Positions 1 through 46,056 of a stretch of 46,056 nucleotides of DNA are shown here, piece by piece. The translations under genes and the position numbers were made by a program. The DNA is from Chloroflexota bacterium (GTDB lineage: Bacteria > Chloroflexota > Dehalococcoidia > Lucifugimonadales > UBA3495). Where the stretch lies: assembly GCA_022562475.1 (NCBI GenBank), contig JADFPD010000004.1:1-46056 (forward strand). The letters are read 5' to 3'. Positions within the stretch are counted from its first letter, which is position 1. Each line of letters opens with the position of its first letter. Below the pieces are notes generated by a model that did no database searches, was not told the origin of the DNA, and saw only the letters and a list, made by a program, of their open reading frames with translations.

Positions 1-150
1 GCAGCCGACCAGGTGCAGGCTCTGCCGCCTGTCGTCATCTCCGTGGGCGAGACCATCACCGCAGCCGACGAGGTGCAGGCTCTGCCGCCCGCCGTCATCT
101 CCGTGGGCGAGACCTTCACCGCAACCGACGGGGTGCAGGTCCTGCCGCAG
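1..150 (+). repeat. 60-bp tandem repeat (about 2.5 copies visible, more probably upstream)
   Basis: gcagccgac(c/g)aggtgcaggctctgccgcc...gagacc(a/t)tcacc at 1-60 and 61-120, partial diverged copy from 121. Confidence 0.9.
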
Positions 151-1041
151 TCCCTGGTAACGCCCACACCAACCCCGACACCTGCCCCAAGAATAAGTAG
201 GGCGACGGTTGACAGACCCGACGACTCCTCAGAGTTTCAGATTCATCTCATATACGCTCTGCCCAGCGATGGAACTGACGAAGAGTTGGACACACACGGA
301 GCGATAGCCGATTCGATTGAAGCAATCCAAATTTGGTTTGAGGAACAGACCAACGGTAAACGACTTAGGTTCGATACGTTCCAAGGGGAATATGACATTT
401 CCTTCATTCGCTTTTCTGAGGCCGAAGCAACATTCAAAAACTATGGGCAGGGTATTGGCGTTCGAATAGAACAACTAATCTTGGAGGCTGGGTTCGACAC
501 GAATAAGATTCAAGCGGTTTTTTATGACGGCGGCGCTGACGGCTGTGGGGTAAGCCAAATTGACTCAGGTAATATCGCTGTGATATTTATCGGGCAGGAT
601 TTTGGTTGCGCCTTTAATCCCTCCCAAGGCCAACATTACGCTGGCGAACTTGGTTGGGGGTTTGTGATGGTCCACGAGATATTTCACAACTTAGGTATTG
701 TTTCGGACTGTTCGCCTAACTCTAAGCCAGGAGGTCATGTCGATGACGACCGCTTTGATTTGATGGCGTCACCCAATGACACATCAGGCACAATAGTTAT
801 TGATGCCGCCCACGACGACTACTTTCAAGCTTCGGTCAATGGATGTGTGGATTTGGCTGACAGCGCGATTTTAGTTCCTCCTAATCCGGATTCGGTACTG
901 CCAGACCCTTGGAATTTTGTTGAACTCCATCCCGAGGAATGTCGACCGGATGAGTCGTACGAATCGCTTCGCAAAAGGACGCTCACCACCAGAGTTAACA
1001 TTTACAATGGCTCATCACAGGACCTGTTGGGTTTTTTTTAA
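1..1041 (+). CDS. Zinc metalloprotease-like protein (5' truncated by window) with N-terminal 20-aa tandem repeats and Thr/Pro linker
   Basis: Frame open from base 1; repeats AADxVQALPPxVISVGETxT; linker TPTPTPTPAP; motif HEIFHNLGIV followed by FDLM, typical of HExxHxxG zinc peptidases. C-terminus probably continues out of frame to 1246. Confidence 0.7.
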   Translation, partial: AADQVQALPPVVISVGETITAADEVQALPPAVISVGETFTATDGVQVLPQSLVTPTPTPTPAPRISRATVDRPDDSSEFQIHLIYALPSDGTDEELDTHGAIADSIEAIQIWFEEQTNGKRLRFDTFQGEYDISFIRFSEAEATFKNYGQGIGVRIEQLILEAGFDTNKIQAVFYDGGADGCGVSQIDSGNIAVIFIGQDFGCAFNPSQGQHYAGELGWGFVMVHEIFHNLGIVSDCSPNSKPGGHVDDDRFDLMASPNDTSGTIVIDAAHDDYFQASVNGCVDLADSAILVPPNPDSVLPDPWNFVELHPEECRPDESYESLRKRTLTTRVNIYNGSSQDLLGFF

Positions 1042-1258
1042 GCGCCGACGGCCAACGCACTCAGATAGGGGGGGACCATTGCCTCCGGGGTTAACCGGGA
1101 TTGCCAACAACATAACCAAAAACTTCGAGCCGGACAAAATACTGATATCGAACATTGAAGGACAATGCATAGGGATCTATACCATTCTCGACTCGACGGG
1201 AAAAATTTACATATTCGATGAGTTACTGGAAAACCAAATTCCTTGATATTTGGAAAAC

Positions 1259-1408
1259 TCCTTGGGCGTCCCTCCACGCGAGGTGATGGATATCCTCGGC
1301 CATGCCAACATCCAGACAACTCTCGGTCTTTACACCCCCAGCACTACAGACCTCCGCCGCGAGGCAATGGAGCGGTTTGGTCAGCGCCTTTGGCCCACTG
1401 CTGATTAA
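1259..1408 (+). pseudogene. Tyrosine recombinase/phage integrase C-terminal remnant
   Basis: Reading frame SLGVPPREVMDILGHANIQTTLGLYTPSTTDLRREAMERFGQRLWPTAD*; matches the LGH...T..Y C-terminal signature; in-frame TGA at 1244-1246 and no N-terminal catalytic domain. Confidence 0.8.
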
Positions 1409-1432
1409 TTCGTCCAAGATATCCATGTAGGA

Positions 1433-1573
1433 CTATCCGGAGATACCCGTCGGCCCAATCGTCGGGGTAGTCCACGGTCTCTGGTACACATTTGCCTCCA
1501 CAGTCCCTGTGTGGCCCTCATACGTGCCACTGGTGATGGTCACCCGGTCTCCGCGTCGCCTCATCCATCGCAT
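1433..1573 (-). pseudogene. KOW-motif small protein remnant, frameshifted
   Basis: MRWMRRRGDRVTITSGTYEGHTGTVEANVYQR, then the coding signal moves frame (VDYPDDWADGYLRIVLHG). Confidence 0.55.
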
Positions 1574-1677
1574 GCCCTAGACGTTAGGGAGAGGTCATCC
1601 ATCCGGGGAAGAACTGACTGTCACCATCCCTTACTGAATCGTGTCATAATACCGGCAACTTTTTAGGCAGATATCGC

Positions 1678-3552
1678 ATGAACGACCAGCGAAAAACCAA
1701 GAAGCAGTTACTGGAAGAACTGAAGCGGGAGCGGGAACGTTCTGAGCTGGCTGAAGAACGCTCTTTGGTGCTCCAGGAAGTCTCCAAACGGGTGGCAGCG
1801 GCCCACGATATCGACGAAGTACTGGACCTGATGGTAAATGAGGCCTCGCGACTTGTTGGCGCATCAGGCGCGCTGATTCGGCTGTTGGAAGATTCCAGGC
1901 TAGTTATGCGAGCCGCGACCGATTCCGTGGCCGCATATGCCGATGAAAGCACCAAGTTTGTGCCAAGTTTGCCAGTCGGTGAGGGTAGTGCTGCCGGCCA
2001 GGTATTGGCCAACACCGAACCAACCATCGCATACGATCTGTACGACTTAGAATCGATATCCATTGAGACTCGCACATTGTTTCGCCAACATGGTTTCCAC
2101 GGAGCCGTAATCGTCCCGTTGTTGGCCAACGGTCGCCCAATCGGAGTGCTCAATGTTGTGGACCAGCGCGCTCGTCAATTCACAGACGGGGAGGTGTCAA
2201 TAATCTTGGCGTTTGCTGATTAGGCAGCCCTAGCTCTGGAGAAAGCCCGTCTCATAAACGAAGCAGAGGCCCGTGAGCGGCAGGCCACCCAACTCTATGA
2301 GGTAACCACCCAACTAGCCTCCAACCACGATTTGAACAGCGTGCTAGAGCTAATCACCCAACAGGCCACTGAACTCACCGGCGGAACAGGTGCAATGATA
2401 TACAAGTACGACGAAGCGAGGAAAGGCCTAGTCATCACTACCAGGCATAACTTCGACCAGAAGTTCGGTGACATGTTCATTCGGCCCGGCGAAGGGAATG
2501 CCGGGCGCGCCTACGTGGAGCGGCGCGCGATTTGGACCGATGACTTTGGGGGTGACTCTTCGGTTGTGTATTCCGATGACGACACCGAAGAGATGAGGAA
2601 GGGATTGGATTCAGAATGGGGAGTAACAGGCGTGGTGGCCGCTCCCATCATGATTCAGGACGAGGTGTATGGGATACTCGATGTGTTTTTTGTCCAGCAC
2701 CGAGAGTTCAGCGACGAACAGGTCAATCTGGTTCAGAACCTGGCCGACAGCGCTGCCGTGGCCATCAACAACGCTCGGTTCATCGAGGAAATCCAGCAGG
2801 CGCGGGACGATGCCGAAGAAGCCAACGAGACCCTGAGTCATTTCCTGGCCAACATGAGCCACAATCTGCGCACCCCTCTGAACGCCATCATCGGCTACAG
2901 CGAGATGCTCCAGGAAGAAGCCGAGGACTCAGACAACGAAGAATTTAAAGAGGACCTAGAGCGGATCAATGGAGCAGGGAAGCACCTGCTGAGTCTGGTT
3001 AACTATGTTCTAGACATCGCCAAGATTGAGGCCGGGGCCATGGACATCTACTTGGAGACCTTCCCCGTCGAGCCGATGATTCAGGACGTCGTAACCACCA
3101 CGCAGACTCTGGTGGAAAAGAACTCCAACGTGTTGGAAATAGACTGCCCCGACTCGGTGGGCTCAATCCACGCTGATACCACAAAAATAAAACAATGCCT
3201 TTACAATCTGATCGATAACGCCTCCAAGTTCACCGAACAGGGGACCATCTCACTGACCGTTAGCCGAGATACCGAAGAAGGTCAAGAGTGGGTCAACTTC
3301 GCCGTAGGTGACACAGGTATTGGGATGACCGATGAACAGATGGGACGGCTCTTTGAGGCATTTGCTCAGGCAGAAGGATCAACCACTCGCCGGTTCGGTG
3401 GCACGGGATTGGGACTGGCCATCACCCGCCATTTCTGCGAGATGATGGGCGGCATGGTGTTGGTGGAGAGTGAAGCAGGTAAAGGATCGACGTTCACCAT
3501 GAAGCTGCCTGCGATAGTGGACGACTCACTCGGAACACCGCTTCAAAAGTAG
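1678..3552 (+). pseudogene. GAF-GAF-HisKA-HATPase sensor histidine kinase interrupted by in-frame TAG at 2221-2223
   Basis: ORFs 1678-2223 and 2332-3552 are in the same frame; readthrough gives [49 protein letters not shown]; His[25 protein letters not shown] and HATPase GTGLGLAI. Confidence 0.85.
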
Positions 3553-3817
3553 AGATCAACGCACTGGCGTAAATGCCTCAGGCAACAAATCTCCCGTCCG
3601 GCCCAACCCTGCTTCACCAAGGGATAGCCGCATGCCAACGGGCTTGTGTTGGCTCTCAACCCTTCGGTTCAGGCGTGGAGATCTCCTCAAGCCTTCTACA
3701 AAGAGAGAAACGACAGGTGCTAGCTTGTAGGCCCAAGTGATCGAAATTCCCCAAAAAATATTTCCAGCGTCCACACTAGTGCGCCACACGTTTCCTAAGC
3801 CTTGCGGGGGGTGATTC

Positions 3818-4945
3818 ATGACGGTTGTAGCTCGGATTGCAATTAAGGACTGCCCGATGCTAATCGGCGACCTCCTGCTGTCGGGTCCGCCGCTGCCGGG
3901 TGTAACGACCGTCATACCCACAGCCGATGACCTGTCGATGGCATTCCTGTCCAGCTCCCCTGTGGTCCCGCGGGACTTGTGCCAGAAGATCGCGGTCGTC
4001 GGCGATAACCTCGTCGTCGGCTGGGCCGGGTCGTATGACGTCGCGCGAGACGTGATCTCCGAATTGGTGCGGCTAAATGCAGCGAGGCCCTTCACGAACG
4101 AATTATTACAGCGGCACTTTGATTCCCTGAGCCCGTCTGTATGGTTGGATCCAAACGTGCAGGGACGACAGAATGCGATTGGCCTCGTTGGCTTTGTCCG
4201 GGACGGCAACCGAGTCGCGCAGTTCGGTCGAAGCAACTACCAACTTCCCACGCAACTCTTTGGCACGGTCGGCCTACTTGGCACTTGGTGGCATGACGTC
4301 GAAGAGTTCCTCAAAAAATTCCAGCAACTACCCGAGTCGCGTGACCGCCCGACGAACGCGTTGGAACAATCGCTCTCGTTCGGCCTGCAACTGACGGGGA
4401 CATTCCTGAACTTGGAAATGGCGACACTCGATAGCGTGAAAAAGCTCTACGGAGGTGGCTACGAAATCGCCGCCTCGATTGCGGGTAAGTTTGAGAAACT
4501 GGATGATGTAACGTACGTGTTCTGGGAGACTCGCACCGACGGTACGACGGTGCGCTTGAACCTCGTCCCGAGGCGGGTGTTTCGGTACGCCTACCAAGAC
4601 GACCTGTTGGTTATCCGCGCGGTTTCTTTCCAGGGCGAAGGGCCGACGGACACAGTCCGCCAGGACCTTTTCCCGGTGCGTCCCGTATACAGGGATCTGC
4701 GGCCGACTGAGATCACGAGCCCACCCGTGCCAACGCTCAACACACGCTGGCTGTGCAACTTCATATTCGTTTCCCTACCAAACGGAAGGACTGGAATTCT
4801 GACGCTGGTCCTTTACAAGGCGACAGGTGGTGACAGGTGGGTCAAGTTTTTTGACAACCCGATCGGTGTGGGAGTTCAGCAGGAATTCCTCGACCTAGTC
4901 GTGCGTGAGTTCTGGGAAGAATTCGGCATTCGGGTAGAGTATTAA
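3818..4945 (+). CDS. Uncharacterised protein, possible HslV/proteasome-like Ntn-hydrolase N-terminal domain
   Basis: MTVVARIAIKDCPMLIGDLLLSG...QKIAVVGDNLVVGWAGSYDVARDVISEL resembles HslV-type TTIVxV...GD...K...(N)xVxAGFAGS by eye only. Confidence 0.6.
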   Translation: MTVVARIAIKDCPMLIGDLLLSGPPLPGVTTVIPTADDLSMAFLSSSPVVPRDLCQKIAVVGDNLVVGWAGSYDVARDVISELVRLNAARPFTNELLQRHFDSLSPSVWLDPNVQGRQNAIGLVGFVRDGNRVAQFGRSNYQLPTQLFGTVGLLGTWWHDVEEFLKKFQQLPESRDRPTNALEQSLSFGLQLTGTFLNLEMATLDSVKKLYGGGYEIAASIAGKFEKLDDVTYVFWETRTDGTTVRLNLVPRRVFRYAYQDDLLVIRAVSFQGEGPTDTVRQDLFPVRPVYRDLRPTEITSPPVPTLNTRWLCNFIFVSLPNGRTGILTLVLYKATGGDRWVKFFDNPIGVGVQQEFLDLVVREFWEEFGIRVEY

Positions 4946-4968
4946 CCATCGGTTCATCGATCGAAAGA

Positions 4969-4998
4969 AGAGTGGGGTGGCTTCAGCCACCCCACTCT
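4969..4998 (+). terminator. Strong hairpin downstream of 3818-4945
   Basis: AGAGTGGGGTGGC-ttca-GCCACCCCACTCT, 13-bp perfect stem; no good T-tract. Confidence 0.6.
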
Positions 4999-5339
4999 GT
5001 CGTAACTTCATCTCAGCAGTCACACATCAGTATCCCCGGTGGTCCCTAGCCCTGCCGGGGGTCTGTCCGCTGGATGTCGTGCCTGCCCAGTCTCTGATCG
5101 ATAGGGCCTTTTGCTGAGAAATTGTCGGTGGTACGGGCATAGTTACCCCTCGCGTCTCCCGCTAAGCCATGCCGGGGGTCCCTGCACTGCCCATTAATCC
5201 CTCGTACCCCGAAACCCGGCCACCGTGCCGTGTCCACGGGAGATAGCCGCCACGTGCTGATGAGCCGAGGTCGAGGCGAAAGAACGTAAGCTTGGTGGAA
5301 TAACGGTAGCGCCAACTGGCGACAGCGTCGCGACGCTGC

Positions 5340-5759
5340 CTATTCTGAGTCTTCGTTCAGACTCAGCTGTCCACGTATCGATTCAAGCTCTTGAATTTCC
5401 CACCGAATCAACTCCTTAAGCTCACGTATTTCACTGGCGGTGGTAGTTGACGAAAAATCGGCGCTGCCAATGACAATGCTTTCCAGTCTTTTAGCGATGT
5501 CGTCGTTAGGGAAAAGACTTTCAAACAGCGCGCGGTTGCCATCGTGCCAATCGTGGCGTTTCGTCTGCAATTCTGGAAGAGCCGAAACATCAAGAAGCTT
5601 GCGTCCGACGGATATCCTGGCTTCAATTTGAGTGATCGCCCCCGCAGTGTTGCCATGGAGTTTCGCCAATAGGTCCTCAGGGTCTTGGCCTGCGTCGATT
5701 GTCATAGCGCTCCTCTTATTTCGGGTGACCGCCTCCGTACAGACTGAATTAGAGGGCAA
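5340..5759 (-). CDS. Hypothetical protein (start may be internal, MTIDAGQDPEDLL)
   Basis: Open frame with coding-like composition; no family recognised with certainty. Confidence 0.5.
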   Translation of the reverse strand: MPSNSVCTEAVTRNKRSAMTIDAGQDPEDLLAKLHGNTAGAITQIEARISVGRKLLDVSALPELQTKRHDWHDGNRALFESLFPNDDIAKRLESIVIGSADFSSTTTASEIRELKELIRWEIQELESIRGQLSLNEDSE

Positions 5760-5831
5760 TGAATTAAATCAAAGCTCCGGCTGATCACCGGGGCGTATTT
5801 GTTTCGTTCAACAGCAAACAACCCGTGGTTT

Positions 5832-6575
5832 CTAACCAGAGACACCCTGGTCCACTTGCTCCAGCACATAACCAAGGCTTCGGAAGACGTTCTCCGTCAT
5901 CTCCGCCAGAATCGCTTGGTAATCTTGTACCGTAAGCTCGTCACTTTTATTACGTTCCGCAGTGGAACCTTTAATTATCCCAGGTCCAATGAACACAGCT
6001 GCTTCCCAATAACCGAAGTCTGTCATTACAGTCGCTGCGATGGCTGTTTTCCCAGCCGGCCGATTCGCACCGTGTACGAATGCGGTTCGGTGCTTATCAA
6101 TTTCATCGCGCACCATCGAGTCAACTAACGCCTGATAATCCCTTTTGATCTCCAGCTCGACCAAATGAACCTTGCAGGTGTGCGCAATCAGACTTTTGGT
6201 CTTTTCACAGAGCGCATAGGCACTCTCCAACCACACTTCGTAGTAGTACCTGGCAAGTCTCCGTTCCGAAACCCCTTCTAACAGTTCGAGTGTAATCTTT
6301 AGTCTCTCGATCGCCTGGGTAATGTCCCATGTGGATTCCAAGACTTCACACCAAGAAGCAGGGAAGCTTTGCTCAGGGACAGGTAATGCTTCGGGTAGAA
6401 CAAACCCGAATTTCTGCAGGCCCTCATGAGCTTGGAGCGCATGAAGGAACGTCGGGGCAATATTTTCCAACTCAAGTTTGACTTCGGCCCATCGATTGTC
6501 TATGAAATCTTGAATGTCAAAATAATTGCTCATTTTGTGCCTAACGTCGGACCCGCCGAGAAAATTGGCGTTCAT
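5832..6575 (-). CDS. Hypothetical mainly helical protein with a possible HEPN-like Rx4H motif (HRTAFVHG)
   Basis: 247-aa ORF; helical composition; RTAFVH motif. Confidence 0.6.
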   Translation of the reverse strand: MNANFLGGSDVRHKMSNYFDIQDFIDNRWAEVKLELENIAPTFLHALQAHEGLQKFGFVLPEALPVPEQSFPASWCEVLESTWDITQAIERLKITLELLEGVSERRLARYYYEVWLESAYALCEKTKSLIAHTCKVHLVELEIKRDYQALVDSMVRDEIDKHRTAFVHGANRPAGKTAIAATVMTDFGYWEAAVFIGPGIIKGSTAERNKSDELTVQDYQAILAEMTENVFRSLGYVLEQVDQGVSG

Positions 6576-6644
6576 TTGGCGTTCATTTCATGGTTGCCGA
6601 CCAACGTATACAAGACGGCAACCTAGGATTTAGCCTCAATATAC

Positions 6645-6719
6645 TGGAGCCGGTGATGGGAATCGAACCCGCGACCTGCTGTTTACGAAACAGCTGCTCT
6701 ACCACTGAGCTACACCGGC
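6645..6719 (-). tRNA. tRNA-Thr(CGU), CCA encoded
   Basis: RC: GCCGGTGTAGCTCAGTGGTAGAGCAGCTGTTTCGTAAACAGCAGGTCGCGGGTTCGATTCCCATCACCGGCTCCA; cloverleaf intact, anticodon loop TTCGTAA. Confidence 0.96.
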
Positions 6720-6827
6720 CCGGCAGCGGCCAAAACGGGGTTGCCGCAGCAAATATCTTAGCATATGGCCGTGCCTGGAGGACCCGAATCGTCACGGCTC
6801 CCCGGAAGTAAATCGCCTGCCGGTCAG

Positions 6828-7976
6828 CTACCACGAATAAGACCCGCTGGCCAGGTCGGCGCCTTCGCGCATAGTTGCCAGTTTGAGCCAGACGATGTCC
6901 CTGTCCACCCGGTTGGAGCCGGCCGAGGTGTCGAATCCGCAATCGGTGCCGGCCATGACCCGGCTGGGGTCGCCCCCCACCGCGTCCACCGCCAGCCGCA
7001 GCCGGTCGGCCACCACCTCCGGGTGCTCCACGTAGTTGGTCTTGGTGTCGATGACCCCCGCCACCAGCAGCATGTGTTCCGGCAGAGGAAAACGTCGGTA
7101 TACCTTGTACTCGTGGGCGTGCCTGGGGTTGGCCATCTCCATCACCAACGCCCCGACGTTGGCCTCATAGACGATGGGTAGGATGTCTTCCAGGGGCACG
7201 TCGTAGTGGTGGGGCCCCTCGGCGTTGCCCCAGCAGACGTGGAGCCGCACCTGCTCCCTGGGGATGTTGCGGATGGCGTGGTTGATGGCCCGGATGTGCA
7301 ACGCCACCACCTCTTGAAACACCTCGATGGGGTCGTCCTGATAGGCTACGTGGCGCTCCATGGCCAGGTCCGGACAGTCCAACTGCAGGACCACGCCTCT
7401 GGCAGTGATGATCTCGTATTCCTTCCGCATCTCCTCCGCCAGCGCCATCACGTACTCTTCATGGCTGGCGTAGTGGGCGTTGCCCAGGGTGAGCGCTATG
7501 ATCCCGGGAGACGCCGCGCTCATGAACAGGTCCCGATGGTCGGCGCCGGTCTCTTTCACGCCGTTGACCAAACCGTCCAACTCCCGCTCCGCCAGGTCGG
7601 CTCGCCGGTATTCCAGGGGCCCGGTGCACTGGGGCATATCCCGCATCAACTGCACCACCCGGGGCCGGGCGATGCTGGGGAACTCGTTCTGGTCTCTGAG
7701 GCCCCGGCGCGTCCAAGAGCCGCCGAAACCAGCCATACGCTGCGTCACGTAGGTGGAGAAGCTGACGCGGGACTGTTCGCCGCTGTTGATGACGTCGACT
7801 CCGGCCAGGGCCTGCTTCCGGATCACATCCAGGGTCGACTCATCGGCCAGACGGTCCAAGGCCGATTGGTCCACCGGTTCTCCGCGGGACACCGCGCCGA
7901 GAAGCTCCACCAGCCCGTCGGGACGCGGCAGGCTGCCGGTGTGGGTGGTGAAGATGCGTCCTTCGCTTTTTTTCAT
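6828..7976 (-). CDS. Cobalamin-independent methionine synthase (MetE C-terminal-like) family protein
   Basis: FTTHTGSLPRP N-terminus, QLDCPDLAMERH, VCWGN, VMAGTDCGF zinc-site motif. Confidence 0.88.
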   Translation of the reverse strand: MKKSEGRIFTTHTGSLPRPDGLVELLGAVSRGEPVDQSALDRLADESTLDVIRKQALAGVDVINSGEQSRVSFSTYVTQRMAGFGGSWTRRGLRDQNEFPSIARPRVVQLMRDMPQCTGPLEYRRADLAERELDGLVNGVKETGADHRDLFMSAASPGIIALTLGNAHYASHEEYVMALAEEMRKEYEIITARGVVLQLDCPDLAMERHVAYQDDPIEVFQEVVALHIRAINHAIRNIPREQVRLHVCWGNAEGPHHYDVPLEDILPIVYEANVGALVMEMANPRHAHEYKVYRRFPLPEHMLLVAGVIDTKTNYVEHPEVVADRLRLAVDAVGGDPSRVMAGTDCGFDTSAGSNRVDRDIVWLKLATMREGADLASGSYSW

Positions 7977-8133
7977 GGTTTTCCTTCAAGCCTGATATGG
8001 ATACCCGTGTGAGGCTGGCTCGCGGCGTTCCACTTCACTCTAACCCCCCTAGGTGGAGAGGACTTGTCTCTTCTGCCTCCGGGGGAAGTCTAGGATGGAG
8101 GCGTTGCAGGAAGCAATACACCCTCGAATATGA

Positions 8134-9264
8134 CTAGTCGAACCGGCTGGGGCGGTAGTCGTACAACAGGTCCACCTGCGCCCCGTCCACGATCTCCATG
8201 GTGGCCAATTGTGCAATCAGAGGGGCCAGCGTCACTCCGCTGTGGGTCAGCGCCAGATACACGTTGGGGGCCTTGGGCGAGAAGCCAATCACTGGAAACC
8301 CATCCAGCGGCATGGGCCGGTAGCCCACGGGCACGGGGATGGCCGATGCCCCCTTCAAGCCGGGAACATACTCGGCCGCCCGTGCCAGAAGCTCATCGGC
8401 ATGCGCTTGAGAGTCGTCTCTGGCCAGGCTCTCCTGGGTACCCTCGCCGATCATGGCCGAGCCGTCCAGGCATTGGCGCAGGTGGATCTCCGGCCGGCCC
8501 GGTTCCAGAGACGGTGCATACACCACCGACAGATTGGTGAATAGGGGCTGCGCGATTGGATTGGTCCGGATCACCACGCCTGGGCTGTCCTCTTGGGGGA
8601 TGGTTATCCCGGCCATCGCCGCCAATCGGGTGTTATCCACCCCGCCGGCCAGCACCACCACGTCTGCGTCGATGCTCTCACCGCCGGCAGCGACCACGGC
8701 GGATTCGGAATCGACCTTTAGGCTGGTAACCTGGGTGTCCAGCCTGATTGCCGCGCCGTGCTTGGCCGCCGCCCGGATACACGCTTCGGCGGCCAGGGCC
8801 GGTTCGACCATGCCGTCCAATTCGCAGTAGATGGCCGCGGTAACCTGCCGGGGAGACAGTCCGGGCTCCAATTGGGCCATCTGGGCCCTGTCTAGCATCC
8901 GGCAAGGGTAGCCCCAGGCTTGGAGTTGGGCGGCGCGGGACTCCAAGTCGGCTGCACCCTCTGCCGTGGCGGCCCATTCCATCTGCCCGCCCCAGCGTAG
9001 ACCGACATCCACGTTGAGGCCTTTGGCGAACCGGTCCCACATGCCCAGCGACCGCCGGTTGAAGTTGTGGTAGGAGACCGGATGCTTGGCGGTGGCATTG
9101 ATCCAGGCGAAGGAATGGCTGGTGGCCCCGCCACCGGGTCTTCCTTTGTCGATAACGGTCGCCGCCACGCCGCGTTGGGCTAGGGAGCAAGCGATGGCGG
9201 CGCCCACGATACCGGCGCCGATCACGGTTACGTTGAGCTGTTTTCCAGGGAGACCGGTTGACAT
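8134..9264 (-). CDS. FAD-dependent oxidoreductase (DAO/glycine oxidase family)
   Basis: VTVIGAGIVGAAIACSLAQRG Rossmann motif; C-terminal GYRPMPLDGFPVIGFSPKAPNVYLALTHSGVTLAP. Confidence 0.92.
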   Translation of the reverse strand: MSTGLPGKQLNVTVIGAGIVGAAIACSLAQRGVAATVIDKGRPGGGATSHSFAWINATAKHPVSYHNFNRRSLGMWDRFAKGLNVDVGLRWGGQMEWAATAEGAADLESRAAQLQAWGYPCRMLDRAQMAQLEPGLSPRQVTAAIYCELDGMVEPALAAEACIRAAAKHGAAIRLDTQVTSLKVDSESAVVAAGGESIDADVVVLAGGVDNTRLAAMAGITIPQEDSPGVVIRTNPIAQPLFTNLSVVYAPSLEPGRPEIHLRQCLDGSAMIGEGTQESLARDDSQAHADELLARAAEYVPGLKGASAIPVPVGYRPMPLDGFPVIGFSPKAPNVYLALTHSGVTLAPLIAQLATMEIVDGAQVDLLYDYRPSRFD

Positions 9265-9463
9265 ATACGGACCTCTGACCAGATGCGCGTTTCGGCCTTA
9301 TTATCCGGTGTTTGGCGACCAAGACTCAAGGGCTATCGGTGAGGCGGTTATTGCTAACCGTTTGGGGTGTTTTGCGGCTAGCTATTTCTCCATGCTGCCG
9401 TTGAAAATACTTTAAGACTGATACACGATCTTCTCTCCGCATCTTGTCCGCCGTCGGATCCAC

Positions 9464-11992
9464 TTGCATGCTCTAGATCGACGGCTGAGGAATCGTGTTC
9501 TTGATATGCTGACGCTGAATAAACAAATCTGCTCCATGATAAACACGATCGCCACCGCCCTCGTCCGGGTCATCGGCGTTCACCGCAAAGATGATGAGTT
9601 GGCAGCAGAGCGAGCGGCTTATGCTGAGATTGGCCGTATCGTTGGCGTTCCATTTAGCGTCGCCAACGTGTATGAACGGTTTGCCGAGCAGGTAGCAAAA
9701 ATCATCCCGTTCGACCTGATCGCCATCATCCAGCTAGACCTGGAACGTGACACGTTTAATGTCATGTACACCCTCGGTCTGAACGTCATGGGTCTCGGTC
9801 AAGGAGAGACCATATCTTTAAAAGATTCCGCCGTGGTGTCTGAGGTTGCGGCTTCCCGAAAAGCGATGCGAACAGACCATCACCGTGAGGCCGGAACGAT
9901 AGCCCAATCGTTGATTAAAGCCGGGCTCTTGTCCCGTATCGCCACGCCTTTAATCGCGAATGAAAAGGTCGTTGGGACTCTCCATCTTTCTTCGAGCGTT
10001 CCATACGTTTACGGCAACTCCGATCTCGCGAGGTTGGAGATTGTCGGCAACCAGATAGCGGGCGCGATCGCCAGCGGGATCCTGCTTCAAGCAGAACGGG
10101 ACCGGGCCAGCCAGTTGAAATCGCTTTATGATGTCGCGGCTATCATTGCCCAGCCCCTGAGTTTCGAAGCCAAGGCCCAGAGAGTTGTTGATGAGTTGAT
10201 CTTGATTTCAGGTGCGGACCATGTGGTTCTAAGGCGGAACGATCATGGATCCGATAATTTGATCTTGGTGGCTTCAGCGGGTCCTGCATCGGTCGAATTT
10301 CAGCAATCCCTTAAGTTGACGGACGCGAATCTTGAAATTTTCAAAGGATATCTCAGCGGACAACCCGTCTTGATAAATGATTACCGACTTCACCGGTACG
10401 CTCAGCCTAACCTACTGGCTTTGGGCGTGGATTCCATGTTTTTCATGCCGATCAGGTCAGGAGACCGCACTTTGGGTGCCCTGAGCGTGTTCTCTATGAC
10501 CGCTGATTATTTCGACGAAGGTCACGTCGCGCTAATCACGGCATTCTCCAATGAAATCGGGTCCCTATTCAACTCGGCTGAACAGGCTGAGAAGCTCCAA
10601 GTGTCACAAGCCGAATTGGAAACTCTGAGCCGGGAGCTCAAATTTTCAAATCAAGCCCTGGAAAGCCACTACATCGTTTCCCAGGTCTTCAGTGAAAGCG
10701 GATCTTTCAATGACAAAGCCAAAGCGGCACTGGAAAAGCTGATAATCCTCACCGGCGCCGACTGGGCGACCTTCAGACTGGCCAAACCGCCTCAACCTGG
10801 TCTCCATCTCGCCGCGGCCGCCGGTCCCGCCGTGGAGGGATTTCCGCCGATACAAGTGCTCACAGAGGCCTACATAATCAGCACCGCGGCGTTCACCGAG
10901 AGCAGGGTTATCGTGACGGACGATTACCCTGCTTTGCCGGCCGCCTCTCAGTTTCTCGTCGATATGGGTATGGAGTCGCAGGTTTTTTTGCCGGTCCGAG
11001 TCGGCGCGCGAACGGTTGGCCTGGTTACCGTAATCTCCAAGAAGAAGAGCGCTTTCGATGTCGAGATGATAGAGCTATTAACCTTTGTGGTGGATCGACT
11101 TGGTTTGGTCGTGGAAAATGCTATTCTCCACGACCAGTCCGAAAAATCGCACCGAGAGATGCAACAACTGGCGGAGGCGCTATCTTATTCCAATAAAGAA
11201 ATAAACGAATGGAACCAACAGTTGGAAGAACGTGTGCAGATTCGGACTCAAGAACTCGAGGACGCCAGAGAGCGCGCGATGAGATCGGAGAAGCTGGCGA
11301 TAATCGGACAGTTGTCAGGTGGCATCGCGCATGACCTTCGAAACCCCTTGGGCGCGATAAAAAATGCGACGTACTTGGTCAAACGAAAAATCGCCGCTGA
11401 ACAGTCCACCGAAAATCACAAAATAATCGCCGACCTGCTAGATCTGATCGATGGCGAGACTGTCCGCGCGGAAGATGTGATTTCCAACTTATTATCGTCC
11501 GGGACCAACAGAGAAATCGCTTTTTCACCCATCGCGATCGATGAAATCATCAATGATTCAATCGCCGGACTCGTATTACACGCAAACATCGAGCTGTCGA
11601 TTAAAATCGAACCTGATTTACCCTCGGTCTCGGGCGACGCCTCTCAACTCATTCGGGCTTTGCAAAATTTGGTTGTCAACGCGCAGGACGCGATGGAACA
11701 TGGCGGCCGACTGTCCATCCATGCCGAGAAAGAAAAAGAATCAGTCATGATTGTGATTTCAGACACGGGAAGCGGCATCAGACCGGAGGACTTTGAAAAG
11801 ATATTTGAGCCCCTCTATACGGCTAAATCTCAAGGCACCGGACTGGGACTTGCAATCTGCCAAGAGATCGTCACCAAGCACAATGGCTCAATCACGGTCG
11901 AAAGCGAGATCAGTGTCGGGACTTCTTTCACCATTTGCCTTCCGTTCGCGGTCCAAGACGACTACGAATTAGAAAGTCCCGCCATAGTCTGA
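9464..11992 (+). CDS. Multi-GAF sensor histidine kinase
   Basis: Repeated GAF domains; HisKA LSGGIAHDLRNPLGAIKNATYLVKR; HATPase ISDTGSGI...[12 protein letters not shown]. Confidence 0.93.
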   Translation: MHALDRRLRNRVLDMLTLNKQICSMINTIATALVRVIGVHRKDDELAAERAAYAEIGRIVGVPFSVANVYERFAEQVAKIIPFDLIAIIQLDLERDTFNVMYTLGLNVMGLGQGETISLKDSAVVSEVAASRKAMRTDHHREAGTIAQSLIKAGLLSRIATPLIANEKVVGTLHLSSSVPYVYGNSDLARLEIVGNQIAGAIASGILLQAERDRASQLKSLYDVAAIIAQPLSFEAKAQRVVDELILISGADHVVLRRNDHGSDNLILVASAGPASVEFQQSLKLTDANLEIFKGYLSGQPVLINDYRLHRYAQPNLLALGVDSMFFMPIRSGDRTLGALSVFSMTADYFDEGHVALITAFSNEIGSLFNSAEQAEKLQVSQAELETLSRELKFSNQALESHYIVSQVFSESGSFNDKAKAALEKLIILTGADWATFRLAKPPQPGLHLAAAAGPAVEGFPPIQVLTEAYIISTAAFTESRVIVTDDYPALPAASQFLVDMGMESQVFLPVRVGARTVGLVTVISKKKSAFDVEMIELLTFVVDRLGLVVENAILHDQSEKSHREMQQLAEALSYSNKEINEWNQQLEERVQIRTQELEDARERAMRSEKLAIIGQLSGGIAHDLRNPLGAIKNATYLVKRKIAAEQSTENHKIIADLLDLIDGETVRAEDVISNLLSSGTNREIAFSPIAIDEIINDSIAGLVLHANIELSIKIEPDLPSVSGDASQLIRALQNLVVNAQDAMEHGGRLSIHAEKEKESVMIVISDTGSGIRPEDFEKIFEPLYTAKSQGTGLGLAICQEIVTKHNGSITVESEISVGTSFTICLPFAVQDDYELESPAIV

Positions 11993-12246
11993 CGCGGATC
12001 CTGCTGGGGCATTGTCAACTGTAAAATCCAACTCGTCCCGCGACGCCTCGACTATTTCTCCACTCCTACTTCGATTTAGATAGCGCTCCCACGCTCATCG
12101 ATTGGTAGAACTTTTGAAAGAATGACGGTGCCCGCCACCGAATTGCAGGTAAGCATTGATTGCTTACTTCAGGATGACGGTGGAGAACCAGAGCATTGCT
12201 GCAGATTCGAGCAATGTCTAAAAGGGGGGGAGCTTCTATCTTACGT

Positions 12247-13194
12247 TTACCGGGCTTTCGCCTTGGGCCGTCCTTCGGCCTTGGCGTGCTCCCAGCCGGC
12301 CAGGTCGGCGTGGTACCCGCGCATCTCGTCGGAAAGCACTTCGATGAAGTTCCGTACGGCCTGCCCCAGGAACTTTCCCTTCAGGGTGCAGACCCCAATC
12401 ACCGAGGATTCGAAGATGTGGTCCAAGCGCACCACACCCAACCGGTCGTGGTCCTGCTGGTGGAGGGTGAAGTCGGCGCAGACCGCCACTCCCATACCGG
12501 TCTCGACGTAACGCTTAATGGACTCAGTGTCGTCCAAGGCCAGCACCACATCCCAAACCACGCCTTGGTTCCTGAGCTCCTGGTCTACTTTTTGGCGGGT
12601 CAAGCTTTCAGGTCCTGAGAGGATCAGCGGCCAGGGAGACAGGTCCTTCAAAGTGACGTCGGTTTGCTCCAATAACGGATGGCCCAAAGGGGTCATCAGG
12701 ACAACGTCGAACTTGAACAGCTCCTGGAATTCCAGGGCTTGGTCATCCAGGGGTGGCGGGGCGCAAAACGCCAGATCGACCTCACCAGACCTAACGAGGC
12801 GCAAAAGCGGGGTATAGGGTCTGGCCAATAGCTGTATGCGAACGTCTGGGTAGCTCTTGCTGAAGACTTGGATCCCCGGCGGGAGGTGGTGCAGCACCAA
12901 GTCCGGGTAGGCGCCAATCACGAACGATCCCCTACGCTCGCTGTAGTTCATCTGGGTCTTCAGGGCGTCCACTGCCTGGACCACCGGGGTAACCATCTCC
13001 AACAGGATCGACCCCTCGGAGGTAAGCTGAATCGGCCGCTTTATCCGGTCGAAGAGAATGATCTCAAACTCATCTTCCAGCTTGCGGAGGTGGGTGGTAA
13101 CCGTCGGCTGGCCCAATGCCAGTGTGCGGGCCGCTTTAGAGACGCTTCGCAGCTGCGCAACGTGGTAAAAACTAACGAGCTGCCGGAGTTCCAT
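12247..13194 (-). CDS. LysR family transcriptional regulator
   Basis: MELRQLVSFYHVAQLRSVSKAARTLALGQPTVTTHLRKLEDEFEIILFDR winged HTH. Confidence 0.95.
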   Translation of the reverse strand: MELRQLVSFYHVAQLRSVSKAARTLALGQPTVTTHLRKLEDEFEIILFDRIKRPIQLTSEGSILLEMVTPVVQAVDALKTQMNYSERRGSFVIGAYPDLVLHHLPPGIQVFSKSYPDVRIQLLARPYTPLLRLVRSGEVDLAFCAPPPLDDQALEFQELFKFDVVLMTPLGHPLLEQTDVTLKDLSPWPLILSGPESLTRQKVDQELRNQGVVWDVVLALDDTESIKRYVETGMGVAVCADFTLHQQDHDRLGVVRLDHIFESSVIGVCTLKGKFLGQAVRNFIEVLSDEMRGYHADLAGWEHAKAEGRPKAKAR

Positions 13195-13375
13195 GTGGCG
13201 TTGCCTCCCCCTTTGGCATCACGGTCGCCAATATAACATATCATTGAGTATTAGGGTAGTAGGACTGAGATATTCATGGAGTCCGATTTCGCTGGCGTTT
13301 TCGCTAGATTGGAACTGGGCCGGTCCGAAGCTATACTGGGCAGCACCGCGGAGACATTCAACGGGAGAGCGCTCT

Positions 13376-13822
13376 GTGCGAAGAACCCTGGAAAGGCCGG
13401 CAAAGATCACGCCGGAAGGCGACGATGGATATTTTGAAGAGTTGACCAAGGCGGTCTTCCGCGCCGGGTTCAGTTGGCCGGTGATACGGGAGAAGTGGGA
13501 CGGCTTTGTGAAGAGCTTCGATAAGTTCGATGTGGGCCGCGTGGCCTCGTATGGGCCCGACGATCTGGAGCGGCTCTTCGAGGACCGGAGCATCGTCCGC
13601 AACCGGCGCAAGATCGTTGCGACGGTCGAGAACGCCCGCACGATGCTTGACCTGATCGAAGAGCACGGATCGTTTCACGCGTATTTGAGGTCCTTGGACC
13701 GCCTGGACTACTACACCCGTGTCAAGGTGCTAACCCGGCCCTTTGCCGGTTTGGGCCGGACCTCCGCATTCGTTTTCCTCCACTGCGTCAACGAAGAGAC
13801 CCCGGACTGGCAAGACAGGTAA
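13376..13822 (+). CDS. HhH-GPD/DNA-3-methyladenine glycosylase I-like protein (likely GTG start)
   Basis: YFEELTKAVFRAGFSWPVIREKWDGFVKSFDKFDVGRVASYGPDDLERLFEDRSIVRNRRKIVATVENA; GTG at 13376 in frame with ORF 13193-13822. Confidence 0.75.
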   Translation: MRRTLERPAKITPEGDDGYFEELTKAVFRAGFSWPVIREKWDGFVKSFDKFDVGRVASYGPDDLERLFEDRSIVRNRRKIVATVENARTMLDLIEEHGSFHAYLRSLDRLDYYTRVKVLTRPFAGLGRTSAFVFLHCVNEETPDWQDR

Positions 13823-13827
13823 GCCGG

Positions 13828-15372
13828 TCAGCGGCCCTCTTTGATCCAGTCGGCAACCTTCTCGCCGATCATGATGACAGTGGCGTTGGTGTTGGCCCGG
13901 ATGCAGTCCGGCATTGACGAAGCGTCGGCAACCCGCAGGGCTTCGACCCCGCGGACGTGACAGAACTGGTCCAAAACCGCCATGGGGTCGGAGTCGGGCC
14001 CCATCTTGCAGGTGCCGGAGATGTGGTGCGAGGTCCCGATATTCCGCATCAGCCAGGCGTTCAAAGTCTCGTCTGATTCCATGTCGGCTTCGGTGGGGTT
14101 CACCATGTCCAAGAGAATATCGCTGAAGCTGGACTGCTCGCAGATCTGGATGCACAGCCGCACCGCCTCCCGCATGCGCCGCAGGTCTTCCTCCTCTTGG
14201 AAGTAGTTGTAGTTCAAGAAAGGCTGGACGTGGGGATCGGTGGAGGTAAGCGTCAACTCACCCTTGCCCAGGGCTAGCTGCAGGCTGGCGCTCATTCCGA
14301 TGTAATTCCCGTCGTCATCGATGTCAACCTGAGCGGGACGGTGCTCGCTGGTCATCAGCATGGGGCTGATCTGCATATCGTTGCGTAGGTCGGAGTTCTC
14401 CACGGTATAGCGCAGGCCAACTTGGATCACCGGGGCCTGGATGTCGGGTTTTTCTCCGGTGGCCCGGTAGAGAACGGCGGCGGAGGGATGATCGCGCAGG
14501 TTCTGGCCGACTCCGGGCGAATCGTGTACCACGTCGATGCCCAATGACTTGAGGTGTTCGGCCGGCCCGATGCCCGAGAGCATCAGCAATTGGGGCGATG
14601 CCACCGCGCCGTTGCAGATGATGATCTGGTCGCCCTCCACCGTGAATATCTCGCCGCCGCTTTCGGCTTCGATGCCCACGGCGCGCTTGCCTTCGAATAA
14701 TATCCGCCGGGCGGTGACGCCGCCCCGGATGTTGAAATTCAACCGATGACGGGCCATGTCCAGGTAATTCAAAGCGTTGCTCATGCGGACGCCGTCGATC
14801 GTGTTCCGGGCCCTGGGCGAGACGCCGGTGGACTCCGGATGGTTCATGTCCTCGTCTTTCTCGTACCCTACGTTCACGCAGGCTTCCTCGAAGGCAGTGG
14901 CGTAGGGCAGCCATTCGCTGCGGGGGTAACGCCGCACGGGCACCGGGCCGTTGGAGCCGTGAAAGTCGCCGCTGAAATCCAGGTCGGTCTCCAGTTTGTT
15001 GAAGTAGGGGAGGACCTTGGTGAAGGCCCATTCGTCGTTGCCCATGGCCGCCCAGCCGTCGTAGTCCTCTGGGATGCCCCGGAAGAGCACCTGTCCGTTG
15101 ATGGCGCTGGAGCCGCCGGTGGCCTTGCCCCGGGGAATGGTCAGGTTCGGCTGCTCCGGAGTCACCTGGGCCACGTAATCCCAACTGTGGGGGCCGTAGG
15201 CCGATAGCCACACGTTGTTGCCGAACTTGATGTCATCGGGAAGTTGCTCGAAGACGGGATAGTCGGGGCCTGCCTCCAGCAACAGCACCGACTTGGACGG
15301 GTCTTCGGATAGGCGGGTGGAGATAGTGCACCCCGCGGAACCCCCGCCAACCACGATGTAGTCGTATTTCAT
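13828..15372 (-). CDS. GMC family oxidoreductase (choline dehydrogenase-like)
   Basis: YDYIVVGGGSAGCTISTRLSEDPSKSVLLLEAG; GKATGGSSAINGQVLFRG; HHISGTCKMG; C-terminal NATVIMIGEKVADWI. Confidence 0.96.
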   Translation of the reverse strand: MKYDYIVVGGGSAGCTISTRLSEDPSKSVLLLEAGPDYPVFEQLPDDIKFGNNVWLSAYGPHSWDYVAQVTPEQPNLTIPRGKATGGSSAINGQVLFRGIPEDYDGWAAMGNDEWAFTKVLPYFNKLETDLDFSGDFHGSNGPVPVRRYPRSEWLPYATAFEEACVNVGYEKDEDMNHPESTGVSPRARNTIDGVRMSNALNYLDMARHRLNFNIRGGVTARRILFEGKRAVGIEAESGGEIFTVEGDQIIICNGAVASPQLLMLSGIGPAEHLKSLGIDVVHDSPGVGQNLRDHPSAAVLYRATGEKPDIQAPVIQVGLRYTVENSDLRNDMQISPMLMTSEHRPAQVDIDDDGNYIGMSASLQLALGKGELTLTSTDPHVQPFLNYNYFQEEEDLRRMREAVRLCIQICEQSSFSDILLDMVNPTEADMESDETLNAWLMRNIGTSHHISGTCKMGPDSDPMAVLDQFCHVRGVEALRVADASSMPDCIRANTNATVIMIGEKVADWIKEGR

Positions 15373-15524
15373 GTTTCTGGCCTCCTGAATGTTGCCTGAG
15401 ATAAGGGAACGTTCCAGCCCGGGAAATTAAGCCCATGGATTTAGCCAGCACATGATAATACAAGCGGGGAACTAACGCACGCGGGGCAACTGGGGGACGC
15501 CCCAGGAAATCCGGTGAAAAGGTC

Positions 15525-15965
15525 CTATTCCAGTTCGATCAGAGGGTCGTTGGTGCGGACCTGGTCCATGGGCTGGACCAGGACTGCTTTGATCACGCCG
15601 TCACGGGTGGCGCGGATGCTCTGCTCCATCTTCATGGCTTCCACAACGCACACTTCCTGGCCGGCGGAAACCTGGTCCCCGGGCCGGACCATGATGGAGA
15701 TGACCCGCCCGGACAGGGGGGATGCAATGATGTTTACCGGACCGCTGGCGGCGGAGCCACGGGTGGGTGGAGGTGGGACTACGATGCCCGGTGTCTGGGT
15801 TCTGCCGCGGCGGGGTCGGGCCGGAGGTGTGCGGGGCAAGCCTTCGACTTCCACCAAGAAGGTCTCGCCTTCGACGGTGACCTCGACCGGGGAATGGGTC
15901 AGTTCGCCTACTTCGACGTTATACCAATTATCCCCAACCTTGATCCGGAGTGTGGTTACCGCCAA
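15525..15965 (-). CDS. Biotin/lipoyl carrier protein (BCCP-like)
   Basis: VVEAMKMEQSIRA biotinylation motif; probable TTG start at 15965 overlapping the AccC stop (TTGGCGGTAA). Confidence 0.88.
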   Translation of the reverse strand: MAVTTLRIKVGDNWYNVEVGELTHSPVEVTVEGETFLVEVEGLPRTPPARPRRGRTQTPGIVVPPPPTRGSAASGPVNIIASPLSGRVISIMVRPGDQVSAGQEVCVVEAMKMEQSIRATRDGVIKAVLVQPMDQVRTNDPLIELE

Positions 15966-17542
15966 CCCCGGTTCCCCAATGACCGGGAGAGGAGTTGCTC
16001 CCGGCGCCCGTACAGGCGCCAAGGGCTGAAGACAGATGGCGCCAGGGGCTGCGCGGATTTCATGGCCATGGCAAGGGAGACGCCGATCGCTGCGGCGATC
16101 TCGCGTTCGCCGTTGTCTTGGCCGTTTTTATGGCCGTTGGTGTGCCCGTTGCCGTTCTTAAGCATCGTTCCGTTGCCAGCCTTGTTCAGAGCGCGAATCT
16201 GAAATTCTTCGATCCAGACAGGCATCGAGCCGGTGTGGTGGGTGGCGGCCGCAAATTCCTTGGTGGCCAGTACATCCCGAAGCAGCGGGACGTTGCATTT
16301 AACGCCCTCCAGCCGGAACTCCAAGAGGGCCCGTTGCAAGGTTTTTATCGCCTGGTTCCGGTCCTCTCCCCAGACCATTATCTTGGCCAAGAGCGGCTCA
16401 TAGTCTAACCCAACGGTATAACCGTTGCAAAGCGCGGAGTCGATGCGGATGTGCTCGCCCTCAGGCAGATGCAGGCCGGTTATTTCTCCTGCGTCGGGCA
16501 TGAAAGTCTCGGGGTCTTCGGGGTAGACCCTGACCTCGATGGCATGGCCGTTGACGGAGACGTCTTCCTGATTGATGGGCAGGGGTTCTCCGGCGGCGAC
16601 CCGCAGTTGTAACTCCACCAAGTCCAAACCGGTCACCATTTCCGTCACGCCGTGCTCCACCTGGAGCCGGGTATTCATCTCCAGGAAGAAGACACTGCCG
16701 TCGGCGGACACCAGAAACTCAACGGTGCCGGTGCTGGTGTAGCCGATGAAATTTCCCAGCTTGGTTGCCAGGCTGCAGACCCGCCGGCGTAACCGTGGCG
16801 TCAATTTGGCCGACGATGGCGTTTCTTCCACCAGTTTCTGGTTGCGCCGCTGCACCGAGCAGTCACGCTCGTAGAGGTGGACCAGATTGCCGTGGTGGTC
16901 TCCAATGAGTTGGACTTCGATATGGGAGGCGTCCTTCAGGTAACGCTCGAAGAATAGGCGTGAACTGCCGAATGCGCTCTCGGCGACCTGCCGGGTGCGG
17001 TCGATCAGCGGCATCAATTCTTCTTGGGACTCGATGATATGGATGCCGATGCCGCCGCCGCCCTCAGCCGCTTTGACCATCAGCGGGAAGCCCAATTCCC
17101 AAGCCTTGGTTGCGGCGTGCTCGTTGGCCACGGCTTCGTCGGTGCCTGGGAGGATGGGGAGTCCGGCTTTTCGGGCCAGCTTGCGGGAGCGCAGTTTGTC
17201 TCCCATCTTTTCCATGACATCCGGGTCCGGCCCAACGAAGCAGATGCCCGCCTTTTGGCAGAGACGGGCGAATTCAGCGTTTTCAGAAAGGAATCCGTAT
17301 CCGGGGTGGATAGCCTGGGCGCCCGACGAATCGGCGGCTTCCAGAATCTTGCCCATGTTCAAATAGCTGTCGTGAGGGGGAGCTTCGCCAACCAAGTAGG
17401 CTTCATCGGCCATCTTGACGTGGAGAGCTTCTTGGTCGGCCGTCGAGTAGATGGCGACGGTCTTTATGCCCAACTTCCGACAGGTGCGAATAATCCGGCA
17501 GGCGATCTCGCCCCGGTTGGCAATCAATATCTTGGTAAACAC
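15956..17542 (-). CDS. accC: Biotin carboxylase subunit with Asn/Gly/His-rich linker and C-terminal tail
   Basis: FTKILIANRGEIACRIIRTCRKLGIKTVAIYS; KAAEGGGGIG; FLEMNTRLQVEHGVTEMVTGLDLVELQLRVAAGE. Confidence 0.95.
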   Translation of the reverse strand: MFTKILIANRGEIACRIIRTCRKLGIKTVAIYSTADQEALHVKMADEAYLVGEAPPHDSYLNMGKILEAADSSGAQAIHPGYGFLSENAEFARLCQKAGICFVGPDPDVMEKMGDKLRSRKLARKAGLPILPGTDEAVANEHAATKAWELGFPLMVKAAEGGGGIGIHIIESQEELMPLIDRTRQVAESAFGSSRLFFERYLKDASHIEVQLIGDHHGNLVHLYERDCSVQRRNQKLVEETPSSAKLTPRLRRRVCSLATKLGNFIGYTSTGTVEFLVSADGSVFFLEMNTRLQVEHGVTEMVTGLDLVELQLRVAAGEPLPINQEDVSVNGHAIEVRVYPEDPETFMPDAGEITGLHLPEGEHIRIDSALCNGYTVGLDYEPLLAKIMVWGEDRNQAIKTLQRALLEFRLEGVKCNVPLLRDVLATKEFAAATHHTGSMPVWIEEFQIRALNKAGNGTMLKNGNGHTNGHKNGQDNGEREIAAAIGVSLAMAMKSAQPLAPSVFSPWRLYGRREQLLSRSLGNRGWR

Positions 17543-17624
17543 AATTTACCCTTCGTATCAAGGAACGGTAGCCACGCTATCGGGAGTGAAACCGCAGGCC
17601 CCGCTCAAAAATGAGCCATAGGCC

Positions 17625-18404
17625 CTAAATATATACCTCAGGATGGGACTCCTTGTTAAGGCGTTCCAAGAACGAGTTAGAGCGAATTTCCTTACCCAGC
17701 CAGTAGCTGACGGTCGTGGAAAGCAGGCTCTTCAGTTCGGCGGCCAGGCCGTCGTCCGGCGATAGTCTACAGGATTCGACGATTTCGCTACGGTCCAATA
17801 GGCGCAGCACCTTTAGAGCGCGGAGGGACAGCGGCCGAAGATGGGCGTCGTCGGGGCTGCAATCCAGGCAAAGAGTGCCTCCCATGTTGGGGCTGAACCG
17901 GTGCGCATCGGGCTCCAGTTCGTTCCGGCATTCAACGCAGTGGTACAGTTCCGGCATCAGCCCGGACACCTGCAAGAGGTGGAGCTCGAAGAACCGCAGG
18001 GGCATGTCCGATGCCGAATCGGCCTCCACGGCCCCGAGCGTATCGATCATCAACTGGAAAAGACCGGGGTTGGCGCTGGCCTCGGCCCCGAACCCGTCCA
18101 CCAACTCCGCTAGGTACTGTCCTTTGGCGATGGCTGTTAGGTCTTCTTTCAGCTCGGAGAAACTCCGGATAACCTCCGCCTGGGAGATTATGTCCATGTT
18201 GCGGCCGTGGGCCATGGACATCCTGACCACGGTCAAAGGCTCCAGGTGCCCCACCAGTTTGCTGGTTGACCGACGGGCCCCTTTAGCCACGGCTTTGACC
18301 TTCCCCTGGTCTCTGGTGAACATGGTGACCAGCAGGTCGGCTTCACGCAGCGGGGTATAACCGAGGATGATGGCTTCGCAGCGATAGGTCCTGGGAGGGG
18401 CCAT
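17625..18404 (-). CDS. recO: DNA repair protein RecO
   Basis: YRCEAIILGYTPLREADLLVTMFTRDQGKVKAVAKGARRSTSKLVGHLEPLTVV; Cys pairs CVEC, CLDC. Confidence 0.93.
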   Translation of the reverse strand: MAPPRTYRCEAIILGYTPLREADLLVTMFTRDQGKVKAVAKGARRSTSKLVGHLEPLTVVRMSMAHGRNMDIISQAEVIRSFSELKEDLTAIAKGQYLAELVDGFGAEASANPGLFQLMIDTLGAVEADSASDMPLRFFELHLLQVSGLMPELYHCVECRNELEPDAHRFSPNMGGTLCLDCSPDDAHLRPLSLRALKVLRLLDRSEIVESCRLSPDDGLAAELKSLLSTTVSYWLGKEIRSNSFLERLNKESHPEVYI

Positions 18405-18419
18405 GAATCCAGCTCCGGC

Positions 18420-19034
18420 TTAAATCTCTTGGCGCCCCTGAAACGCCCGGCTCAACGTGGTCTCGTCGGAATATTCCAATGATCCGCCCACGGGCAGGCC
18501 TCTGGCGAGGTGGGTGATCTTCAGGTCGTCCCGGCCTTGATGGCGGCGGATGTACATGGCCGTTGCCTCGCCTTCCAGCGTGGGATTGGTGGCCACGACT
18601 AACTCGGTGACCTCCGCATCGGCCACCCGAATGAACAGCTCCTTGAGTTTCAACTGGTCGGGCCCGATTCCGTTGATCGGCGAGATGACGCCATGGAGCA
18701 CGTGGTACAGGCCGCGGAAGCTCCGGGTGCGTTCCATGGCCAGCACGTCCAAAGGGTCCTCAACTACGCAGAGGATGGTCCGGTCGCGGCGTGGGTCGGC
18801 GCAGATCTGGCAAGGAGAGGCGTCGGTTAGGTTCTGGCACCCCTCACAGTAGACGATATTCTGCTTGACCGAGGTCACGGCGTCGGCCAGGGCGTAGGCG
18901 TCTTCGTCAGGCAGACGGATGATGTAGTACGCCAGACGCTGGGCGCTCTTGGGGCCGATGCCCGGCAGCCGGTTCAGTTCCTGCACCAGCCGGGCCAAGG
19001 AAGGGGCTGCTCCGGGGATGTTTTCTTGAGTCAT
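18420..19034 (-). CDS. recR: Recombination protein RecR
   Basis: LVQELNRLPGIGPKSAQRLAYYII; C4 zinc finger; Toprim CVVEDPLDVLAMERT; ARGLPVGGSLEY. Confidence 0.97.
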   Translation of the reverse strand: MTQENIPGAAPSLARLVQELNRLPGIGPKSAQRLAYYIIRLPDEDAYALADAVTSVKQNIVYCEGCQNLTDASPCQICADPRRDRTILCVVEDPLDVLAMERTRSFRGLYHVLHGVISPINGIGPDQLKLKELFIRVADAEVTELVVATNPTLEGEATAMYIRRHQGRDDLKITHLARGLPVGGSLEYSDETTLSRAFQGRQEI

Positions 19035-19066
19035 TTTTCGAGTACGGGACCGGTCTGATACGACCC

Positions 19067-19363
19067 CTAAAATCCCGGGATGTTCATGCCGCCGGTGACC
19101 ACGCTCATCTTCTGGGCGGCCAGTTCCTGGGCTTTGGTGGAGGCGTCGTTTACCGCGGCCAGAACCATGTCCTGGAGCAGGTCCACCTCTTCCGCGGCCT
19201 CGGGCTCGATGGTCACGGACTCCACGATCTGCTTACCCGTCATGACCACCTTAACCGCCCCGCCACCGGCGGTTCCTTCGACGGTGAGGGTCTCCAACTC
19301 TTCCTGGATCTTCTGAAGCTGGGCCAGTTGCTTCTGTGCCTGGCGCATCATGTTGCGGTTCAT
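19067..19363 (-). CDS. YbaB/EbfC family nucleoid-associated protein
   Basis: MMRQAQKQLAQLQKIQEELETLTVEGTAGGGAVKVVMTGKQIVESVTI; adjacent to recR and dnaX. Confidence 0.95.
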   Translation of the reverse strand: MNRNMMRQAQKQLAQLQKIQEELETLTVEGTAGGGAVKVVMTGKQIVESVTIEPEAAEEVDLLQDMVLAAVNDASTKAQELAAQKMSVVTGGMNIPGF

Positions 19364-20274
19364 TCTTCGATCTCCTCTAGGACTCTGGCGCCCATGCCCA
19401 GGGCGGTGCGGACCAGGGAACTCTGTTGGGCGGTTTTCGCCGTGTTGGCGGTTGCCCCCCCTCCGTTGGCCATGGTGAGGCGGAATTCATAGGTTGCCCC
19501 GAACGACTCGGTGACGGCCTCGCTCACTTGACGGCGGGAACCGGGGTCTTCCATCTCTTCTTGCATCCGTTCCAGGTTGGCCTTGTTGGAGAAGCCCAAC
19601 ACCAGGGTGTTGCCCTCCAGAGAGACGGCATTGGCCTTGCAGTCGCGAAGCAGGGCGCCCAGGTTATATTTCTTGCCCTTGTGACGCCCCAACACTTTAA
19701 CCGCCGCCAGCCATTTCGTGCCGAGTTCGGATATCGGCGCGGGGTCTGGGGCCGGCCGGCGTTGTCCGCTAGGCTGTCCCTGTGTACCGGCGGCAGGTCT
19801 TGCCGCATCCGGAGCGCGTCGCTGCGCCGGCGTCGGGCTACTGGGCGCACGGCTTGGTTGCGCCGGGGCTGCCGCCCTGGCCGGCGGAGCAGCCGGTGCG
19901 GATTGGGCCGCCGGCGGGGCGGTGTCCTCGCAGATCTCCACCACGGCCAGTTCCAAGGGCAGTGTGGACGGCGCGTCGTAACGCATGTTGACTTCGCCCC
20001 AAATCTTGAGCCCCCTGACGATACGCCAAGGCGGCAGGTTGCCCAGCAACTCCTTGAGCTGGCCGGTGACATCCTCAGAAAGGTCCACAGCGCCTTCTGA
20101 GCCCCATTGCAGATGCATCACGCCTCTCAGCAACTCCGTGGTCTGCTTGTGCAGTTGGCGTAGGTCGGTGCCGCCCCAGGCGGCCCGGTTCACCGCCGAT
20201 AACGCGGCCGAGGTATTGCCCATCAGCAGGTATTTGACCAATTCCAGCGAACTTTCGCCGTTGTCCAGGCCCAA
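19360..20274 (-). CDS. dnaX: DNA polymerase III gamma/tau, C-terminal part (domain III onwards), out of frame with N-terminal part
   Basis: Domain III-like GLDNGESSLELVKYLLMGNTSAALSAVNRAAWGGTDLRQLHKQTTELLRG, Pro/Ala-rich linker; reported start is a TTG inside ...VTLKQVEELLGLDNGE. Confidence 0.85.
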   Translation of the reverse strand: MGLDNGESSLELVKYLLMGNTSAALSAVNRAAWGGTDLRQLHKQTTELLRGVMHLQWGSEGAVDLSEDVTGQLKELLGNLPPWRIVRGLKIWGEVNMRYDAPSTLPLELAVVEICEDTAPPAAQSAPAAPPARAAAPAQPSRAPSSPTPAQRRAPDAARPAAGTQGQPSGQRRPAPDPAPISELGTKWLAAVKVLGRHKGKKYNLGALLRDCKANAVSLEGNTLVLGFSNKANLERMQEEMEDPGSRRQVSEAVTESFGATYEFRLTMANGGGATANTAKTAQQSSLVRTALGMGARVLEEIEE

Positions 20275-20291
20275 AAGCTCTTCTACCTGCT

Positions 20292-21032
20292 TCAGCGTGA
20301 CGCCGTCGCGCCGGCGGTGGAGGAGACCACCAATTGCTCCAACAGGTTTTCGGCGTCCCGCAGGCTGCCGGCGGCGTGACGGGCCACCAGCCGTATGGCC
20401 TCCGGATCGGCGGTCACACCTTCGGCTTCGGTGATCTCAGCCAGGCGGCCGTAGATCAACTCAGAGGCGATGCGGCGAAAGTCAAAGCGCTGGCACCGGG
20501 AGATGATCGTCGGCAGGATCTTGTGGACATCCGTGGTGCATAGAACAAAGATGACGTGGGGGGGCGGCTCTTCCAGCGTCTTTAGAAAGGCATTGGAGGC
20601 CGCTTCGGTCAGCATGTGGGCTTCGTCGATGATGTAAACCTTGCGCTTGCCCTGGGCCGGGGCGAAGTTGACCTTCTCTCGGATGTCGCGTATCTCGTCG
20701 ATGCCCCGGTTGCTGGCGGCGTCCAGTTCGATGATATCCATGAACCGGCCGGCGTTGATCGTCCGGCAGGGGTCGCAGTCGTTGCATGGGTCGCCGTCTT
20801 GGGGGTCCAGGCAGTTCACCGCCTTGGCGATTATCCGGGCAGTGGTCGTCTTGCCGCTTCCCCTGGGGCCGCAGAACAAATATGAATGGGAGACCCGCCC
20901 CTGCTTGATGGACTGGCGCAAAGTCCTGGAGACGTGTTCCTGCCCGACCAGCTCACTGAAGCTGGAAGGCCGCCACTTGCGGTAGAAGACCAGGGCGGCG
21001 GAGGCAGGATCGGTTATGGCCTGGCCGGTCAT
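20292..21032 (-). CDS. dnaX: DNA polymerase III gamma/tau, N-terminal AAA+ part
   Basis: YRKWRPSSFSELVGQEHVSRTLRQSI; GPRGSGKTTTARI; four-Cys zinc module; IIDEAHMLTEAASNAFLKTLEEPP; ends EQLVVSSTAGATASR*. Confidence 0.95.
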   Translation of the reverse strand: MTGQAITDPASAALVFYRKWRPSSFSELVGQEHVSRTLRQSIKQGRVSHSYLFCGPRGSGKTTTARIIAKAVNCLDPQDGDPCNDCDPCRTINAGRFMDIIELDAASNRGIDEIRDIREKVNFAPAQGKRKVYIIDEAHMLTEAASNAFLKTLEEPPPHVIFVLCTTDVHKILPTIISRCQRFDFRRIASELIYGRLAEITEAEGVTADPEAIRLVARHAAGSLRDAENLLEQLVVSSTAGATASR

Positions 21033-21081
21033 TACAGTCGGGTCTCCAACATGTTTCGTCTTGCTCTTTAGGATTGCCTGT

Positions 21082-21735
21082 TCAGCTTGGAATGTTAAGT
21101 TTTGCCAGGGCAGTACGTTCCTTGGCCTGCATCAGCGCCGTTTCTCCGGGGTCCAGATGGTCGTGTCCCGCGAGATGCAGCACTCCATGTACTACCAGAA
21201 GGGCCAACTCATGTTCAAGGGGCGCGCCACGCTCTTCCGCCTGACGTTGCGCCTGGGGATAGGACACGATCACTTCCCCCAGGGGGGAATGTTCGCCGGG
21301 CGGCATCACGAATTCGAAGCCGCCGGCTTCGACTGAATCACTTGGCGGTTCTGATTCGCCTTCCCAGCGTCCGGGATGGTCCGCGGAGAAAGACAGCACA
21401 TCAGTCACCTCGTCCAGTCCTCGAAACCGGGCGTTCAGGCTATGGATGGTCTCGTCGTTGGTGATGAGCAGGCTCATCTGTGCCGCCTCCGTGCCCTCCA
21501 GCGCCACATCCAGGGCTGCTTGCGCTAATCCCATCAGCCAATCTTCGGGCGACGTGCCTGGAATATCCCCCAGGATATCGCTGAGAATACTGCCGTAGAA
21601 GGGCTCGTCCACGGAAAGATAGACCTGACGGTCTTGCTGGCTGTTCAAATACAGATCCCGAGCCTGAGAAGAGGGCTCCGGCCCCTGTATTCGGTCGAAT
21701 TCGACCGTAATCCGAGGCTGAGGCAATGATAGCAC
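21082..21735 (-). CDS. ybeY: Endoribonuclease YbeY
   Basis: VVHGVLHLAGHDH zinc motif; LNARFRGLDEVTDVLSF. Confidence 0.94.
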   Translation of the reverse strand: MLSLPQPRITVEFDRIQGPEPSSQARDLYLNSQQDRQVYLSVDEPFYGSILSDILGDIPGTSPEDWLMGLAQAALDVALEGTEAAQMSLLITNDETIHSLNARFRGLDEVTDVLSFSADHPGRWEGESEPPSDSVEAGGFEFVMPPGEHSPLGEVIVSYPQAQRQAEERGAPLEHELALLVVHGVLHLAGHDHLDPGETALMQAKERTALAKLNIPS

Positions 21736-21865
21736 GGTGGCTGGAATAGGGACAAGAACCGGCGGCCAGAAGACATAACATGGTCTGGTTCAATCGCCGC
21801 AGCCGAACCCCGGAGCGCCCGAACGCATCTCATTGTTGTCCGTTCACGTTTAAGGAGGTCGGGCA

Positions 21866-22507
21866 TTGGCCAATCGTAGAAGAAGAAGCAGCCGCCGAGT
21901 CTCGGCCGGAGCCCAGCAGGGCGCCCAGAGACAGCAGCGGAATTTAATCAAATACGGGCTCGGAGCGGTCGCCTCGATCGCCGTCGTGGCGTTGATCGTA
22001 TTCGTGGTTGCCTCGAGCAGCGGCAGCAGCGGCGAGGGGTCCGAGGCTCCTGACTTCGAATTCAGCCTGTTTCAGGGAATCCAAGAAGTGGGCTTCCGCG
22101 ACGGCAATCTGGCCAGGCTCGAGGGTAAACCGATCGTGCTGAATTTCTGGGCCGGATTGTGCCCACCCTGCCGCGCCGAGATGCCCCAGTTCCAGGTGTT
22201 CTACGAGGAATTCAAGGACGATATCCAACTGTTGGGCATCGACATCGGCATCTTCACCGGTCTGGGCTCCCACGCCAACGCTGAAGAACTACTACTGGAG
22301 TTGGGCATAACTTATCCGGCCGGCTGGACCGACGACGGCAGCGTGCCCCGCAAATACGGCGTGACGGCCATGCCGACCACCGTGTTCATCAGCTCCGACG
22401 GCACGATCGTGGAGAAGAGCGTGGGCGCCATCGACGCCAACTTCCTGGCCCGGGCCTCCCGCGAGTTGCTGGAAGCCGAGGCGGCGGCGGCAGCGCCGGG
22501 GTCTTAA
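21866..22507 (+). CDS. TlpA/thioredoxin-like membrane-anchored protein
   Basis: N-terminal TM; VLNFWAGLCPPCRAEMPQFQVFYEEFKDDIQLLGIDI; KYGVTAMPTTVFI. Confidence 0.9.
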   Translation: MANRRRRSSRRVSAGAQQGAQRQQRNLIKYGLGAVASIAVVALIVFVVASSSGSSGEGSEAPDFEFSLFQGIQEVGFRDGNLARLEGKPIVLNFWAGLCPPCRAEMPQFQVFYEEFKDDIQLLGIDIGIFTGLGSHANAEELLLELGITYPAGWTDDGSVPRKYGVTAMPTTVFISSDGTIVEKSVGAIDANFLARASRELLEAEAAAAAPGS

Positions 22508-22542
22508 CCGGTCTTCCACACCTGATGTTGGAACTCTTCGAC

Positions 22543-22953
22543 TCAAGGGTTGCCGGCGGCGTTGTCGATGTCGATGGCGAAGCAGTGGAACTCCGGTTCC
22601 TCGGGCCGCTTGTTGAACTTTCGGAACAACGCTTCTCCGTATCCCCCGCTCATCCAGGTCCGTTACGTTGAGGGCTCGCCCGTAGACCTTGAAACCGCCC
22701 TCGGTTCCAAGACGGTCAAAAACGGCGTCGTGGACCGAGCAGCGAGGGTCCCGGAGCAGGTCGAGGGCCTTTCGCGAACGCAACATCATGCCCAGGTAGA
22801 GCTGGCCGTTGAAGAACAGCGGTTCCACCGGCGATATTCAAAGCCACCCGTTCTTGCGCAGAGTGGCCACCTGAACAACCCATGACGGTCCAGCCGCTCC
22901 TGGCCCATGGCGGCCGGTTCAGGGTCCGGTTGCGCGAACTCTTGCCAGGCCAT
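22543..22953 (-). pseudogene. Pyridoxamine 5'-phosphate oxidase-family protein pseudogene
   Basis: Segments in different frames join as MAWQEFAQPDPEPAAMGQERLDRHG / VVQVATLRKNGWL*ISPVEPLFFNGQLYLGMMLRSRKALDLLRDPRCSVHDAVFDRLGTEGGFKVYGRALNVTDLDER / GYGEALFRKFNKRPEEPEFHCFAIDIDNAAGNP*; two frameshifts and one TGA. Confidence 0.8.
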
Positions 22954-23029
22954 GGGCTTTACAACCCCTATGATTGGGTGATCAAAGTCAATTTGGATAT
23001 GCCCGCCGAAACCGAACGGTAATTCTGCC

Positions 23030-23056
23030 TTGACACCCGGCCAACCACCCTATAAC
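23030..23056 (+). promoter_or_regulatory. Sigma70-like promoter: TTGACA (23030-23035), TATAAC (23051-23056), 15-nt spacer
   Basis: Near-consensus boxes immediately upstream of a structured, terminated short RNA; spacer is shorter than optimal. Confidence 0.55.
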
Positions 23057-23062
23057 ATCGCG

Positions 23063-23130
23063 GCACATTTGGGAGGACGGTGGTGGTGATTGGAATGTGC
23101 TCGTTTGCCCTGGGGCAACGGGCTTTTTTT
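23063..23130 (+). ncRNA. Candidate structured small RNA or attenuator leader (two hairpins plus U7)
   Basis: GCACATT (23063-23069) pairs with AATGTGC (23094-23100); then GCTCGTT(T)GCCC-tg-GGGCAACGGGC + TTTTTTT. Confidence 0.5.
23099..23130 (+). terminator. Rho-independent terminator
   Basis: About 11-bp stem with one bulge followed by seven T. Confidence 0.8.
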
Positions 23131-23270
23131 GTTTCCGGTCCAGATGCTGCCGAGACCACCCACGGCGCCGCACTTGGACGAAGGCGTATCTAGCAGCGAG
23201 CCGGGCTATTACAAATTCAAGTTGAAGATGATTAAATTGTAGAACCGACCCGGCCGCGATTGAGTGATGT

Positions 23271-24446
23271 ATGTTCGACAGCATTAATGAAATATCTAAC
23301 GGTGGAATCGTGCCTAGCTCGTGGCTAAGACAAGCCGTTAATGACAACATCATCTACAGCGACAAATATAAGATACAGGAACGGAATTTCCAGCCGGCAA
23401 GTCTTGACCTTAGCCTCGGCGAGAAGGCATACAGCTTGCAATGCAGTTTCTTGCCACTTGCCTGCAGCGTGGAAAGCAAGCTCCCGGAACTGGAGATAAG
23501 TGAAATCGATATACGGGATGGAGCAATCCTAGAAAAGGGCCGCGCATACTTGATCCCGTTGCTCGAAGAACTATGTTTGCCCCAAGGTATTCGAGCCAAG
23601 ACCAATCCCAAAAGCTCTACCGGCAGGCTCGACATCTTTACCAGAGTCATCACTGATTTCAGTGACCAGTTTGACGTGATCACCGACGCTTACGAAGGCC
23701 GTTTGTACCTGGAAGTCTTCTCGAGGTCATTCACGATCAAAGTTCAAACCGGATTGTCGTTGAACCAAATCCGCTTGTTCAAAGGCGACCCTGCATGCAG
23801 GCCCGGTGAAATTCTGGAAACCCATCGGTCCAATCCGATTTTGTTCGCCGCGGCCGGCCAGCAAGGGCAACTAACCGAGCCGAACCCCAACAACACCATC
23901 GGACTTAGCGTGAACCTTATGGGCACATCCGATGGGATAGGCTTTAGAGCGAAGAAAAATAGCGCCTTGTTGGACCTTTCGCGGATCAACCACTATCATC
24001 CAGCGGACTTTTGGGAACCCGTTTACGCAGACGACGACCAGCGCCTAATCTTGGAGCCGGAAGAATTTTATCTACTATCGTCCACCGAAAGTGTCGGCAT
24101 ACCACCGGAATTCGCCGCTGAAATGACCGCGTATGATACTTCAAGCGGTGAGCTCCGCACTCACTACGCCGGGTTTTTTGATCCAGGGTTCGGGTACGGC
24201 GAAGATGGCCGCCTGGGCGGAGTACAGCCGGTATTGGAAGTCAGGGCGCACGATGTCCCGTTCATGATTGGACCGGGCCAGAAAGTATGCACGCTCGCGT
24301 TTGAAAAAATGCTTGAACCGCCTGAGGAGTGGTACGGTCCGAAGGTAGGTTCCTCCTACCAAGAGGCGGGCCGCATCCTCAGCAAGCACTTTAAACCCGG
24401 GGTCGCGACCCGGCAGATGAAGATGTTTGAAGGGCGTGTCGGGTAG
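23271..24446 (+). CDS. 2'-deoxycytidine 5'-triphosphate deaminase-family protein (long form)
   Basis: IPSSW-like start, NFQPASLDLSLGEKAY, RAKTNPKSSTGRLDIFTRVI, EGRLYLEVFSRSFTIKVQTGLSLNQIR. Confidence 0.9.
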   Translation: MFDSINEISNGGIVPSSWLRQAVNDNIIYSDKYKIQERNFQPASLDLSLGEKAYSLQCSFLPLACSVESKLPELEISEIDIRDGAILEKGRAYLIPLLEELCLPQGIRAKTNPKSSTGRLDIFTRVITDFSDQFDVITDAYEGRLYLEVFSRSFTIKVQTGLSLNQIRLFKGDPACRPGEILETHRSNPILFAAAGQQGQLTEPNPNNTIGLSVNLMGTSDGIGFRAKKNSALLDLSRINHYHPADFWEPVYADDDQRLILEPEEFYLLSSTESVGIPPEFAAEMTAYDTSSGELRTHYAGFFDPGFGYGEDGRLGGVQPVLEVRAHDVPFMIGPGQKVCTLAFEKMLEPPEEWYGPKVGSSYQEAGRILSKHFKPGVATRQMKMFEGRVG

Positions 24447-24556
24447 CCCGCTTTGCTCTTTTGTGCGGTCCTCGACATTTGAGACCGATGCGAATTGCAA
24501 CCGTGTCCGTTGGCAGACGATTTCTTTCGGGCGTCCGAGGTAGGCGGAATTGGAAA

Positions 24557-24592
24557 CAGACCCTGCGGCCATGGCCGCAGGGTCTGGTTTTT
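24557..24592 (+). terminator. 30-bp perfect palindrome plus T-tract
   Basis: CAGACCCTGCGGCCATGGCCGCAGGGTCTG followed by GTTTTT. Confidence 0.9.
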
Positions 24593-24769
24593 GCCGGATT
24601 TGGCGCCCTCGATGGGCTTCTGTGCGCTGGCTTCTACCTCGAAACGGTGAGGACTCTAAGCCGACCTCTTGTTAACCGGCGTGTTGCCGCGCCCATGTCT
24701 TAGACCACTGCGACGCCGCCAACTCCGCTCGAACGTTTTCGCCTCGGCTGAGGCTGATAAAATCAACCG

Positions 24770-25555
24770 ATGTGGCAGATTGTTATGACAACCTTATCGG
24801 GGGGAATCTTGTCGGTGTTGGCGCTAGTGGCATGTGGAGGCGGTACGATTCCCATCGAAACAGGCGCTCCGACGCCAATTCCTCCGGCCACAATCCAAAA
24901 AAGTCCTGAAGCGACCGAATTTACTCGGCCCGAAATCAAAGGGCTGCGTTTTCTCGCTTTGGGAGATTCCTACACCATCGGCCAAAGTGTAACGGCATCG
25001 GGACGATGGCCGGTCCAATTGGTCCGAATGATGAGGGAGGCCGAAGTCTCGCTCTTAGACCCGGAAATCATCGCCCAGACAGGATGGACCACAGCCGATC
25101 TGTCGGCTGCAATAGACCAGGTAGACATCGAAGGGACATTCGGTATCGTTTCGCTACTTATCGGCGTTAACAACCAATTCCGTGGGTTGGAGATTGAAGA
25201 ATACCAAAGGGAGTTCGCGGTAATACTGCGATCCGCCGTTAGACTCGCCGGCGGCGACGCCTCCCATGTGATCGTCATTTCCATCCCGGACTGGGGGGTT
25301 ACACCTTTCGCTCAGGGACTGGACCGCACGAATATCGCCCAGCAAATAGACTTATTCAACTCCGTCAATAAAATGGAGGCGACCCGCGCCGGCTCCCGGT
25401 ACGTCGATGTCACCGGCATCTCTCGGCAAGCATCGACTCAATCAACACTGGTTGCAGGGGATGGTCTACACCCTTCTGAGGAGATGTATTCCCGATGGGT
25501 GGACGTTGTTCTACCGGTGGCCCTTGAGATTGCGGCGGCGGCGGCTCGAAAGTGA
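24770..25555 (+). CDS. SGNH/GDSL hydrolase lipoprotein
   Basis: Lipobox-like LALVACG; block I FLALGDSYTIG; LLIGVNNQFRG; DGLHPSEEMY block V. Confidence 0.9.
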   Translation: MWQIVMTTLSGGILSVLALVACGGGTIPIETGAPTPIPPATIQKSPEATEFTRPEIKGLRFLALGDSYTIGQSVTASGRWPVQLVRMMREAEVSLLDPEIIAQTGWTTADLSAAIDQVDIEGTFGIVSLLIGVNNQFRGLEIEEYQREFAVILRSAVRLAGGDASHVIVISIPDWGVTPFAQGLDRTNIAQQIDLFNSVNKMEATRAGSRYVDVTGISRQASTQSTLVAGDGLHPSEEMYSRWVDVVLPVALEIAAAAARK

Positions 25556-25603
25556 ACTAACGACCCGCGTGCGTGTGTCCTTGGCGACGGTAACGGCTCA
25601 ATC

Positions 25604-26188
25604 TTAGTGGAGCTTTTCCGTAGCGGCCGCCGCCATCGATCGGACTGCCGGCAGGTGGCACAATCCGTTGGCTTCGATGCCGAATACCGGGTTAAATTTG
25701 CTCCGGAAGTTTTCATAGGCGATGATTGCCGAAAGCTCCACCAATTCCTCGTCAGTGAACTCCTTCTGCAATTTTCTGAAGAACCGCTCGCTCACACGCT
25801 TCCCCGTGTAGGTCATACGCTCGGCAAGCTCCAAAGCCAGCTTCTCACGTCCGCTGAAAAGACTGCCGTCTTTATAGGACTCGAGGTGCGCCAACTTTTC
25901 CGCTGATCCGCTCTCTTGCGCCGCCCTGGACGCATTGATATCGATTCAAAATGGGCAGCCGTTGATCCAAGCCGTCTTTGTGTAGACCAAATATTTCAGC
26001 GATGGACCGATCAGGCCCGAGGCGTCTATGCCGGCCGCCAAGGCGATCGATCCGGCCATGATCGTCGGTCTCAGGGCGAATATCGGGGTTGTGTTCAACA
26101 CTTCGCCAAAGATGCTTCTCTGGCGCTGGAACAATTCCCTGACCTCCGGAGTCGCTTCTTCCTCGGTTATCCCATGAATTCTGGCCAT
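25604..26188 (-). CDS. AhpD-like/carboxymuconolactone decarboxylase family, candidate selenoprotein (CPFU, TGA at 25946-25948)
   Basis: ORFs 25946-26188 and 25604-25894 share a frame; readthrough gives KYLVYTKTAWINGCPF-U-IDINASRAAQESGSAEKLAHLESYKDG...; TGA replaces the second Cys of the CxxC redox motif. Confidence 0.8.
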
Positions 26189-26217
26189 GGAGATTTTCTC
26201 CTTTTCGCGCTGACGCG

Positions 26218-26520
26218 TCAGGCTGAAGCCTCTACGCTTAATTCATAATGATCGAAGGTTGGAGGCCCGGCGAAAACGCTGTTAAATTTGGCCACTTGTT
26301 CTTGTAAATATCCACTGCCGGACTCACTGGCCAACATATCCGTTTCCGATTCCCAGATGGTGATGGAGAGGATCTTGCCGCCACCGGCATCGGTCATCAG
26401 GTAGCTTCCCTGCCATCCTTTTTGGGCCTTGGCGGCAGGGACCAACGAGTCATTGTGGAGATCGATGACTTCCTGCATTTTTCCCGGCCGGATTTGAACG
26501 GTTGCCGCTCTTACGTACAT
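26218..26520 (-). CDS. Antibiotic biosynthesis monooxygenase (ABM) domain protein
   Basis: MYVRAATVQIRPGKMQEVIDLHND..AKAQKGWQGSYLMTDAGGGKILSITIWES. Confidence 0.85.
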   Translation of the reverse strand: MYVRAATVQIRPGKMQEVIDLHNDSLVPAAKAQKGWQGSYLMTDAGGGKILSITIWESETDMLASESGSGYLQEQVAKFNSVFAGPPTFDHYELSVEASA

Positions 26521-26706
26521 TCTTCCTCTTATGTCGATAATGATTCAGCCGGATTCAAATTGGTGATCGATCGTCCTCGAACGGTTGATGGGCTACTTTA
26601 TCATGTCAGTCAGACCGGCAGTGTGGTGGGTGTGTCCTTCCAATCGTAGTAGAATTCGCAGCATGTTGGACTTAAAGACCTGGCTAAGCGGCCAGGAGTC
26701 ACGCCT

Positions 26707-27819
26707 ATGAGCACGACGATAGTGATCATGATCGACGGTCTGGACCCCGTGTATCTCGACGTGTGCCCGGCGCCTAGGCTGGAGGAGTTAGCCAAAGCAG
26801 GGTCTCGGCTCAACGTTCGAGGAATGATGCCTTCAGTCACCAACGTAAACAACGTCTCTCTGGTAACCGGCAGCTATCCCGAGAGCCACGGCATCACCTC
26901 AAATTACTGGTTGGACCGGGAACGGGGCGGCGAGCACTACATGGAGTCGGCGAAATACATCAAGACCGAGACCATGTTTCAGCGGGCGGAAAGTATGGGT
27001 ATGCGCACTCTCTTGGTCACCGCCAAAGATAAACTGCGCCGTCTCCTAAGCAACGGCACGACCGTCAGCGTTTCCTCGGAGCAGCCGCCCGACTGGGTGG
27101 TCAATGGTGTCGGGACCCCGCCCGAGATCTACTCATTGGAAGTAAACCGCTGGGTGTTGGACGCCGGATTGTTCATCCTGTCGCAACAACATTTCGACCT
27201 GGCGTACCTGACGACCACCGACTATGCGATGCATTCACATGCCCCGGAGGAACCGGAATCGGCCCGTCACATTTCCTTGCTAGACGAGGGCATCGGGAAG
27301 TTGGTCGACGCATTTCCGGAAGCCCAGTTCTTGATAACGGCGGACCACGGCATGTCATCAAAAACCCGTATGCTGCACCTGCCGGACGACTTGGCTCGGG
27401 CTGGGATCAAGGCAAGAGCGATACCGATAATCAAGGACCAATACACGGTGCATCACTCCAATCTAGGAGGTTGCATCTACATCCATCTTGAGGGCCGCAC
27501 CGACAACCCTGATTCCGCGCTTGAGGTCCTCAGGAACATAGACGGCGTGGAGGAAGCGTTATCCCGGGAGGACGCGGCCAGGCGGTTCAAGCTGATGCCG
27601 GAGCGCATCGGAGATATCATGGCGCTTGGAGCTCATGACGTTGTATTCGGAGACCCATCCGAAGTGACATTGCCAAAAAAACTACGTAGCCACGGATCGG
27701 CCTACGAGCTGGACATTCCGGTGATCGCCTACGGCCATGACTTGGACATAGCCAATTTCACGGAGAACCGAAGCCTGGGTCAATACATAATCGACCACGT
27801 CTTGATCAACCCCCGCTGA
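26707..27819 (+). CDS. Alkaline phosphatase superfamily phosphodiesterase; phosphonoacetate hydrolase-like
   Basis: VIMIDGLDPVYL; MPSVTNVNNVSLVTGSYPESHGI; TTTDYAMHSHAP; ITADHGMSSK. Confidence 0.85.
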   Translation: MSTTIVIMIDGLDPVYLDVCPAPRLEELAKAGSRLNVRGMMPSVTNVNNVSLVTGSYPESHGITSNYWLDRERGGEHYMESAKYIKTETMFQRAESMGMRTLLVTAKDKLRRLLSNGTTVSVSSEQPPDWVVNGVGTPPEIYSLEVNRWVLDAGLFILSQQHFDLAYLTTTDYAMHSHAPEEPESARHISLLDEGIGKLVDAFPEAQFLITADHGMSSKTRMLHLPDDLARAGIKARAIPIIKDQYTVHHSNLGGCIYIHLEGRTDNPDSALEVLRNIDGVEEALSREDAARRFKLMPERIGDIMALGAHDVVFGDPSEVTLPKKLRSHGSAYELDIPVIAYGHDLDIANFTENRSLGQYIIDHVLINPR

Positions 27820-27896
27820 GTCGGAATCGCGCCCCGGGCAAATCCAAAAGCACCATACCGAGGATATTCAGACAACATCTGACAATCCCTAATAAG

Positions 27897-27930
27897 TAAG
27901 GCCCCTGGAATCAACCAAGGGCCTTATTTT
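27897..27930 (+). terminator. Rho-independent terminator
   Basis: TAAGGCCCCTGGaatcaaCCAAGGGCCTTATTTT. Confidence 0.85.
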
Positions 27931-27942
27931 GTGCCTAAATAT

Positions 27943-28021
27943 TGGTACCCCGGATGGGCTTCGATCCCATGATCTCCACCTTGAAAGGGTGGCGTCCTGG
28001 ACCAGGCTAGACGACCGGGGC
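27943..28021 (-). tRNA. tRNA-Glu(UUC), CCA encoded
   Basis: RC: GCCCCGGTCGTCTAGCCTGGTCCAGGACGCCACCCTTTCAAGGTGGAGATCATGGGATCGAAGCCCATCCGGGGTACCA; anticodon loop CTTTCAA. Confidence 0.95.
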
Positions 28022-28113
28022 ACGTGCGTATTCTACTATAGCGCCGGGCCTATTGGTAGAATTTTTCGTCGCGGAAATGATTTAGGTCAAGCTGACGGGC
28101 TGTTAGCTGACGG

Positions 28114-29145
28114 CTACGGATACACCGCCAACGCCTCCAGGGACGTCTCCTCCGGGAACCCACACATCACGTTCATGTTCTGGACGGCCTGGCCGGCGGC
28201 GCCCTTCACCAGGTTGTCCAAGCAGCTGATGACGATCAACCGCCCCGTGCGCTGGTCGATGGCCGGGTGGACCAGGCACAGGTTGTTGCCCAAGGTCTGC
28301 TTGGTCTGGGGAGGCGTGGCCACCACCCGCACGAAGGGGTCGTCGGCGTAGTAGTCCCGGTAAAGGTCCAGCATCTTTTCCTTGCCCTCATCGCCCGTCC
28401 ATTTCCCCGGCTCGGTCAGGGTCGCGTAGCAGGAACTTAAGATGCCTCGGGTCATCGGAATCAGGTGGGTCAAGAAAGTAAGATTTAAGGGCTCGCTGGA
28501 CAAAGCAGCCAGCTCCTGAGTGATCTCCGGCAGGTGCCGGTGGCCGTTCAGCGCGTAGGCGAAGACGTTCTCGTTCACCTCGGAGAAGTGGTTGGTCATG
28601 TCCATGCTGCGGCCGCCGCCCGACACCCCAGATTTGGCATCGACGATGATGTCTTGGGTGATGATTCCCGCGGCCACCGCTGGGGCCAGGCCCAAGATGG
28701 CGCTGGTGGGGTAGCAGCCGGGGTTGGCGACCAGGCGGGAGGCCTTAACGTCTTCCCGGTGCAGCTCGGTGAGCCCATAGACCGCCTCCTCAAGGTAGGT
28801 GGGGTCCGGGTGAGCCACGCCATACCATTCTTGATATTCGTCTGCCTTCTTCAGGCGGAAATCGGCGCTGATGTCGACGACCTTCACGCCCTGTTCCAAC
28901 ACCGGGATGCAGGCTTCGGCGCTGGCTTTATGGGGTAAGGCCGAAAAGACCAGGTCCAGGCTGCCGCTCAGTTCCGGCTCAATGGTCAGGTCCATGGCGG
29001 TCAGGTGAGGGAACACCTCATTCAATTGCTGGCCGGCGGCGCTTCTGCCCGTGACCGAAGTGATTTCCACCTCGGGATGACGGTACAGGATGCGCGCCAG
29101 TTCACTGCCTGCGTAACCGGTGATGTTGATGATCCCTACTTTCAT
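28114..29145 (-). CDS. argC: N-acetyl-gamma-glutamyl-phosphate reductase (start taken at MKVGIINITGYAG)
   Basis: GIINITGYAGSELARILYRHPEVEI; NPGCYPTSAILGLAP; HLIPMTRGILSSCY. Confidence 0.95.
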   Translation of the reverse strand: MKVGIINITGYAGSELARILYRHPEVEITSVTGRSAAGQQLNEVFPHLTAMDLTIEPELSGSLDLVFSALPHKASAEACIPVLEQGVKVVDISADFRLKKADEYQEWYGVAHPDPTYLEEAVYGLTELHREDVKASRLVANPGCYPTSAILGLAPAVAAGIITQDIIVDAKSGVSGGGRSMDMTNHFSEVNENVFAYALNGHRHLPEITQELAALSSEPLNLTFLTHLIPMTRGILSSCYATLTEPGKWTGDEGKEKMLDLYRDYYADDPFVRVVATPPQTKQTLGNNLCLVHPAIDQRTGRLIVISCLDNLVKGAAGQAVQNMNVMCGFPEETSLEALAVYP

Positions 29146-29161
29146 GTCGCTTACTCTATGT

Positions 29162-30037
29162 CTACGGGCTTTCGGACTGGGGAACGTGGGGCATGGGAGC
29201 CCCACTGCTGCCTGCCAGAGTATTTTCCTCCTGGGCGGCCAATACGGCCAGGTCCGCCTTGCTCATGAACTTCTTTCGGGAGGGACAGAGCCCGCCAACC
29301 ACGCACTCGGGGCACAGGGGCCGTTGGGCCCGGCACACCTGGCGTCCATGGTTGATGTACGAGATGTGGAAGTTGAAAACTTCCTCAGGCTCGACCTTCT
29401 CCTCCAGAATATCGTGGGCCTTGTCCACGCTCACCTTGGGGCCGATCAGTCCCAGGCGTTGGGAGACCCGGTAGATGTGGGTGTCGATGGCCATGGCCGG
29501 CATGCCCAGGGAAAAGCTTAGCACGATTCCGGCCGACTTTGGGCCGATGCCGGGCAATCGCCGGAGCCAGGCTTTGGCGTCGTTCAGAGGCATCTCCCGC
29601 AGGAACGACAGGTCCAGCGAGCCGTTCAGTTCCAGGACCCGGTTCAACACCTCTTTGATGCGGGGCGCCTTGATCTTGGCCAGGCCTCCCGGAGCTATCG
29701 CCTTCTCTATCTCCTCGATCTCGCCCGACGCCACCTCTTCCAGCGTGACGAACCGGTCCATCAAGCGGCGGTAGGCGCGGCTGGAGTTGATGTCGGAAGT
29801 GTGCTGCGAAAGGATGGTGAAGACCATCTCGTCGATGGGAGGCAGGCGCGGCTCTTTAGAGAAGGGTCCATATTGCTCGGTCATCAACTCGATCGTCCGG
29901 GCGATATCTTCCTTATTCTTGGTCCTGGGGGCCCTTTTTTTTACGCTGGTCATAGGCATGATTTCCATTTGAAGGGGCCGGCCGCGTGGGCTGGAATCTG
30001 TTAGCGGTCCGGCGCAGGTGAAGATTTTAGCACCCAA
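29162..30037 (-). CDS. Endonuclease III-like HhH-GPD glycosylase with FeS cluster (start probably internal)
   Basis: FTILSQHTSDINSSRAYRRL; LPGIGPKSAGIVLSF; AIDTHIYRVSQRLG; C-terminal CRAQRPLCPECVVGGLC. Confidence 0.92.
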   Translation of the reverse strand: MGAKIFTCAGPLTDSSPRGRPLQMEIMPMTSVKKRAPRTKNKEDIARTIELMTEQYGPFSKEPRLPPIDEMVFTILSQHTSDINSSRAYRRLMDRFVTLEEVASGEIEEIEKAIAPGGLAKIKAPRIKEVLNRVLELNGSLDLSFLREMPLNDAKAWLRRLPGIGPKSAGIVLSFSLGMPAMAIDTHIYRVSQRLGLIGPKVSVDKAHDILEEKVEPEEVFNFHISYINHGRQVCRAQRPLCPECVVGGLCPSRKKFMSKADLAVLAAQEENTLAGSSGAPMPHVPQSESP

Positions 30038-30050
30038 CCGGCTAAAAATT

Positions 30051-30082
30051 AAAAAAACCGGGAGACTTGGCCTCCCGGTTTT
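30051..30082 (-). terminator. Terminator of the peptide transporter operon (near-bidirectional)
   Basis: Minus strand AAAACCGGGAG-gccaagt-CTCCCGGTTTTTTT. Confidence 0.92.
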
Positions 30083-30110
30083 AGATGTTCCTATCCTGAG
30101 ATTGGAAACG

Positions 30111-31130
30111 TTAGAACAGGTGGCAACTCAGCGAGTGCCCGGGCGAGATCTCTTTGGTTATGGGCTTTTCCACGGAGCAACGGTCCATGGCGGCAGGGCA
30201 ACGGGGGTGGAAATAGCAGCCCGACGGCGGGTTGAGCGGCGAAGGCACCTCACCCTGGAGGATTATCTCCTCTTGTTCCATGTCGGGATGGGAGGGCAAC
30301 GCCGCCGACATCAGGGCCTTGGTGTACGGGTGAGACGGATTGATGAAGAGTTCCTTGACCGGCGAAAGCTCCACGATCTGTCCCAGGTACATGACCGCGA
30401 CCCAGGTGCACATGTACCGCACCGTGGCCAGGTCATGGGCGATCAGCATGTAGGCGACGTTATATTCCTTCTGCAGGTCTTTCAGCAGGTTCATGATCTG
30501 GGCCCGGATGGAAACGTCCAAAGCCGATACCGGCTCGTCCAGCACGATAACCCTGGGGTTCAGGGCCAGTGCCCGGGCGATGGCCAGCCTTTGACGCTGT
30601 CCACCGGAGAATTCATGGGGGAAGAGGTTGGAGTGGTACTCGTTCAGGCCGACGTCGTTCAGGAGTTTCATCACCCGCGCTTGTTGTTCTGAGCGGGAAA
30701 TGCTCCAGTTGATAACCATTGGCTCCGCGATGATGTCTTTGACCCGCATACGGGGATTCAGGGAACTCCACGGGTCCTGAAAAACCGCTTGGACCGAACT
30801 CCGGTACGCCTTTCTGACCTCGGCTGAGGTATGGTGGACGTCTTGGCCCTCGAAGAGGATGCTGCCGTCGGTCGGCTCCTCAAGCATCAACATCATCTTC
30901 GCGGTGGTGCTCTTGCCACAGCCGGATTCGCCAACGACTCCCAGTGTTTCCCCGGCCCGGAGCTCAAAGGATATGTCGTCTACTGCCTTGATGTGACCGG
31001 TGACCCGGGAGATCAACAGGCCCTTGGTCACCGGGAAGTACTTCTTGAGGTTTTTGGCCTCGAGCAATACCTGTCCTGGCTCGGTGGTCTGGGCGGGCGA
31101 TTCAGTAGTTGTCATTCTAACTTCCAGCAT
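30111..31130 (-). CDS. Oligopeptide/dipeptide ABC transporter ATP-binding protein (DppF/OppF type)
   Basis: [59 protein letters not shown]-terminal CYFHPRCP. Confidence 0.96.
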
Positions 31131-32104
31131 GAAGCGATGTGACCATCAGACACCGCCAACGAATCGGGATATTGTTCCCGGCATTTGTCCATTACATCAG
31201 GGCAGCGGTCCGCGAAAGCGCAACCCACCGGCAGGTCATGGAGGGGCGGCGGCTGACCCTCGATCGAATACAACCGGTCAACGTCCCGGTCCATCTTGGG
31301 GACCGAGGCCAGTAGCGCCTCGGTGTAGGGATGGGACGGGTTGTTGAATATGTCTCTAACACTGCCGTGCTCGACGATGCGGCCGGCGTACATCACCGCG
31401 ACACGGTCGCACATCTTGGCGACGATGCCAAAGTCATGGGTGATGAAGATGATCGAGAGGTTCGACTCCCTTTGGATGTCCTTCAGTAGCTTCAGGTATT
31501 GTGCCTGAATGGTTACGTCGAGAGACGTGGTCGGCTCATCGGCGATGAGCACCTGGGGTTGGCATGAGATACCGATGGCTCCCACAACCCTCTGACGCAT
31601 GCCGCCGCTCATCTGATGGGGATAGTCCTTGGCTCTCTGCTCCGCGGCGGGGATATTGACTTTGCGCAGGACCTCCAGGGCTTTCTCAGTCACCGAGCGT
31701 CTCGGGATGTCCTGATGGATCCTGATTGCTTCTTCCACCTGGTTTCCGATCGAGAAAACCGGGTTTAGGGATGTCATCGGGTCTTGGATGATCAGGGCGA
31801 TCTTACTTCCCCTGATGCGGGCCATCTCCTGCTCGGAGATGGGGATGATGTCCTCGCCGTCCAGGATTATCTTTCCGGAGACGATGCGTCCAGGCGGAAT
31901 GGGTATCAACCGCATCAGTGAGAGCATGGTCACGGACTTGCCGCAACCGGACTCACCGACGATACCCAGAGTTTCGCCCCGGCGCAGGTCGAAGGATATC
32001 CCGTCAACGGCTTTAACCACACCCCAGCGGGTCGTAAAATACGTCCGCAGGTCCTCGACCGACAACACGGTCTCCGTGTTTATCCTGGTATCCGTGGTGA
32101 CCAT
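31112..32104 (-). CDS. Oligopeptide/dipeptide ABC transporter ATP-binding protein (DppD/OppD type)
   Basis: [63 protein letters not shown]. Confidence 0.96.
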   Translation of the reverse strand: MVTTDTRINTETVLSVEDLRTYFTTRWGVVKAVDGISFDLRRGETLGIVGESGCGKSVTMLSLMRLIPIPPGRIVSGKIILDGEDIIPISEQEMARIRGSKIALIIQDPMTSLNPVFSIGNQVEEAIRIHQDIPRRSVTEKALEVLRKVNIPAAEQRAKDYPHQMSGGMRQRVVGAIGISCQPQVLIADEPTTSLDVTIQAQYLKLLKDIQRESNLSIIFITHDFGIVAKMCDRVAVMYAGRIVEHGSVRDIFNNPSHPYTEALLASVPKMDRDVDRLYSIEGQPPPLHDLPVGCAFADRCPDVMDKCREQYPDSLAVSDGHIASCWKLE

Positions 32105-32156
32105 TTAATCCTCTGGTTCCTTAAATCGCTGCGTTATTCAAGTAAAGGCCTTCCGG

Positions 32157-33197
32157 TCACTCCAGTTGCCGCAAGCGCGGGTCCAGAGTGTCTCGGAGCC
32201 AGTCGCCGAAGAGGTTCAACGACATCACGGTCAACATGATTGCGATACCGGGGAAAGTGGATATCCACCAAACGCCACCGGCCAGCTTGTCACGTCCGTC
32301 GGCAACCATGGAGCCCCAAGCGGGCGTGGGAGGCGGGACGCCGGCGCCCAGGAAACTGAGCGTCGACTCCAGCAGAATCACGATGCCGACCTGAAGGGTC
32401 GCCACCACGATCAGGGTGTTAATCGTACCGGGGAATATGTGTATGAACAGTATCCTGGGTGTTGAGGCTCCTGAGACCTTGGCCAAGGACACATAGTCCA
32501 TGTGCTTCAGTTGTAGAACTTCGCCCCGCACTTGGCGGGCGAATCTTGGCCAGATGAACAAACAGAGCACGGTTACGATGATCCATAGCGACTGACCCAA
32601 TGTGATCACCAGCACAAGGGCGATCAGGATCAACGGTATCGCTAATTTGATATCGACGAGGCGCATCAGGAACTCATCGACGAAACCGCCATACCAGCCT
32701 GCCATCAGGCCCATGGTCACGCCGATGGTGCCGCCCACCGCCAAGGTGACGACGGACACTAGGATCGAGATTCTAGCCCCGTAGATCACGCGGGAGAGAA
32801 CGTCCCGGCCCAGATGGTCGGTGCCCAACAGGAACTTGGTGCTCCCGGCCGGCCTGACGAATACCTCGATCCGGTCGCCCAACTGAATGTTGGGATCGAT
32901 CTTCTGGGCGTCGCTCAACGTGACGCTGGTTGTCCTTTCGTTGATCGTCATCCTCTCAACGACGGTCTTTACGGCCCTTTCGCCGTTGGACCAGGCCGGA
33001 GGGATGTTCCTTTCTCGAAGTTCGCCGCTCTCCGGGTCGTGGGGCGCGATGAGTGGCGCGAACAGCCCGGCGAATACCACCAAGCCCAGAAGGAACATGG
33101 GTATCACCGGCCAGCGCTTTATCTTTCGGTAGACTCCAGCCGCTTTTGCCCTACGAGTAGGGGGTGCAATTACGATTCCGCTAAGATCTGCTGCCAT
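32157..33197 (-). CDS. ABC transporter permease (DppC/OppC type)
   Basis: LLGTDHLGRDVLSRVIYGARISILV; LESTLSFLGAGVPPPTPAWGSM. Confidence 0.96.
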   Translation of the reverse strand: MAADLSGIVIAPPTRRAKAAGVYRKIKRWPVIPMFLLGLVVFAGLFAPLIAPHDPESGELRERNIPPAWSNGERAVKTVVERMTINERTTSVTLSDAQKIDPNIQLGDRIEVFVRPAGSTKFLLGTDHLGRDVLSRVIYGARISILVSVVTLAVGGTIGVTMGLMAGWYGGFVDEFLMRLVDIKLAIPLILIALVLVITLGQSLWIIVTVLCLFIWPRFARQVRGEVLQLKHMDYVSLAKVSGASTPRILFIHIFPGTINTLIVVATLQVGIVILLESTLSFLGAGVPPPTPAWGSMVADGRDKLAGGVWWISTFPGIAIMLTVMSLNLFGDWLRDTLDPRLRQLE

Positions 33198-33213
33198 CTT
33201 TTGCTCCTAATTC

Positions 33214-34131
33214 CTAAGCGTAACGGATTCGTGGGTCTACATAAGCGTAGAGAACGTCCACGATGAATGCGGCTGTTACATATAGCAAAGTGAAGGTTAT
33301 CACCACTCCCTGAAGCAGTGGGTAATCGAAGGCGAACAATGCTTCGATCGCCAGTCTGCCTAGGCCGGGCCAGGCGAACACCGTTTCCACTACCAAAGAA
33401 CCGGTCACCAGGGCGCCGATCGTTACCCCGGCGAAAGTAAGCGGTGGAATCAGAGCGTTCCTGAATGCGTGCTTCATGATGATCGTTCTGGAGTTGACAC
33501 CCTTGGCCCGTGCCAGCTTGATGTACTCCGAGTCCAGCACGTCCAACATGGCGGACCTAACCAACCGTAGATTGGCGGCGGCGTAATACCACCCCAAGGT
33601 CACGGCGGGGAGAATGATACTGTTCCATTCCTGTTTCCCGTATGGTGGCACCATTCCCAACTTCACGGCGAAGAAGAACATCAACATGATGCCCAACCAG
33701 AATGGCGGCGCCGATTGACCGACAAGCGCGATCAATTTTCCAAACGAGTCCATCATAGTGCCACGTTTTACGGCCGACAGGATCCCCAAGGGCACCCCGA
33801 TCAAGATCGAGAATGAGAAGGCTACCGCGCCCAGCAGCAAGGTTGCCGGCGCGCGCTCGATCACGACTTCAGTTACGGGCCGGCCTTCCCTGACCGATTC
33901 TCCGAAGTCGCCGCGGAGGGCGCCCTTCAGGAAGATTCCGTACTGCTGGTAATAGGGCTTATCCAAGCCTAATACTACCCCCATGCGGTCCCAGTCTTCC
34001 TGGGTCGAGTAATCATCCAGGTAGATGTGTCTGGGGTCCCCCGAGACTCTGCTCATTATGAAGATGATCAGAGACACCGAGAGCAGGGTTACCAAGGCGA
34101 GAAGGAACCGGCGTACCAAGTATTTCTGCAT
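33214..34131 (-). CDS. ABC transporter permease (DppB/OppB type)
   Basis: YLVRRFLLALVTLLSVSLIIFIMSR; RLVRSAMLDVLDSEYIKLARAKGV. Confidence 0.96.
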   Translation of the reverse strand: MQKYLVRRFLLALVTLLSVSLIIFIMSRVSGDPRHIYLDDYSTQEDWDRMGVVLGLDKPYYQQYGIFLKGALRGDFGESVREGRPVTEVVIERAPATLLLGAVAFSFSILIGVPLGILSAVKRGTMMDSFGKLIALVGQSAPPFWLGIMLMFFFAVKLGMVPPYGKQEWNSIILPAVTLGWYYAAANLRLVRSAMLDVLDSEYIKLARAKGVNSRTIIMKHAFRNALIPPLTFAGVTIGALVTGSLVVETVFAWPGLGRLAIEALFAFDYPLLQGVVITFTLLYVTAAFIVDVLYAYVDPRIRYA

Positions 34132-34143
34132 TTTATCTAACCG

Positions 34144-34635
34144 TCAGTGCACTGCGTTTTGAAATTGAGTCTGCCGTTTTTTGGTCAAGAGAGCCCGGGC
34201 CGCCGCAAAGCCTAAGCCCGCGGCGTTTGCCACAGCCGCTGAACCTAAAGCCGTGTAGTATATTGGCGATTTTGTTGGCATTGCGCAACATTCAACCTCT
34301 ACCGTCGAGCCATATTCAAAGCCGCCCCATGCGCCAACCACCCCTGCTCCCACGACGACCACCGCGGTCAGCGCTAAAACCAGACCTTTCTCTCGATCAA
34401 GGTGCAGCCAGGCGACGAATGCCGCCGTTCCGGCGCCAAGCCCCGCCCCGAAGAACAGGGAGCCCAGCCATAAGTCGATCGATCTGAACCCAAAAAAGAT
34501 AAATAGGCCCCAGGCGGTTGCTATGCCCATCATGCTTAGCACTACGCCTAAGGTCATCCCTATTGCCGTTCGCCCGACGGGGACCAAATATGGGCCCATT
34601 CGTTCTCGTAAGTCCCTGTCGTACGGAGATTGCAC
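34144..34635 (-). CDS. Hypothetical membrane protein within the transporter operon
   Basis: Several hydrophobic spans; same strand, 12-nt gap to the permease gene. Confidence 0.7.
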   Translation of the reverse strand: MQSPYDRDLRERMGPYLVPVGRTAIGMTLGVVLSMMGIATAWGLFIFFGFRSIDLWLGSLFFGAGLGAGTAAFVAWLHLDREKGLVLALTAVVVVGAGVVGAWGGFEYGSTVEVECCAMPTKSPIYYTALGSAAVANAAGLGFAAARALLTKKRQTQFQNAVH

Positions 34636-34722
34636 CTAGTTCGGAACCCCTTGTTATGGATACGTTGGAAAGCCGTGCCTGGATCACTCCAGTTGATTAA
34701 GTTGCCGCTAATAATAACAGGT

Positions 34723-36555
34723 TTACCGAGGCTTCATATACTCGTACCCGTTGATCTGCCGCAGGTCTCCCTGTTTGATGAAACCATCCCAAGTGGCAAG
34801 CTTCGGGCCGATCGGCCATATGTTGTCAAAGACGTACAGACCCACCTCACCGAAGACATTGTCCCACTGGAAATCAGCGACCTCAAGCTCCAAAGCCTCG
34901 CGTGCGGCCCGGTCCGTGGTCGTCTGGATTATCGGGATCTTCTCTTCCAAGAACGGGTGCTCGGTGCCGTAGCTGAACACCGAGTCGTTCAGGTAATTCG
35001 CGTAACCCTGGACCGGCGCCAACCGGATGGAAACCGAGTGGCAGGAGAAACCTTCGTACGTGCGGGCCACGAACGTTGGCCGCAGCGTCCCGTAGGGGAC
35101 GTTCTGGAAGGTTACGTCGATGCCGATGTCATCCCAGTACTGGGCCACAGCCTCGCAGGCCTCCACTTCAGAGGGCGCCCCGCGGAGGGCCGGCGAAAGG
35201 GTCAGTCTGAAGCCATCGGGGAATCCGGCCTCCGCCAGCAGGGACCTGGCGCGATCGGGATCAAAGTTCCAGACCATGCGGGAGGGCAGGCGGCTCTCGT
35301 CAGGACCGCCCCAGTCCCTCAAAGCAAGGGGGTGGCCGAATCCCTGCAACAATTCATCGACGATCGTCTGACGGTCGATGGCTATCGAGAGCGCTTCCCT
35401 GACTTTGCGGGCGGTCTCCCACTCTGGCGAGTTGACGTCACTAATGGGAGAGACCCATGGGAGGTCGGGGTTGTAGTTGGGCCATGGCGCTCCGCCTCCG
35501 TCGCGGGCGGGCAGGTAGGTCTGGCCGTAGATGTTCAGCCCCGCTTGACCAGCGTTGGGTACCTGCAGCAATTGGGCGCCGTCAACCTTCTCTATCTCGG
35601 ATATGGAGTCCAGAGCCATCACAAAGGTGTCCAGGTTCCCCGTCTTGAAACCGGCTACACGGGCTGATTCTTCTGGAATCTCCCATTCCACCAATTCGGC
35701 GAAGGCCGGAGTCTGGCGCCAATGGTCCTCAACGGCCTTCAACCGCCAGAACTCACCGGTGCGCCATTCGTCGATCTCCCAAGGACCAGTGGCGGCGGTG
35801 TTGCGGTTGGCTTCTTCCTCGCCATCCTGGTCGAACTGATCTTTACTGACGATCCAGGCAATGGTCGCCCTTGGGGTCGCCAGAAGCTCAAGGATCGGGA
35901 TATCGGAGAAAGCCACGCCTGAATTGACTACCCAAGTGAAGTCATCAGGTGTCGATTGGTTGCCATCGTCAGCGAAGAAAATCTTCCTGGCATTGGAGGC
36001 CCGAGCGTGTTTTTCACTGTCTCGTATCTGCTCGAAGGAAAACACGACATCGGCGACAGTCATCTCGCCGAATCCCTTGTGGAATTGAACACCCTTGCGG
36101 ATGTGATACGTCCACGTGGTGCCGTCAGCGGAGATATCCCAACTTTCGGCCAACATTGGGACGACTTTATTGCTCGTGAATTCATAAACGCCGAGTGTCT
36201 CAGTCACCGGCGCGGCGTTGTTCAAGAATATCTGGGGGTTACCCGATAATTTTGGGCTACCGAAATAGGGTCCCAATTCCTTCTGGCCCACATTGATAGT
36301 GCCCGAGGGTTTGACCATTACTTCAGGCATCGCGGTGGGGGCCGCGGTTGGAGCGGGGACGGACGTGGCTGCGCCACCTGAAGATGGCACCTGAGTCGGC
36401 GCCATGGATGTCGGCGAAGGGGCGCCAGGCATCGCGGTCGGCGACGCCGGGCCGGGCGTCGCTGTGGCAGACGATCCGCAGGCCAATATGGCGGCTAGCA
36501 GGAGAGCCAAGGGCCCTAGAATCATCATCTTGGGGTTCTTTAACAATTGGTTCAA
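34723..36555 (-). CDS. ABC transporter substrate-binding protein, family 5 (lipoprotein)
   Basis: Lipobox LLAAILACG; Ser/Pro/Thr/Ala linker; WDISADGTTWTYHIRKGVQFHKG; ALSIAIDRQTIVDELLQGFG. Confidence 0.95.
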   Translation of the reverse strand: MNQLLKNPKMMILGPLALLLAAILACGSSATATPGPASPTAMPGAPSPTSMAPTQVPSSGGAATSVPAPTAAPTAMPEVMVKPSGTINVGQKELGPYFGSPKLSGNPQIFLNNAAPVTETLGVYEFTSNKVVPMLAESWDISADGTTWTYHIRKGVQFHKGFGEMTVADVVFSFEQIRDSEKHARASNARKIFFADDGNQSTPDDFTWVVNSGVAFSDIPILELLATPRATIAWIVSKDQFDQDGEEEANRNTAATGPWEIDEWRTGEFWRLKAVEDHWRQTPAFAELVEWEIPEESARVAGFKTGNLDTFVMALDSISEIEKVDGAQLLQVPNAGQAGLNIYGQTYLPARDGGGAPWPNYNPDLPWVSPISDVNSPEWETARKVREALSIAIDRQTIVDELLQGFGHPLALRDWGGPDESRLPSRMVWNFDPDRARSLLAEAGFPDGFRLTLSPALRGAPSEVEACEAVAQYWDDIGIDVTFQNVPYGTLRPTFVARTYEGFSCHSVSIRLAPVQGYANYLNDSVFSYGTEHPFLEEKIPIIQTTTDRAAREALELEVADFQWDNVFGEVGLYVFDNIWPIGPKLATWDGFIKQGDLRQINGYEYMKPR

Positions 36556-36672
36556 GACGAGCTGACCTCCGATCGGCGTGGAAGATTGTGGTAAACCGTT
36601 GCCCTCACGTCGTTTTTACGGTCAGGAGGGCGAATTTATACTCGTCAGACGTTACCCACATCATAAAACATT

Positions 36673-36735
36673 GGGCGGCAGACCCTGCCCCCCAAGCGGT
36701 TAATTAGATATATACTATCGGCTTTGCCAAGTCAA
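36673..36735 (-). promoter_or_regulatory. Promoter TTGACT-N17-TATATC with hairpin at about +10 (SBP1)
   Basis: Minus strand boxes at 36730-36735 and 36707-36712; GGCAG-ggt-CTGCC hairpin 36677-36689. Confidence 0.75.
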
Positions 36736-37084
36736 TAGGCTGGACTTACGTATACAAAGGCATATTTAAGAGCGTAAATCAGGCTATACCAATAGCGGCG
36801 GGAAGCCTTTAAGAGCGCCCAGTTTCAGTGGAGCAGCCACGTAGAGGCTAAAGCAGGCGCGATGCCGGGACTGAGGCGTCCGGGATATCTTGGGCTCTGA
36901 CTGCCAAGTCATGCCGCCCATTACGACAGTCCGCCCGGCATGGACCAAGATTGACTCAATGTTTCCCTTGGTCCACATCGGGCGGCGATGGCGCTTGCTA
37001 ACGAGCATCATGCCGGACACATAAGCTCTAAAGCATTGCGCGGATTACTCCAGGCTGTTTAATTGCCTCGCAGTTCCACGAGCA

Positions 37085-38977
37085 TTAACGAGGCGTCATG
37101 TACTCGAAGCCATTGATCTGCCGGAGGTCGCCTTGCTTGATGAAATCACCCCATGGGTTGATATTCGGGCCAACCGGCCATACGTTGTCGACCACATACA
37201 GCCCGGTCTCGGCGAAGACCTCGTTGATATAGAACTCGGCGATCTCGTCCTCAAGGGCTATGCGGTCGGCTGTGAGCACCGATTTTTGTGCCCTGGGGAT
37301 CAGATCTTCAGTGATGGGGTGCTCGGAGCCCCAACTGAAATTCCCGCTATTTAGGAAGCTGGCCATCCCCTGAATCGGGGCCAGCCGCGCGCCCACGTTA
37401 TGGCAGGACACCCCTTCATAGGTGCGCGCAACCGCCGTCGGCCGGTAGGTCCCGTAAGGGACGTTCTGGAAGTTGACGTTGATTCCAATTTCGTCCCAGA
37501 ACTGGGCTACGGCCTCACACGCCTCTACCTCGGAGGGTGCTCCGCGAATGGCGGGCGTGAGGGTTATATTGAATCCGTTGGGGAAACCGGCCTCGGCCAG
37601 GAGCCTCTTTGCCCGCTCAGGATCGTAGGGCCAAGTCTCCTGAGGGGAAGGCAGGCGGTCTTCGAAGCCCATCCAGTCTTTGAGGGTAAGTTGGTGTCCG
37701 AACCCCAATAGCAGGTTGTCGATGATGGCTTGACGGTCGATGGCGATCGACAGAGCTAGCCGGACATTACGGGCCACGGCCCATTCCGCGGAGGTGATGT
37801 CACTGTTTGATGACACCCACGGGTTGTCAGGGTCGTAAGCCGGCCAAGGCTCTCCGTCGCCATCGCGGGCAGGCACATAGAGTTGGCCGTAGAAGTTTAT
37901 GCCCGCCTGTACGGCGTTGGGCACCTGCATCAATTGGGCGCCGGGAACGCTCTCAACCTCTGTGATGGTATCCAGAGCCATGACAAAGGTGTCCAAGATT
38001 CCGGTCTTGAAACCGGCTAGCCTAGCAGACTCTTCGGGAATCTCCTGGAACAACAACTCGGCGAATGCGGGAGTCTTGCGCCAGTGGCCCTCAACGGCCT
38101 TCATGCGCCAGAACTCACCGGTTCTTGCCTCGTCGATCTCCCAAGGACCGGTGGCGGCGGTGTTGAAGTTGGCTTCGTCCTCTCCGTCCTGGTCCCACTG
38201 CTTCTTGCTGACGACCCAGGCGGCGACCGCACGGGGAGTCCCCAGCAATTCTAAGATCGGTATCGCAGAGAAAGGTACGCCGGTATCGATCACCCAGGTG
38301 AAGTCATCGGGGGTCGTCTGGCTGCCGTTTTCCGCGAAGAACATCTCTTTGGCGTTGGCGGATCTGGCGTGTTTGGTGCTGTCGGCGACTTGGCGGAAGG
38401 AGAAGGCAACGTCTTCAACCGTCATCCTGCCGAAACCTTTGTGGAATTCAACATCGTCGCGGATGTGGAAGGTCCACACCTGTCCATCGGCGGAAATGTC
38501 CCAACTTTGAGCCAGCATGGGACCGACTTGGCCGTTGTCGAAGTTATACATCCCCAGGGTCTCGGTGATCGGTATGGCGCTGTTCAAGAAGATCTGGGGG
38601 TTGCCGATCAATTTGGGGTTGCCAACGTAGGGCCCCAACTCTTTTTGGCCCACCCGTATTGTGCCGGAAGGTTTGGGCACCGATGGGGGGGGCGGTGGCG
38701 CCGCGGTGGGCTGTGCGGTCGGAGCAGGCACCGCCGTCGCTGCCGGACCGCCACCGGTCGATGGCACCGAAGTCGGCGCCATTGCGGTCGGTGAGGCCGG
38801 TGAGGTCGCCGCTGGCATCGCGGTCGGCGACACCGGTACCGGCGTCGCGGTGGCGGAAGAGCCGCAAGCCAAGATAACGGCAAGCAGCAGCGCCAAGGGT
38901 CCTAGAATCATAAGTTTGGGGTTCTTTAAGTAGTGTTTCAAGACGGACTTACCTCCAACCATTGTTCGTTCTTGCAA
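37085..38977 (-). CDS. ABC transporter substrate-binding protein, family 5, paralogue of 34723-36555
   Basis: High similarity along the whole length to SBP1, lipobox LLAVILACG, extended Pro/Thr/Ala linker; start probably MVGGKS or later. Confidence 0.95.
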   Translation of the reverse strand: MQERTMVGGKSVLKHYLKNPKLMILGPLALLLAVILACGSSATATPVPVSPTAMPAATSPASPTAMAPTSVPSTGGGPAATAVPAPTAQPTAAPPPPPSVPKPSGTIRVGQKELGPYVGNPKLIGNPQIFLNSAIPITETLGMYNFDNGQVGPMLAQSWDISADGQVWTFHIRDDVEFHKGFGRMTVEDVAFSFRQVADSTKHARSANAKEMFFAENGSQTTPDDFTWVIDTGVPFSAIPILELLGTPRAVAAWVVSKKQWDQDGEDEANFNTAATGPWEIDEARTGEFWRMKAVEGHWRKTPAFAELLFQEIPEESARLAGFKTGILDTFVMALDTITEVESVPGAQLMQVPNAVQAGINFYGQLYVPARDGDGEPWPAYDPDNPWVSSNSDITSAEWAVARNVRLALSIAIDRQAIIDNLLLGFGHQLTLKDWMGFEDRLPSPQETWPYDPERAKRLLAEAGFPNGFNITLTPAIRGAPSEVEACEAVAQFWDEIGINVNFQNVPYGTYRPTAVARTYEGVSCHNVGARLAPIQGMASFLNSGNFSWGSEHPITEDLIPRAQKSVLTADRIALEDEIAEFYINEVFAETGLYVVDNVWPVGPNINPWGDFIKQGDLRQINGFEYMTPR

Positions 38978-39104
38978 AATTCCATTGCCCTTGGGGTCCT
39001 CTCGGAGATTCTGAGGGCAGATTTTGATCGTCTAATGTTTATTGGCCTGACGTTTCATCATGCGGCGGAATTCATGCGCGGGTATTACCCACGTGAATGT
39101 TAAA

Positions 39105-39165
39105 GGGCGGCAGACACTGCCCCAAGTTGCCAAATAGATATAAACTATCCGGCCTGCCAAGTCAA
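39105..39165 (-). promoter_or_regulatory. Promoter TTGACT-N17-TATATC with hairpin at about +10 (SBP2)
   Basis: Boxes at 39160-39165 and 39137-39142; GGCAG-tgt-CTGCC hairpin 39109-39121; matches the SBP1 promoter. Confidence 0.75.
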
Positions 39166-39305
39166 CGGGATGAGACTACGACCTACAAGTTATCTGCCAG
39201 GACGAAGATGTTGCTGACCCGCCGAAGGTCCTGAATCGTTGTGCCGGTCCGAATTTGGTGGGACAACCGCGTATCGGCTGTGGCGGGAGTGATGCCGGGC
39301 AGCGG

Positions 39306-40202
39306 CTAGGTGGACGGGTCCGTGGGCGGACGGCGCTGTTCCCCACGGAGGAATTTTTCCAGGTCCCGGACCAGTTCGGCAGGGTCAGGAATCTCGATGG
39401 CGGCAACCGCTTCGTCGTACTGGCCTTCCAGCTTGGTTACGTAGGAGCTGATCTGTTCGTCCCTGGCCACCGCTTTGGCCACCTCTTCATTGAAGACATC
39501 GGCCGCAGAATAAAGCTCGGCGAGGTCCAAGGGCAGATTCAACAGCTTGACCAGTATCTGCAGAAGGGTGGAGCCCACCCTGTGGTTGGGCGCCGCCTGC
39601 AGGTAGTGGGAGGTGTGGCCCCAGATTGATGTGTACTGCATCCCCTCATTGATACAGGCATCCATCACGGCCGAGCTGATCCCCGTTGGGCCCTGGTAGT
39701 TTGAAGCCCGTATCCCCTGGCCTTCCAGAAACTCGCTGAGCTTGGGTTCGCTGGCGGTGCCGCTGAGTTTGACCGGGCGCGTATGCGGGACCGCGTCCAA
39801 CAACGCTCCGATGTGGACCACAGACTCGACGCCGTGGTCACGTGCGACCTTCGCCACCGTCTTGGAGAAGGTGCGCCACTTTAAGTTGGGCTCAACGCCG
39901 ACGAACACCATTATTCCCGTCTCTGAACTGGGGTCGGTCAGGTAGGAGAATTCGTTGGCCGGCCAGTGGATGCGGCGCTTACCCTCTCGGTTTCGCGAGG
40001 TGTGGGGGCGCGTCTGGGAAAAGTCGTAGAACTCCTCCGGGTCGATTTCCGCGAACTTCTTGGCGTTCAATTTCCGTTGCAGAAATTTTATGGCGCTGGT
40101 CGCGCCCTCTGCCGCATCCGCCCAGCCGCTGAAGACGATCACCATGTGGTCCAGCTTTCTGTCGGGGGTTTCGTGGATGATTAGATGGTCCATCTCTTCC
40201 AT
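39306..40202 (-). CDS. PAC2 family protein
   Basis: VIVFSGWADAAEGATSAIKFL; GALLDAVPHTRPV; YQGPTGISSAVMDACINEGM. Confidence 0.88.
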   Translation of the reverse strand: MEEMDHLIIHETPDRKLDHMVIVFSGWADAAEGATSAIKFLQRKLNAKKFAEIDPEEFYDFSQTRPHTSRNREGKRRIHWPANEFSYLTDPSSETGIMVFVGVEPNLKWRTFSKTVAKVARDHGVESVVHIGALLDAVPHTRPVKLSGTASEPKLSEFLEGQGIRASNYQGPTGISSAVMDACINEGMQYTSIWGHTSHYLQAAPNHRVGSTLLQILVKLLNLPLDLAELYSAADVFNEEVAKAVARDEQISSYVTKLEGQYDEAVAAIEIPDPAELVRDLEKFLRGEQRRPPTDPST

Positions 40203-40381
40203 GGCGGTCCATTCGGAGGCCGCATCCGTCAGATTTGTCCGCCGGTCAAGTCTCCGGTCAACTCTATCGAAACATGCTCAGCATATCACCGGCCGCGATT
40301 CGCTCACAAGCAACCGGGGCCCTGATGGGCGGTGGATTAATTGTCGGCTTAAATTCCGGCGCACAGCCTGGCACGGACATC

Positions 40382-41512
40382 TTAGACGTCGAACCGGTCC
40401 AGTTGGAAAAGGCTGATGTCGTGGTCGGTCTCGCCGTTCTGGGCAAGGTCGGCCATGATCTCGCCGATCACGCTGGCGTATTTGAACCCGTGGCCCGAGA
40501 ATCCGGCGGCCACAGACACCTGGGGACAGTCCGGAAGTGCGCCGATCAAGAAGTGCTCGTCAGGTGTGTTGGTATAGATACAGGTCTTCCGGTCCAGAAG
40601 CCGGCCCGCGGCCAGGGGGAAATAACGGCTGACTGCTTGACGCAATACCGCTTCGTCTTCGGCGTGCACCTCACGGTCCATCCGGTCAGGGTCCACCTGC
40701 TGCAGCAGATGGTGCGACCGGCCGATCTTGAAGCCGGGAACGCTATAGCTGGGAAAACCGTAGTAGCGTCCCTCCTCGGTCAACACTCCGAATACCGGGA
40801 AGGTCTCGGGACGGAACAACTCAGGGCGTTCGGGCTGGAACCACCCTAATACTTGACGCTCGGGAACCGCGTAGGCGGCAACATTTGGGACCAATTTGGC
40901 GGCCCAAGCCCCGGCCGTGACCACCAATCTGCCTGCTGTGTAGGTGTCCTTGTCGGTACGGACCAGAACCCCAGAGCCCTGGGGTTCCCAGTCCAACACC
41001 GGTTCCCCGCTGTGGACCTCGGCGCCGGCTTGCTCGGCGGCCTTTACGTGATTCACAATACATTCCTCAGGTAGGAGGAAGCCGCCGTCGGCTTGGTAGA
41101 TAGAAGAGATCTCCTCGGGAAACTTGTAGCCGGGAAACCGTTTATTGATCTCTTTCGCGGTCAGGACCTCATAAGGGATGTTGTGGAGATCGCATGACTT
41201 CTGGGCGTCTTGGAAATAGGGACTATCAGCGGGGCCGGCCCGGACCGAGCCGGTGGTGACCACCAATCTCTCTCCGGTGGTGTCCTCCAATTCGTGCCAC
41301 AGCTCGTAAGCCCGGCGCACCAGCGGCACATAGGAAGGATGCTCTTGGAGCGTGTAGCGGATCATCCGCGAGTAGCCGTGGGATGACCCCAATTCGTGGG
41401 GGATGCCGTACTGCTCCAGGCCCAGGGCTTTCCATCCTCGCCTGGCCAGATGGTAGATAGTGGCGCTCCCCATGCCGCCAACCCCGATAACTATGGCGTC
41501 GTAATTAGGCAC
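40382..41512 (-). CDS. N-methyl-L-tryptophan oxidase/monomeric sarcosine oxidase-like FAD enzyme
   Basis: YDAIVIGVGGMGSATIYHLARRGWKALGLEQYGIPHELGSSHGYSRMIRYTLQEHPSYVPL; CIYTNTPDEHFLIGALP; GFSGHGFKYASVIGEIMADL. Confidence 0.95.
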   Translation of the reverse strand: MPNYDAIVIGVGGMGSATIYHLARRGWKALGLEQYGIPHELGSSHGYSRMIRYTLQEHPSYVPLVRRAYELWHELEDTTGERLVVTTGSVRAGPADSPYFQDAQKSCDLHNIPYEVLTAKEINKRFPGYKFPEEISSIYQADGGFLLPEECIVNHVKAAEQAGAEVHSGEPVLDWEPQGSGVLVRTDKDTYTAGRLVVTAGAWAAKLVPNVAAYAVPERQVLGWFQPERPELFRPETFPVFGVLTEEGRYYGFPSYSVPGFKIGRSHHLLQQVDPDRMDREVHAEDEAVLRQAVSRYFPLAAGRLLDRKTCIYTNTPDEHFLIGALPDCPQVSVAAGFSGHGFKYASVIGEIMADLAQNGETDHDISLFQLDRFDV

Positions 41513-41518
41513 CGAACT

Positions 41519-42418
41519 CTAGTCTCGGGGAATGGCCGTGCCGGGGGTCTTCATGCGCATGCTGAAGACCGAGGTGCGTGCGGTGAACAGCATGGTGCGG
41601 TTGTCCGGTCCGCCCCAGGCGCAGTTGGCGGGAATCTCCGGAAGCCGGATGATGCCCAGGTGCTTGCCTGAGGCATCGAACACCCAGCAGCCCTCGGAGC
41701 CGGTGCAATAGATGTTTCCTTCCACGTCCACCTTCATACCGTCGGGAACGCCGTCCTCGGCCGAATACATGGTGGCGAAGACTCGGTTGTTGCTCAGACT
41801 GCCGTCGGTGGCCACATCGAAGGCACGGATCAGTTGATGCTCGCACACCTGCTTCTGCTCTTTTTCCTCCAGACAGCGGCTGTCCCGGCGGGTGATGGCC
41901 ACGTACAAGATGCGCTCGTCGGGAGAGAAGGCCAGGCCGTTGGGATACTCGGTCTCGGTCGTGGCCACCGAGTTCGCGCCGTCTGGGGCGATGCGGTGAA
42001 CGCCGCTGTAGTCCAACTCCTTTTCTTCCTCGCTTAAGCGCCCGCCCGGGTCGGTGAAATACAGTGTCCCGTCGGAACGCCCAACGATGTCATTGGGGCG
42101 GTTCAGCCGTTTTCCGTCCACGTGGGTAGCGATGGCCAAATAAGAGCCGTCCGCCTGCCGGCGCATGATCTGGCGGTTATCGCTTTCACAGATGACCAAG
42201 TTGCCCTGTTTGTCGAAGGTCATGCCGTTGGTCCCGAAGCTGGGGTCCCGAAACGTCTCCAACCGGCCGCTGGTGGACATCTTGTGTATCTGCAGTTTCC
42301 GGATGTCCACGAACAGCCAGTGCCCGTCTGGGTGCCATAGGGGGCCCTCGGTGAACCCGAATCCTCCGGCCAGTTTCTCCGCCGGTGAGTCGGTGATGTT
42401 GGCGATTTGGTCAGACAT
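41519..42418 (-). CDS. SMP-30/gluconolactonase/LRE family protein
   Basis: GFTEGPLWHPDG; RPNDIVGRSDGTLYFTDPGG; YPNGLAFSPDERILYVA; DGVPDGMKVDVEGNIYCTG. Confidence 0.95.
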   Translation of the reverse strand: MSDQIANITDSPAEKLAGGFGFTEGPLWHPDGHWLFVDIRKLQIHKMSTSGRLETFRDPSFGTNGMTFDKQGNLVICESDNRQIMRRQADGSYLAIATHVDGKRLNRPNDIVGRSDGTLYFTDPGGRLSEEEKELDYSGVHRIAPDGANSVATTETEYPNGLAFSPDERILYVAITRRDSRCLEEKEQKQVCEHQLIRAFDVATDGSLSNNRVFATMYSAEDGVPDGMKVDVEGNIYCTGSEGCWVFDASGKHLGIIRLPEIPANCAWGGPDNRTMLFTARTSVFSMRMKTPGTAIPRD

Positions 42419-42484
42419 TGCGCTCTCCCTAATTACATGAGCAGGGCTTTTCCAATTTCATTCGGACCGTGCCCCTACGGACCT

Positions 42485-43408
42485 TCACTCCAGGTGGGCC
42501 AGATACTGCTCTTCAAAGTCCATGCCCGCCAGGTCGCTGAAGGCGTCCATGAGCCTGCGGGTGATCACGCCCGGGGCCTTGCCCCCGGCCACGGGAGTGC
42601 CGTTCACCGAAGATATGGGGCAGATGCACAGGCTGGTCGAGGTCAAGAAAGCTTCGTCTGCGGTGTAGGCGTCATAAAGGTCCAGGTCTCGCTCCTCGAC
42701 CGGCATGCCCAGGCCGCTGGCCAGGTTCATTGCAACGCCCCTGGTGATGCCTTCCAGCACGTACTGTCCCTTGGGCGTGGCGACGGTCCCATCCTTGACC
42801 AAGAAGATGTTGGAGCCTCGGCCCTCCGTGAGGTTGCCGGCCTCGTCCAACAGCACCGCCCAGGCGTCAGGGTCGCTGGCTTGGGCTTCCAAATCGCCCA
42901 GTATCAGGTTCAGGTAGTTGTGCGTCTTCGCCCGTGGGCTGATGAACCGCGGCGGGATCCTGGGCACGGAAGGCGTGAAGATTGCCGCTCCGTCCCGGTA
43001 TAAAGATGCCCGCCGGGCAAAGGGGATGGCGTGGGTCTCGATCAACACGGTGGGGCGCATCTCGTCGCCGGGCAGGACCGGATCGATGCCCCGGCTGATA
43101 CGCTGCATGACCCACATGTCCTGGCCGGGCGGTAGGAGCGGGTAATTGTGCGCCACCACCTGCCGCGACCAGTCTTCCATCTCCGTGGGCTCCATGCCTG
43201 GGTCGATGCGCAGGTAACGTAGTGAGTCATACAGGCGGTGAACGTGTTCCGGGAGCCGGAACGGGGTGCCGTTGAAGGTGCGGGCGGCGTCGAAAACGGC
43301 ATCGCCGTAGAGGTAGCCCCGGTCCCTGATGGAAATGCCCACCTGCGACTCGGGCTTCAGCTCGCCGTTGAAGAACACGATGGGTTCTGCTTGCGCCATT
43401 TCATCCAC
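42485..43408 (-). CDS. Class IV aminotransferase (BCAT/DAAT-like)
   Basis: ISIRDRGYLYGDAVFDAARTFNG; DEAGNLTEGRGSNIFLVKDG; VLEGITRGVAMNLA. Confidence 0.94.
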   Translation of the reverse strand: MDEMAQAEPIVFFNGELKPESQVGISIRDRGYLYGDAVFDAARTFNGTPFRLPEHVHRLYDSLRYLRIDPGMEPTEMEDWSRQVVAHNYPLLPPGQDMWVMQRISRGIDPVLPGDEMRPTVLIETHAIPFARRASLYRDGAAIFTPSVPRIPPRFISPRAKTHNYLNLILGDLEAQASDPDAWAVLLDEAGNLTEGRGSNIFLVKDGTVATPKGQYVLEGITRGVAMNLASGLGMPVEERDLDLYDAYTADEAFLTSTSLCICPISSVNGTPVAGGKAPGVITRRLMDAFSDLAGMDFEEQYLAHLE

Positions 43409-43444
43409 CTCATGATCGCTGGTTGATCGTGCCGAAGAGAAATA

Positions 43445-43744
43445 CTAGCGCTTGAAGGCGTTGGAACCGGTGACCAAGGCCGGCAGCCCACCCATGAGAA
43501 ACGCCACGCCCACGGTCTCGGCGATCTCTTTTTCGGTCGCCCCCGCGGCCCGGGCCCGGTTGGCGATAGTGGTAACTCCGCCGTCGTGGCCCAGTAGAGC
43601 GTCGCAGAGCATCGTCATCAGTGTTTTAGTTTTGTTTGAAAGTGCGCCGTCAGGCATGATCGATTCCCGGGTGCCCGACACCACTTTCATCAGTTCCGGA
43701 GCGCCTTGCTCCATCAGGTCTTGCCAGTTTGCGGTCTGTGTCAT
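43445..43744 (-). CDS. Carboxymuconolactone decarboxylase family protein (no CxxC), start MTQTANWQ
   Basis: LMTMLCDALLGHDGGVTTIANRARAAGATEKEIAETVGVAFLMGGLPALVTGSNAF. Confidence 0.82.
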   Translation of the reverse strand: MTQTANWQDLMEQGAPELMKVVSGTRESIMPDGALSNKTKTLMTMLCDALLGHDGGVTTIANRARAAGATEKEIAETVGVAFLMGGLPALVTGSNAFKR

Positions 43745-43867
43745 GGTCACCTCTCGTCGGTCTTTTTTGCCGATCTGCGGCCTGGGGTGGAACACGCTCG
43801 AAAACATGATTTTCGGCGTGAGCCGCCATGATAGCACAGAGAGGGAAAGAGGAAAGATACCTGAAGG

Positions 43868-43904
43868 AAAAAAACGTGGCCGAAGGGGAGGGTCCCTCGG
43901 CCAC
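43868..43904 (-). terminator. Rho-independent terminator
   Basis: Minus strand GTGGCCGA-gggaccctcccct-TCGGCCAC-GTTTTTTT. Confidence 0.88.
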
Positions 43905-44217
43905 AACGCGATTGTTTGCCGCACCCGCGCCGGTGAGCGCAGGTTTAAAGCCTAACGAAATGACATCTTGATGTTACGGAGAGTCCGCGACCCAACGTCC
44001 CAACATCCGATGCTGAATCGGGCCGATGCGAATGATACCGCACCGATCAAGCATAACTGCTGGCAGCCACCCAAACCACACGTCCCTACACACAACTTAG
44101 GGTGGCTGCAGCAGGCCAGGTCCTGATGGTTAGGCGATGACTAACGACCGGACTCGAAAGACCGGGCCGCCGACACACCGCCCGAAATCAACGAAGGCGA
44201 AAAGCCAAGGGCCGCTG

Positions 44218-44358
44218 TTAAGCGGCCCCGATGCGAAATACCTTCGTGCCACACGACGGGCACGTGCCCTGAGTGGCGGGCTTCCCGTTCTTCATGGTGA
44301 TCTTCTGGGGGTCCTTGATCTCGCGCTTGCTCCTGCACTTCACACAATAGGCTTCCAT
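44218..44358 (-). CDS. DUF5679-like small zinc-ribbon protein (46 aa)
   Basis: MEAYCVKCRSKREIKDPQKITMKNGKPATQGTCPSCGTKVFRIGAA*; CxxC...CxxC; GGAGGTG RBS; below the ORF-track length cutoff. Confidence 0.9.
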   Translation of the reverse strand: MEAYCVKCRSKREIKDPQKITMKNGKPATQGTCPSCGTKVFRIGAA

Positions 44359-44389
44359 TCGAAACACCTCCGATCGTTACGGTCGTGAT

Positions 44390-44418
44390 ATTGTATCCCG
44401 GATATCAGGACATGTCAA
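44390..44418 (-). promoter_or_regulatory. Sigma70-type promoter TTGACA-N17-TACAAT
   Basis: Minus strand boxes at 44413-44418 and 44390-44395, about 32 nt upstream of the DUF5679 ATG. Confidence 0.85.
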
Positions 44419-44563
44419 CATATAGTATGCCAGTTTCTTAAATTATGGCAAGTAATGAGACTGCGTAGCCTCATCTACATGTGGTATGCCAAACACCCTA
44501 ACATCATTAACTAACAACAATCGGTGTACTTTCAAGTGCATCGTGTTTAGAATATCCATCAGA

Positions 44564-45196
44564 ATGGGAACGCTTTTAATCGTCCGTCACGGCGAGACCG
44601 AGTGGAACGCCGAAGGACGGATCCAAGGCCATACCGACATAGGACTCTCGGAGAAAGGCGCCGAGCAGGCGCGTTCGCTCGGGGGACGCCTGGCCGGTCT
44701 GCCCATCGACGTTGCCTACACAAGCGACCTCAGACGCTCCTCCGAGACCGCCAAACTTGCCCTGGGTGACCGTGATATCGTCCTGATCGAGACCCCCATG
44801 CTCCGGGAATACCACAAAGGGGCATTCGAGGGCATGACCTTGGCCGAGATCAAAGCTCAGTTCCCGGACGAGTACCCAAAGTACCTGGTGAAAGACCTTG
44901 GCTACGCTCCAGAGGGCGGAGAGACCACGCGGGACGCGAGCGCGCGTATGAAGAAAATCTTCAACCAGATCAGGTCCGATCATTTGAACGAGAACGTGCT
45001 CGTGGTCAGCCACGGCGGCGTTCTCCGGGCGGCCATGGCCTCGCTGCTGGGAATGCCCTTGGAAGGGAACTGGTCGTTCGTGTTCGGCAACTGCGGTCTA
45101 ACCATGCTCGACACCCACGAGGATAACGCGGTGCTGCGTTTGTTCAATGACACCTCCCACCTCAACGGCACAGTGAATCACGGGATGCTGGATTAA
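44564..45196 (+). CDS. Histidine phosphatase family protein (alpha-ribazole phosphatase/phosphoglycerate mutase-like)
   Basis: LLIVRHGETEWNAEGRIQGHTDIGLSEKG; VVSHGGVLRA; next to cobQ. Confidence 0.92.
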   Translation: MGTLLIVRHGETEWNAEGRIQGHTDIGLSEKGAEQARSLGGRLAGLPIDVAYTSDLRRSSETAKLALGDRDIVLIETPMLREYHKGAFEGMTLAEIKAQFPDEYPKYLVKDLGYAPEGGETTRDASARMKKIFNQIRSDHLNENVLVVSHGGVLRAAMASLLGMPLEGNWSFVFGNCGLTMLDTHEDNAVLRLFNDTSHLNGTVNHGMLD

Positions 45197-45230
45197 TCGA
45201 ATGCTTGTGCCAATTAGGCTGATACTCTAG

Positions 45231-46056
45231 ATGGCCGGACAGGTTTTGATGGTCCAGGGCACCGCTTCTCACGTCGGGAAGAGCGTGCTGGTATCGGCTT
45301 TCTGCCGCATATTTCGCCAGGACGGGTTTCGCGTCGCTCCTTTCAAGGCCCAGAACATGTCCAACAACTCCTATGTGACCGCCGACGGCGGGGAGATCGG
45401 ACGGGCCCAGGCGGCCCAGGCCGACGCCGCTGGAGTGGAAGCCCGGGTTGAGATGAACCCGGTGCTGCTGAAACCCGAGGCTGATCACATCTCTCAAGTC
45501 GTCGTGATGGGCCGTCCCATGTTGTCGGCCAAGACCATAGATTACTTCGCTCTCAAACCCCAACTTTGGGAGGCGGTCCACACGTCACTGGACGCCCTGC
45601 GCGAGGACTTTGACATCGTCGTCGCCGAGGGCGCCGGCAGTCCCGCTGAGATCAACTTGAAGAAAAACGAGATCGTAAACATGCGGGTGGCGCGGTACGC
45701 CAACGCTCCGGTGTTGCTGTGCGGCGACATCGACCGCGGCGGGGTTTTCGCATTCTTGGTGGGCACGTTGGAGCTATTGGAGCCCGAGGAACGGGAGTTG
45801 ATCAAAGGCTTCATCATCAACAAGTTTCGAGGCGACCCCAGCCTGCTCACCGACGGCATCACCTGGCTGGAAGAGCGCACCGGCATCCCCGTTGCTGGGC
45901 TGATCCATTACTTCAAGGACATACACATCCCTGAAGAGGACTCGGTGGCCCTGGACGATGTCGCGGCGGCGCCGTCTCAGGCGGTGTTGGACGTGGCGGT
46001 CCTCCAGTTGCCCCATATCTCCAACTTCGACGACTTCGACCCCCTGGCCCGGCATC
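45231..46056 (+). CDS. cobQ: Cobyric acid synthase, 3' truncated by window
   Basis: [97 protein letters not shown]; open to window end, hence absent from ORF track. Confidence 0.97.

What the first reader, a model, noticed from the sequence alone, without database searches (positions are those of the whole stretch)
25604..26188. Candidate selenoprotein: AhpD-like/CMD protein with CPF-TGA (CxxU) redox motif
Sequence: two ORFs in the same minus frame are separated only by TGA at 25946-25948, and the readthrough product is a continuous CMD-domain protein (194 residues, U81). The TGA falls exactly where AhpD-family proteins carry the second Cys of the CxxC catalytic motif (AWINGCPF-TGA-IDINASRAAQE), and 113 codons downstream remain open and family-like. 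Established: AhpD-like CxxU selenoproteins and Cys/Sec exchange at CxxC sites are known. A hairpin UGCGUC-CAGGGC-GGCGCA starts 12 nt after the UGA with a G-containing loop beginning 18 nt after it, near bacterial SECIS geometry, although the first two loop bases are not G. Inference: UGA is decoded as Sec, so standard annotation breaks this gene into two false hypotheticals.
Basis: partly seen in the sequence, partly recalled or inferred. Interest (0 to 1): 0.88.

Follow-up and report, generated by a model that had tools for sequence, protein, structure and literature searches.

The report
CxxU selenoprotein gene in Chloroflexota
A bacterial gene that looks broken by a stop codon almost certainly encodes an intact redox enzyme whose "stop" is read as selenocysteine; it is a clear new example of a kind of selenoprotein known since 2005.

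Summary
On the minus strand, 25604-26188 is a 194-codon CMD/AhpD-like gene with one in-frame TGA at codon 81, the second position of a CxxC-type motif (CPF-U). The same genome has selA, selB, selD (itself with an in-frame TGA, CAGU) and a tRNA-Sec with a UCA anticodon. TGA is kept at this codon in 36 Sec rows of the family tree, almost all Chloroflexota, including several separate MAGs of the same genus or family; a clade branching among them has TGC. Codons on both sides of the TGA are under strong purifying selection. The downstream hairpin (+15 to +32 from the U of UGA) covaries, and its nine codons are frozen in five genomes while synonymous sites elsewhere are near saturation. TGA is an ordinary stop in neighbouring genes, so the code is not reassigned. 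I conclude selenoprotein, about 97% likely. The closest described relatives are the AhpD-like CxxU selenoproteins (COG2128/YciW; NCBIfam NF053654), so the kind is known. This subfamily scores far below that model's cut-off and lacks the Glu and His of the AhpD proton relay. Substrate unknown; a thiol/selenol peroxidase or reductase is most likely.

The parts
25604..26188 (-). CMD/AhpD-like selenoprotein gene, 194 codons, ATG at 26188, TAA stop at 25604-25606
   Evidence: readthrough translation; PF02627; relatives; purifying selection on both sides of the TGA
25946..25948 (-). In-frame TGA, codon 81, read as selenocysteine; second position of the CxxU motif
   Evidence: TGA at this codon in 36 family rows; TGC in a clade branching among them
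25955..25957 (-). Codon for Cys78, partner Cys of the CPFU (CxxU) motif
   Evidence: invariant
25917..25934 (-). Bacterial SECIS-like hairpin UGCGUC-CAGGGC-GGCGCA, +15 to +32 from the U of UGA; loop at 25923-25928
   Evidence: fold; nine codons 84-92 identical in five genomes, Fisher p=2e-6; lower energy than synonymous recodings; compensatory changes
26198..26203 (-). AAGGAG, likely ribosome-binding site 9 nt before the ATG
   Evidence: read directly from sequence

Best explanation
The gene encodes a CxxU selenoprotein of the CMD/AhpD-like (YciW-related) superfamily. When the ribosome reaches UGA codon 81, the hairpin that starts after an 11-nt spacer recruits SelB carrying Sec-tRNA(UCA), and Sec is inserted in place of termination. 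Sec81 is the likely catalytic nucleophile and Cys78 its resolving partner, at the start of the second helix of the catalytic helical hairpin, giving a thiol/selenol redox enzyme (peroxidase or reductase). Shown computationally: the intact frame, family membership, conserved TGA, Sec machinery in the same assembly, and a constrained, covarying hairpin. Inferred: actual Sec insertion, the roles of Sec81 and Cys78, and the peroxidase or reductase activity. The physiological substrate is not known.
For: Sec machinery in the same assembly: SelA 448 bits, SelB 357 bits full length, SelD 376 bits with TGA in the CAGU motif, tRNA-Sec 64.5 bits with UCA anticodon. TGA at the homologous codon in all seven relatives from genome contigs (one of them, L009, is otherwise disrupted) and in 36 rows of the 40-row family clade of the tree, the other four (L040, L042, L043, L049) having TGC. 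Selection: pN/pS 0.10-0.17 after and 0.09-0.25 before the TGA, dN/dS 0.03-0.10 after it. SECIS: nine conserved-residue codons 84-92 all invariant against 26 of 128 elsewhere, p=2e-6; mean z -2.4 against synonymous recoding over 25 sequences; 2 and 4 pairs with changes on both sides in two subsets, paired cells 98% and 94% against at most 62.5% in slid controls. Fold model closest to Bmp8 and PA0269 CMD/AhpD-like structures. selB found in 33 of 41 related genomes checked, including all 17 that are at least 90% complete and at most 5% contaminated.
Against: No experiment. The sel genes lie on other contigs of a MAG with 4.99% estimated contamination, although related MAGs repeat the pattern. The window hairpin alone is not unusually stable, and its six-base loop begins CA, not G. 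Five carriers lack a selB hit, all incomplete MAGs of 69-89%. Some copies look damaged: L070/G569 and L073/G451 have extra stops.
Confidence: 0.97

Rival explanations
1. The gene is a pseudogene, or the TGA is a sequencing or assembly error.
For: A stop splits a recognisable domain; a few relatives (L070, L073) carry several stops.
Against: The same TGA is in many separately assembled genomes from 56 to 86% protein identity. Codons after the TGA are as constrained as those before it, and no other stop occurs in the frame.
Confidence: 0.01
2. UGA is reassigned genome-wide (for example to Trp) rather than read as Sec at this site.
For: The frame is open if UGA is any residue.
Against: TGA ends neighbouring genes in the window (GDSL hydrolase, ABM protein, phosphodiesterase). 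Homologues have Cys, not Trp, at the site. Full Sec machinery is present.
Confidence: 0.005
3. Two separate short genes (80 and 96 codons) are translated independently, with TGA as a true stop.
For: ORF calling gives 25946-26188 and 25604-25894 as separate ORFs.
Against: The CMD domain and the catalytic CxxC pair span the TGA. The second ORF's TTG start lies 17 codons after the TGA, leaving conserved codons untranslated. The stop is always TGA in relatives, although a free stop codon would drift to TAA or TAG.
Confidence: 0.015
4. Function rival within the selenoprotein reading: it is a reductive dehalogenating enzyme like the CxxC debrominase Bmp8, with Sec taking the halogen as in deiodinases, rather than a peroxidase or disulfide reductase.
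For: Bmp8 is the best fold match and a sequence match (46.5 bits with the profile). Sec-dependent dehalogenation by deiodinases is established knowledge.
Against: Only 18-19% identity over a general fold. Bmp8 has a His at +3 that this family lacks. PA0269-type proteins match the sequence better. No linked halogen genes were seen.
Confidence: 0.07

Closest known systems
NCBIfam NF053654 GroundWater_YciW, YciW-related (seleno)protein
   Same: Full-length alignment (residues 1-176 to model 1-176, 151.9 bits, E 1.5e-44)
   Different: Curated cut-off is 310 bits. Window and close relatives score 117-164, and no Chloroflexota genome of 251 passes, best 298: a sibling subfamily, not a member by that rule
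AhpD-like CxxU selenoproteins of Sargasso Sea / GOS (COG2128 YciW, pfam02627; PMC1088965, PMC2398784; review PMC13188914)
   Same: Same superfamily and same CxxU motif; Cys homologues known; SECIS with G in the apical loop
   Different: Paper searches for SAR202 or Dehalococcoidia selenoproteins gave nothing on this family
AhpD-like proteins PA0269 (2IJC/2O4D) and Atu0492 (2GMY)
   Same: Closest solved relatives by sequence; same helical hairpin with the CxxC site
   Different: They have Cys at the second position, His at +4 and, in PA0269, Glu at -15 (PMC3141380). Here Sec81, Asn85 and Tyr66
Debrominase Bmp8 (6OHI/6OHJ)
   Same: Top fold match over most of the chain; CxxC site
   Different: 18-19% identity, Cys not Sec, different flanking residues

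Membership tests
Bacterial selenoproteins (UGA-decoded Sec) | In-frame TGA at a position where homologues have Cys | tested here: met
Bacterial selenoproteins (UGA-decoded Sec) | SelA, SelB, SelD and tRNA-Sec in the same genome | tested here: met
Bacterial selenoproteins (UGA-decoded Sec) | SECIS hairpin just after the UGA with a small G-containing apical loop | tested here: met
   feature as given in PMC1088965. bSECISearch itself was not available
Bacterial selenoproteins (UGA-decoded Sec) | Selenium in the purified protein (75Se, mass spectrometry) | not testable with these tools
   needs experiment
Pfam CMD (PF02627) | Score above the gathering cut-off (23 bits) | tested here: met
   28.7 bits
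NCBIfam NF053654 YciW-related (seleno)protein | Score above curated cut-off (310 bits) | tested here: not met
   151.9 bits; all relatives tested are below it
TIGR01926 peroxidase-related enzyme (domain given for AhpD-like CxxU selenoproteins in PMC13188914) | Score above curated cut-off (81.8 bits) | tested here: not met
   39.4 bits
AhpD-like peroxidases with proton relay (PMC3141380) | CxxC (or CxxU) pair at the start of the second catalytic helix | tested here: met
AhpD-like peroxidases with proton relay (PMC3141380) | His at +4 after the second Cys (invariant in the structures of that paper) and Glu at -15 (usual) | tested here: not met
   the 36 Sec rows have Asn (35) or Asp (1) at +4 and no Glu at -15

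The most novel reading that the evidence does not exclude
A Chloroflexota-wide branch of the AhpD-like superfamily, fixed for Sec, that has dropped the Glu/His proton relay because the selenol, ionised at neutral pH, no longer needs it; it may have moved to a different reaction, for example reductive dehalogenation as in Bmp8 and deiodinases.
Probability: 0.2. Interest if true: 0.55.

Novelty: new member of a known kind. Interest (0 to 1): 0.36.

Why it matters
Ordinary ORF calling splits the gene into two short ORFs, and the nearest curated (seleno)protein model misses it by its cut-off, so this and dozens of relatives across Chloroflexota are probably mis-annotated. A model for the subfamily would fix that. 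The lack of the usual proton-relay residues next to a fixed Sec also gives a testable case of what selenium buys an enzyme.

Tried and rejected
Viral contigs and phage records gave no relatives; it is not a phage gene. Plasmid records gave only homologues below 60% identity. A conserved operon was looked for: the ABM-domain gene just upstream (26218-26520) is kept next to the gene only in L063 of the same genus (83% identity), so the context gives no function. Fold stability of the single window hairpin was not significant, so that argument was dropped in favour of covariation and synonymous freezing. Other in-frame TGAs near a Cys in the window were listed and read by eye; none other looked like a readthrough protein, but they were not searched against libraries. 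Paper searches for SAR202/Dehalococcoidia selenoproteins and for Bmp8 gave nothing directly relevant. The first translation of loci from the genome search read several on the wrong strand; it was redone.

Full report
OBSERVATION. The minus-strand stretch 25604-26188 reads as one 194-codon gene with a single in-frame TGA at codon 81. A purine-rich AAGGAG lies 9 nt before its ATG (read from sequence). ORF calling splits it into 25946-26188 (80 aa) and 25604-25894 (96 aa). The readthrough product matches Pfam CMD across the TGA. Its best NCBIfam match is NF053654, 'YciW-related (seleno)protein', end to end at 151.9 bits but below that model's cut-off of 310. Open frames around a TGA are not rare here by themselves: 9 of 1422 TGAs have as much open frame on both sides. 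The case therefore rests on homology and conservation.

MACHINERY. The window is contig C114 of a 2.96-Mb, 166-contig MAG (78% complete, 5% contaminated). The same assembly holds SelA (448 bits), SelB (357 bits, full length), SelD (376 bits) with TGA in the canonical CAGU site, and a tRNA-Sec with UCA anticodon. The weaker RF01852 hit L012 is a tRNA-Ser. selB is present in 33 of 41 related genomes checked and in all 17 that are at least 90% complete and at most 5% contaminated.

CONSERVATION OF THE TGA. Seven relatives from genome contigs have TGA at this codon: six labelled Dehalococcoidia or SAR202, one labelled Deltaproteobacteria and placed in Myxococcota (L007). One of them, L009, is disrupted by other stops upstream. 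Searches of the class, order and phylum added many more. In the tree of 55 rows the window's family is a clade of 40 rows (support 91/89): 11 Sec rows that include the window, 25 further Sec rows, and 4 rows with TGC (L040, L042, L043, L049) that branch next to the 25. Further CMD groups outside have either Sec or Cys at the same column. Sec/Cys exchange at one catalytic column is the standard signature of a selenoprotein.

SELECTION. Among the window and three relatives at 84-86% protein identity, pN/pS is 0.09-0.25 before the TGA and 0.10-0.17 after it, and dN/dS after it is 0.03-0.10 where it can be estimated. Variable sites pile up at third codon positions on both sides. The part after the TGA is therefore translated in frame.

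SECIS. The window hairpin pairs positions 15-20 with 27-32 counted from the U of UGA, loop CAGGGC. On its own it is no more stable than shuffles. In five genomes the nine codons 84-92 are all identical, whereas only 26 of 128 other conserved-residue codons are (p=2e-6). Over 25 distinct sequences the region folds better than synonymous recodings (mean z -2.4), though the sequences are related and not independent. In the window's subclade two pairs show changes on both sides; in the sister subclades, whose hairpin loop is one base shorter, four pairs do. Slid controls are clearly worse. Examples: UGCGUC/GGCGCA, UGCAUC/GAUGCA, GCUGC/GCAGC, GCUAGC/GCUAGC.

ALTERNATIVES. Sequencing error and pseudogene fail on the conserved TGA and low dN/dS. 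A reassigned code fails because TGA is the stop of the neighbouring GDSL, ABM and phosphodiesterase genes. Two separate genes fail because the catalytic pair and the domain span the TGA.

FUNCTION. The AlphaFold2 model (mean pLDDT 72.8, only seven rows; the last 28 residues unreliable) matches CMD/AhpD-like structures, best Bmp8 debrominase, PA0269 and Atu0492. Sequence profiles agree. In M. tuberculosis AhpD and PA0269 the two Cys work with a Glu at -15 and a His at +4 from the second Cys (Glu118/Cys130/Cys133/His137; Glu36/Cys48/Cys51/His55), the His being invariant in the structures compared there (PMC3141380). In this family the second Cys is Sec, the His is Asn in 35 of 36 Sec rows (Asp in one), and no row has the Glu. 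I infer that Sec81 is the nucleophile and Cys78 resolves it. A selenol is ionised at neutral pH without help (general knowledge), so the relay may have become dispensable; this is inference. A peroxidase or thiol reductase is the likeliest activity; reductive dehalogenation is a minor alternative.

PLACE AMONG KNOWN THINGS. CxxU AhpD-like and CMD selenoproteins were described from the Sargasso Sea in 2005 (PMC1088965), counted in GOS in 2008 (299 AhpD-like 1, 70 AhpD-like 2; PMC2398784), and appear in reviews (PMC9312934, PMC13188914). This gene is a new, well-supported member of that kind, in a subfamily that NCBI's nearest model does not reach: no genome of 251 in the phylum passes its cut-off, although 14 of the 15 with a match carry one TGA. 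It is patchy within its own genus: 4 of 12 genomes have it, including this one and a damaged copy in G569, and several that lack it still have selB.

Noticed in passing
L058, from 388 (G000:C1:2887 onward, + strand): A second CMD homologue in the same genome with one in-frame TGA at the same site (NDCAT-U-RLGRA), probably another selenoprotein; NF053654 55.9 bits.
   Followed up: partly
L059, from 399 (G000:C62:15898 onward, + strand): A third CMD homologue with TGA (NKCQY-U-TLAHAQ), above the TIGR01926 peroxidase-related cut-off (131.6 bits), so the genome seems to have at least three CxxU CMD selenoproteins besides SelD.
   Followed up: partly
L025:1501-2421 (G000:C138): selD of this genome is itself a selenoprotein gene (LSHCAG-TGA-AAKLS) with a strong downstream hairpin.
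   Followed up: yes
window 26218-26520 (-): ABM-domain (antibiotic biosynthesis monooxygenase-like) gene 29 nt upstream on the same strand; adjacent also in L063 of the same genus at 83% identity, not in the other relatives checked.
   Followed up: partly
L007:1066-1647: A close relative (62% identity) with TGA in a bin labelled Deltaproteobacteria/Myxococcota, nested among Chloroflexota sequences: horizontal transfer or a misbinned contig.
   Followed up: no
L070 (G569:C51) and L073 (G451:C14): Copies with several extra in-frame stops; decaying genes, frameshifts or poor sequence.
   Followed up: no
L031-L041, L068-L071 just after the TGA: The SECIS hairpin has a loop one base shorter than in the window clade (15-20 paired with 26-31), so its register has slid within one gene family; in L068, L069 and L071 repeated Ala-Ser codons form a perfect GCTAGC palindrome.
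   Followed up: yes
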